Part shown: piece by piece, positions 1-37,499 of the stretch
Layout: the number at the start of each line of letters is the position of its first letter
How positions within the stretch are numbered: position 1 is the first letter of the stretch
Assembly (NCBI GenBank): GCA_943329845.2
Contig: CALQFM020000039.1
Coordinates: forward strand, 1-37,499
Length of the DNA: 37,499 nucleotides
Origin: Candidatus Kuenenia stuttgartensis
GTDB taxonomy: Bacteria > Pseudomonadota > Alphaproteobacteria > SMXS01
Reading direction: 5' to 3'
Notes under the pieces: generated by a model
What the model was told of the DNA's origin: nothing
Database searches by the model: none
Seen by the model: the letters and a program-made list of their open reading frames with translations, nothing else
Translations under genes and position numbers: made by a program

Positions 1-1578
1 ATCGTCGATTTCGCCACGCGCGGACCACAAAAGCGGCTCTACGCCCGCCTCATGAACGCCAATTACGCGAGCATCATGCCGCAGGTCATGGGCGTCTGGT
101 GCGAGGAGCTGGGCCACAAGGTCCGCTACATCTGCTACACCGGCACCGAGGACATCACCGGCTCGCTGGTCGAGGACACCGACGTGCTGATCCTGGGTGC
201 GTTCACCCGCTCGGCGCTCGCCGCCTATGCGGTCAGCGCCATCTACCGGGCGAAGGGCGTGATCACCGTACTGGGCGGGCCGCATGCGCGGTGCTATCCC
301 GAGGATGCGGTGAAATATTTCGACTACGTGCTCGGCTTCACCGACAGGACGCTGCTCGCCGACCTGCTGCATGAGCGCGCGCGGCACCGGCCGATCGGCC
401 GCGAAATGTCGGCCGCGCGCCAGCCCGATTCCCTGCCCGGCGTCCGCGAACGCTGGAAGTTCATCGCGCCTACCCTCGCCAAGGCGCCGACCCTGAAGCT
501 GATCCCGATGATCGGCTCCATGGGCTGCCCCTACACCTGCAGCTTCTGCATCGATTCGACCGTCGACTACCAGCCGATGGGCTTCGACCAGATCACCGAG
601 GACCTGCGCTTCGTCCAGGCCAACCAGAAGAATCCCTATGTCGCCTGGCACGACCCCAATTTCGGCGTGCGCTTCGACGACTACATGAGCGCCATCGAAG
701 GCGCGGTCAGGCCGGGTTCAGTGCGCTTCGTCGCCGAGAGCAGCCTGTCGCTGCTGTCCGAGGACAATGTGAAGCGCATGGGACGCAACGGCTTCGTCGG
801 CATGCTGCCCGGCGTCGAGTCCTGGTACGACTACGGCAACAAGTCCCGCGCCACCCGCGCCAGCGGCGCCGACAAGGTACGCCAGGTGTCGGACCACGTG
901 AACATGATCCTGCGGCACATCCCCTATGTGCAGACCAATTTCGTGCTTGGCCTGGATCAGGACGAGGGCGATGAGCCGTTCGAGCTGACCAAGCGGTTCC
1001 TCGACGCCTCGCCCGGCGCCTACCCGGCCTATTCGCTGTGGACGTCCTATGGCCGCGCCGCGCCGATGAACCGGCAGCTGCAGGCCGACGGACGGGTGCT
1101 GCCGTTCCCGTTCCACTTCCTCAACAGCACCCGGGCCATGAACGTGGTGCCGGTGAACTACACCTGGGACCGGTTCTACGACCTGGCCATCGACATCACC
1201 CAGTATTCCTATTCGGTGAAAGCCATGGCGCGCCGCTGGCAGGCCAATACCGGCTTCACCGCCAAGTCGCTGAACCTGGTGCGCGCCGCCTCGTCGAGCC
1301 GTGTCGCCCATCAGACGAAGACCCGCCGGCTGCTGGACAGCGATCAGACCATGAAGGACTACTTCGCGGGTGCCTCCACGGTGCTGCCGGAATTCTACCG
1401 GGCACAGATCCAGCGCGACCTGGGCGCCTGGTGGCCGGCACTGCCGGAAGGCGGCATGGCGCACGACCAGAACGCCTACTTCAACAGCCCGCCTGCCGTG
1501 CCTGTGAAGCTCAAGGCATTCGCCGGCGGCGGTGGCGGCCTGGTGCTGGAAGAGGCGGCAGCCGCGCCCTCGGTCTAG
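1..1578 (+). CDS. Radical SAM protein with N-terminal cobalamin-binding-like domain (5' end missing)
   Basis: The frame is open from the first base, so the gene starts upstream of the window; 525 codons are visible. The ATG at base 52 lies inside the first domain and is probably not the real start. Visible residues 1-130 resemble the Rossmann-like B12-binding domain of COG1032-type proteins, with a hydrophobic strand followed by GGPHA, but no DxHxxG motif. The radical SAM cluster motif CPYTCSFC (C-x3-C-x2-C) has its cysteines at visible residues 176, 180 and 183, so the protein should bind a [4Fe-4S] cluster and cleave S-adenosylmethionine. The C-terminal 200 residues match no domain I recognise, and the end is Gly/Ala-rich. 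Substrate cannot be inferred: B12-type radical SAM enzymes include methylases and ring-forming enzymes. The next gene is convergent. The family call is firm, the reaction unknown. Confidence 0.9.
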   Translation: MVDFATRGPQKRLYARLMNANYASIMPQVMGVWCEELGHKVRYICYTGTEDITGSLVEDTDVLILGAFTRSALAAYAVSAIYRAKGVITVLGGPHARCYPEDAVKYFDYVLGFTDRTLLADLLHERARHRPIGREMSAARQPDSLPGVRERWKFIAPTLAKAPTLKLIPMIGSMGCPYTCSFCIDSTVDYQPMGFDQITEDLRFVQANQKNPYVAWHDPNFGVRFDDYMSAIEGAVRPGSVRFVAESSLSLLSEDNVKRMGRNGFVGMLPGVESWYDYGNKSRATRASGADKVRQVSDHVNMILRHIPYVQTNFVLGLDQDEGDEPFELTKRFLDASPGAYPAYSLWTSYGRAAPMNRQLQADGRVLPFPFHFLNSTRAMNVVPVNYTWDRFYDLAIDITQYSYSVKAMARRWQANTGFTAKSLNLVRAASSSRVAHQTKTRRLLDSDQTMKDYFAGASTVLPEFYRAQIQRDLGAWWPALPEGGMAHDQNAYFNSPPAVPVKLKAFAGGGGGLVLEEAAAAPSV

Positions 1579-1887
1579 AGTGGTGCCGTCCGCGGGAGGC
1601 CGGTGATTGACCGGGATCAAACCTGGTCCCGGACTTTTCCCGTATGCGTTGGTCCGGGTGCGGCAACCAGGGATAGGCGCCATGTTCGTCAACGTCACCA
1701 AGGCCAGGACCAAATGGTGCCCGATGGCAAGGCCAGACGGGAATGGACCTGCGGGAGGAGGTGTCAACCGGGCGGTTGACGGAGCACCACTCGACACATC
1801 CATGTGCCTCGGTACCGGCTGCATGCTGTGGGTCGAACATGAGTATGAGCAGGGCTATTGCGGCCTCTCCAGAATCCCCGGCCTGGG
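1579..1887. other. Convergent intergenic region without a supported gene
   Basis: This 309-nt gap separates the radical SAM gene from the convergent GGCT-like gene. It holds the weak terminator candidate at 1611-1638 and a perfect inverted repeat GTCAACC-GGGC-GGTTGAC at 1763-1780, which could be a protein-binding dyad or an RNA hairpin. A 94-codon plus-strand frame (1607-1891) and longer antisense frames cross it. None has a recognisable domain, and their composition looks like GC-driven open frame, so none is called. Confidence 0.5.
1611..1638 (+). terminator. Possible weak intrinsic terminator after the radical SAM gene
   Basis: A 6-bp stem CCGGGA/TCCCGG (1611-1616 with 1627-1632) and a 10-nt loop are followed two bases later by TTTT. 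It lies 33 nt after the radical SAM stop codon. The stem and T-run are both short, so termination would be weak. Confidence 0.35.
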
Positions 1888-2313
1888 TTAACCGCGCAGA
1901 CCGGCGAGGAACAGCCGGTAGGCCTCCGGGAAGCCGTGATGCAGCGCGGCTTCCTCCAGCGATTCCAGATAGCCCTCGCGCGGCAGGCTGGGATCGGCGT
2001 TGCTAGCGATGTAGATCAGCGCCGGTTCCATGACCTCGAAATTCATCACTGGCCGTACCGTATCGCGGCGATAGCTGCCGCGCGCCACGCCCTCGATCTC
2101 GTCGAGCGCCGCTTCGCAGGCCGGCGTCAGCCGCCACAGCACGCCGTGCACCGGGCTACCTGCTTCCGGCACGACCGTGCTGACCCCGCGCCCGTTGATC
2201 AGCAGCCGGTGATCGGGCAGCACCGCCGCGCCGACGAATTCGGCGTCCGGACAGCGGCTAGCCATGATCTCCGGATGCATGTTGCGGCCATAGGCGAAGT
2301 AGAGCGTGCTCAC
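1888..2313 (-). CDS. Gamma-glutamylcyclotransferase / AIG2-like family protein
   Basis: A 141-residue protein of the GGCT/AIG2-like fold. These enzymes cyclise gamma-glutamyl groups to 5-oxoproline or act on related gamma-glutamylamines. The N-terminal substrate loop is YFAYGRNM (residues 5-12), matching the family's YGSNM-type signature with Arg for the usual Ser. The catalytic acid is expected at Glu74 in LDEIEGV. Length is normal for single-domain members. Its start overlaps the stop of the upstream luciferase-like gene by 4 nt (2310-2313), so the two are probably translationally coupled. A link with glutathione or gamma-glutamyl turnover is inference; the gamma-glutamyltransferase at 33.4 kb is far away. 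Family assignment is good, substrate unknown. Confidence 0.82.
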   Translation of the reverse strand: MSTLYFAYGRNMHPEIMASRCPDAEFVGAAVLPDHRLLINGRGVSTVVPEAGSPVHGVLWRLTPACEAALDEIEGVARGSYRRDTVRPVMNFEVMEPALIYIASNADPSLPREGYLESLEEAALHHGFPEAYRLFLAGLRG

Positions 2314-3224
2314 GTCAGCCGCTTCGCCACGTTCTCGTTGACCCAGCGCAGTTCATCGATGTTCGAGCACGACACGGTGACCTCCGTGCAGCCCACCTCG
2401 CGGAACCGGTCGAGTTGTTCCAGCATGGCGTCGCCGTCGCCGTGGAGCACGCCGCCGATGCCCCATTCGGTGACCGAGTCCTTGCGCCCCCAGCCTCGCG
2501 CCATGTCGCGGATGCGGTGGGCGAGTTGCTCGGCGCCGCGCTCGTCGGCGCCGCGCGCCATCACCACGTCGCAGGTGATCGCCACGTCGCTGGCCTTGCG
2601 CCCGGCCTTTTCGACGGCTTCCTTCAGCGGCCCGGCGATCTCCCGCACCTGGGCGGGCGACAGCTGCCAGGTGTTGACCGCGTCGGCGTGGCGCGCCGCC
2701 ACCTGCATGGCGAGGCCCGCCTTGTTGAGGCCGATCCAGATCGGCACGGCGCCGTTCACCGGCACCGGCGCGAAGTCGGCCTCGCCCTCATAGGTGTGAA
2801 ATTTTCCTTTGAACCCGTCGATCCTGCCGGTGAACAGCTGCTTGAGGATGACGATTGTCTCCTCGAGGAAGTCGACCCGGTCCCTGAACCCTGCCATGGG
2901 AAAGCCGTAGGGCATGAAGTCCGCCACCTCATAGGCGGTGCCGATGCCGAGGATCGCCCGGCCATTCGACAGCGCATCGACGCTCGCCACCTGCTTGGCG
3001 AGGCGGGTCGGGTTGTAGAACGGCGCGCCGGTCACATGGGTGCCGAGTTTGATCCGGCCGGTCTTCGCCGCCGCATAGGCCAGCCACGTCCATGATTCGG
3101 TGACCGGGAACGAGGGATGGTCAGCGATGTAGAGGCCGTTGAGCGCGGTGGCGTCGATCTCGGCCAGGTGCGGCGTCGCCCAGTCCTGGCTGGTGATGAT
3201 CACGCTCAGCGTCAAAGCGCTCAT
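2310..3224 (-). CDS. Luciferase-like (LLM class) flavin/F420 oxidoreductase
   Basis: A 304-residue TIM-barrel protein of the bacterial luciferase-like monooxygenase superfamily. Typical elements are LGTHVTGAPFYNPTRLAK around residue 80-97, the GRAILGIGTAYE strand-turn (the G-G-x-G-x(2)-E region that contacts flavin or F420 phosphate), and the later PIWIGLNKAGLAMQVAARHAD segment. Such enzymes use reduced FMN or coenzyme F420. Many are labelled F420-dependent, but no F420 biosynthesis gene is visible, so the cofactor is open. The start is supported by GGGGAG 9 nt upstream. It is first in a two-gene unit with the GGCT-like gene and divergent from the NTF2-like gene. Substrate unknown. Confidence 0.88.
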   Translation of the reverse strand: MSALTLSVIITSQDWATPHLAEIDATALNGLYIADHPSFPVTESWTWLAYAAAKTGRIKLGTHVTGAPFYNPTRLAKQVASVDALSNGRAILGIGTAYEVADFMPYGFPMAGFRDRVDFLEETIVILKQLFTGRIDGFKGKFHTYEGEADFAPVPVNGAVPIWIGLNKAGLAMQVAARHADAVNTWQLSPAQVREIAGPLKEAVEKAGRKASDVAITCDVVMARGADERGAEQLAHRIRDMARGWGRKDSVTEWGIGGVLHGDGDAMLEQLDRFREVGCTEVTVSCSNIDELRWVNENVAKRLT

Positions 3225-3280
3225 TTAGTGCTTCTCCCCGGTCCCCAACGGGATCATCCTAGCCAACTGGGGAAGACGAT

Positions 3281-3308
3281 GAAACGGCGGAAGGGAAGCC
3301 GCCGTTTC
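3281..3308. promoter_or_regulatory. Perfect 10-bp inverted repeat between divergent genes
   Basis: GAAACGGCGG at 3281-3290 and CCGCCGTTTC at 3299-3308 are perfect inverted copies separated by 8 nt (AAGGGAAG). The 28-bp element lies 23 nt upstream of the NTF2-like ATG and about 57 nt from the divergent LLM start. No T-run follows, so it is not an ordinary terminator. It could be a repressor operator (the geometry fits a TetR-type dimer) or a leader hairpin near the ribosome binding site. A weaker pair, TCCCCA/TGGGGA, lies at 3242-3247 and 3268-3273. Confidence 0.6.
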
Positions 3309-3331
3309 GGCTCTAGTTCTGGGGAGGACGC

Positions 3332-3886
3332 ATGAGCACGACGACCTACGACATCGAGTCCATGGCGCGGCGCCTGACCGAGCTGGACGACCTGCAGGCG
3401 ATCCGCGACCAGCAGGTGCGCTACGGCAGGGCGCTGGACTGGGACGACGAAAGCCTGCTCGCCCAGGTGTTCTGGCCCGACGCCGACATTGACTACGGCT
3501 TCTTTCTGGGCCGGGGTGACGAATTCGTGAAGGTGCTGATCACCATCAGCCGGGAGTCGGGCTGCCGGCCCTGGCACGCCATCTCGGGCCAGAGCGTCAG
3601 CCTCACCGGCGCGAACGCGGCCAAGGCTGAATGCTATTTCCTCGGCGGCAGCACCACCCTCAACATCGCCGGCGACACTGAAATCCAGTTCATCGGCGGC
3701 CGCTACCTCGACGATTTCGAGAAGCGTGGCAGCGAATGGCGGGTGGCGAAACGGGTGCTGATCTGCGACTTCCGGTTCTCGGACCTGACCCGTACCGAGC
3801 ATGTCGAGGGTTTCGCCGCGGCGCTCAACGACCGCGGCAGGCTGGGTCCGGATCACCCGCTGTATTGGCAGTTCACCAGGCGTTGA
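3332..3886 (+). CDS. NTF2-like / SnoaL-like protein
   Basis: A 184-residue protein of the SnoaL-like/nuclear transport factor 2 superfamily, a cone-shaped alpha+beta barrel used by dehydratases, isomerases, small hydroxylase subunits and ligand-binding proteins. The signature order is LDDLQAIRDQQVRYGRALDW (helix near residues 10-35), then LLAQVFWPDADIDYG, the usual start of the first strand. The ATG at 3332 has GGGGAGGA about 6 nt upstream. It stands alone on the plus strand, downstream of a strong inverted repeat, and is convergent with the acetyltransferase gene. Similar proteins often accompany LLM oxidoreductases and SDRs in steroid or xenobiotic gene sets (recollection). The reaction cannot be assigned. 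Confidence 0.78.
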   Translation: MSTTTYDIESMARRLTELDDLQAIRDQQVRYGRALDWDDESLLAQVFWPDADIDYGFFLGRGDEFVKVLITISRESGCRPWHAISGQSVSLTGANAAKAECYFLGGSTTLNIAGDTEIQFIGGRYLDDFEKRGSEWRVAKRVLICDFRFSDLTRTEHVEGFAAALNDRGRLGPDHPLYWQFTRR

Positions 3887-3902
3887 ATTTCCGTAGCCGG
3901 GT

Positions 3903-4718
3903 TTAGACCGAGAAATCCGCGCCTTCACCGACGATGGGCTTGATGGCCTCGTAGGGCGCGTCGAGCTCGATGCCGAAATGGTCGCGCAGCGCCGCCAGAT
4001 AGGGCTCGCCTTCCTCCAGCCGCGTAATTGTCTCCTCACCGTTTTCCAGCACCTTCATGGTGTAGTCCATCAGGGTCACGCGTCCGTCCGGCGTCTGCCG
4101 CGCCGCGACCCGTGCCCAGGTGAAGAACGACTGCGGATGGGTGGAGGTGAACCAGTTGCCCATGGCCCGGTCGGCGTCGACGACATGCTCAAGGTCGAAG
4201 CTGTAGAGGTTGCTCCAGCCCTCTGGCGTTTCGATCTGCAGCATGGTGCCGTAGACCGGATCCGACACATAGCGGCGGAGTGATCCGGGAACGGGCTGCG
4301 GCTCATCGAGCACGAGTTTCAGCGGCGCCAGCGCCGTTCCGGCACCAAAGCCGCCATCGGCGATCCAGTCCTCGCCATCGATGGTGACTAGGCTGATCTG
4401 GTGCGACCGGCCGGTGGTCTGGCCCATCAGGTGCACCCGTCCCAGCAGCGCCCGCGCCTCGAAGCCGAAGGCCCGGAGCGCCGCCAGCAGCAGGCCGTTG
4501 ATCTCGAAGCAGTAGCCGCCGCGCCGTCGCCGTACCAGCTTGTCGAACACCTTTTCCGGATCCAGCGAAATGCCACGGTCCAGCAGGATGTCGAAATTCT
4601 CGAACGGAATGGCCAGCACCTGCGCCTGCTGCAATGCGCGCAGGCCTTCGATGGTGGGCGCGGGCGGCGCGGACAGGGCGATGCGCTTCAGGTAGGCGTC
4701 TGCATCGAATGCGGTCAT
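3903..4718 (-). CDS. Arylamine N-acetyltransferase
   Basis: A 271-residue protein of the NAT family, which transfers acetyl groups from acetyl-CoA to arylamines, arylhydroxylamines and hydrazines. The cysteine-protease-like triad is visible: Cys70 in RRGGYCFE, His106 in GRSHQISLV and Asp121 in IADGGFGAG. The N-terminal segment PFENFDILL (residues 38-46) is also diagnostic. I place the start at 4718 because this gives the usual family length; the frame stays open upstream to 5138 but that part has no NAT-like sequence. It is divergent from the SDR at 4840, leaving a gap of about 120 nt. Likely a detoxification enzyme. The family is certain; the natural substrate is not. Confidence 0.93.
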   Translation of the reverse strand: MTAFDADAYLKRIALSAPPAPTIEGLRALQQAQVLAIPFENFDILLDRGISLDPEKVFDKLVRRRRGGYCFEINGLLLAALRAFGFEARALLGRVHLMGQTTGRSHQISLVTIDGEDWIADGGFGAGTALAPLKLVLDEPQPVPGSLRRYVSDPVYGTMLQIETPEGWSNLYSFDLEHVVDADRAMGNWFTSTHPQSFFTWARVAARQTPDGRVTLMDYTMKVLENGEETITRLEEGEPYLAALRDHFGIELDAPYEAIKPIVGEGADFSV

Positions 4719-4839
4719 GTCGAACTCCCTTCGCGCGGCAGAAGATAGGATGTGCGCGCGCGCCGTCAAACCAGCTTTCAATGGCGGATGCGGGGTGATT
4801 AGATGCCGTCCCGACCATGACGAAACGGAGAGCCTGCTC

Positions 4840-5610
4840 GTGACAATGCAAGACCGATTCCGCCTCGACGGCAAGGTGGCGCTGGTGACAGGTGGCGGGC
4901 GCGGCATCGGCCGGGGCATCGCGCTGGCGCTGGCCGAGTGCGGCGCCGACGTGGCCGTGCTGGCGCGCCGGCAGGCGGACGTCGACGCGGTGGCGAAGGA
5001 AATCGAGGCGCGCGGCCGGCGCGGCCTGGCGCTGACCGGCGATGTGATGCTGACCGAAACCCTTCCGGCGGCGCTCGACGCGGTCATCGCCCATTTCGGC
5101 CACATCGACATCATGGTGAACAACGCCGGCGGCAACACCGACCGGCGCGGCTATGCCCTCGACGAGATCACCATGGAGAAGTGGGACGAGCAGATCAGGC
5201 TCAACATGCGCCACAAGTTCCAGGGTTCCCAGGAAGCGGCCAAGCGCATGCGCGACGGTGGCCGGATCATCAACGTGGTGTCGATCGCGGCGCTCCGGCC
5301 CTATCTGGGCTTTGGCGCCTACGGCTCGGGCAACGCCGGCATCATCGCCATGAGCCGGACTCTTGCCGTGGAGCTGGCCCCGCGGAGGATCACCGTGAAC
5401 TGCATCGCGCCTGGAGAGATCTACACCGACCTGTTGACCGAATCACTTGGATGGGACCAGAAGGCCGCCCAGGACTACGCCGACACGGCGATCCCGCTGG
5501 GGCGGATCGGCTATCCCGAGGACGTGGCGGCCGTCGCCGTGTTCTTCGCCTCGCCCGCGGCCGAATGGACCACCGGCCAATGGGTCGAGGTCTCGGGCGG
5601 CCGCAGCTAG
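4840..5610 (+). CDS. SDR family oxidoreductase with substituted catalytic lysine
   Basis: A 256-residue classical-type short-chain dehydrogenase/reductase. The NAD(P)-binding motif TGGGRGIG, the NNAG motif and the PEDVAAVAVFFASP C-terminal segment are present. In the active site the expected Y-x3-K reads YGSGN: Tyr161 is followed by Asn165 (codon AAC, 5332-5334) where nearly all active SDRs have Lys. Ser lies upstream in NVVSIAA. Loss of Lys should impair the usual proton relay and cofactor binding, so the enzyme may be altered or non-catalytic. GTG at 4840 is chosen because GGAGAG lies about 7 nt upstream; ATG at 4846 is possible. Its TAG overlaps the convergent OsmC gene's TAG in a shared CTAG. 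Confidence 0.9.
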   Translation: MTMQDRFRLDGKVALVTGGGRGIGRGIALALAECGADVAVLARRQADVDAVAKEIEARGRRGLALTGDVMLTETLPAALDAVIAHFGHIDIMVNNAGGNTDRRGYALDEITMEKWDEQIRLNMRHKFQGSQEAAKRMRDGGRIINVVSIAALRPYLGFGAYGSGNAGIIAMSRTLAVELAPRRITVNCIAPGEIYTDLLTESLGWDQKAAQDYADTAIPLGRIGYPEDVAAVAVFFASPAAEWTTGQWVEVSGGRS

Positions 5611-6095
5611 TCTGTCCCGCGGCTGACGGCGGGCGGGTCGCTCGCCGGGAAGCTCTCCTCCAGCGCCTCGTCCAGCCGGTCGCTCAGATGTGCCGGGGTT
5701 TCGCCCCGCGGCGCCAGTGTCGTCGAAATATCGGCGCCCCCCTTCAGCGTCAGGGTGACGGGCGTCCGCTCTGCGATATCGGCGAGATGGGCGCGCTGCT
5801 CGTCGTCCAGATCGCCCTTCAGGTGCAGCCGGCGCCGGATCGTCGAGCGCTTTTCCTCGTGGCGGTGGAACAGGTCGACGGTGACCTCGTCCAGCGGCCA
5901 TCCCTTGCGCGCGGCATACATGCGCAAGGTGATCGCGGTACAGGCGCCCAGCGCGCCCAGCAGCAGGTCATAGGGCGCAGGACCGGTGTCGCCGCCGCCA
6001 TTGTCCGCCGGTTCGTCCCCGGTCAGGGTGTGGGTGCCGGCCTTTATCTCCACCTGATGCGGCGTGGGCCTGGTGATGACATGCACGCGTGACAT
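5607..6095 (-). CDS. OsmC-like protein with one cysteine and SFPASDPP tail
   Basis: A 162-residue OsmC/Ohr-fold protein. Family members reduce organic hydroperoxides with two conserved cysteines. Here the first is present (Cys52 in LGALGACTAITLRMY), but the second, normally in a CPV context, is replaced by Thr111 in ERTPVTLTL. The standard Cys-Cys peroxidase cycle is therefore not possible without another thiol. The C-terminus (142-156) reads DEALEESFPASDPPA, which I recall as a recurrent tail on unrelated alphaproteobacterial proteins. The ATG at 6095 has GAGGAG at good spacing. It is convergent with the SDR, sharing CTAG at the stops, and lies 36 nt downstream of the ATPase gene on the same strand. 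It may be a regulatory or thiol-dependent variant rather than a true peroxidase. Confidence 0.87.
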   Translation of the reverse strand: MSRVHVITRPTPHQVEIKAGTHTLTGDEPADNGGGDTGPAPYDLLLGALGACTAITLRMYAARKGWPLDEVTVDLFHRHEEKRSTIRRRLHLKGDLDDEQRAHLADIAERTPVTLTLKGGADISTTLAPRGETPAHLSDRLDEALEESFPASDPPAVSRGTD

Positions 6096-6131
6096 GGCGG
6101 ATCTCCTCGTTGCAGGGCGCCATTGTCGCAC

Positions 6132-7280
6132 TCAGCCGTCGTCGGCGTCCACCACGCCCAGCCGGGTGATGCCCTCGATCAGCGTCTCGCCGTCCTGCTT
6201 GTAGACGCGCCGCGGCCTGACGCCGGAGGCGTCTTCCAGCGCATCGGCCAGCACCTGGGAATGGGTGACGACCCAGACCTGGGTGCGCTCGGCCGCCCTG
6301 GCGATCAGCCGACCCAAGGCGGGCAGCAGGTCAGGATGCAGGCTGGTCTCCGGCTCGTTGAGCGCGACGAGAGCCGGCAGCCGGTAGCCGAGCAGCGCGC
6401 CTGCCAACCCCAAGAACCGCAGCGTGCCGTCAGAAAGCTCGGATGCCTCAAAGATGCGGTTGGGAAATTCCTCATAGACCATGCCGAACGATGCCGTGCG
6501 CCCGGGGGACGGAATCATCAGCCGCGCGCCGGGAAAGGCGTCGGAGACGGCAGCGGCCAGGTCGACCGTGTCCTGCCTGATGTGGGCAAGGGTGGCGAAC
6601 ACCGCCGCCAGGTCGGATCCGTCGGACGACATGGTGGGCGAGGTGACGGCGAGGCAAGGATGGCGCAGCGGCGATTGCGGGTCGGTCCGAAACGAATGGT
6701 AGAAGCGCCAGTCCAGCATGGCGGCGCGGACGATATGCAGGTCGGGAAACCGGCCAGGGTCCTTGAGGCTGGCAAGCGCGGTCTCGCTGGGCAGCAGGTC
6801 GTTGTCCAGGTCGCCCCGAACGCCGCTCTCGTCGCGGGCATAGCCATAAGGACCGCGCCGTTCCAGCAGGGTTTCGGGCCGTCGGCCGCCGAGGAACACC
6901 AGTTCCTCCTCCTTGACCTGCGGTTCGCGCATGAATCCGGCGCCGATGGCCGATCCGCACGCCTGCTGCACCAATCCGGCGTCGACCTGATAGGCATAGT
7001 CGGACTTCATCGGCCCGACCTCCGCGCGCAGCCTGATGCGGGCCTTGTCGTTCTTCTTGCGCGGCCCGGCCCAGAGCGCGCTGTCCATGCCGCCTTCCAT
7101 CGCCAGCTCGCGCGTCAGCGTGCCGGCGGCGGCGGCCTGGACGAGCTGCAGGCCGCGGTACAGGTTGGTCTTGCCGACGCCGTTCTCGCCGATGAAGACG
7201 TTCAGGCGTTTGAGGGGAAAATGCAGCCGTCTGACGCTGCGATAGCCTTCAATACCGCCCGACCAGACCTGCATGGCCAT
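6132..7280 (-). CDS. AAA family ATPase (COG4637-like, RecF/OLD-type P-loop)
   Basis: A 382-residue ABC/SMC-like ATPase. Walker A is GENGVGKTN (residues 31-39), preceded by the RLNVFIG strand. The signature helix is ELSDGTLRFLGLAGALL. Walker B and the switch are LVALNEPETSLHPDLLPAL, followed by the VWVVTHSQVLADAL H-loop. This layout fits the single-gene predicted ATPases of COG4637, without the TOPRIM domain of OLD nucleases and without an adjacent partner. Such proteins are often annotated as recombination or defence ATPases, but the function of this subgroup is not established. The region upstream contains GCGGGAATC before the ATG at 7280; a second in-frame ATG lies two codons later. It is followed by the OsmC-like gene on the same strand. 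Confidence 0.85.
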   Translation of the reverse strand: MAMQVWSGGIEGYRSVRRLHFPLKRLNVFIGENGVGKTNLYRGLQLVQAAAAGTLTRELAMEGGMDSALWAGPRKKNDKARIRLRAEVGPMKSDYAYQVDAGLVQQACGSAIGAGFMREPQVKEEELVFLGGRRPETLLERRGPYGYARDESGVRGDLDNDLLPSETALASLKDPGRFPDLHIVRAAMLDWRFYHSFRTDPQSPLRHPCLAVTSPTMSSDGSDLAAVFATLAHIRQDTVDLAAAVSDAFPGARLMIPSPGRTASFGMVYEEFPNRIFEASELSDGTLRFLGLAGALLGYRLPALVALNEPETSLHPDLLPALGRLIARAAERTQVWVVTHSQVLADALEDASGVRPRRVYKQDGETLIEGITRLGVVDADDG

Positions 7281-7316
7281 GATTCCCGCTGAAATACGGC
7301 AGCGAGAATGAGAACA

Positions 7317-7604
7317 TTAGTAGAGCGTGTCAAGGGTTTCGTAGACCGGATCGCCGTCCAGGCAGGCCATGATCGACGGCGCCGCATTGCGGTGATAGGG
7401 CGCGTCGGCATAGCGCTGGTAGGCGTCTGCGTCGGTGAACGAGATGAAGTAGACATAGGTGAGCGGCTCGGCGGCGCGGCGCACCTCGTAGGTCTTGGGC
7501 TCGGGCTCATTGGCGCGGATATTGGCGACCAAAGTCGACACCAGCTTCTCGAACTCCGCCACCTTGTCCTTCTGAACCTTCAGCCTGATCAGCTGCCCGA
7601 ACAT
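7317..7604 (-). CDS. Antibiotic biosynthesis monooxygenase (ABM) domain protein
   Basis: A 95-residue protein of the dimeric alpha+beta barrel (ferredoxin-like) fold. The N-terminal strand MFGQLIRLKVQKDKVAEFEK, the central YVYFISFTDADAYQRYADAPYH and a final PVYETLDTLY strand match ABM or putative quinol monooxygenase proteins. These are homodimers that oxidise quinols, degrade haem or bind small ligands. No cofactor motif allows a finer call. The preceding bases (minus strand) contain a GAGGGAGAG-like ribosome binding site. It lies between the ATPase gene and the small membrane operon, all on the minus strand, but the gaps (36 and 59 nt) do not prove co-transcription. Confidence 0.75.
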   Translation of the reverse strand: MFGQLIRLKVQKDKVAEFEKLVSTLVANIRANEPEPKTYEVRRAAEPLTYVYFISFTDADAYQRYADAPYHRNAAPSIMACLDGDPVYETLDTLY

Positions 7605-7663
7605 CGCGCTCTCCCTCGTTTCGACACGGCAACCCTAAGCGGTTCGGAATCCTTGCGCCAGCC

Positions 7664-8023
7664 TTAGCCCGACGCCCACGCCCAGGAAGCGGCCAGGAAA
7701 AGCTCACCCGCGGCGAACAGCACACCGAACAGCAGCTTGTTGTGCCGGGCGAGCCAGGCCGGCAGGAAGATGTCGAAATTGTCCGACCGGTCATCGGTGT
7801 AGCGCGCCGCGATCCCGGTCAGCGGGCAGTGCATGCGGTTGGCGGCGAGGATCGCCACCTCGATCCACACCAGCGCGCTCAGCCAGGCGGCGGCGCGCAG
7901 GTTACCCGTCAGCGTGACCGCCGGGATTGCGACGATGGCCCCGGCGAACACCGCCCAGGCGACCGTATGGACCATGCGGATTTGCCAGAGAACGCGGGCG
8001 GCGTCGGCGGACGGCGCCATCAT
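7664..8023 (-). CDS. Conserved small integral membrane protein
   Basis: A 119-residue protein with about three to four hydrophobic segments (near residues 16-38, 43-62 and 97-115). Between the second and third is a conserved-looking hydrophilic stretch, NRMHCPLTGIAARYTDDR, then NFDIFLPAWLARHNK. A MHCPLT motif in a small membrane protein recalls DUF2784-like families and similar hypothetical proteins, but I cannot assign one with certainty. Cys and His in this loop could bind a metal or haem (speculation). It starts with two consecutive ATG codons. The first overlaps the stop of the upstream 57-residue gene (ATGA, 8020-8023), so the two are translationally coupled. Function unknown. Confidence 0.7.
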   Translation of the reverse strand: MMAPSADAARVLWQIRMVHTVAWAVFAGAIVAIPAVTLTGNLRAAAWLSALVWIEVAILAANRMHCPLTGIAARYTDDRSDNFDIFLPAWLARHNKLLFGVLFAAGELFLAASWAWASG

Positions 8024-8193
8024 GGCCGGCGGAAATAGTCCCGCGCGGTATCGAGGAACAGGTCGTAGACCCGTCTGGCATATTGCGCCGCCTCGGCGTC
8101 GCTCAGACCGCTCAGGCTGGCGCCGACCTGGTCGCGGCCGACGCTGCCCACGCCCACCATCAGCAGTTCATAGGCTTGGGTGTTGCCGTTCAT
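8020..8193 (-). CDS. 57-residue hypothetical protein coupled to membrane protein
   Basis: A short gene of 57 codons beginning MNGNTQAYELLMVGVG and ending RDYFRRP. It is supported by a strong ribosome binding site AGGGGAG (8200-8206) and by a 4-nt ATGA overlap with the following membrane protein gene. Two ATGs are in frame: 8199 abuts the ribosome binding site, whereas 8193 sits 6 nt from it, so 8193 is the likelier start. The sequence is soluble-looking and helical, with a mid-region LSGLSDAEAAQYARRVYDLF and a basic C-terminus; no domain is recognised. Strict coupling suggests it acts with the membrane protein, perhaps as a small cytoplasmic partner (inference). Confidence 0.65.
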   Translation of the reverse strand: MNGNTQAYELLMVGVGSVGRDQVGASLSGLSDAEAAQYARRVYDLFLDTARDYFRRP

Positions 8194-8305
8194 GCTCATC
8201 TCCCCTGAGTCGCCGTGACCAGTTTACGCCGATCACCGGAAAAGGGTTCCTCCGACGACGCGGCGGACATAGGCTATGGCCGGAAACCGCATCGGGACCG
8301 CCATC

Positions 8306-8512
8306 ATGAACGACGTCGCCATCGACCGCACGGCCATGGGCCGCCTGGCAAAAGCGCTGACCTTCATCCTCAATGCCAGCCACCCGACGGTGGTGGCGCT
8401 GCGCACCGCCTCGGAGACCGGCGACGCCGGCGACATCAAGAAGGCGCGCACCCTGTTCCTGAAGCTGAAGCCCGGCGAACGCCAGGCCGCCATGAACATG
8501 CTGAAGGACTGA
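8306..8512 (+). CDS. Small hypothetical protein
   Basis: A 68-residue protein (78 if the ATG at 8276 is used) with helical, amphipathic sequence: AMGRLAKALTFILNASHPT, then VVALRTASETGDAGDIKKAR and a C-terminal LKPGERQAAMNMLKD. I know no family for it. GGGA lies about 8 nt before the ATG at 8306; the earlier ATG at 8276 has GGCGGA upstream, so the start is uncertain. It precedes the MscS gene by 61 nt on the same strand and could be co-transcribed. Reading-frame composition and the compact helical pattern favour a real gene, but the call is moderate. Confidence 0.55.
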   Translation: MNDVAIDRTAMGRLAKALTFILNASHPTVVALRTASETGDAGDIKKARTLFLKLKPGERQAAMNMLKD

Positions 8513-8573
8513 ACCGGAACACTGCGGCGCCGCCGCCGTTCGCTCTCCGCACCATCAGCGGAAGGCGGTTTCG

Positions 8574-9518
8574 ATGGACGAGGTCCGGCACGTCCTGGAT
8601 CAAGGCTGGTATTGGGCCAACTACCTGACCACCGCCACCCTGTTCAAGATCAACAAGGTCGAGATCACCACCCTGGGCCTGCTGCAGGTGGTGCTGGTCC
8701 TGTGCCTGGCGTGGTGGGTGTCGCGCCTGCTGCAGCGGACGCTCATCCGGTTCGGATCGTCGCACAAGAGCATCAGCCCGGCCTCGCTCTACACGCTCGG
8801 CCGGCTCATGCACTACGCCATCATCGCGCTCAGCATCATGCTGGGCCTGTCCATGGTGGGCCTCGACTTCACCAACCTGGCGTTCCTCGCCGGCGCCATC
8901 GGCGTCGGCCTTGGCTTCGGCATGCAGACGCTGGTGAGCAACTTCGTCTCCGGCATCATCCTGCTGGTCGAACGCAGCCTGAAGGTGGGCGATTTCGTCG
9001 AGCTGGCGTCAGGCACCGCCGGCGAGGTGCAGGAGATCAACATCCGCAGCACCCTGATCACCACCAACGACAACATCGATATCCTGGTACCCAACTCCGA
9101 GTTCGTCAGCGGCCGCATGACCAACTGGACGCTGCGCCAGGACGATCGCCGGCTGCGCATTCCGTTCGGCGTCGAATACGGCACCGACAAGGAACTGGTG
9201 AAGACCGCAGGGCTGGAAGCGGTGAGGGCGGTCGAGCACACCATGGAGCAGCCCGGGCGCGAGGCAGATGTGTGGCTGGTCGGCTTCGGCGAGAACGCCG
9301 TCAACTTCGAGCTGGTGGTCTGGCTGAAGGCGCCGGCCGTCAAGCGGCCGGGCAAGGTCAGGGCCGACTACATGTGGGCGCTGGACACGGCGCTCGCCGC
9401 CCACGGCATCGAGCTGCCCGCGCCGCAGAAGGAGTTCCGGCTGGTGCGGGCGGAAGAGCTGGCGGGCTCGAACCGTGATACTCCACGCCGGACGACCGCG
9501 CCGCCGGAGCAGGATTGA
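8574..9518 (+). CDS. Small-conductance mechanosensitive channel (MscS family)
   Basis: A 314-residue inner-membrane channel that opens under membrane tension to release solutes during hypo-osmotic shock. There are three hydrophobic helices (about residues 32-52, 80-100 and 103-130). The pore-lining helix is Gly/Ala-rich and conserved (AFLAGAIGVGLGFGMQ, then LVSNFVSGIILLVERSLKVG). Next come the beta domain with GEVQEINIRSTLI and VPNSEF, and the alpha/beta cytosolic cage ending near ALDTALAAHGIELPAPQKEF. The length is close to the E. coli protein (286) with a slightly longer disordered tail. The start at 8574 leaves room for the N-terminal periplasmic segment. It is convergent with the GT-C-like gene. 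Confidence 0.93.
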   Translation: MDEVRHVLDQGWYWANYLTTATLFKINKVEITTLGLLQVVLVLCLAWWVSRLLQRTLIRFGSSHKSISPASLYTLGRLMHYAIIALSIMLGLSMVGLDFTNLAFLAGAIGVGLGFGMQTLVSNFVSGIILLVERSLKVGDFVELASGTAGEVQEINIRSTLITTNDNIDILVPNSEFVSGRMTNWTLRQDDRRLRIPFGVEYGTDKELVKTAGLEAVRAVEHTMEQPGREADVWLVGFGENAVNFELVVWLKAPAVKRPGKVRADYMWALDTALAAHGIELPAPQKEFRLVRAEELAGSNRDTPRRTTAPPEQD

Positions 9519-9561
9519 CGCTCCGTTATCCCCGCGGCGTCATTCCGGGATGCGGGAGAAC

Positions 9562-11025
9562 CTACGGTCTTGGCCGCAGGATCATGTAGTCCGCGACCAG
9601 GGTCTTCTCAGGCCGGTAGTAGCGCAGCATGGCGTCGACGGATGGCTGCGGGAATACCGCCCGGTCGTTGGCGCCCAGCATGCTGGTCGCCACCAGGATC
9701 AGGCGAAGGCGTCGGCCGCGCATCAGCGCCTCGAAGTCCGCCGGGCGGGAGGCGCCGGCATAGAGCCGCTGGCCGTAGTTGAAGAAATCAAGCTCGAAGC
9801 CTTTCCCGGCCCAGTAGCAGACGGCGAGGCGCTCGCAGGCGACCGGGCCCGGCTCGGCCGCCACGGTCGCGGTGAGCGCCTCCCAGCGGTGCAGCGCACC
9901 CGGAAGGTTCGCAAGCCGCGCCGGGGCCTTGGCCAGCATTGCGCCGCCCTGCAGCGCGAGCGGCAGAAACAGCAGCACGACCACCGTTAGACGCAGCCAT
10001 GCGGGCCGCGGCCAGCGAACCCTGTCGGCGTCCATCGCCGCCATGCCGGCTCCGGCGGCGATGGCGAGGGCGATGAACATCTCGAACTGGGCGTTGTAGG
10101 CCACGCCCTCTCCGAGGCGCTGGAACAGTCCCCACAATCCTGCCACTACGGCGAAGATCAGCACGAGCCGGGCGCGGGGATCGCGCCAGCGCCGCAGCAG
10201 CACCAGCGCGCCGACGCCGAGCGGCAACAGCGAGCGCTGCTCCCACGGCAGGTAGATCACCTTGGCGAGCTGGAGGAAGCGGTGATGGCCGATCACGCTG
10301 GCAAACAGGTCCGCTCCATACAGCGCGTAGAGCGCCGCCAGCGCAATGCCGGTGCCGGCGATGCCCGCCGCCAGCCAGATCGCCAGCTGGCGGCGGTCGT
10401 GCCAGGCGAGCCAGATGGTCGTCGCCACCGGTAGCGCCAGCAAATTGTGCTTGATCAGCCCGGACACCAGCATCAGCAGGCACGCCACGACGATGTCGCG
10501 TGCGGGCAGTTCGGAAACGGGCCGGCGCAGCAGCAGCACCAGCGCGGGCGTGGCCACGGCGTGGGCCAGCCACTGCGGGTCGCCTATGGCGAAATAGTCG
10601 CGGAACACGCTCACGCCATAGAGCAGGAACAACACTGCCGACGCCAGCGCCCAGCGCCCGGATCCGGACATGACCAGCACGCCGCGCCAGACGCAGGCGG
10701 TGACGGCCAGGTACGACGCCAGCGCGATCACCCGCAGCGCGATCACATGGTCGCCGATCAGCGGGCCCAGCGCGCCGACGATGTAGAACGACAGCGGCGG
10801 GTAGTTGTTGACGATGAAGGCGCCCGGCGGCGGATAGAGATCGCCTCCGGACAGCGCGATGTCGGTGAACAGCGCGCCCCAGCCTTCGTTGTAGTTCCGC
10901 TGGATGCGCAGCGGCAGCAGCGCCAGCGGTTCGGCGGCCAGGCAGACGATGGCGATCCCGGCGAGAACCAGGAACACGGTCAGCGGCACACAAACCGGGC
11001 GGGAGTCCTTGGCGGCGTGCCCCAA
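9562..11025 (-). CDS. Polytopic membrane protein, GT-C glycosyltransferase-like
   Basis: A 487-residue protein with roughly ten to twelve hydrophobic segments and a C-terminal soluble part of about 110 residues. The first extracytoplasmic loop carries RIQRNYNEGWGALF and later VNNYPPLSFYIVG. This fits the architecture of GT-C enzymes (ArnT/PMT-like), which use an acidic residue in that loop and a polyprenyl-phosphate sugar donor. No exact subfamily is recognised. The likely start is TTG at 11025, preceded by GAGG at a 6-nt spacing; no ATG near there gives the first membrane segment. The gene stands alone between convergent MscS and the divergent amidohydrolase-like gene. Sugar transfer in the periplasm is inferred from architecture only. 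Confidence 0.7.
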   Translation of the reverse strand: MGHAAKDSRPVCVPLTVFLVLAGIAIVCLAAEPLALLPLRIQRNYNEGWGALFTDIALSGGDLYPPPGAFIVNNYPPLSFYIVGALGPLIGDHVIALRVIALASYLAVTACVWRGVLVMSGSGRWALASAVLFLLYGVSVFRDYFAIGDPQWLAHAVATPALVLLLRRPVSELPARDIVVACLLMLVSGLIKHNLLALPVATTIWLAWHDRRQLAIWLAAGIAGTGIALAALYALYGADLFASVIGHHRFLQLAKVIYLPWEQRSLLPLGVGALVLLRRWRDPRARLVLIFAVVAGLWGLFQRLGEGVAYNAQFEMFIALAIAAGAGMAAMDADRVRWPRPAWLRLTVVVLLFLPLALQGGAMLAKAPARLANLPGALHRWEALTATVAAEPGPVACERLAVCYWAGKGFELDFFNYGQRLYAGASRPADFEALMRGRRLRLILVATSMLGANDRAVFPQPSVDAMLRYYRPEKTLVADYMILRPRP

Positions 11026-11162
11026 GCGTGGCCTCGTCAGTGATGGTCAGCCTACTATTGGGCCGGCGCGTCCGGCGCACAAGGGCATCCGCCTCCAGCA
11101 AAACCGCTTCCACCTCCTTGCGGCCCCCGGATAGGCTGTCCGCGGAACTAGGGGAGACAGCC

Positions 11163-12047
11163 ATGCCGCGTCCGACGTCGATACCCGCCATCGACCTGAT
11201 GGTGTCGCTGCCATTGGGTGAAGGCGAGGCCTGGAGCAACCGTCTGGCGTCACCGGTGAAGGGCGCGCCGGCCAAGGGCAGCCCGGTCGAATATCTGTTC
11301 GGCGACGGCGGCGGCCGCAAGGACGAGGCGAAGAATCCGGCGCAGGTCGTCGCCGCCATGGACGCGCACAACGTAGCGATCTCGCAGATCAGGATCGACC
11401 CGGACAACCCGGAGCCGGCGCTGGCGCTGTTCGAGCGCTGGCCCGACCGGTTCATCGGCGAGGTCTGGATCGACTGCAACCGGGGCATGGACGCGGTGCG
11501 CGCCATCGAGCGCGCGGTGAAGCTCCACCGCAACGTGAAGTCGGTCACCGTCGCGCCCGGTTTCATCAACCCGCCTGCCGCCATCGACGACAAGAAGTGG
11601 TACCCCGTTTACGCCAAGTGCATCGAGCTGGGCCTGCCGGTCAACGTGTTCGTCGGCGTGCCCGGGCCGCGCGTGCCCTACAAGTACCAGCACCCCGGCC
11701 TGCTCGACGAGATCGCCTGGTTCTTCCCCGAACTGAAGGTGGTGATGCGCCACGGCGGCGAGCCGTGGACCGGGCTGGTGTGCAAGCTGCTGCTGAAATG
11801 GCCCAACCTGTTCTATTCCACCTCAGCCTTCGCGCCGAAATACTACCCGCGCGACGTGCTCGACTTCTGCAACAAGCGCGCCCCGACCAAACTGCTGTTC
11901 GCCGGCTACTACCCGTTGCTTGGCTGGGACCGGATTTTCGCCGAGATGGACGACCTGCCGCTGCGCGACAGCCTGTGGGCGCCGTTTCTGCGCGACAACG
12001 CGGTGGCGGTTTACGGGCTTGCCGATATGATCGGCGCCCCCGACTGA
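11163..12047 (+). CDS. Amidohydrolase_2-like TIM-barrel protein lacking most metal ligands
   Basis: A 294-residue protein with the overall pattern of the amidohydrolase-2 family (ACMSD and 2-pyrone-4,6-dicarboxylate lactonase relatives): IPAID start, VKSVTVAPGFINPP, PELKVVMRHGGEPW and PTKLLFAGYYP. The metal positions are degenerate. The N-terminal DxHxH is DLMVS (residues 11-15), the barrel HxG reads FVG in NVFVGVPG, and the late FGSDYP aspartate is replaced in FAGYYP; only the His of MRHGGEPW remains. It may therefore be metal-independent or non-catalytic. ATG at 11163 has GGGGAGA 5 nt upstream. It heads a run with the medium-chain reductase 27 nt later and the methyltransferase. Function unknown. 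Confidence 0.82.
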   Translation: MPRPTSIPAIDLMVSLPLGEGEAWSNRLASPVKGAPAKGSPVEYLFGDGGGRKDEAKNPAQVVAAMDAHNVAISQIRIDPDNPEPALALFERWPDRFIGEVWIDCNRGMDAVRAIERAVKLHRNVKSVTVAPGFINPPAAIDDKKWYPVYAKCIELGLPVNVFVGVPGPRVPYKYQHPGLLDEIAWFFPELKVVMRHGGEPWTGLVCKLLLKWPNLFYSTSAFAPKYYPRDVLDFCNKRAPTKLLFAGYYPLLGWDRIFAEMDDLPLRDSLWAPFLRDNAVAVYGLADMIGAPD

Positions 12048-12074
12048 AGCGAAGAAATCCAAGGGAGAGTGACG

Positions 12075-13100
12075 ATGGCGACGATGCGCGCATGGGTGTC
12101 CGAGGAACCCGGCTACGAGAATCTGAAGCTGGTGGAGCGGGAGATTCCCACGCCCGGCCCGGGCCAGGTGCTGCTGAAGATGAAGGCCGCCAGCCTCAAC
12201 TACCGCGACACGGCCGTGGTGAAGGCGGCCTATGCGGCGCCGCGCCTTCCGGCCGTCGTCCCGTGCTCGGACGGCTGCGGCGAGGTCGTCGAGGTGGGCG
12301 CCGGCGTCAGCCGCGTCAAGGTGGGCGACCGGGTCGCGCCGCTGTTCTTCCAGGACTGGCTTACCGGCCCGCGCAAGGGCGAGTACGTCAACACCGCGCT
12401 GGGCGCCGGGCTCGACGGCTGCCTGCAGGAATATATGTGCCTCGAGGAGCGCGGCGTCTCGAAGGTGCCGGCGCACCTGACCGACGCCGAGGTGGCAACG
12501 CTCCCCTGCGCCGGTCTGACCGCGTGGAACACGCTGTTCGCCACCGGACGGCTGAAGGCGGGCGATACGGTCGTGGTCCAGGGCACTGGCGGCGTCTCCA
12601 TGTTCGCACTGCAGTTCGCGCGGATGGCGGGGGCCAGGGTGGTGGCGACCTCTTCGTCGGACGAGAAGCTGCAGAAGGCAAAGCAGCTCGGCGCCGGGAT
12701 CCTGATCAACTACAAGACCACGCCGAAATGGGGCGCCGAGGTCCAGAAGCTGACGAATGGCGGCGGCGCCGACATCGTCGTCGAGGTGGGCGGCGTCGGC
12801 ACCATGCTGGAATCGCTGAAGGCGATCCGCATCGGCGGTTTCATCGGCGTGATCGGCGTGCTCACCGGCGGCTCGGGTGGCGAGATGCCGACGGCCTACA
12901 TCATGGGCAAGAGTGCGCATGTCAACGGCATTTCGGTGGGCAGCCGCGACTGGTTCGAGGACATGTGCGAGGCGATCGACGCGGCCAAGCTCCAGCCGGT
13001 GATCGGCGCGAGCTTCGGCTTCGACAGGGCGAAGGACGCTTTCGCGGCCATGACCTCGCAGACGGTGGTCGGCAAGATCGTCATCGATATCAACAGGTAA
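12075..13100 (+). CDS. Medium-chain dehydrogenase/reductase (quinone oxidoreductase-like)
   Basis: A 341-residue MDR-superfamily NAD(P)H oxidoreductase. The N-terminal GroES-like half contains LNYRDTAVVKAAY and VPCSDGCGEVVEVGAGV. The usual zinc-binding GHE is replaced by CSDGCG and no structural zinc Cys cluster is present, as in zinc-free members. The Rossmann half carries the nucleotide motif VVQGTGGVSMFALQFA. The C-terminus is VVGKIVIDINR. Reactions in this group include reduction of quinones, enones or aldehydes; the substrate is unknown. ATG at 12075 is preferred because GGGAG lies 7 nt upstream, while the in-frame GTG at 12069 overlaps that site. It is in a same-strand run with the amidohydrolase-like and methyltransferase genes. 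Confidence 0.9.
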   Translation: MATMRAWVSEEPGYENLKLVEREIPTPGPGQVLLKMKAASLNYRDTAVVKAAYAAPRLPAVVPCSDGCGEVVEVGAGVSRVKVGDRVAPLFFQDWLTGPRKGEYVNTALGAGLDGCLQEYMCLEERGVSKVPAHLTDAEVATLPCAGLTAWNTLFATGRLKAGDTVVVQGTGGVSMFALQFARMAGARVVATSSSDEKLQKAKQLGAGILINYKTTPKWGAEVQKLTNGGGADIVVEVGGVGTMLESLKAIRIGGFIGVIGVLTGGSGGEMPTAYIMGKSAHVNGISVGSRDWFEDMCEAIDAAKLQPVIGASFGFDRAKDAFAAMTSQTVVGKIVIDINR

Positions 13101-13119
13101 CGGCCAGCGGAGCACCGCC

Positions 13120-13734
13120 ATGGGCTTCTACGACTCACGCATCCTGCCGAAGCTGCTGAACTGCTGCATGTCCATGGGCGTGATCGCCGAGGAGCGTGCC
13201 CGGCTGGTGCCGCGCGCCCACGGCAAGGTGCTGGAGATCGGCATCGGTTCAGGCCTGAACCTGCCGCTCTACGGCCCGGCGGTGGAAAGTGTCACCGGCG
13301 TGGATCCGGGCATCGAGCTGGGCGAAATGGCGAAGAAGCAGGCCGCCGCGGTTCGCTTCCCGGTCGACTTCCGCCAGGTGTCGGGCGAAAGCCTGCCGCT
13401 CGACGATGCCAGCTTCGACTGCGCCGTGATCACCTGGACGCTGTGCACCATCCCGGATCCGTCCGCCGCGCTGCGCGAGGTGCGGCGCGTGCTCAAGCCC
13501 GGCGCCGAGCTGTTCTTCGTCGAGCACGGCAAGGCGCCGGATCCGGGCGTGGTGAAGTGGCAGGACCGGCTGAACAAGGTCTGGCCCAGCATCGCCGGCG
13601 GCTGCAACCTCAACCGCAAGATGGACCAGATCATCGCTGACGCGGGGTTCCGCATCGACGAGCTGGAGACCAGCTACCGTCCCGGGCTGAAGCCCATGAC
13701 CTATTTCTACATGGGCGTGGCGCGGCCGGCCTGA
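13120..13734 (+). CDS. Class I SAM-dependent methyltransferase
   Basis: A 204-residue methyltransferase. The SAM-binding motif I is VLEIGIGSGLNLPLY, the acidic end of strand 2 is VTGVDPGIE, and motif VITWTLCTIPDPSAALREV followed by RVLKPGAELFFVEHG is characteristic. It looks like the phospholipid or METTL7-like branch of UbiE-type enzymes; the segment WQDRLNKVWPSIAGGCNLNRK is typical of that group. GGAG lies 8 nt before the ATG. It is last in a three-gene run behind the MDR gene (19-nt gap). Its last 28 nt overlap the convergent membrane gene. The acceptor could be a lipid or small molecule and is not determined by sequence. Confidence 0.88.
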   Translation: MGFYDSRILPKLLNCCMSMGVIAEERARLVPRAHGKVLEIGIGSGLNLPLYGPAVESVTGVDPGIELGEMAKKQAAAVRFPVDFRQVSGESLPLDDASFDCAVITWTLCTIPDPSAALREVRRVLKPGAELFFVEHGKAPDPGVVKWQDRLNKVWPSIAGGCNLNRKMDQIIADAGFRIDELETSYRPGLKPMTYFYMGVARPA

Positions 13735-14162
13735 CGCCGCGACAGCAGCGCGAACAGCAGGCCGCCCAGCGCGCCGGCGACGCACTGTGCCGCGAATCCG
13801 CCCGGGGTGCGCGCTCCGGCCACCATGGTGATGCCCAGCACCGCACGCATGATCGCCAGCATCAACGCCAGGGCCGCGCCGCCGCCGATGGCGAAGCTGA
13901 TGGTGCGGCCGAGCTTCACCTTCGGCCACAGCCAGCCGGTGAGCAGGAAGCCGAGCAGGAGCGCGGCGGCGATGAACATCGCGTAGACCGGCGCCATGCC
14001 GGCGATGTCGTGCAGGGTGACGTCGAGCGCCATGCCTCCGCCGATGTCGGCGCCCAGGTCTCGCAGCCCGGCCATCACGAACTGGCTGTGGATCGCCACG
14101 GCCAGCGCCGAGGTAACGGCCACGGTGGCCACGAAGGCCAGGAGAAGCCTGACTATTCTCAC
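13707..14162 (-). CDS. Small polytopic membrane protein of unknown function
   Basis: A 151-residue protein with four likely transmembrane segments (about residues 4-22, 45-65, 80-100 and 122-142) and short loops, ending in a basic tail (SRRQAGRATPM). I do not recognise a family. I chose GTG at 14162 because GGGGGAG lies 6 nt upstream and the protein then begins with a basic pair followed by a membrane segment; ATG at 14195 is an alternative. Its 3' end overlaps the convergent methyltransferase gene by 28 nt, and it is divergent from the PQQ sugar dehydrogenase with about 70 nt between them. Function unknown. Confidence 0.62.
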   Translation of the reverse strand: MRIVRLLLAFVATVAVTSALAVAIHSQFVMAGLRDLGADIGGGMALDVTLHDIAGMAPVYAMFIAAALLLGFLLTGWLWPKVKLGRTISFAIGGGAALALMLAIMRAVLGITMVAGARTPGGFAAQCVAGALGGLLFALLSRRQAGRATPM

Positions 14163-14233
14163 ATTCCTCTCCCCCGGTTCCCTTTTGCGTACCATGCGGT
14201 AATGTGGGCCGATCTTTGGCGGTCGAGGGAAGG

Positions 14234-15355
14234 ATGTCCATGACAATCGGAAAGCGGCGTTCCCTGGCGGCGGCCATCGCCTGCGGCCTGATGCTGTTGG
14301 TCTCCGCGTCGGCCAGCGCCGCCAAAGACTACATGGTCGAGCCGCTTCTGACCGGCCTCGACCGGCCGTGGAGCCTGTCGTTCCTGTCCGACGGCGCCAT
14401 GCTGCTGACCGGACACAAGGGCACGCTGTGGATCGTCAGGGACGGCAAGCTGTCGGCGCCGGTTTCTGGCGTCCCGGCCGTTGAGTTCGCCGGCCAGGGC
14501 GGCCTGTTCGAGGCGCTGCCACATCCGGGCTTCGCCGAGAACGGCCTTGTCTACCTGTCCTATGCCCACAAGGGCGAAGACGGCAATGCCCTGCGCGTGG
14601 CGCGGGCGCGGCTCGACGGCGGGGCGCTCAAGGACCTGACGGTGATTTTCGAAAGCAAGCCCGGGCGATCGACCGCCGTCCACTATGGCGGCCGCATGGT
14701 CTGGCTGCCCGACGGCACGTTGCTCGTCACCAATGGCGACGGCTTCAACTACCGCGAGCAGGCGCAGAATCTGGCCAGCGACTTCGGCAAGATCGTCCGC
14801 CTCAACGCCGACGGCAGCATTCCTGCCGACAACCCGTTCGCCGGCCGCAAGGACGCCAAGCCGGAGATCTGGAGCTACGGCCACCGCAATCCGCAGGGGC
14901 TCGTGTTCGACGCGGCCAGCGGAGTCGTGTACGCGCACGAGCACGGCCCGCGCGGCGGCGACGAACTCAACGTCATCGGGAAGGGCCGCAACTATGGCTG
15001 GCCGCTGGCGACTAAAGGCATGGACTATTCCGGCGCCTACATCACGCCGTTCAAGGACTACAAGGGCACCGAGAACGCCATCACCGGCTGGACGCCGTCG
15101 ATCGCGCCCTGCGGCCTGGCGATCTACCGCGGCACGGCCTTCCCGCAGTGGGACGGCGACCTGTTCGTTGGCGCGCTCGCCGAACGCAGCCTCCACCGCG
15201 TCGACATGCAGGACGGCAAGGTCGTCGGCGAGGAAACCATGCTGAAGGACCTGAACGCGCGCATCCGCGACGTGCGCACGGGCCCCGACGGCCTGATCTA
15301 TGTGCTAACCGACGGCGAAGGCGCCAGGCTGCTGCGGCTCAAGCCGGCGTCCTGA
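14234..15355 (+). CDS. PQQ-dependent soluble aldose sugar dehydrogenase (Asd/YliI-like)
   Basis: A 373-residue secreted six-bladed beta-propeller. The first 30 residues form a Sec signal peptide: basic start, hydrophobic core, Ala-rich SASASA cleavage region. Diagnostic blocks are LDRPWSLSFLSDG, YGHRNPQGLVFD and EHGPRGGDELNVIGKGRNYG, the PQQ and calcium pocket of soluble glucose dehydrogenase-type enzymes. The protein should oxidise aldoses in the periplasm with PQQ. No pqq biosynthesis gene is in the window, so PQQ comes from elsewhere in the genome or the medium. ATG at 14234 follows GAGGGAAGG; a second ATG at 14240 is equally plausible. Its stop lies 26 nt upstream of the SDR start at 15382; an in-frame ATG for that SDR also overlaps the stop. 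Confidence 0.93.
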   Translation: MSMTIGKRRSLAAAIACGLMLLVSASASAAKDYMVEPLLTGLDRPWSLSFLSDGAMLLTGHKGTLWIVRDGKLSAPVSGVPAVEFAGQGGLFEALPHPGFAENGLVYLSYAHKGEDGNALRVARARLDGGALKDLTVIFESKPGRSTAVHYGGRMVWLPDGTLLVTNGDGFNYREQAQNLASDFGKIVRLNADGSIPADNPFAGRKDAKPEIWSYGHRNPQGLVFDAASGVVYAHEHGPRGGDELNVIGKGRNYGWPLATKGMDYSGAYITPFKDYKGTENAITGWTPSIAPCGLAIYRGTAFPQWDGDLFVGALAERSLHRVDMQDGKVVGEETMLKDLNARIRDVRTGPDGLIYVLTDGEGARLLRLKPAS

Positions 15356-15381
15356 TGCCTGACGGAACAGGAGACCGAAAG

Positions 15382-16131
15382 ATGGACCGGATGCTTTCCG
15401 GCAAGGTGGCGCTGGTCACCGGCGGCGCGCGCGGTATCGGCGCCGCGACCGCGCTGGCGCTTGCCGACGCGGGCGCAGACGTGGTGGTCAGCTACAGCGC
15501 CTCGGCCGACCAGGCCGACGCGGTCGCCAGCGAGGCGGAACGGCGCGGCGTGCGGGCGCTGGCCCTGCGCGCCGATTCCGGCAGCGTGCCCGCGGTCGAA
15601 GGCCTGATCGCGGCGGTCGTGTCGCGCCTCGGCCGGCTCGACATCCTGGTCAACAACGCTGCCACCTTCGGTGGCGGCCTGACCGACGCATCCGATGCCG
15701 ACGGCGCCGTGCGCGACCGTCTATACGCCGTCAACGTGACGGGCGTCATCGCCGGCATCCGCGCCGCGTCGCGCGTGATGGGCGAGGGCGGGCGGATCAT
15801 CACCGTGGGATCGGGCGCGGCCACCCGCGCCGGCTTCCCCGGCGTCGCCGACTACGCGGCGTCGAAGGCCGCAATCGTCGGCTACACCAAGGGCGCCTCC
15901 CGCGACCTCGGGCCGCGCGGCATCACCGTCAACGTCGTGCAGCCGGGCGCGGTCGAGACCGACATGAATCCGGCCGTGGGCGACTTCGCCGATGTCCAGC
16001 GCGCCGCCAACGCCCTTGGACGCTACGGCCGCCCGGAGGAGATCGCCGCGGCCATCGTGTTCCTGGCCAGCCCCGCCGCATCGTTCGTGACCGGCTCGGT
16101 GCTGTCCGTGGATGGCGGCTATACGGCCTAG
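15382..16131 (+). CDS. SDR family oxidoreductase
   Basis: A 249-residue classical short-chain dehydrogenase: TGGARGIG nucleotide motif, NNAA(T) at the NNAG position, Ser in TVGSGAATR, YAASK catalytic pair, and the C-terminal FLASPAASFVTGSVLSVDGG typical of FabG-like members. All catalytic residues are present, unlike the SDR at 4840. It reduces a carbonyl or oxidises an alcohol with NAD(P)H; substrate unknown. ATG at 15382 has AGGAG 8 nt upstream. An in-frame ATG at 15355 overlaps the stop of the PQQ dehydrogenase (TGATG), so coupling with that gene is possible. The stop shares a CTAG with the convergent OsmC gene. Confidence 0.92.
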   Translation: MDRMLSGKVALVTGGARGIGAATALALADAGADVVVSYSASADQADAVASEAERRGVRALALRADSGSVPAVEGLIAAVVSRLGRLDILVNNAATFGGGLTDASDADGAVRDRLYAVNVTGVIAGIRAASRVMGEGGRIITVGSGAATRAGFPGVADYAASKAAIVGYTKGASRDLGPRGITVNVVQPGAVETDMNPAVGDFADVQRAANALGRYGRPEEIAAAIVFLASPAASFVTGSVLSVDGGYTA

Positions 16132-16553
16132 GATTCCAGCGTCACGTCGAGGGTGATGTCGGCCTTCAGCAGCTTGGAGACCGGGCAGCCGACCTTGGCC
16201 TTGCCCGCCAGCTCCTCGAACTTCGCCTGGTCGGCGCCCGGCACCTTGCCGGTCAGGGTCAGGTGCACGGCAGTGATGGCAAAGCCGTCGGCTTGCTTCA
16301 CCAGCGTCACGTCGGCCTTGGTTTCCATGCGCTCGGCGGTGAGGCCTGCCTCGCCCAGGATCAGCGACAGCGCCATGGTGAAGCAGCCGGCATGGGCGGC
16401 GCCGATCAGTTCTTCCGGGTTGGTGCCGGGCTTGCCCTCGAAGCGGCTGGCGAAACCGTAGGGGTATTCCGCGAGCGCACCGCTTTTCGTCGAGATCGCG
16501 CCCTTGCCGTCCCTGATGCCGCCCTGCCACTTGGCCGATCCATACGTGCTCAT
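16128..16553 (-). CDS. osmC: OsmC family peroxiredoxin
   Basis: A 141-residue OsmC-type thiol peroxidase that reduces organic hydroperoxides. Both catalytic cysteines are present: Cys57 in GAAHAGCFTMALS and Cys123 in KVGCPVSKLL. The PEELIGAAHAGC segment also supplies the conserved Glu. Length and ending match E. coli OsmC. The stop codon overlaps that of the convergent SDR in a shared CTAG. It contrasts with the OsmC-like protein at 5607, which lacks the second cysteine. Stress regulation is expected for the family, but no operator is identified here. Confidence 0.92.
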   Translation of the reverse strand: MSTYGSAKWQGGIRDGKGAISTKSGALAEYPYGFASRFEGKPGTNPEELIGAAHAGCFTMALSLILGEAGLTAERMETKADVTLVKQADGFAITAVHLTLTGKVPGADQAKFEELAGKAKVGCPVSKLLKADITLDVTLES

Positions 16554-16645
16554 GCCGAACTCCCTGTGCTGTTCCGAAAAGGTATGAACAGGCTATATGG
16601 CGCGCGAGCGAACACGGGCCGATCAGGCAGGCGGAATTTTGCGGG

Positions 16646-17752
16646 CTATTCGGCGGCGATCGACCGGGCGTCGTCGTCGAGCGGGCGCCCCTGGCGGGCC
16701 AGCAGGGCGCGCAGGTCCCGGATCGGCGGGAACACCTCGTTGTTCCAGTCGGTGCCCTGGGCGTCGTGGGCGGCCTGCTCCAGCTGCACGATGTCCTTGT
16801 CCTCGGTGAAGATCCGCTCGGTGAACCAGGTCACGAACGGCCACACCACGTGGATCAGGCCGGGCACCGGCGGCTTCTTCACCGAAAGATAGCCGAAGGT
16901 ACGGTTGGTGCGCTGCTCCTTGTCGAGCGGGGTATAGGCCAGCCAGACGTCGAGCACCGGCTCCACGTCGCCGCCCACCTCCCTGCCCACCCATACCTTG
17001 AGGCGCTGGTAGGGATACTCGGTCCGGATCGTCATCAGGTCGCTGAAGTCTTTCTGCTTGCCGCCGCGGCTGCGCACCAGGTCGACGATCACGGTCTCGC
17101 CCATGCTGGCGCGGCCTTCGATGCGGTTGAAGGTGTAGTCCACCTCGCACCAGTCGCCGCCGCTGCGCTTGCCGAGGCACTTGGCCTTGATGGTTCCCAT
17201 GTTCTTCCGGTGGAGGAACTGGTGGTTCATGTCGAACAGGTTCTCGTGCATGAACGTGTAGTGGCAGTCGACCTCGCGGTTGAGCTTGCGGGTCTTGTAG
17301 TCGCGGTTCATGGCGGAACCGAGAAAGGCGGGCGCTGCCGCGTCGGCCAGTGCCGGATCGCCGGGGAACACGAAGATCAGGCCGTCGATCTCACGCGCCG
17401 GGTAGGAGCGCACGCCGTTGGGCAGCTTCTCCATGCCGAAATAGGGCACGTCGACGCACTTGCCCGAGCAGTCATAGGCCCAGCCATGGTAACCGCATTT
17501 CAGCACGTCGCCATCGACCACGCCGACGCTCAGAGGCACCTGGCGGTGGGCGCAGCGGTCCTCCAGCGCGAACACGCTGCCCGACGCGCCACGATAGAGC
17601 ACCACGGGCTCGCCCATCAGGCGGCGGCCCAGCGTCTTGCCCTGCTTCAGTTCGTCCGACCAAGCCAGCGGATACCAGTGATCCGGGTGGGAATCGACCT
17701 TGCGCAGGTCGACGGCTTCATTGGATGCAAGGGAACGACGATCCTGGGCCAA
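16646..17752 (-). CDS. Aromatic ring-hydroxylating / Rieske oxygenase
   Basis: A 368-residue Rieske non-haem iron oxygenase. The Rieske [2Fe-2S] ligands are Cys67-x-His69 in CAHRQ and Cys86-x2-His89 in CGYHGW, spaced as in the family. The mononuclear iron motif is NLFDMNHQFLH (Asp174, His177, His181), with a likely third ligand Asp in FTEDKDIVQLEQ. Architecture resembles single-component terminal oxygenases such as vanillate demethylase or KshA-type proteins. Its reductase and ferredoxin are not nearby, so it needs partners from elsewhere. TTG at 17752 is favoured by GGAGAAG 6 nt upstream; the frame also allows TTG at 17797. The substrate (aromatic, steroid or other) is not evident. Confidence 0.9.
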   Translation of the reverse strand: MAQDRRSLASNEAVDLRKVDSHPDHWYPLAWSDELKQGKTLGRRLMGEPVVLYRGASGSVFALEDRCAHRQVPLSVGVVDGDVLKCGYHGWAYDCSGKCVDVPYFGMEKLPNGVRSYPAREIDGLIFVFPGDPALADAAAPAFLGSAMNRDYKTRKLNREVDCHYTFMHENLFDMNHQFLHRKNMGTIKAKCLGKRSGGDWCEVDYTFNRIEGRASMGETVIVDLVRSRGGKQKDFSDLMTIRTEYPYQRLKVWVGREVGGDVEPVLDVWLAYTPLDKEQRTNRTFGYLSVKKPPVPGLIHVVWPFVTWFTERIFTEDKDIVQLEQAAHDAQGTDWNNEVFPPIRDLRALLARQGRPLDDDARSIAAE

Positions 17753-17896
17753 GCCGATCTTCTCCGAAAGGGGCGGTCCAAGGACCAATCCGCCCAACCC
17801 TAGCGCGGGTGCCCGCGGATTGATACAGTTTCGCGCACTAGGCCGGTTTTGTGGCGGATTACAGGGGTTCCGGCGCCTGCGCCGCTCCTTGAGCCT

Positions 17897-18856
17897 CTAC
17901 CCCAGGTCGAATTTCTCGCCCAGCGTTTCCTCCGACACCGCCCACAGGCGGGTGGCGCTGGCCGGATCGGTGGCATAGGCGAAATAGCCGCTGGAGGCCG
18001 TCGGGTCGGTCTTCAGCTCGCCGATATGGCAATCCTCCAGATACAGCCCGCCCCTGCCGTCGAGCTCGGGCGAGGTCGCGGCCCAGACGCTGGTCGCGGC
18101 GCCCGCGGGGATGGTCTTGAACTTGATGCCGCCGCTGCTGCCGGGGGTGCTGACCCGCGCCAGCAGCGCGTCGATGTCGGCCTGGGTCAGGTGGCGGCCG
18201 AGTTCGGTCTGGATGCCGCCGGGATGCACCGCGTTGGCGGTGATGCCGTAGGGCGCCAGCCGCCTGGTCAGTTCCACCGAGAACAGCACGTTGGCGGTCT
18301 TCGACTGGCCGTAGGACGACCACTTCTCGTAATCCCGGCTGTTGAAGTGGATGTCGTCGAAATGCACGTCGGAGAAGCGGTGGCCGGCCGAACTGAGATT
18401 GACGATGCGGCCCGGCGCGCCGGCCTTCAGCGCGGGCGCCAGCAGGTTCGTCAGCAGGAAATGGCCCAGATGGTTGGTGGCGAACTGCATCTCCCAGCCT
18501 TCGGCCGTGCGGGTCAGCGGGCAGGCCATGACGCCGGCGTTGTTGATCAGCAGGTGCAGCGGCCCGTGCCCCGCCAGCCACGTCTTCGCGAAGGCGCGGA
18601 CGCTGTCGGGCACCGACAGCTCGACCTGGGCCACGTCGATGTTCCGGTTGCCGGTGGAGGCGCGGATCTCCGCGGCGGCGGCCTCGCCCTTGGCCGGGTC
18701 GCGCGCGGCGATGGTGACCGCGGCGCCCTTCGAGGCCAGAGCCCGCGCCGTCTCCTTGCCCAGGCCGGTCGATGCACCGGTCACCAACGCCTGCTTGCCC
18801 GTGAGGTCGATGCCCGCGATCACCTCGTCCGTCGTCGTATCCGCGCCGAAAGCCAT
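17897..18856 (-). CDS. SDR family protein, retinol dehydrogenase/WWOX-like
   Basis: A 319-residue short-chain dehydrogenase of the longer type often annotated as retinol dehydrogenase-like or protochlorophyllide-reductase-like. The motifs are TGASTGLGKE, NNAGVMACP, the substrate-binding ATNHLGHFLLTNLL, NLSSAGH for the catalytic Ser and YGQSK for the Tyr-Lys pair. The C-terminal 60 residues are the variable substrate region. I chose the ATG at 18856, preceded by GAGGAG at 7-nt spacing; the frame stays open upstream without SDR sequence. It lies on the same strand as the Rieske oxygenase, downstream of it by transcription order only if a long transcript exists (the intervening gap is about 100 nt). 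Substrate unknown. Confidence 0.9.
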   Translation of the reverse strand: MAFGADTTTDEVIAGIDLTGKQALVTGASTGLGKETARALASKGAAVTIAARDPAKGEAAAAEIRASTGNRNIDVAQVELSVPDSVRAFAKTWLAGHGPLHLLINNAGVMACPLTRTAEGWEMQFATNHLGHFLLTNLLAPALKAGAPGRIVNLSSAGHRFSDVHFDDIHFNSRDYEKWSSYGQSKTANVLFSVELTRRLAPYGITANAVHPGGIQTELGRHLTQADIDALLARVSTPGSSGGIKFKTIPAGAATSVWAATSPELDGRGGLYLEDCHIGELKTDPTASSGYFAYATDPASATRLWAVSEETLGEKFDLG

Positions 18857-19007
18857 GGAATTCTCCTCGTTCCGAAATCCGCCCGTCCCCGCGGGCCGCG
18901 GTATCCTAGCGCAACGGCGACGGGCTGGCACCGGCCATGCGCGCCTTGTTTCGGCCCCGGTTGTACGCTCAATTGGATGAATGGTCTGACGGCGTGAGGG
19001 GGACATC

Positions 19008-19865
19008 GTGCGAAACAGGGGCCTGAGCAATCCCGGGCTGAACATGGGCATCTGCGTCGCGGGCGTCGTGCTGTCGGCGCTGTCGATCCTGTGGGGCGTC
19101 GCCGAGATGGACGCGCTCGGCCACGAGACGACGGCGTCCGGGCTGAAGATCGGCATCGCCATCCCGGTCGGCGTGATCTGCTTCTTCATGTTCTTCAACT
19201 TCCTGTGGGGCTACCGGCTGATCGCCGCCATGCGGCGCGGCGAGAAGGTCATCGGCCGCTGGACGGTCACCCCGGAAGAGGCAGAGGCGTTCCGCGCCGA
19301 CGACAAGCGGCGCGGCGATGCCGGCTACGACAACGACTACAAGCTGCCGAAGAAGATTCCGCCGGGCGGCATCGAGGTGATTTTCACCGACAGTGCGGTG
19401 TTGGTGGGCGGCGCCTATTTCGGCCTGGTCACCACCGGCATGTTCAAGTTCGAAGGCGTGCAGATGCTGCCGGACAACCCGCTCGCCCTGGAATTCGGCA
19501 CTGTCATGACCACATTCGCCGGCGGGAACTCGGTGCGCGTCTACCGCGCCACGGGACTGCTGCGCGTGCCGGTGTCGCGTGCCGGGCGCGACGAGGCGGT
19601 GAAGGTGCTCGGCCACTTCAGCGCCGTCGACCAGCGCAGGACGCTGGTCAATCCGAACTTCTACGTTCGCCGCATCCGCTGGGGACTGATCGCCGCGCCG
19701 CTGTTCTTCCTCATGGCCGCTATGGGTTTCGGGCTCAACGAGGCCGGCGTGCAGGGGGTCGTGCCGCTGCTCATGGCGGTCACCGGCGTCATCGCTGGCA
19801 TCGGCGGGCTGGTGCTGGCGATGCTCGCCTGGGTGATGCACATGAAACAGCGTGCGCCGCGATAG
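19008..19865 (+). CDS. Membrane protein of unknown function
   Basis: A 285-residue protein with two N-terminal membrane segments (about residues 11-31 and 46-68) and two C-terminal ones (about 225-245 and 253-275). They flank a soluble central domain of about 155 residues containing IEVIFTDSAVLVGGAYFGLV and EFGTVMTTFAGGNSVRVYR. The arrangement 2TM-soluble-2TM recalls small sensor or PH-like membrane proteins, but I recognise no family. GTG at 19008 is preceded by GAGGGGG, which supports the start. It stands alone, divergent from the SDR and convergent with the YozE-like gene. No function is proposed. Confidence 0.68.
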   Translation: MRNRGLSNPGLNMGICVAGVVLSALSILWGVAEMDALGHETTASGLKIGIAIPVGVICFFMFFNFLWGYRLIAAMRRGEKVIGRWTVTPEEAEAFRADDKRRGDAGYDNDYKLPKKIPPGGIEVIFTDSAVLVGGAYFGLVTTGMFKFEGVQMLPDNPLALEFGTVMTTFAGGNSVRVYRATGLLRVPVSRAGRDEAVKVLGHFSAVDQRRTLVNPNFYVRRIRWGLIAAPLFFLMAAMGFGLNEAGVQGVVPLLMAVTGVIAGIGGLVLAMLAWVMHMKQRAPR

Positions 19866-19872
19866 CCGCCGC

Positions 19873-20097
19873 TCAGTGGCCGCGTTCCGCCCGCCGCTGC
19901 CGGGCGCGGTAGCACTTCCACACCGAGCGGGCCGACTCGATGGCGCCGGGACAGGCGTCGCGCATCAGAAGGTAACCGCGCAGCTCTTCCCAGCTCACAA
20001 CGTCCGGCAGGTCGGCGGCCCGCTGCGCGTGCTCGATGAAGTCGCCTTGCGGATTGGGTCCACGCCGCCGCGTCTTCACATAGGTCTTGAATGACAT
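19873..20097 (-). CDS. YozE SAM-like domain small protein
   Basis: A 74-residue protein resembling the YozE_SAM_like family, a small helical domain of unknown function. Visible pattern: MSFKTYVKTRRRGPNPQGDF, then ADLPDVVSWEELRGYLLMRD, CPGAIESARSVWKCYRAR and a short basic tail. Conserved tryptophans in the SWEELRGYL and VWKCY positions fit the family. A strong AAGGAGG lies 6 nt upstream of the ATG at 20097. It is convergent with the membrane protein gene (8-nt gap) and on the same strand as, and 38 nt downstream of, the GH1-like gene. Role unknown; DNA or protein binding would be a guess. Confidence 0.72.
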   Translation of the reverse strand: MSFKTYVKTRRRGPNPQGDFIEHAQRAADLPDVVSWEELRGYLLMRDACPGAIESARSVWKCYRARQRRAERGH

Positions 20098-20135
20098 GGC
20101 CGCCTCCTTCGGGGGCGGACCATAGGGGCGGCCGG

Positions 20136-21314
20136 TTACAGGACCGTCTCAGCTTTATGGTGATATGGCGGCACGGCCCCGCTCCGCAGCAAGCTGTCGG
20201 CGAGCGGCGCATGGATGGTGCGATCGCCGGCCCATGGCACGGCGCCCAGCAGGCCGTTGGGGCAGGCGCGGTCGTCGTCCCAGCCCGGATGGTCGACGAC
20301 CGGGTAGAGGCAGATGCCTTCCATCGGCACGCCCGAGTCCATGGCCGCGTGCACTTCCGCCGCCATGTAGTCCAGCCACGGCGCCCGGTGGTCGCCCTCG
20401 ATGCCAGTCTCCGCAACGAACATCGGCCGCTGGTAGCGGCCGTAGATGTCGGCGGCGAGATGACGGAACGGACGGTACAGCGGATGGTGCCTGTCGATGG
20501 GCGGGCCGCCGTGGATCCACTGGTTGTTGGCGTAGTAGTTGACGCCGACGATGTCGAGATAGCGCGGTGCGCCGCCCAACTGCGGCCACATGCGGCCCGA
20601 CAGCATGTCCCACGCCTGGAACTGGGACTGGTGGTGGCCGACCGCATCGTTCCAGGTCGTCGGCGTGAGCGGATCGGCGACGATGTTGATGGCCGGATCG
20701 CAATGGATGAAGCGGGCGCGGGGATCGGCATCGAGGATGGCGTCCATGGCGGCGATCGCCGCGCGGACCAGCTGCACCTTCAGCTCGAAGCCGCGCCCGT
20801 TGGCGAACGGATTCAGGTATCCCGCGTCGCCGCCAGCCCAGGACAGGAACGAGATCTCATTGATCGGCGCGTAGAACGGCACCGCGTCGCTTTCCGATCG
20901 GACGATCCGCGCGGCCTCGCCGGCGAACAGGGCGAAGCGCTTCACGAAGTCCGGCCGCCAGATGTCGATATCGTCCGGCCAGCCATAGTGCAGCAGGTCC
21001 CAGATCACCTGGACATTCGCCAGCCTTGCGGCCCGCGGCATGGGAACGATGCTCGACCAGTCGTAGCGGCCCGGCGACGGTTCGATCAGGTGCCAGCGGA
21101 ACCCGTCGCGGATGGTCCGCAGGCCCAGCCCGGCGAGCTGACGGTAGTCCTGCAGCGCATGCCGGTCATGGCCGACGGCGGCGATGACGTCGAGCCGCCT
21201 GCCGTCGCGGCGCCGATGGGTCGAGCACTCGAAGCCGCCCTGGAAGAAGCTGCGAAACAGCGGGCGTTCGGCCTCGACGGGCGCGAACCCGCTCACTGCT
21301 GCGGCCGTTTCCAT
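20136..21314 (-). CDS. Glycoside hydrolase family 1-like (beta-glucosidase-like) protein
   Basis: A 392-residue clan GH-A TIM-barrel protein. The N-terminal FQGGFECSTHR matches the substrate pocket start of GH1-like proteins. The acid/base Glu is expected in PINEISFLSW and the nucleophile Glu in PMFVAETGIEG. Other conserved blocks are LRTIRDGFRWHLIEPSPGRY and IVGVNYYANNQW. It is shorter and more divergent than secreted beta-glucosidases and lacks a signal peptide, so it is probably cytoplasmic. It sits 7 nt downstream of the glycosyltransferase/UDP-galactopyranose mutase fusion in the same operon. That suggests a job in surface polysaccharide synthesis or turnover rather than sugar catabolism. 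True hydrolytic activity is not certain. Confidence 0.82.
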   Translation of the reverse strand: METAAAVSGFAPVEAERPLFRSFFQGGFECSTHRRRDGRRLDVIAAVGHDRHALQDYRQLAGLGLRTIRDGFRWHLIEPSPGRYDWSSIVPMPRAARLANVQVIWDLLHYGWPDDIDIWRPDFVKRFALFAGEAARIVRSESDAVPFYAPINEISFLSWAGGDAGYLNPFANGRGFELKVQLVRAAIAAMDAILDADPRARFIHCDPAINIVADPLTPTTWNDAVGHHQSQFQAWDMLSGRMWPQLGGAPRYLDIVGVNYYANNQWIHGGPPIDRHHPLYRPFRHLAADIYGRYQRPMFVAETGIEGDHRAPWLDYMAAEVHAAMDSGVPMEGICLYPVVDHPGWDDDRACPNGLLGAVPWAGDRTIHAPLADSLLRSGAVPPYHHKAETVL

Positions 21315-21321
21315 GGACCTG

Positions 21322-23673
21322 CTACTCGGCGGCCACCGCCATGCCCTGTTCCGACGCCTCGACTTTACCGGCCAGCCGCCGGAAGGTGGCCAGCGCCTGG
21401 CCCACGACCTGGTCCATGTTGTAGTAGCGGTAGGTTCCCAGCCGGCCGACGAAGGTGACGCCCGGCGTCGCCGCCGCCAGCGCCTCGTAGCGCTTGAACA
21501 GCGCCTGGTTCTCGGCGCGCGGGATCGGGTAGTAGGGATCGCCCGTCTCGGCCGGATATTCGTAGGTGATGCTGGTGCTCGGGTTCGACTGTCCCGTCAG
21601 GTGCTTGTATTCGGTCACCCGCGTATGCGGCACCGCCTCGTCCGGATAGTTCACCACCGCGACCGGCTGCAGCCATTCCTGCTCCAGCGTCTCGTGCCGG
21701 AACTCCAGGCTGCGATAGGGGAGCCTGCCGAAACGCCAGTGGAAGAATTCGTCGATCGGACCGGTGTAAATGATGTGGTCGGCATCGATTTCGTGGGCGA
21801 TGTCCGCATAGTCGACGCCGAGGCGGATCCGGATGTTCTCGTGATCCAGCATCCGCTCGAACATCCGCGTGTAGCCTTCGGCGGGCATCATCTGGAACCT
21901 GTCGGTGAAGTGCCGGTCGTCGGTGTTGGTGCGGGTCGGCACCCGCGCCGTCACGCTCTTGTCCAGTTCGGACGGGTCCATGCCCCATTGCTTGCGGGTA
22001 TAGCCGCGGAAGAAGCGTTCGTAGAGGTCGCGGCCGACGCTGGAGATCACGACGTCCTCCGACGTCCTGATGGTGCGCGGTTCCGCACGGGCGGAGAGGA
22101 ACGCGGCCGCCGCATCGTCGTTGGCCAGCTCTAGGCCGTACACGGCGTTCAGCGTGGTGCGGTTGATCGGGATCGGCACCAGCTTGCCGCCGTCGGACGC
22201 CAGCACCCGGTGCTCGTAGGGACGCCACCCGGTGAAGCGCGACAGGTAGTCGACGATGTCCGCCGAATTGGTGTGGAAGATGTGCGGGCCGTACTGGTGG
22301 ATCAGCACACCCGCCGCGTCGTGCCGGTCATAGGCATTGCCCCCCACATGCGGGCGCTTGTCGATGACCATGACCTTCTTGCCCAGTCCGGCGGCGAGCC
22401 GCTCTGCCAGCACCGAACCGGCGAAGCCGGCGCCAACCACCAGGTAGTCGACCTTCAGGCGCGGGGTGCGAACAGACGGGAGAACCGGTTCCACGCTCCG
22501 GTTTGCCTTGTCGGCCCGGTCCATCAGGGTGGCCATGCCGCTTACGGTCACGTCCCAGGAGCCGGCGGCGAGATCCTCGTCGACCGCCTTCAGCCAGTCG
22601 CGGGGGCCGGCGGCCATGGCCAGCGCCGCATCGCAGGCGTCGATGAAGCCCTGCGTGTCGGCGGCGAGGTGGACCGCCGGCAGGTCGCCATAGCGCCGGA
22701 CCACGTCGAACACGCGGGTCGACACCACCGGCTTGCCGCCGGCCAGATATTCCGGCGTCTTGGTGGGACTGATGAAGCGGGTCGCCTCGTTGAGCGCGAA
22801 CGGCATCAGCGCCACGTCCCAGCCCGCCAGATAGTCCGGCAGGGCGTCATAGGACTTGCCGCCCAGATAGTGGATGTTGGCGCTACGCGGCAGTTCCGCC
22901 GGATCGATCTTCACCACCGGGCCTACCATGACGATGGACCAGTCCGGGCGCGCCTCCGCCAGGGCGGCGAGCAGGGTCAGGTCGAGCCGCTCATCGATCA
23001 CGCCGAAATAGCCCAGGCGCGGCCCCGGGATCGCCCGCTGGTCCTCGGCGGCGTCTCGGGACAGGGCGCGTGCCTGGATGAAATGCTCCTTGTCGACGCT
23101 GCTGGGGAACGGATGGATGTCGGCGTGCTGGCCGCGCTTGGCCTCGTACAGTCTGTACCCACCGGTGAACACCACATCGGCGCGCCGCAGCAGCGCGGCC
23201 TCGCGCTCGGCCAGGTCCGGCGCGGCGAAGCGGAAGTTGGACAGCTCGTCCATGCAGTCGTAGACAACGAGGCTGGCGCCGACATGCGCGGAAAAGGCCA
23301 GCATCATCGGCGTGTAGTACCACAGCACTGGCTCGCCGGGCGCCGTATCGCCGATCAGGCCATCCAGCAGTTCGCGCAGAACCGCGTCCGGATCGGCGAT
23401 GCCGTCGGGCAGCCGGGGCGTGACGACGGTCACGCCGCTGGGGCAATGCTCATAGTTCAGGCCCGGCAACGCGTCGCGGTCGACCCATACCGGTTCCTCG
23501 AAGTAGATCACCTGATACGTCGCGGCCAGCCGGGTCATGATGTGCTGCGGACGCTGGAATACGAAGTTCCACCGCAGGTGCGAAAAGCAGATCAGCAGCG
23601 GCGCGTGTGCCGTGGAAGCGGTCTCGACACTGGGCAATACAAGGGGATGCGCCCCGATAAAGGCGTCGGTCAT
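21322..23673 (-). CDS. glf: Glycosyltransferase / UDP-galactopyranose mutase fusion
   Basis: A 783-residue two-domain protein. Residues about 1-395 form a GT-B-type glycosyltransferase: CFSHLRWNFVFQRPQHIM near the start, YDCMDELSNF, GYFGVIDERLDLTLL, and PTKTPEYLAGGKPVVSTRV in the donor-binding part. Residues about 405-775 form UDP-galactopyranose mutase, a flavoenzyme interconverting UDP-galactopyranose and UDP-galactofuranose: FAD motif VVGAGFAGS, PHVGGNAYD, YGPHIFHT, FFRGYTRKQWG, YTGPIDEFF, EYKHLTG and LGTYRYYNMDQ. Fusion would couple galactofuranose supply to transfer. The start at 23673 has AAAGGA upstream; longer forms are possible. The GH1-like gene follows by 7 nt. A surface galactofuranose polymer is the likely product (inference). 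Confidence 0.92.
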   Translation of the reverse strand: MTDAFIGAHPLVLPSVETASTAHAPLLICFSHLRWNFVFQRPQHIMTRLAATYQVIYFEEPVWVDRDALPGLNYEHCPSGVTVVTPRLPDGIADPDAVLRELLDGLIGDTAPGEPVLWYYTPMMLAFSAHVGASLVVYDCMDELSNFRFAAPDLAEREAALLRRADVVFTGGYRLYEAKRGQHADIHPFPSSVDKEHFIQARALSRDAAEDQRAIPGPRLGYFGVIDERLDLTLLAALAEARPDWSIVMVGPVVKIDPAELPRSANIHYLGGKSYDALPDYLAGWDVALMPFALNEATRFISPTKTPEYLAGGKPVVSTRVFDVVRRYGDLPAVHLAADTQGFIDACDAALAMAAGPRDWLKAVDEDLAAGSWDVTVSGMATLMDRADKANRSVEPVLPSVRTPRLKVDYLVVGAGFAGSVLAERLAAGLGKKVMVIDKRPHVGGNAYDRHDAAGVLIHQYGPHIFHTNSADIVDYLSRFTGWRPYEHRVLASDGGKLVPIPINRTTLNAVYGLELANDDAAAAFLSARAEPRTIRTSEDVVISSVGRDLYERFFRGYTRKQWGMDPSELDKSVTARVPTRTNTDDRHFTDRFQMMPAEGYTRMFERMLDHENIRIRLGVDYADIAHEIDADHIIYTGPIDEFFHWRFGRLPYRSLEFRHETLEQEWLQPVAVVNYPDEAVPHTRVTEYKHLTGQSNPSTSITYEYPAETGDPYYPIPRAENQALFKRYEALAAATPGVTFVGRLGTYRYYNMDQVVGQALATFRRLAGKVEASEQGMAVAAE

Positions 23674-23857
23674 GCGGTCTGTCCTTTGCTGATACACCGC
23701 CATACCGCAGTGCAACAATAAAACACACATCGAGCCGGTTTGTTCCTGACAGGCGCGCGCGCGCCGCGCAGGGGACATGTCCCGGAACCACGACCCGCAG
23801 CCGCAACCAACCGTCCTGGCCGGCGTTCCCTTCGTGAACCGCACGATGGAGCACGCC
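23674..23857. promoter_or_regulatory. Divergent regulatory region with 12-bp palindrome
   Basis: This gap separates the divergent glycosyltransferase/mutase operon and the GST gene. It contains the perfect palindrome GGGACATGTCCC (23772-23783), a plausible operator, and a 12-nt alternating GCGC tract (23753-23764). AT-richer sequence near 23715-23730 may hold the minus-strand promoter, but I cannot fix a -35/-10 pair with confidence. Confidence 0.45.
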
Positions 23858-24445
23858 ATGATCCTTTACTATTCGCCCGGCGCCTGCAGCCTGGCCGACC
23901 ATATCGCCCTGCATGAAGCCGGGCTCCAGTTCGACCGGGTCAAGGTTGACCTGAAAGCCAAGCGCACCGAGGACGGCCGCGACTTCACCGGGATCAATCC
24001 CAAGGGCTACGTGCCGGCGCTCGACCTTGGCGGCGGCGCCATCCTCACCGAGAACATCGCCATCCTGAGCTGGGCCGCCGACCGGGACCCGTCGCTGGCG
24101 CCCGAGGGCAGGGATGGCCGCTACCGGCTGCTGGAGATGCTCGCCTTCATCTCCACCGAGGTGCACAAGTCGTTCAAGCCGCTGTTCACGCCGGGTTCCA
24201 GCGAGGACGAGAAGCAGGCGGCGAAGGACACCATCGGCAAGCGCCTCGGCTTCATCGCCGAGCGCATGGACGGCGACTACCTGTTCGGCGACCGCTTTAC
24301 GGTGGCCGATGCCTATCTGTTGGTGATGTTGACCTGGGCAAACAAGATGGACATCGCCGTGCCCGACCCGCTACCGGCGTTCTTCGACCGCATGAAGCAA
24401 CGCCCGGCGGTGCAGTTGGCGTTCAAGCACGAGGGACTGGGCTGA
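23858..24445 (+). CDS. Glutathione S-transferase (beta class-like)
   Basis: A 195-residue GST. The N-terminal thioredoxin-like half begins MILYYSPGACSLADHI; the Cys in SPGACS is the beta-class signature. The glutathione-binding block is GYVPALDLGGGAILTENIAIL. The C-terminal all-helical half contains YLFGDRFTVADAYLLVMLTW, the N-capping motif of GST helix 6. It conjugates or reduces electrophiles with glutathione. ATG at 23858 is chosen because GGAG lies 6 nt upstream; ATG at 23846 and earlier codons are in frame but less well placed. It is divergent from the polysaccharide operon. Physiological substrate unknown. Confidence 0.93.
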   Translation: MILYYSPGACSLADHIALHEAGLQFDRVKVDLKAKRTEDGRDFTGINPKGYVPALDLGGGAILTENIAILSWAADRDPSLAPEGRDGRYRLLEMLAFISTEVHKSFKPLFTPGSSEDEKQAAKDTIGKRLGFIAERMDGDYLFGDRFTVADAYLLVMLTWANKMDIAVPDPLPAFFDRMKQRPAVQLAFKHEGLG

Positions 24446-24528
24446 AAGCCCGTCCGGCCGGCCGTGCATCTCACCTCGTCAGGCGCTAGTCTGAGCACGA
24501 GACGCTCGCAGCGCTAGACGGGGGCAGA

Positions 24529-25881
24529 GTGACCGCGACAGCCGACAAACCCACACTGTGGTCCCGCGCCGGGGCGCTGGCGCGGCAGGCGCCGCCGGAG
24601 CGCAACCGCTACGTGGACTTCCTGCGCGCCTTTTCCATTCTCGCCGTGGTCGTCGGCCACTGGCTGGTGGCGGCTCCCTACATGGAAGGCGGCGCCGTCA
24701 AGGGCGGACACCTGCTGGGCATCGTGCCGTGGACACAGTGGCTGACCTGGGGCTTCCAGGTCATGCCGATCTTCTTCCTGGTCGGTGGCTTCTCCAACTA
24801 TGTCTCGTGGTCGGCCAACCGGCGGAGCGACGGCACCTATGCCGAATGGTTCACCGGGCGGCTGCAGCGGCTGGTCAATCCGGTGCTGCCACTGTTCCTG
24901 ATCTGGACGCTGTTCGCGCTGTTCGGCACCGCGGTCGGCGTCGACCGCGAGATCGTCCGGCTGGCGGCGCAGCTCGCGCTGATCCCGGTGTGGTTCCTGG
25001 CGGTCTATCTTATGGTCGCGGCCGTGGTGCCCGTCACCCATGCCGCGTGGAAGCGCCTGGGGCTCGCCTCGTTCTGGGCGCTGGCCGCCGGGGCCATTGC
25101 CGTCGACGTCGCGACGCTGGTGTTCCATGTGCCCTATGTGAACTTCCTCAACTTCGCCTTCGTCTGGCTGGCGGTTCACCAGCTCGGCTACGCCTGGAGC
25201 GAAGGCACGTTCGCGCGGCTGTCCCGCGCCTTGCTGTGGGGCATCGGCGGCCTCGCGGTGCTGACGGCGCTGGTCAAGTTCGGCCCTTATCCGGTCGCCA
25301 TGATCGGCGTGCCGGGCGAGAAGCTCAGCAATTCCATGCCGCCGACCCTCGCGTTGCTGTCGCTCGGTATCGCCCAGACCGGCTTCGCGCTGGCGCTGGA
25401 ACCGGCGGCGAGGCGGATGCTGGAAAACCTGCGGCTGTGGACCGGCGTGGTGCTGATCAACGGCATGATCATGACCATCTATCTGTGGCACCTGACCGCC
25501 TTCGTCGGGATCATGGTCGCGGCCTGGCTGCTGGGCGGCGCCGGCCTTCACGTGATGCCGGGGACCGGCGCGTGGTGGCTCGCCCGTCCCGTCTGGTTCG
25601 GGCTTTACATCGCGGCGCTGCTGCCGCTGATCCTGCTGTTCGCCCGCTTCGAGCGCCCGAGCACCCGTGTCGTCGCCCGGGAAAACACGCCCATCCCCCA
25701 CTGGCGACTGGTCGCCGGCCTGCTGCTGATCTCCGCCGGCCTCGCCGCCAGCGCCGCCTTCAGCATCGCCAGCCCGCTGGGCGTCACCGGGGTGAGGCTG
25801 TGGATCGTCGCGATGCCGTTCCTGGGCGCCGCGCTGGTGCGGTTTGGGCCGGTTTACAAACTGCGGCGGCGGATGGGGTAA
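24529..25881 (+). CDS. Acyltransferase family 3 membrane protein
   Basis: A 450-residue inner-membrane acyltransferase-3 protein with about ten transmembrane helices. The hallmark is RNRYVDFLRAFSILAVVVGH near the N-terminus, where Arg and the later His form the proposed catalytic pair. Further along come FFLVGGFSNY, GRLQRLVNPVLPLF and IYLWHLTAF, typical of the family. Members O-acylate extracytoplasmic sugars, lipids or antibiotics. Start GTG at 24529 follows GGGGGCAGA. The polysaccharide genes are nearby on the other strand, so a surface glycan is a reasonable acceptor, but that is inference. Confidence 0.88.
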   Translation: MTATADKPTLWSRAGALARQAPPERNRYVDFLRAFSILAVVVGHWLVAAPYMEGGAVKGGHLLGIVPWTQWLTWGFQVMPIFFLVGGFSNYVSWSANRRSDGTYAEWFTGRLQRLVNPVLPLFLIWTLFALFGTAVGVDREIVRLAAQLALIPVWFLAVYLMVAAVVPVTHAAWKRLGLASFWALAAGAIAVDVATLVFHVPYVNFLNFAFVWLAVHQLGYAWSEGTFARLSRALLWGIGGLAVLTALVKFGPYPVAMIGVPGEKLSNSMPPTLALLSLGIAQTGFALALEPAARRMLENLRLWTGVVLINGMIMTIYLWHLTAFVGIMVAAWLLGGAGLHVMPGTGAWWLARPVWFGLYIAALLPLILLFARFERPSTRVVARENTPIPHWRLVAGLLLISAGLAASAAFSIASPLGVTGVRLWIVAMPFLGAALVRFGPVYKLRRRMG

Positions 25882-25896
25882 TCTCTCGCCGGCTGA

Positions 25897-26280
25897 CTAC
25901 AAAAGCCAGTCCACCGGTACCTCCAGAGCCTTGGCAAGCTTCGCAATAGTCTCGGGTGTTCCTGCGCGGCGGCCGTTCTCGAGATCGGATAGGTAGCCCT
26001 GACCGATCCCTGTCTTGAAACTCAATTGCAGCTGGGTCTCGCCGCGCCAGACGCGAACGGCCTTCAACCGACTCTCGCCATGAAGGAGCGAGGCGCTGAC
26101 TTCTGGGGGCAGCACGACGCCGCCTGCGACCAACTCGGCCTTTCGTGCATCATAGATCGCGATGTCGTCGGCATCTTCGCCGTCGCGTTCGGCACGCTCC
26201 AGCAGTGCTTCGTATTCGGCGCGCGGCAGCACCACCAGCTCCTCGCCGCCGGGCGTCCGGATAATTTGCGGTGCGCTCAT
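25897..26280 (-). CDS. Antitoxin with C-terminal XRE-type helix-turn-helix
   Basis: A 127-residue protein. Residues about 80-127 are a helix-turn-helix: ETQLQLSFKTGIGQGYLSDL, ENGRRAGTPETIAKLAKALE and a final VPVDWLL. The first 50 residues (GGEELVVLPRAEYEALLERA) resemble the short helical N-terminus of Phd-like or HigA-type antitoxins. The gene starts 4 nt after the stop of the upstream RelE-like toxin, with AGAGGAA before its ATG. Toxin-first order fits HigBA-type modules. It should neutralise the toxin and repress the operon by binding the dyads at 26539-26584. Pairing is inferred from adjacency and family knowledge. Confidence 0.88.
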   Translation of the reverse strand: MSAPQIIRTPGGEELVVLPRAEYEALLERAERDGEDADDIAIYDARKAELVAGGVVLPPEVSASLLHGESRLKAVRVWRGETQLQLSFKTGIGQGYLSDLENGRRAGTPETIAKLAKALEVPVDWLL

Positions 26281-26284
26281 GGGT

Positions 26285-26536
26285 TCAGTTCCTCTTGTAC
26301 GTCGTCGTATCCCGGCGCCCGATATAGATCGCCAGGATCGTCGCTGCGTCCTCGTCGAAGATCACCCGGTAGTTGCCGATCCGGAGGCGAAAACCGTCAC
26401 GGCCCTGCAAGGCCTTCACATCGCCTTGGCCGGTCATGGCGTAGCGATGAAGACCGGCTTCCACCTGCTCGCGAGCGTCTCGCGGAAGGGTATCGAGGTC
26501 TTTCGCGGCGCTCAGCGTGAGGATGATCGTCTTCAC
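26285..26536 (-). CDS. RelE/ParE-superfamily toxin (HigB-like)
   Basis: An 83-residue toxin of the RelE/ParE fold. Typical blocks are LTLSAAKDLDTLPRDAREQV (helix pair), GLHRYAMTGQGDVKALQGRD and FRLRIGNYRVIFDEDAATIL, then IYIGRRDTTTYKRN, where the Arg-rich strand and final Arg/Lys are the RelE-type RNA contacts. I chose GTG at 26536 because it gives the family's usual length; the frame runs upstream into the tRNA and cannot be coding there. No ribosome binding site precedes GTG. A -10-like GATAAT only 7 nt upstream suggests a leaderless transcript. The antitoxin follows after 4 nt. mRNA interferase activity is family knowledge; ParE-type gyrase targeting cannot be excluded. Confidence 0.85.
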   Translation of the reverse strand: MKTIILTLSAAKDLDTLPRDAREQVEAGLHRYAMTGQGDVKALQGRDGFRLRIGNYRVIFDEDAATILAIYIGRRDTTTYKRN

Positions 26537-26538
26537 GA

Positions 26539-26584
26539 GCGATATTATCGCCCAGATCGCGGCGGCGATCAAGCGATATATCGC
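26539..26584. promoter_or_regulatory. Operator array of three dyads with GCGAT half-sites
   Basis: Three tandem inverted repeats lie directly upstream of the toxin GTG: GCGATA-T-TATCGC (26539-26551), GATCGC-GGCG-GCGATC (26555-26570) and GCGATATATCGC (26573-26584). All six arms contain GCGAT or its complement ATCGC. The first covers the -10 element, the second the spacer, and the third abuts the -35. This is where a HigA-type antitoxin would bind to autoregulate. Confidence 0.7.
26544..26572 (-). promoter_or_regulatory. Promoter of the toxin-antitoxin operon (leaderless)
   Basis: On the minus strand a -35-like TTGATC (26572-26567) and a -10-like GATAAT (26549-26544) are separated by exactly 17 nt. 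Transcription would start at about 26537-26536, i.e. at the GTG itself. This matches the missing ribosome binding site of the toxin gene. Confidence 0.6.
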
Positions 26585-26613
26585 GGTAAATCCAGTGGGC
26601 TCGTGAATTGGAT

Positions 26614-26690
<77 letters not shown>

Positions 26691-26703
26691 GTCGTGGCGG
26701 CGG

Positions 26704-26732
26704 AGAATAGGGAAACCGCTGCCTAGTGTAAA
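26704..26732 (-). promoter_or_regulatory. Promoter of tRNA-Arg(CCG)
   Basis: A -35-like TTTACA (26732-26727) and a -10-like TATTCT (26709-26704) are spaced by 17 nt. The predicted start at about 26698 lies 8 nt before the tRNA. The element fits between the argB stop (26735) and the tRNA, so the tRNA is probably transcribed on its own as well as by read-through. Confidence 0.55.
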
Positions 26733-26734
26733 CC

Positions 26735-27637
26735 TTAACTCTTGCCGATCAGCGTGCCCGCGCCCACCGCGGTGAACAGCTCGAGCAGCACCGCGTGCGA
26801 GACCCTTCCGTCGAGGATGACGGCGGCGTCGACGCCGCCCTTCACCGCGTTCATGCAGGTTTCGACCTTGGGGATCATGCCGCCGGAGACGGTGCCGTCC
26901 TCGATCAGCGTCTCGACGTCCTCGGGCGACAGGTTGGTCAGCAGCCCGCCTTCCTTGTTCAGCACGCCCTTCACGTCGGTCAGCATCAGCAGGCGGCGGG
27001 CGCCCACGGCGGCGGCGACGGCGCCGGCGAAGGTGTCGGCATTGATGTTGTAGGTCTCGCCGTCGTCGCCATAGCCGATCGGCGCGATCACCGGGATCAG
27101 GTCCGAGCGGGCCAGCACGTCGAGCACGTGCGGGTTGACCGATTCCGGCTCGCCGACGAAGCCCATGTCGAGTTCGCGCTCGATGTTGCTGTCCGGGTCG
27201 CGCTGTTTCATCACCACCTTGCGGCCGCGCACCATGTCGCAGTCGCGGCCCGACAGGCCCACGGCGCCGCCGCCGGCCCGGTTGATCGCCGCGACGATCT
27301 CCTTGTTGATGCGGCCCGACAGCACCATCTCGACGATTTCCATGGTCGCCGCGTCGGTCACCCGCAGGCCATTGACGAACTCGCTCTCGATGCGCAGGCG
27401 GCTCATCATCTCCTTGATCTGCGGGCCGCCGCCGTGGACGACCACGGGATTGATGCCGACCTGCTTCATCAGCACGATGTCGCGGGCGAACTCGTCGGAC
27501 AGGGTCCGGTCGCCCATGGCGTGGCCGCCATATTTGATCACGATGGTCGCCCCGGCGTATTTGCGCATGAACGGCAGCGCTTCCGACAGGGTGGTGGCGG
27601 TGAGCAGTTCGCTGTATCCGGCGGGCATCTCGGCCAT
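26735..27637 (-). CDS. argB: Acetylglutamate kinase
   Basis: A 300-residue amino-acid kinase that phosphorylates N-acetyl-L-glutamate, the second step of arginine synthesis, in the cytoplasm. Motifs: [12 protein letters not shown] (phosphate-binding Lys/Gly-rich loop), [13 protein letters not shown] for substrate and [13 protein letters not shown], and [19 protein letters not shown], the nucleotide-binding end. The N-terminal helix preceding [15 protein letters not shown] suggests the hexameric, arginine-inhibited type. ATG at 27637 is preceded by GGGAGAAAG. It is the last gene of the rpmH-to-argB run, an arrangement common in Alphaproteobacteria, and lies 84 nt after engB. Confidence 0.97.
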
Positions 27638-27721
27638 GGGTTCTTTCTCCCGATTCCGGCGCGGTTTATAGCGGATGGATGTGACGGGTACCAGCGTGCC
27701 GGCGAATGCCGCGCGGGCGAA

Positions 27722-28386
<665 letters not shown>

Positions 28387-28390
<4 letters not shown>

Positions 28391-30150
28391 TTGCTTTCTT
28401 CGAACGCGCCGTGCCGCTTCATGATCAGCCATTGCTGGGCGATGGTCAGCAGGTTGTTCCACGTCCAGTAGATCACCAGACCCACCGGGAAGCTGGCGAA
28501 CAGGAAAATGAAGATCAGCGGCAGGAACTGGAACACCTTGGCCTGGATCGGGTCCGGCGGCGGCGGGTTCAGCCGCTGCTGCACATACATGGTCACGCCC
28601 ATGATCGCGGTCCACAGGCCGATGGCCATGAACGCCGGCGGCTGCCACGGGATCAGGCCGAACAGGTTGGTGATCAGCAGCGGGTCATGGCCCGACAGAT
28701 CGTGCACCCAGCCGTAGAACGGCGCGTGGCGCATCTCGATCGACACCATCAGCACCTGGTAGAGCGCGATGAACACGGGGATCTGCACCAGGATCGGCAG
28801 GCAGCCGGCGACCGGATTGACCTTCTCGGTCTGGTACAGCTTCATTACCTCCTCGCGCTGCTTCACCGGGTCGTCCTTGAAGCGCTCGCGCAGGGCGGTC
28901 ATCTTGGGCGCCAGCTTGCGCATCTTGCCCATGGCGATGTAGGACTTGTTGGCGAGCTGGAAGAACGCCAGCTTGATGATCACGGTGATCGCCAGGATAG
29001 CCAGGCCGAAATTGCCGACCCAGCCCTTCAGCAGCTCCAGCAGCCAGAACACCGGACGGGCGAGGAAGTAGAACCAGCCCCAGTCGATGGCCCGGTCGAA
29101 CATCACGATGCCGAAGCTTTTCTCGTAGGCGTCGATCAGCTTGGTTTCCTTGGCGCCGGCGAACAAATGGCCGGTCGTCGCCACCGCGCCGCCCGCGGGC
29201 ACCACGGTCTGGGCGCCGGTGTGGACCGAGCGGAAGACGTCGCGCCCGTTCACGTTGCGGTATTCGAACCAGCCGTTGAAGGGTTGCTTCTGGTCGGGAA
29301 TGTAGGCCACCAGCCAGTACTTGTCGGTGATGCCCAGCCAGCCGCCGGTGCTCGCCTTGGCGATCGCCTGCCGGTCGTTCTTGAGCTTGCCTTCGTCGGT
29401 GTCTTCCTTCTGGTCCTTGTAGCTTTCGTGCGCGAGCGTCTCGTTGAACACGCCGACGAAGCCTTCATGGACGATGGCCGACTTCACGGCTTCGGGGATG
29501 CCGATCCGGTTGACGGCGCCGTAGGGCTGCAGCGACACCGGCGCGCCGCCCTGGTTCTCGACCTTGTCGGCGACAGTGATCATGTAGTTGTCGTCGATCG
29601 AATAGGTGCGGCTGAACACTTGGCCCTGGCCGTTGTCCCAGGTCAGGGTGACCGGCTTGCCGGGCGACAGCAGCTCGCCGTCGGCCTGCCAGACGGTCGT
29701 CGCGCCGGGCACCGGCACGGTACCGCCCTGCACGTTCTGCCAGCCGAAATCGGCGTAATAGGGCACGGCGGTGCTGGCGGGCGACAGCAGCACCACGTCG
29801 GGTGAGTCCTTGTCGAGCGTCTGGCGGTAGCCCACCAGCGTCAGATCGTCGAGTCTGCCACCTTCCAGGCGAATCGAGCCGTTGAGCCGCGGCGCCTTGA
29901 TGGCGACCCGGCCGCCCCGGCCCAGCACCGCTGCCCGGTCCTCGGGCGCGGCCGGCGGCGCGGCGGCCAGGTCGGGACTGCCGACAGCGGCGGGCGTGGT
30001 CTTCGAACCGGCGCCGGTGGCCACGGTCTGCTCGGTGCGGGCAGCGGGCCGCGGCGCCACGAACTTGGAGACGAACAGTTGATAGCCGATCATCATCGCC
30101 AGGACGATGACGACGGCCAGCACGAGGTTCCTGGTGTCTTCGGACTGCAT
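28387..30150 (-). CDS. yidC: Membrane protein insertase YidC/Oxa1
   Basis: A 587-residue Gram-negative type YidC, which inserts and folds inner-membrane proteins alone or with SecYEG. It has an N-terminal membrane segment ([19 protein letters not shown], residues 9-27), then a Pro/Ala-rich linker and a large periplasmic beta-domain (about 60-350). The conserved Oxa1 core follows, with [57 protein letters not shown] and the final [19 protein letters not shown]. The cytoplasmic C-tail is short. Its ATG overlaps the yidD stop by 1 nt (TGATG) and its stop overlaps engB, placing it in a tightly coupled run. Confidence 0.97.
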
Positions 30151-30449
30151 CAGCTCGGCTGGCTCCCGGTTGGCGCGTGATGGCGGGGACAGTCGTCCCC
30201 GGCGCGCGGCGAATGGTCGTGACGGGCTGCGGGGACGGGGTCGTGGCCGTGGCCGCCCCAGGGGTGGCAGCGGCCCAGGCGGCGAAGGGCGAGCCAGGAG
30301 CCGCGGAATGGCCCGTGCAGCGCCAGCGCCTCCAGCGCGTATTCCGAGCAGGTCGGCGTATAGCGGCAGCTCGGCGGCAGCAGGGGCGAGATGAAGTAAC
30401 GGTAGAACTTCACCGGCAGGGCCAACAGGGAACTTAAGGCCGTTCTCAT
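30150..30449 (-). CDS. yidD: Membrane protein insertion efficiency factor YidD, His-rich tail
   Basis: A 99-residue YidD protein that assists YidC-dependent insertion at the membrane. The conserved part is [40 protein letters not shown] and [19 protein letters not shown], with conserved Cys28, Cys34 and Cys61. After about residue 72 it extends 27 residues with several His and Asp, giving seven histidines between 62 and 91. The ATG overlaps the rnpA stop (ATGA, 30446-30449) and the stop overlaps the yidC start (TGATG). The tail could bind metal, but that is speculative. Confidence 0.94.
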
Positions 30450-30829
30450 CGTGCGGTCTCGTCGATCCGGATGCGGCTCAGGGCGGTTTCGAGGTCGTGG
30501 ACAAGCTGGGACCACGGACGGGAGAGCGTTGTATGCCTGCCAATCAGCACATAATCAATAGCCGGGCGCGCGTGGGCGGGCATGACCAGCCGCGCGGCCT
30601 CGCGCAGGCGGCGGCGGGCGCGGTTGCGCTCGACCGAGCCGCCGACCTTGCGGCTGACGGTGAAGCCGACGCGGGCGGCGGGAGAAGCCGGCGCGGCGGC
30701 GGCGGGGCGGGGCGCGGCCTGCAGGACCAGGCCGGGCGTGGCCCATTTGGCGCCGCGCGCCACGCGCAGGAAATCGCCCCGCCGCTTCAAGCGGTCCAGC
30801 GGGACGATATCCGTATCGGTGTCAACCAT
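30446..30829 (-). CDS. rnpA: Ribonuclease P protein component
   Basis: A 127-residue C5 protein that helps the RNase P RNA mature the 5' ends of tRNAs. Conserved blocks are [12 protein letters not shown] near residues 12-23, [20 protein letters not shown] and [11 protein letters not shown], the RNR motif that contacts RNA, and [21 protein letters not shown] Pro/Ala-rich insertion sits between the first two blocks. It follows rpmH after 41 nt and overlaps yidD by 4 nt. No clear ribosome binding site precedes the ATG at 30829 (the upstream bases are pyrimidine-rich), so the start is slightly uncertain. Confidence 0.95.
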
Positions 30830-30870
30830 TGGGAAGGGCCAGCGGGGCCGCCGGCCTGCAATATCGCCGA

Positions 30871-31005
30871 TCAGGCGCTGAGGCGCTTGCGTCCACGGGC
30901 GCGGCGCGCCTTCAGGACCAGGCGGCCGCCAACGGTGGCCATGCGGGCGCGGAAGCCGTGCCGGCGGGCGCGGACCAGCTTCGAGGGTTGGTAAGTGCGT
31001 TTCAT
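30871..31005 (-). CDS. rpmH: 50S ribosomal protein L34
   Basis: A 44-residue, very basic protein of the large ribosomal subunit. It reads [20 protein letters not shown] followed by [20 protein letters not shown] and RLSA, the near-invariant L34 pattern. CGGAG lies 6 nt before the ATG. It is the first gene of the rpmH-rnpA-yidD-yidC-engB-argB run and has its own promoter at 31061-31089. Confidence 0.98.
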
Positions 31006-31060
31006 GTCAACTCCGTGTTCGTCCGCTGCCGGATTCGAAGGTCGCTCTACAAGGGGCCGC

Positions 31061-31089
31061 TGTATAAGGGTTGCCCCCGGTCAAGTCAA
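31061..31089 (-). promoter_or_regulatory. Promoter of rpmH operon
   Basis: On the minus strand TTGACT (31089-31084) and TATACA (31066-31061) are separated by 17 nt, close to the sigma-70 type consensus. Transcription would start at about 31055, giving a leader of about 50 nt before the rpmH ATG at 31005. A second TTGAC overlaps, four bases further on. Confidence 0.7.
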
Positions 31090-31129
31090 TTGCCCCGCGC
31101 CGGCGGGATTGCCCTCCCGTATCATCAGC

Positions 31130-31158
31130 AAAAAAAACCGCGCCACACGGCGTTGGCG
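31130..31158 (-). terminator. Terminator-like hairpin with T8 tract, minus strand
   Basis: On the minus strand a hairpin CGCCA/TGGCG (31158-31154 with 31145-31141, 8-nt loop) is followed after three bases by eight consecutive Ts (31137-31130). An alternative 6-bp stem CGGCGT/ACGCCG spans 31148-31171. No minus-strand gene lies between here and 33397, so what it would terminate is unclear. Confidence 0.4.
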
Positions 31159-31282
31159 GCCGGTGACGCCGGCAAGTGTTTCAAATTCGCAACAAAATCT
31201 CGATACGGAACTGTAATTGCACCGCAGGCGCCGGATCCTGTTATCATATGAGGGATTTAACGGGTGCGATCCGGGAGACCGC

Positions 31283-32677
31283 ATGCTCAGTAGCCTGTCG
31301 GCGCGGCTGTTGGTGCTGACCATCCTGTTCGTGACGCTGGTGGACACGGTGATCGTCGTATCATCCGTCGCCGACTTTCGCCGCGCCTGGCTGGACGAAC
31401 GGCTGTGGGACGCGCAGATCGCCAGCCTGGCGGTCGCGACTCCGGTGGCGGGGCACGCGGCTGGCGTGCAGGACGAGGTTCTCGCCGCCGCCATGATCGA
31501 AAGCGTCACCTTCCAGCGGGCCGACGGGCGGACACTGGCGCTCGGCCCGGCGCATGAGGGGCCGCTTGGCGCCTATTACGACCTTCGCGCCTCGTCCCGG
31601 TTCGATCTCGTCGAGGACAGCCTGGGCACACTGCTCAGCGGGAGCAAGGGCATGGTCCGCGTTACCGGCGCGGCCAGGAACGGGCCGGGATACGTTTCGG
31701 TCGTCGTCGACGAGGCGCCGCTGCGCGCCGCGCTCGTCGCCCATGCGCGTCATCTGGTACTGGTGTCGCTGCTGCTGTCACTTTCCATCGCCGCGCTGGT
31801 GTATTTCACCCTGCTGCGGGTGCTCGTCCGGCCACTGCAGGGCCTCCCCAGGCATGTGGTGGAGTTCAGCGCCGCGCCAGAGGACGCCGGGCGGGTGATT
31901 CCCGAATCGAAACGCCAGGACGAGATCGGCACGCTCCAGCGCAGCCTGCGCGCCATGGAGGAGCAGATCCGTCATGCGCTGGCGCAGAGGCATGGGCTGG
32001 CGCTGCTGGGCGAAGCCGTGGCCAAGGTGAACCATGACCTGCGCAACATCCTGGCGACGGCCCGGCTGGTGTCCAACCGGCTGACGGAGAACAACGACCC
32101 GGCGGTCCGCAGCATCTCGGTGACGCTGATGCGGTCCATCGACCGGGCCATCGAGCTGTGTTCGGACACGCTGAAGTTCGGCCGTCCCCAGGAACTGCGC
32201 CCCAGGGTGATCCGCTTCGCGTTGCGGCCGCTGGCCGAAGAGGTGGGGCGGTCGGTCGGGCTCGCCGTGGAATCCAACCCCATGTTCCTCAACCAGGTGA
32301 GCCCGCACATGGAAATCGAAGGCGATCCCGAACATCTGTTCCGCGCGCTGCAGAACCTGATGCGCAATTCGGTCGAGGCGATCGGCGACGGCTTCGGCGA
32401 GATCGCCGTCCGTTGCTACGACACCGGCGACCAGTCGGTCATCGAGATTTCCGACACCGGCCCGGGCATGCCCGATCATGCCCGGGAGAACCTGTTCAAG
32501 CCGTTCAAGGCCACCACCCATGCCCACGGCGCCGGACTTGGTCTGGTCAACGTCCAGGAGATCGCCCACGCCCATGGCGGCGAGATCCAGCTGGTCAAGT
32601 CCGATGGCGGGGGCACCACGTTCCGGCTCCACCTGCCGCTCAGTCGGGACCTTGCGCTGCGCTCCGCCGCGGGCTGA
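31283..32677 (+). CDS. Orphan sensor histidine kinase
   Basis: A 464-residue membrane sensor kinase. A first membrane segment (residues 9-29) and a second (about 157-178) enclose an extracytoplasmic domain of about 125 residues. A HAMP-like linker follows, starting LLRVLVRPLQGLPRHV. The dimerisation H-box is VAKVNHDLRNILATARLV, with the phospho-accepting His251. The ATP-binding domain shows NLMRNSVEA (N box), ISDTGPGMP (G1) and HGAGLGLVNVQEIAHAHGG (G2). No response regulator is adjacent, so its partner lies elsewhere. ATG at 31283 is preceded by GGGAGA. The sensed signal is unknown. It is divergent from rpmH and followed by the ParA-like gene after 82 nt. Confidence 0.9.
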   Translation: MLSSLSARLLVLTILFVTLVDTVIVVSSVADFRRAWLDERLWDAQIASLAVATPVAGHAAGVQDEVLAAAMIESVTFQRADGRTLALGPAHEGPLGAYYDLRASSRFDLVEDSLGTLLSGSKGMVRVTGAARNGPGYVSVVVDEAPLRAALVAHARHLVLVSLLLSLSIAALVYFTLLRVLVRPLQGLPRHVVEFSAAPEDAGRVIPESKRQDEIGTLQRSLRAMEEQIRHALAQRHGLALLGEAVAKVNHDLRNILATARLVSNRLTENNDPAVRSISVTLMRSIDRAIELCSDTLKFGRPQELRPRVIRFALRPLAEEVGRSVGLAVESNPMFLNQVSPHMEIEGDPEHLFRALQNLMRNSVEAIGDGFGEIAVRCYDTGDQSVIEISDTGPGMPDHARENLFKPFKATTHAHGAGLGLVNVQEIAHAHGGEIQLVKSDGGGTTFRLHLPLSRDLALRSAAG

Positions 32678-32695
32678 GGCGTACTGCCGGGCGTT

Positions 32696-32727
32696 ATGTT
32701 GCAATGCAGCATGAGCTCGACTACAGT
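32696..32727 (+). promoter_or_regulatory. Promoter and overlapping dyad of the ParA-like gene
   Basis: TTGCAA (32699-32704) and TACAGT (32722-32727) are spaced by 17 nt and would start transcription at about 32734, 26 nt before the ATG. A near-perfect inverted repeat, ATGTTGC-AAT-GCAGCAT (32696-32712), covers the -35 and could be an operator. The kinase gene ends 22 nt before the -35 element, so the two genes may be separately transcribed. Confidence 0.42.
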
Positions 32728-32759
32728 CGTTGGTCCAACCCCGTCGACAAGGAACACCC

Positions 32760-33392
32760 ATGGCCGCCAAAACCATCGCCGTTGCTCAGCAGAAGGGTGG
32801 CGCCGGCAAGACCACGCTGGCCGCCCATCTGGGCGTGGCGCTCGCCGGCATGGGCAAGAAGGTGGCGCTGTTCGACGTCGACCCGCAGAAAAGCCTCACG
32901 GCCTGGTTCGAGATGCGCGAGGAACTCCACGGCAGGCAGGAGACGCTCGCGTTCTCCAGCTTCGAGGGCTGGAAGTCGTCCAGCGAGATTTCCCGCGCCA
33001 AGGGATCGGCCGACATCATCCTGATCGACAGCCCGCCCCACGCCGAAACCGCCGCGCGCCTCGCCATCCGCGAGGCCGATCTTGTCGTGGTGCCGGTGCA
33101 GCTCAGCCCCATGGATGTCTGGGCCATGCGCGCCACCCTGCAGATGGCCGAGCGCGAGAAGGCCAAGGTGCTGCTGGTGCTCAACCGGGTGCCGCCGCGC
33201 GGCAGGATGGCCGACGAGATGCGCGCCCGGCTGCACAAGGACAAGCTGCCGCTGGCCGAATCCAGCCTGGGCAACCGCATGGCCTTTGCCGCCAGCCTGC
33301 TCGACGGCCAGGGAGTCACCGAGTCCCAGCCCTCCAGCGTCGCCGCGCTCGAAATCCGGGCGCTGGCCGAGGAAATCCTGAAGGCGCTCTGA
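32760..33392 (+). CDS. ParA/MinD-family ATPase, solitary
   Basis: A 210-residue deviant Walker ATPase. The P-loop is QQKGGAGKTTLAAHLG (about residues 10-25), with the deviant Lys at the KGGAGK start. Walker A' is VALFDVDPQKSLTAWF and Walker B is DIILIDSPPHAETAAR. It lacks an N-terminal DNA-binding extension, as in small ParA or VirC1-like proteins. Such ATPases position DNA or protein cargo on the nucleoid or membrane. No ParB-like gene or parS-like repeat is adjacent, so the cargo is unknown and it is unlikely to be the chromosomal parA itself. AAGGAA lies 6 nt before the ATG. It converges on the GGT gene. Confidence 0.9.
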   Translation: MAAKTIAVAQQKGGAGKTTLAAHLGVALAGMGKKVALFDVDPQKSLTAWFEMREELHGRQETLAFSSFEGWKSSSEISRAKGSADIILIDSPPHAETAARLAIREADLVVVPVQLSPMDVWAMRATLQMAEREKAKVLLVLNRVPPRGRMADEMRARLHKDKLPLAESSLGNRMAFAASLLDGQGVTESQPSSVAALEIRALAEEILKAL

Positions 33393-33396
33393 GCGC

Positions 33397-35142
33397 TCAG
33401 TCGCCCGCCGCGGTGCCCTCGCGGCGCGGATCGGCGCCGCCTTCCAGCGTCCGGCCGCCCTTGCCGTCGTAATGGATCAGGATGCCGTGCAGGCCGCTCG
33501 CCAGCGGGCCTTCCTGCAGGGTGTAGCCCATCGCCGTCAGCCTGTCCTTCTGCTGCCACAGCACACTGTCGCGCTCGAGGATCAGCTTGCCGCCGAAATA
33601 GACCAGGTTGGGCAGGGCGATGGCGTCCTGGATGTTCATTTTCCAGTCCAGCACGCCGACCAGTGTCTTGGCGACGAAGCCGATGATCAGCGGCCCGCCG
33701 GGCGAGCCCACCGTGGCGACCGGGCGGCCCTGCGCATCGAACACGATGGTGGGCGACATGGAACTCAGCGGCCGCTTGCCACCCTGCACCCGGTTGGCGA
33801 CCGGCCTGCCGTCGGCCTCGGGCGCGAAGCTGAAATCGGTCAGTTCGTTGTTCAGCAGGAAGCCGCGCACCATCATCCGGTCGCCGAAGGCGTCCTCGAT
33901 GCTCGCCGTCATGGCGACGGTCCCGCCCCAGCGGTCGACAATGGAAAAGTGTGTCGTCGCCGGCACTTCGGACGGCTCTACGGTCCGGTACGCCTGCCTG
34001 GCGCCGGGCGGCATCCCGGCGGGCGCATCGGGCATCACGGCCCCCGGCTTGACCAGCGCCCGGCGGCTGGCGATGTAGGCGGGATCGATCAGCCCGGCCA
34101 CCGGCACGTCGACGAAATCGGTGTCGCCCAGCCAGGTGGCACGGTCGGCGTAGGCCAGCCGCGCCGCCTCGGCGAACAGGTTGACCGCCTCGGCGCTCGC
34201 CGGCCTGGTCGCGCCGATCTCCAGCCCCTCCAGGATTCCCAGCGTCTGGCCGACGGCGATGCCGCCCGACGATGGCGGGCCCATTCCGCAGATCTTCCAC
34301 ACCCGGTAGGGCAGGCACACCGGGTCGCGTAGCTTGGGCTGGTAGGCGGCGATGTCGGCCGTGGTCAGCTTGCCCGGATTGACCGGCGCATGCTGCACGG
34401 CGGCGGCGATGTCTGCGGCGATGGCACCGGAATAGAACGCCTCCGGATCGGCGGCGACCTTCTCCAGCGTATCGGCCAGCGCCGGGTTCTTCAGCAGGGT
34501 GCCGGGCTGGACCGGCTCGCCCCTGGTGTCGAAGAAGTAGGCGGCGGTTTGGGGAAACTTCTTCAGGTGCTTGTCGGTGCTGATCAGGTAGGTGAAGCGG
34601 GGCGACACAACGAAGCCGTCCCGCGACAGCCTGATCGCCGGCCGGAACAGCTCGGCCCAGGGCAGCTTGCCATGCGCCTTGTGGGCCATGGCCAGCATGC
34701 GGATCACGCCGGGCACGCCGGCCGACTGGCCGCCCGGCATGGCCTCGCCCTTGGGCCGCGGCTTGCTGTCCTTGTCGAGGAACAGCGTCTGGTCGACGGC
34801 GGACGGCGCAGTCTCGCGGCCGTCATAGGCCTGCAGCGTCCTGGCCTTGTCGTCCCAGTAGAGCAGGAACGCACCGCCACCGATGCCCGACGATTGCGGC
34901 TCGACCAGGGTCAGCACCAATTCCACGGTGATTGCCGCGTCGATCGCGTTGCCGCCGCGCCGCAGGATGTCGAGGCCGGCATCCGTGGCGTACGGGTTGG
35001 CCGACGCCACCATCTGGGTCTTCGCCATGACCGGCGCCCTCGCGACGATGGCCTCCGGCGGTTCGGCGATGGGCTTGGGAGCTTCGGCGAATGCCGCGAA
35101 CGGCAGCAGCACGAGGACGGTCAGCAGGAAGCGTGCAGCCAT
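33397..35142 (-). CDS. ggt: Gamma-glutamyltransferase (GGT)
   Basis: A 581-residue periplasmic Ntn-hydrolase that cleaves or transfers the gamma-glutamyl group of glutathione and similar compounds. A Sec signal peptide occupies about the first 21 residues (ending AAFAEA). Conserved blocks are SSGIGGGAFLLYWD, GMGPPSSGGIAVGQ, and the autocleavage site ATTHFSIVD with the Thr-Thr-His at 396-398, where the first Thr becomes the nucleophile of the small subunit. The lid-loop region GFLLNNELTDFSF and SSMSPTIVF are also present. The start at 35142 is preferred because AAAGG is 6 nt away; 35148 is an alternative. It is divergent from the P1 peptidase with 43 nt between starts. Confidence 0.96.
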   Translation of the reverse strand: MAARFLLTVLVLLPFAAFAEAPKPIAEPPEAIVARAPVMAKTQMVASANPYATDAGLDILRRGGNAIDAAITVELVLTLVEPQSSGIGGGAFLLYWDDKARTLQAYDGRETAPSAVDQTLFLDKDSKPRPKGEAMPGGQSAGVPGVIRMLAMAHKAHGKLPWAELFRPAIRLSRDGFVVSPRFTYLISTDKHLKKFPQTAAYFFDTRGEPVQPGTLLKNPALADTLEKVAADPEAFYSGAIAADIAAAVQHAPVNPGKLTTADIAAYQPKLRDPVCLPYRVWKICGMGPPSSGGIAVGQTLGILEGLEIGATRPASAEAVNLFAEAARLAYADRATWLGDTDFVDVPVAGLIDPAYIASRRALVKPGAVMPDAPAGMPPGARQAYRTVEPSEVPATTHFSIVDRWGGTVAMTASIEDAFGDRMMVRGFLLNNELTDFSFAPEADGRPVANRVQGGKRPLSSMSPTIVFDAQGRPVATVGSPGGPLIIGFVAKTLVGVLDWKMNIQDAIALPNLVYFGGKLILERDSVLWQQKDRLTAMGYTLQEGPLASGLHGILIHYDGKGGRTLEGGADPRREGTAAGD

Positions 35143-35185
35143 GATCATCCTTTGATTGGCACGAGGCGGGGCGGTACGGTTGCGC

Positions 35186-36184
35186 ATGATAAGGCCTGGA
35201 CCGCGCAATCTCATCACCGATCTGGACGGCCTGCTGGTCGGCAACGCCGAGGACTGGACCGTTCGCACCGGCACCACCGTGCTGCTGCCCGAGGCGCCGG
35301 CGGTGATGGCCGTCGATGTGCGCGGTGGCGGCCCGGGCACACGCGACACCGAGGCGCTGGCTCCCGACACGCTGGTCGAGACGTTCCATGGCCTGGTGCT
35401 CAGCGGCGGCTCGGTGTTCGGCCTGGCCGCGGCCGACGGGGTCACCGGCTGGCTGTCGGCAAAGGGCGTCGGCCTGCAACTCGGACCGCGCGCCGTGCCG
35501 GTTGTGCCCGCCGCGATCCTGTTCGACCTGGCCAATGGCGGCGACAAGGACTGGGGCGAGGACAACCCCTATCCGGCGCTGGGCCGCGCGGCGTGCGAGG
35601 CGGCCTCGCGCGATTTCCGGCTCGGCAATATTGGCGCGGGCGTGGGCGCCAAGGCCGGCGCGCTGAAGGGCGGGCTGGGCAGTGCGTCACTGTTCACCGA
35701 CGACGGCCTTCAGGTTGGCGCGCTGGTGGCCGCCAACCCGTTCGGCGAGGTGGTGATTCCCGGCACGCGCACCTTCTGGTGCTGGCCGCTCGAGATGGCC
35801 GGGGAGCTGGGCGGGCAGAGACCGCCGGCCGCGCTGCCCGATCCGCTGCCGTCCGGCTTCCCGGCTCACCGTCCCGCGCTGGCCAACACCACCATCGCCG
35901 CGGTCGCCACCAATCTGGCGCTGACCAAGGCGCAGGCCAGGCGGGTCGCCATGATGGCCCAGGACGGCATTGCCCGCGCCGTCCGGCCGGCGCACGCGCC
36001 GTTCGACGGCGACACCGTGTTCGCGGTTGCGACCGGAACGCTGGAGCGGCCGGTCGACGCGCTGCTGTTGGCCCAGGTGGGCGCGTTCGCCGCCGATTGC
36101 CTGGCGCGCGCCATCGCCCGCGCGGTCTATGAAGCCGGAACGCTGGGCGACAAGCCGGGTTACCGCGACCTTGCGGCGGGCTGA
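35186..36184 (+). CDS. P1 family peptidase (DmpA-like, L-aminopeptidase/D-esterase)
   Basis: A 332-residue Ntn-type hydrolase of the DmpA/ThnT family, which is made as a precursor and cleaved into two chains. The first part contains ITDLDGLLVGNAEDWTVRTG and VLSGGSVFGLAAADGV. The N-terminal nucleophile of the second chain should lie in the ANTTIAAVATNLALTK segment, where a Thr after Asn is the usual cleavage site. The end, GAFAADCLARAIARAVYEA, is typical. Substrates range from N-terminal beta- or D-amino acids to pantetheine and peptides. ATG at 35186 is chosen because similarity begins there. It is divergent from ggt, sharing a 43-nt regulatory gap, which hints at joint control in peptide or glutathione turnover (inference). 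Confidence 0.93.
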   Translation: MIRPGPRNLITDLDGLLVGNAEDWTVRTGTTVLLPEAPAVMAVDVRGGGPGTRDTEALAPDTLVETFHGLVLSGGSVFGLAAADGVTGWLSAKGVGLQLGPRAVPVVPAAILFDLANGGDKDWGEDNPYPALGRAACEAASRDFRLGNIGAGVGAKAGALKGGLGSASLFTDDGLQVGALVAANPFGEVVIPGTRTFWCWPLEMAGELGGQRPPAALPDPLPSGFPAHRPALANTTIAAVATNLALTKAQARRVAMMAQDGIARAVRPAHAPFDGDTVFAVATGTLERPVDALLLAQVGAFAADCLARAIARAVYEAGTLGDKPGYRDLAAG

Positions 36185-36187
36185 CCC

Positions 36188-37210
36188 TTATCTCGGATAG
36201 AGCTTGATGGCGGGCGTCGCGCCGGTCTTCAACGGCGTGACGAACACGTCATTGGGGATATCCAGGCCCTTCAGCATGCCGCGGACCTTGCCGAGCTGGG
36301 CGGGCGGCGCGCCGATGGTTTCGACGTCGAAGGCGATGTCGGGATACTGGGCGCGCACCTTGTCGACCACGCCGCGCAGCTTGGTTTCGAACGCCAGGTC
36401 CGGATCCTCGAAGCTCAGCGTGACCAGCGGCTGGCGGCCCTTGAAACGGTCGCCGCTTTCGCGCGGGCCGCTGGCGAGGGCCGCGACAGGTGGCCCGGAC
36501 CTGGGTTTGCGCGCGGTTGGCAGGGCCGGCGGGGCCGACGGCTGCGGCGCCGCCGAGGGGGAGGCAAGCGGCGGCGGCGCGCGATCGAGGCGGCCGGCCT
36601 GCGCCGTGGTCTTGTCCTGCCAGCGCGCCATGGCGTCGCCGATGTCGCGGTTCAGCGCCCCCAGTCCCGCCAGCACCGTGTCGACGGCGCCGCGCAGCGT
36701 CTCGAGCTGGTGCTTCGACGCATCGTCCAGGGTCGCGCGGCCCACCGGCTCCAGGTCGGCGACGAGGCCGCCGGCCGCGGCGGCGTCGGTGCCGACGTCC
36801 TCGCGCAGGCCGCGCAGCCCGTCCACGTCGGCGCTCAGCCGCGACAGGTCGGCCTGGGCCTTGCTCCAGTCGTCCGACGACGTGCCCTTGCCGGCGCCGA
36901 TATCGGCGTCGAGCCGGCCGGACTGGCTGTCCAGATCCCGCTGCAGTTGGGCGAAGCGGTTGCGGTGCTGGTCGAGCTTCGCGCCAAGACCGGCGACCGA
37001 ACCGGATACCTTCGCCATCGCCGCCTGCGCCTGCGACGGCGTGGCCGGAGGCGCGGGCGCTGGCGGCGGCGTCAGGGTCGACGCCTGCTGGAAGCCCGGC
37101 TTCACCTCGGCCGGCACGTCGGCAAGGTTGGGCCACGACCCGCCGCTTTCGCAGCCGGCGAGAACGAGGGTGGCCAGAACCACCAGGCAGCGGCTCATCG
37201 GAACGGGCAT
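36188..37210 (-). CDS. Coiled-coil lipoprotein of unknown function
   Basis: A 340-residue putative lipoprotein. The signal peptide ends in the lipobox LVLAGC (Cys at residue 20), so it is probably lipid-anchored in an envelope membrane. A Pro-rich stretch (TPPPAPAPPATP) leads to about 150 residues of helical, heptad-like sequence with many Leu, Asp and Arg (e.g. KLDQHRNRFAQLQRDLDSQS). A second Pro/Ser-rich linker follows, then an 85-residue C-terminal domain beginning VTLSFEDPDLAFETKLRGVV and ending in IKLYPR. I recognise no family. ATG at 37198 is also possible; longer starts lie at 37255 and 37297. It converges on the P1 peptidase gene. A spacer or peptidoglycan/outer-membrane role would be a guess. 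Confidence 0.72.
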   Translation of the reverse strand: MPVPMSRCLVVLATLVLAGCESGGSWPNLADVPAEVKPGFQQASTLTPPPAPAPPATPSQAQAAMAKVSGSVAGLGAKLDQHRNRFAQLQRDLDSQSGRLDADIGAGKGTSSDDWSKAQADLSRLSADVDGLRGLREDVGTDAAAAGGLVADLEPVGRATLDDASKHQLETLRGAVDTVLAGLGALNRDIGDAMARWQDKTTAQAGRLDRAPPPLASPSAAPQPSAPPALPTARKPRSGPPVAALASGPRESGDRFKGRQPLVTLSFEDPDLAFETKLRGVVDKVRAQYPDIAFDVETIGAPPAQLGKVRGMLKGLDIPNDVFVTPLKTGATPAIKLYPR

Positions 37211-37377
37211 GATACGGCTGGGGAAAGCATTCACGGGTGCGGCGATCTTAGGCATTCGTCCCGGACCCCACAAGCATTCCAACCGGTTCCATCGCATTGC
37301 GCTCCCGTTCCCCTGCTAAATGTCAGGCGCGGCGCGCATGGTTCAAGGCCGATCGCCGAAAGCACCTCCCAGCGGGC

Positions 37378-37406
37378 TTGCAATGGCCGGACGATTTGAG
37401 TAGGTT
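37378..37406 (+). promoter_or_regulatory. Candidate promoter of tRNA-Arg(ACG)
   Basis: TTGCAA (37378-37383) and TAGGTT (37401-37406) with a 17-nt spacer would start transcription at about 37413, ten bases before the tRNA. The -10 match is weak. Confidence 0.4.
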
Positions 37407-37422
37407 CCGCCGCCTACCACAG

Positions 37423-37499
37423 GCGCCCGTAGCTCAGCTGGATAGAGCACCAGACTACGAATCTGGGGGTCGGCGGTTCGAATCCGTCCGGGCGCGCCA
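37423..37499 (+). tRNA. tRNA-Arg(ACG)
   Basis: A complete 77-nt cloverleaf ending exactly at the window edge with encoded CCA. The acceptor GCGCCCG pairs with CGGGCGC. The anticodon stem CCAGA/TCTGG encloses CTACGAA, giving anticodon ACG. Its A34 is normally converted to inosine by TadA to read CGU, CGC and CGA. The D-arm sequence is identical to that of the tRNA-Arg(CCG) at 26614. Confidence 0.97.

Follow-up and report, generated by a model that had tools for sequence, protein, structure and literature searches.

A conserved clade of PF04909 barrel proteins that lacks all four canonical metal ligands and keeps the strand 6 histidine

THE LOCUS AND ITS PREDICTED PROTEIN

The window, by which we mean the whole stretch of 37,499 nucleotides of DNA that was analyzed, contains an amidohydrolase-like gene that is followed by two genes on the same strand. 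The features concerned are the following:

11150..11156, plus strand, Shine-Dalgarno-like AGGGGAG, 6 bases ahead of the ATG
11163..12047, plus strand, gene for an Amidohydro_2 protein of 294 amino acids, with M13, S15, F163, and Y249 at the ligand positions and H197 kept
12069..13100, plus strand, MDR gene (zinc-type alcohol dehydrogenase/quinone reductase, by Pfam), directly downstream
13120..13734, plus strand, class I SAM methyltransferase gene (UbiE-like, by Pfam), after the MDR gene

Translation of the amidohydrolase-like gene gives a single open frame of 294 codons plus stop with zero internal stops; a preceding sequence-only reading had called the frame intact and the ribosome binding site good, and the translation and the AGGGGAG element bear it out on both points. 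By comparison of loci, most relatives begin at the same residue as the window protein, and L019 has GTG at the homologous start position. In L018 (genome G004, minus strand, locus 2374-2376), the codon for residue 1 is ATA, and the next ATG corresponds to residue 13.

The protein belongs to PF04909 (Amidohydro_2; 73.4 bits against a gathering cutoff of 26.4), with a match spanning only residues 86 to 286 of the 294; NCBIfam assigned no family to it. An AlphaFold2 model built from the window protein with eight close sequences (pLDDT 70, pTM 0.75) has an amidohydrolase-type β/α barrel at moderate confidence, and the ten best VIA-align rows are all amidohydrolase-type structures (Z 19.0 to 21.4). 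A second AlphaFold2 model, with L012 as the predicted protein, was poorer (pLDDT 64.9, pTM 0.71). The best solved match is 3irs, both by Foldseek (E 1.3e-10) and by VIA-align 2 (Z 21.4, rmsd 3.0, 247 residues aligned); since the other 49 VIA-align 2 rows shown, mostly amidohydrolase-superfamily proteins, reach Z 17.5 to 20.1, the barrel assignment is safe and the ranking is not decisive. The family match and the model thus agree with the earlier description of the protein as amidohydrolase-2-like with a barrel. The loops that would line the pocket (167-175, 223-226, and 249-253) have pLDDT values below 50, too low for an interpretation of the pocket.

METAL-LIGAND POSITIONS IN THE ALIGNMENTS

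For comparison, we aligned 74 sequences: 22 of the query clade, 24 of sister groups, 2 3irs-like, 22 canonical, and 4 further PF04909 proteins from the window's own genome. The first tree held 63 of the 74 rows, leaving out L003 and L005 (distant paralogues from the window's own genome) and 9 canonical rows taken to be redundant; a tree with the motif columns masked held 61 rows, two outgroup rows being left out as well. Metal ligands were tallied over all 22 canonical rows and clade residues over 13 of them. The 22-member clade that includes the window protein has support of 100/100 in the 63-row tree, and its SH-aLRT value is still 100 in the 61-row tree after removal of the motif columns.

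Canonical rows of the multiple alignment have the motifs IDIHTHAE, FHTGQTG, AHPSFPW, and FGSDWP, and the window protein has D11-LMVS, FVG (163-165), RHGGEPW (196-202), and FAGYYP (246-251) in their place. M13 and S15 replace the two His residues of DxHxH, F163 replaces the His of HxG, and Y249 replaces the Asp of GSDxP, so that canonical PF04909 rows have four ligands, whereas the window protein has none; neither HxH nor SDxP is present anywhere in its 294 residues. The replacements DLMVS, FVG, and FAGYYP had been claimed from the DNA and were confirmed by translation and alignment. All four ligands (the DxHxH or equivalent pair, the β5 His, and the β8 Asp) are absent in 22/22 clade members and intact in 22/22 canonical rows, so the replacements are not due to chance or sequencing error. 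Homologues thus carry the same substitutions, and these are a property of the whole clade and not of one protein, with partial losses in the sister groups.

A profile-profile alignment against the canonical rows (99.7% probability) likewise places F163 on the His and Y249 on the Asp; it begins at residue 58 and so covers β5 and β8, not β1. Because the Pfam match also starts downstream of β1, the β1 motif rests on the multiple alignment, and the model overlay with 3irs, which runs from residue 7, gives its placement as well.

H197 aligns with the β6 His of the canonical rows (the catalytic His of ACMSD-type enzymes), and this position is His in every row of the clade (22/22), canonical, and sister groups. 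The sequence-only reading had counted the His of RHGGEPW as the one survivor of the metal site. H197 is indeed kept, but we take its position to be that of ACMSD His228, which serves as the general acid/base rather than as a ligand; on that view, the metal site is lost wholly, not partly.

SISTER GROUPS AND THE NEAREST SOLVED RELATIVE

HxH and the β5 His are missing in all sister and 3irs-like groups, and the last ligand varies between groups. The VVN group (13 rows: L026, L065, L067, L069, L071, L073-L077, and L080-L082) has the β8 Asp only, in 13/13, and the β8 Asp is also the sole ligand kept in two actinobacterial sister rows. The WAQ group (9 rows: L025, L027, L028, L066, L068, L070, L072, L078, and L079) has Asn at β8 in eight rows and Asp in one; it is not firmly one clade, appearing in 40% of the bootstrap trees of 63 rows and with an SH-aLRT value of 76 in the masked tree. 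The two 3irs-like rows have Ser at the β8 position and group with canonical rows in the 63-row tree, a placement that the program flagged as a possible long-branch artifact. The outgroup (L001, L002) is very distant, and HxH may have been lost once or more than once. These two proteins, of the DPHHHLW type and encoded in the window's own genome, presumably belong to LigI's group, judging by the motif; they have an ESNFP motif with Asn in place of the β8 Asp.

By sequence, the best solved relative is BB4693 of Bordetella bronchiseptica (PDB 3irs and 3k4w; titled uncharacterized), with an E value of 1.7e-17, or 1.3e-22 with the clade profile. It likewise lacks HxH (IIDFRLRPP), the β5 His (MMTGG), and the β8 Asp (FGTAYP) and keeps the His, in SSHGNWPW. 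Unlike the window clade, it is without R196, E200, and Y249, and its close relative L030 falls in a different tree group.

RESIDUES FIXED IN THE CLADE

All 22 clade rows have R170, R196, Y249, K208, and Q176; the sister rows (24) and the canonical rows tallied (13) have other residues there, except that two sister rows share Q176. Arg at 170 or 196 and Tyr at 249 occur in none of the 24 sister, 2 3irs-like, and 13 canonical rows tallied. The novelty of R170 is uncertain, and the residue may be old rather than gained, because it borders on an alignment gap and a conserved Arg (GMR) is present two columns off in the canonical rows. Near the His, position 200 is Glu in 20 clade rows and Asp in 2. 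K226 is present in 22/22 and is also common to canonical members; N106 is invariant in the clade, its sister comparison covering the four commonest residues only. From this pattern we infer a pocket that has been rebuilt, not abandoned, presumably for catalysis.

H197 is the sole invariant His of the 22 clade rows, which supports, at the level of sequence, the earlier view that no other His fills the metal site. D11, D67, and D182 are invariant as well; D11 and D182 are equally conserved in canonical members, and D67 is found in 22/24 sister rows, so they are not new ligands of the clade.

CONSERVATION AND SELECTION

The gene is present in 10/10 genomes searched in its order, its own included; the nine others have genes with 63 to 95% identity to that of the window, and one of them carries a second copy at 58%. 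In evenly drawn samples, matches occur in 39/398 genomes for the phylum (E 1e-15) and in 45/385 genomes for the class (E 1e-25). Among the best 30 loci extracted from each sample, query-clade loci number 2 for the phylum and 12 for the class, the rest being sister or canonical. One scan of viral contigs gave no relative of the window protein. The dN/dS values are 0.086 to 0.295 over seven comparisons and 0.086 to 0.100 against the three nearest relatives. L006, L007, and L008 have genes 94 to 95% identical to that of the window; the metagenome-assembled genomes concerned bear the titles Rhizobium sp. Q54 and Sphingomonadales bacterium, yet they are placed in one genus, and at least one of these titles seems a poor taxonomic label.

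GENE NEIGHBORHOODS

In the genus of the window, the MDR gene follows in 7/7 genomes and the methyltransferase gene follows the MDR gene in 6/7, once with a gap of ~0.5 kb; in the seventh genome (L092), the methyltransferase gene did not turn up in the stretch retrieved. The partners named in the sequence-only reading are thus shared within the genus but differ in other branches. For the two remaining genera of the family (L010-L012), tblastn at 1e-8 gave no match to either window neighbor. In L012, a thiolase gene lies 12 bases upstream and a phytanoyl-CoA-dioxygenase-type gene lies downstream, with genes for Rieske, MDR, and P450 proteins in the surroundings; in L011, the gene directly upstream is another MDR gene. 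The glucose/sorbosone dehydrogenase gene, which occurs once in the window (14204-15355), is matched twice in tandem in L006 (8746-11405) and L008 (9179-11838).

We examined nine of the ten loci of the outer branch (L061 was left out). The next gene downstream encodes a KshA_C-domain Rieske oxygenase in 7/9 (L053, L055, L084, L086, L087, L088, and L090); in L054 an annotated Rieske gene comes second, after an SDR gene, and in L085 the adjacent gene encodes an acyl-CoA dehydrogenase, not a Rieske protein. An acyl-CoA ligase gene lies directly upstream in 6/9 (L053, L054, L055, L086, L087, and L088), and in the remaining three that place is taken by a gene for a TetR regulator (L084), for another PF04909 protein (L085), or for a protein of the YqaJ type (L090). 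Since L053, L054, L055, and L088 (which holds L024) are close relatives in the tree, there are fewer independent cases than these counts suggest. The order ligase, metal-less amidohydrolase, KshA-type Rieske occupies L053 12293-16030, L055 12265-15991, L086 5013-8737, L087 5296-9087, and L088 4561-8321; this arrangement recurs across at least three families of Alphaproteobacteria and, in Novosphingobium/Sphingobium, is carried on plasmids. A homologue with ligase and Rieske neighbors is encoded on pNL2 of Novosphingobium aromaticivorans (WP_011906846.1).

The genes that immediately flank the amidohydrolase gene in the window and in L085 do not include the ligase/Rieske pair, and the inner-branch loci L083 and L089 have neither partner in the two flanking genes tested per locus. 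A Rieske gene of the window (16646-17797, minus strand) belongs to the VanA_C type and lies 4.6 kb from the amidohydrolase gene; it was not counted as part of a module. In the two actinobacterial sister loci, nearby genes are annotated as enoyl-CoA hydratase, acyl-CoA dehydrogenase, adenylate-forming enzyme, or thiolase. The common theme of these neighborhoods is oxidative, often CoA-linked catabolism.

DISCUSSION

The likeliest reading of the window protein is that of a metal-free enzyme in a conserved subfamily, with a pseudoenzyme as the main rival. The retained H197, together with the fixed residues R196, E/D200, and Y249, favors an enzyme, judging from conservation. The clade is a PF04909 branch that has lost its metal site and has kept the acid/base His on strand 6; that it would use H197 for metal-free catalysis is a reading that we hold at about even strength. 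In the mechanism proposed, H197, probably with E200, would move protons; R196, perhaps with R170 and K226, would hold a negatively charged substrate, e.g., a carboxylate or a CoA thioester; and Y249 would occupy the room left by the metal and its Asp. The step could be hydrolytic or of the hydratase, decarboxylase, or retro-aldol type, and the pathway may be an oxidative, perhaps CoA-linked, catabolism of a hydrophobic or cyclic compound.

The window protein has its fold, its family, and the β6 His in common with ACMSD, LigW, γ-resorcylate decarboxylase, and 4-oxalomesaconate hydratase, the last of which is a divalent-metal enzyme. LigI, a 2-pyrone-4,6-dicarboxylate lactonase, reportedly catalyzes its reaction independently of metal while keeping residues of the metal-site type and using Asp248. 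The likeness lies in metal-independent catalysis, which is only proposed here; LigI's arrangement, with HxH and the β8 Asp retained and used without metal, is not that of the window protein, which has M13, S15, and Y249. PF04909-type decarboxylases are described as divalent-metal enzymes (PMC6644310). In a study of bile-salt degradation in Caenibius, an induced "amidohydrolase" is proposed for conjugate hydrolysis (PMC12882949). Our search of open-license papers yielded no description of the subfamily of the window protein.

The loss of all four ligands would also suit a barrel that binds a ligand or a partner protein, e.g., a metal-containing amidohydrolase, and does not itself catalyze a reaction. 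A longer amidohydrolase-family gene is adjacent or within ~8 kb in two actinobacterial sister plasmid loci and in L085, and a protein with a binding or regulatory role could be conserved just as strictly. However, the His at the catalytic position is kept in 22/22 with polar residues fixed beside it, and the four other PF04909 matches of the window genome all sit on other contigs, so that no obligate partner is adjacent; we regard such a pseudoenzyme as a minority prospect. A metal still bound through different residues is improbable: D11, D67, D182, and H197 are invariant and could be offered as ligands, but a single invariant His and a Tyr in place of the GSDxP Asp in 22/22 led us to reject the idea.

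It is very improbable that the protein is a usual metal-dependent decarboxylase or hydrolase of the ACMSD/LigW/4-oxalomesaconate hydratase kind with misaligned motifs. Enzymes of this kind are among the best fold matches after 3irs, but the two alignments give the same substitutions at β5 and β8, and the full sequence offers no HxH or SDxP elsewhere; this reading was rejected on the agreement of the alignments. The loss of the catalytic site might suggest a decaying gene, an idea that is hardly credible given the open frame, the low dN/dS, and the presence in all ten genomes of the order; we rejected it on selection and conservation, and the retention of the MDR and methyltransferase neighbors in the genus is in line with the earlier opinion that the gene is not decaying.

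Returning to the metal-free enzyme, a broader version of it can be put forward tentatively, and we lean somewhat against it as a whole: the entire barrel branch would be metal-free by way of a rebuilt site (H197, E200, R196, Y249, and perhaps R170), the sister groups would represent intermediate states of metal loss, and the outer branch would act with the acyl-CoA ligase and the KshA-type Rieske protein in an undescribed catabolic route.

The public records examined label clade and sister proteins "amidohydrolase" or "amidohydrolase family protein", a name that misleads if the proteins work without metal as enzymes. The ligase/amidohydrolase/Rieske neighborhood occurs in cultured Novosphingobium and Sphingobium, which makes the function testable there. 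If the proposal is true, the series of canonical, Asp-only, and ligand-free proteins would be a natural experiment in the conversion of a metalloenzyme barrel to metal independence.
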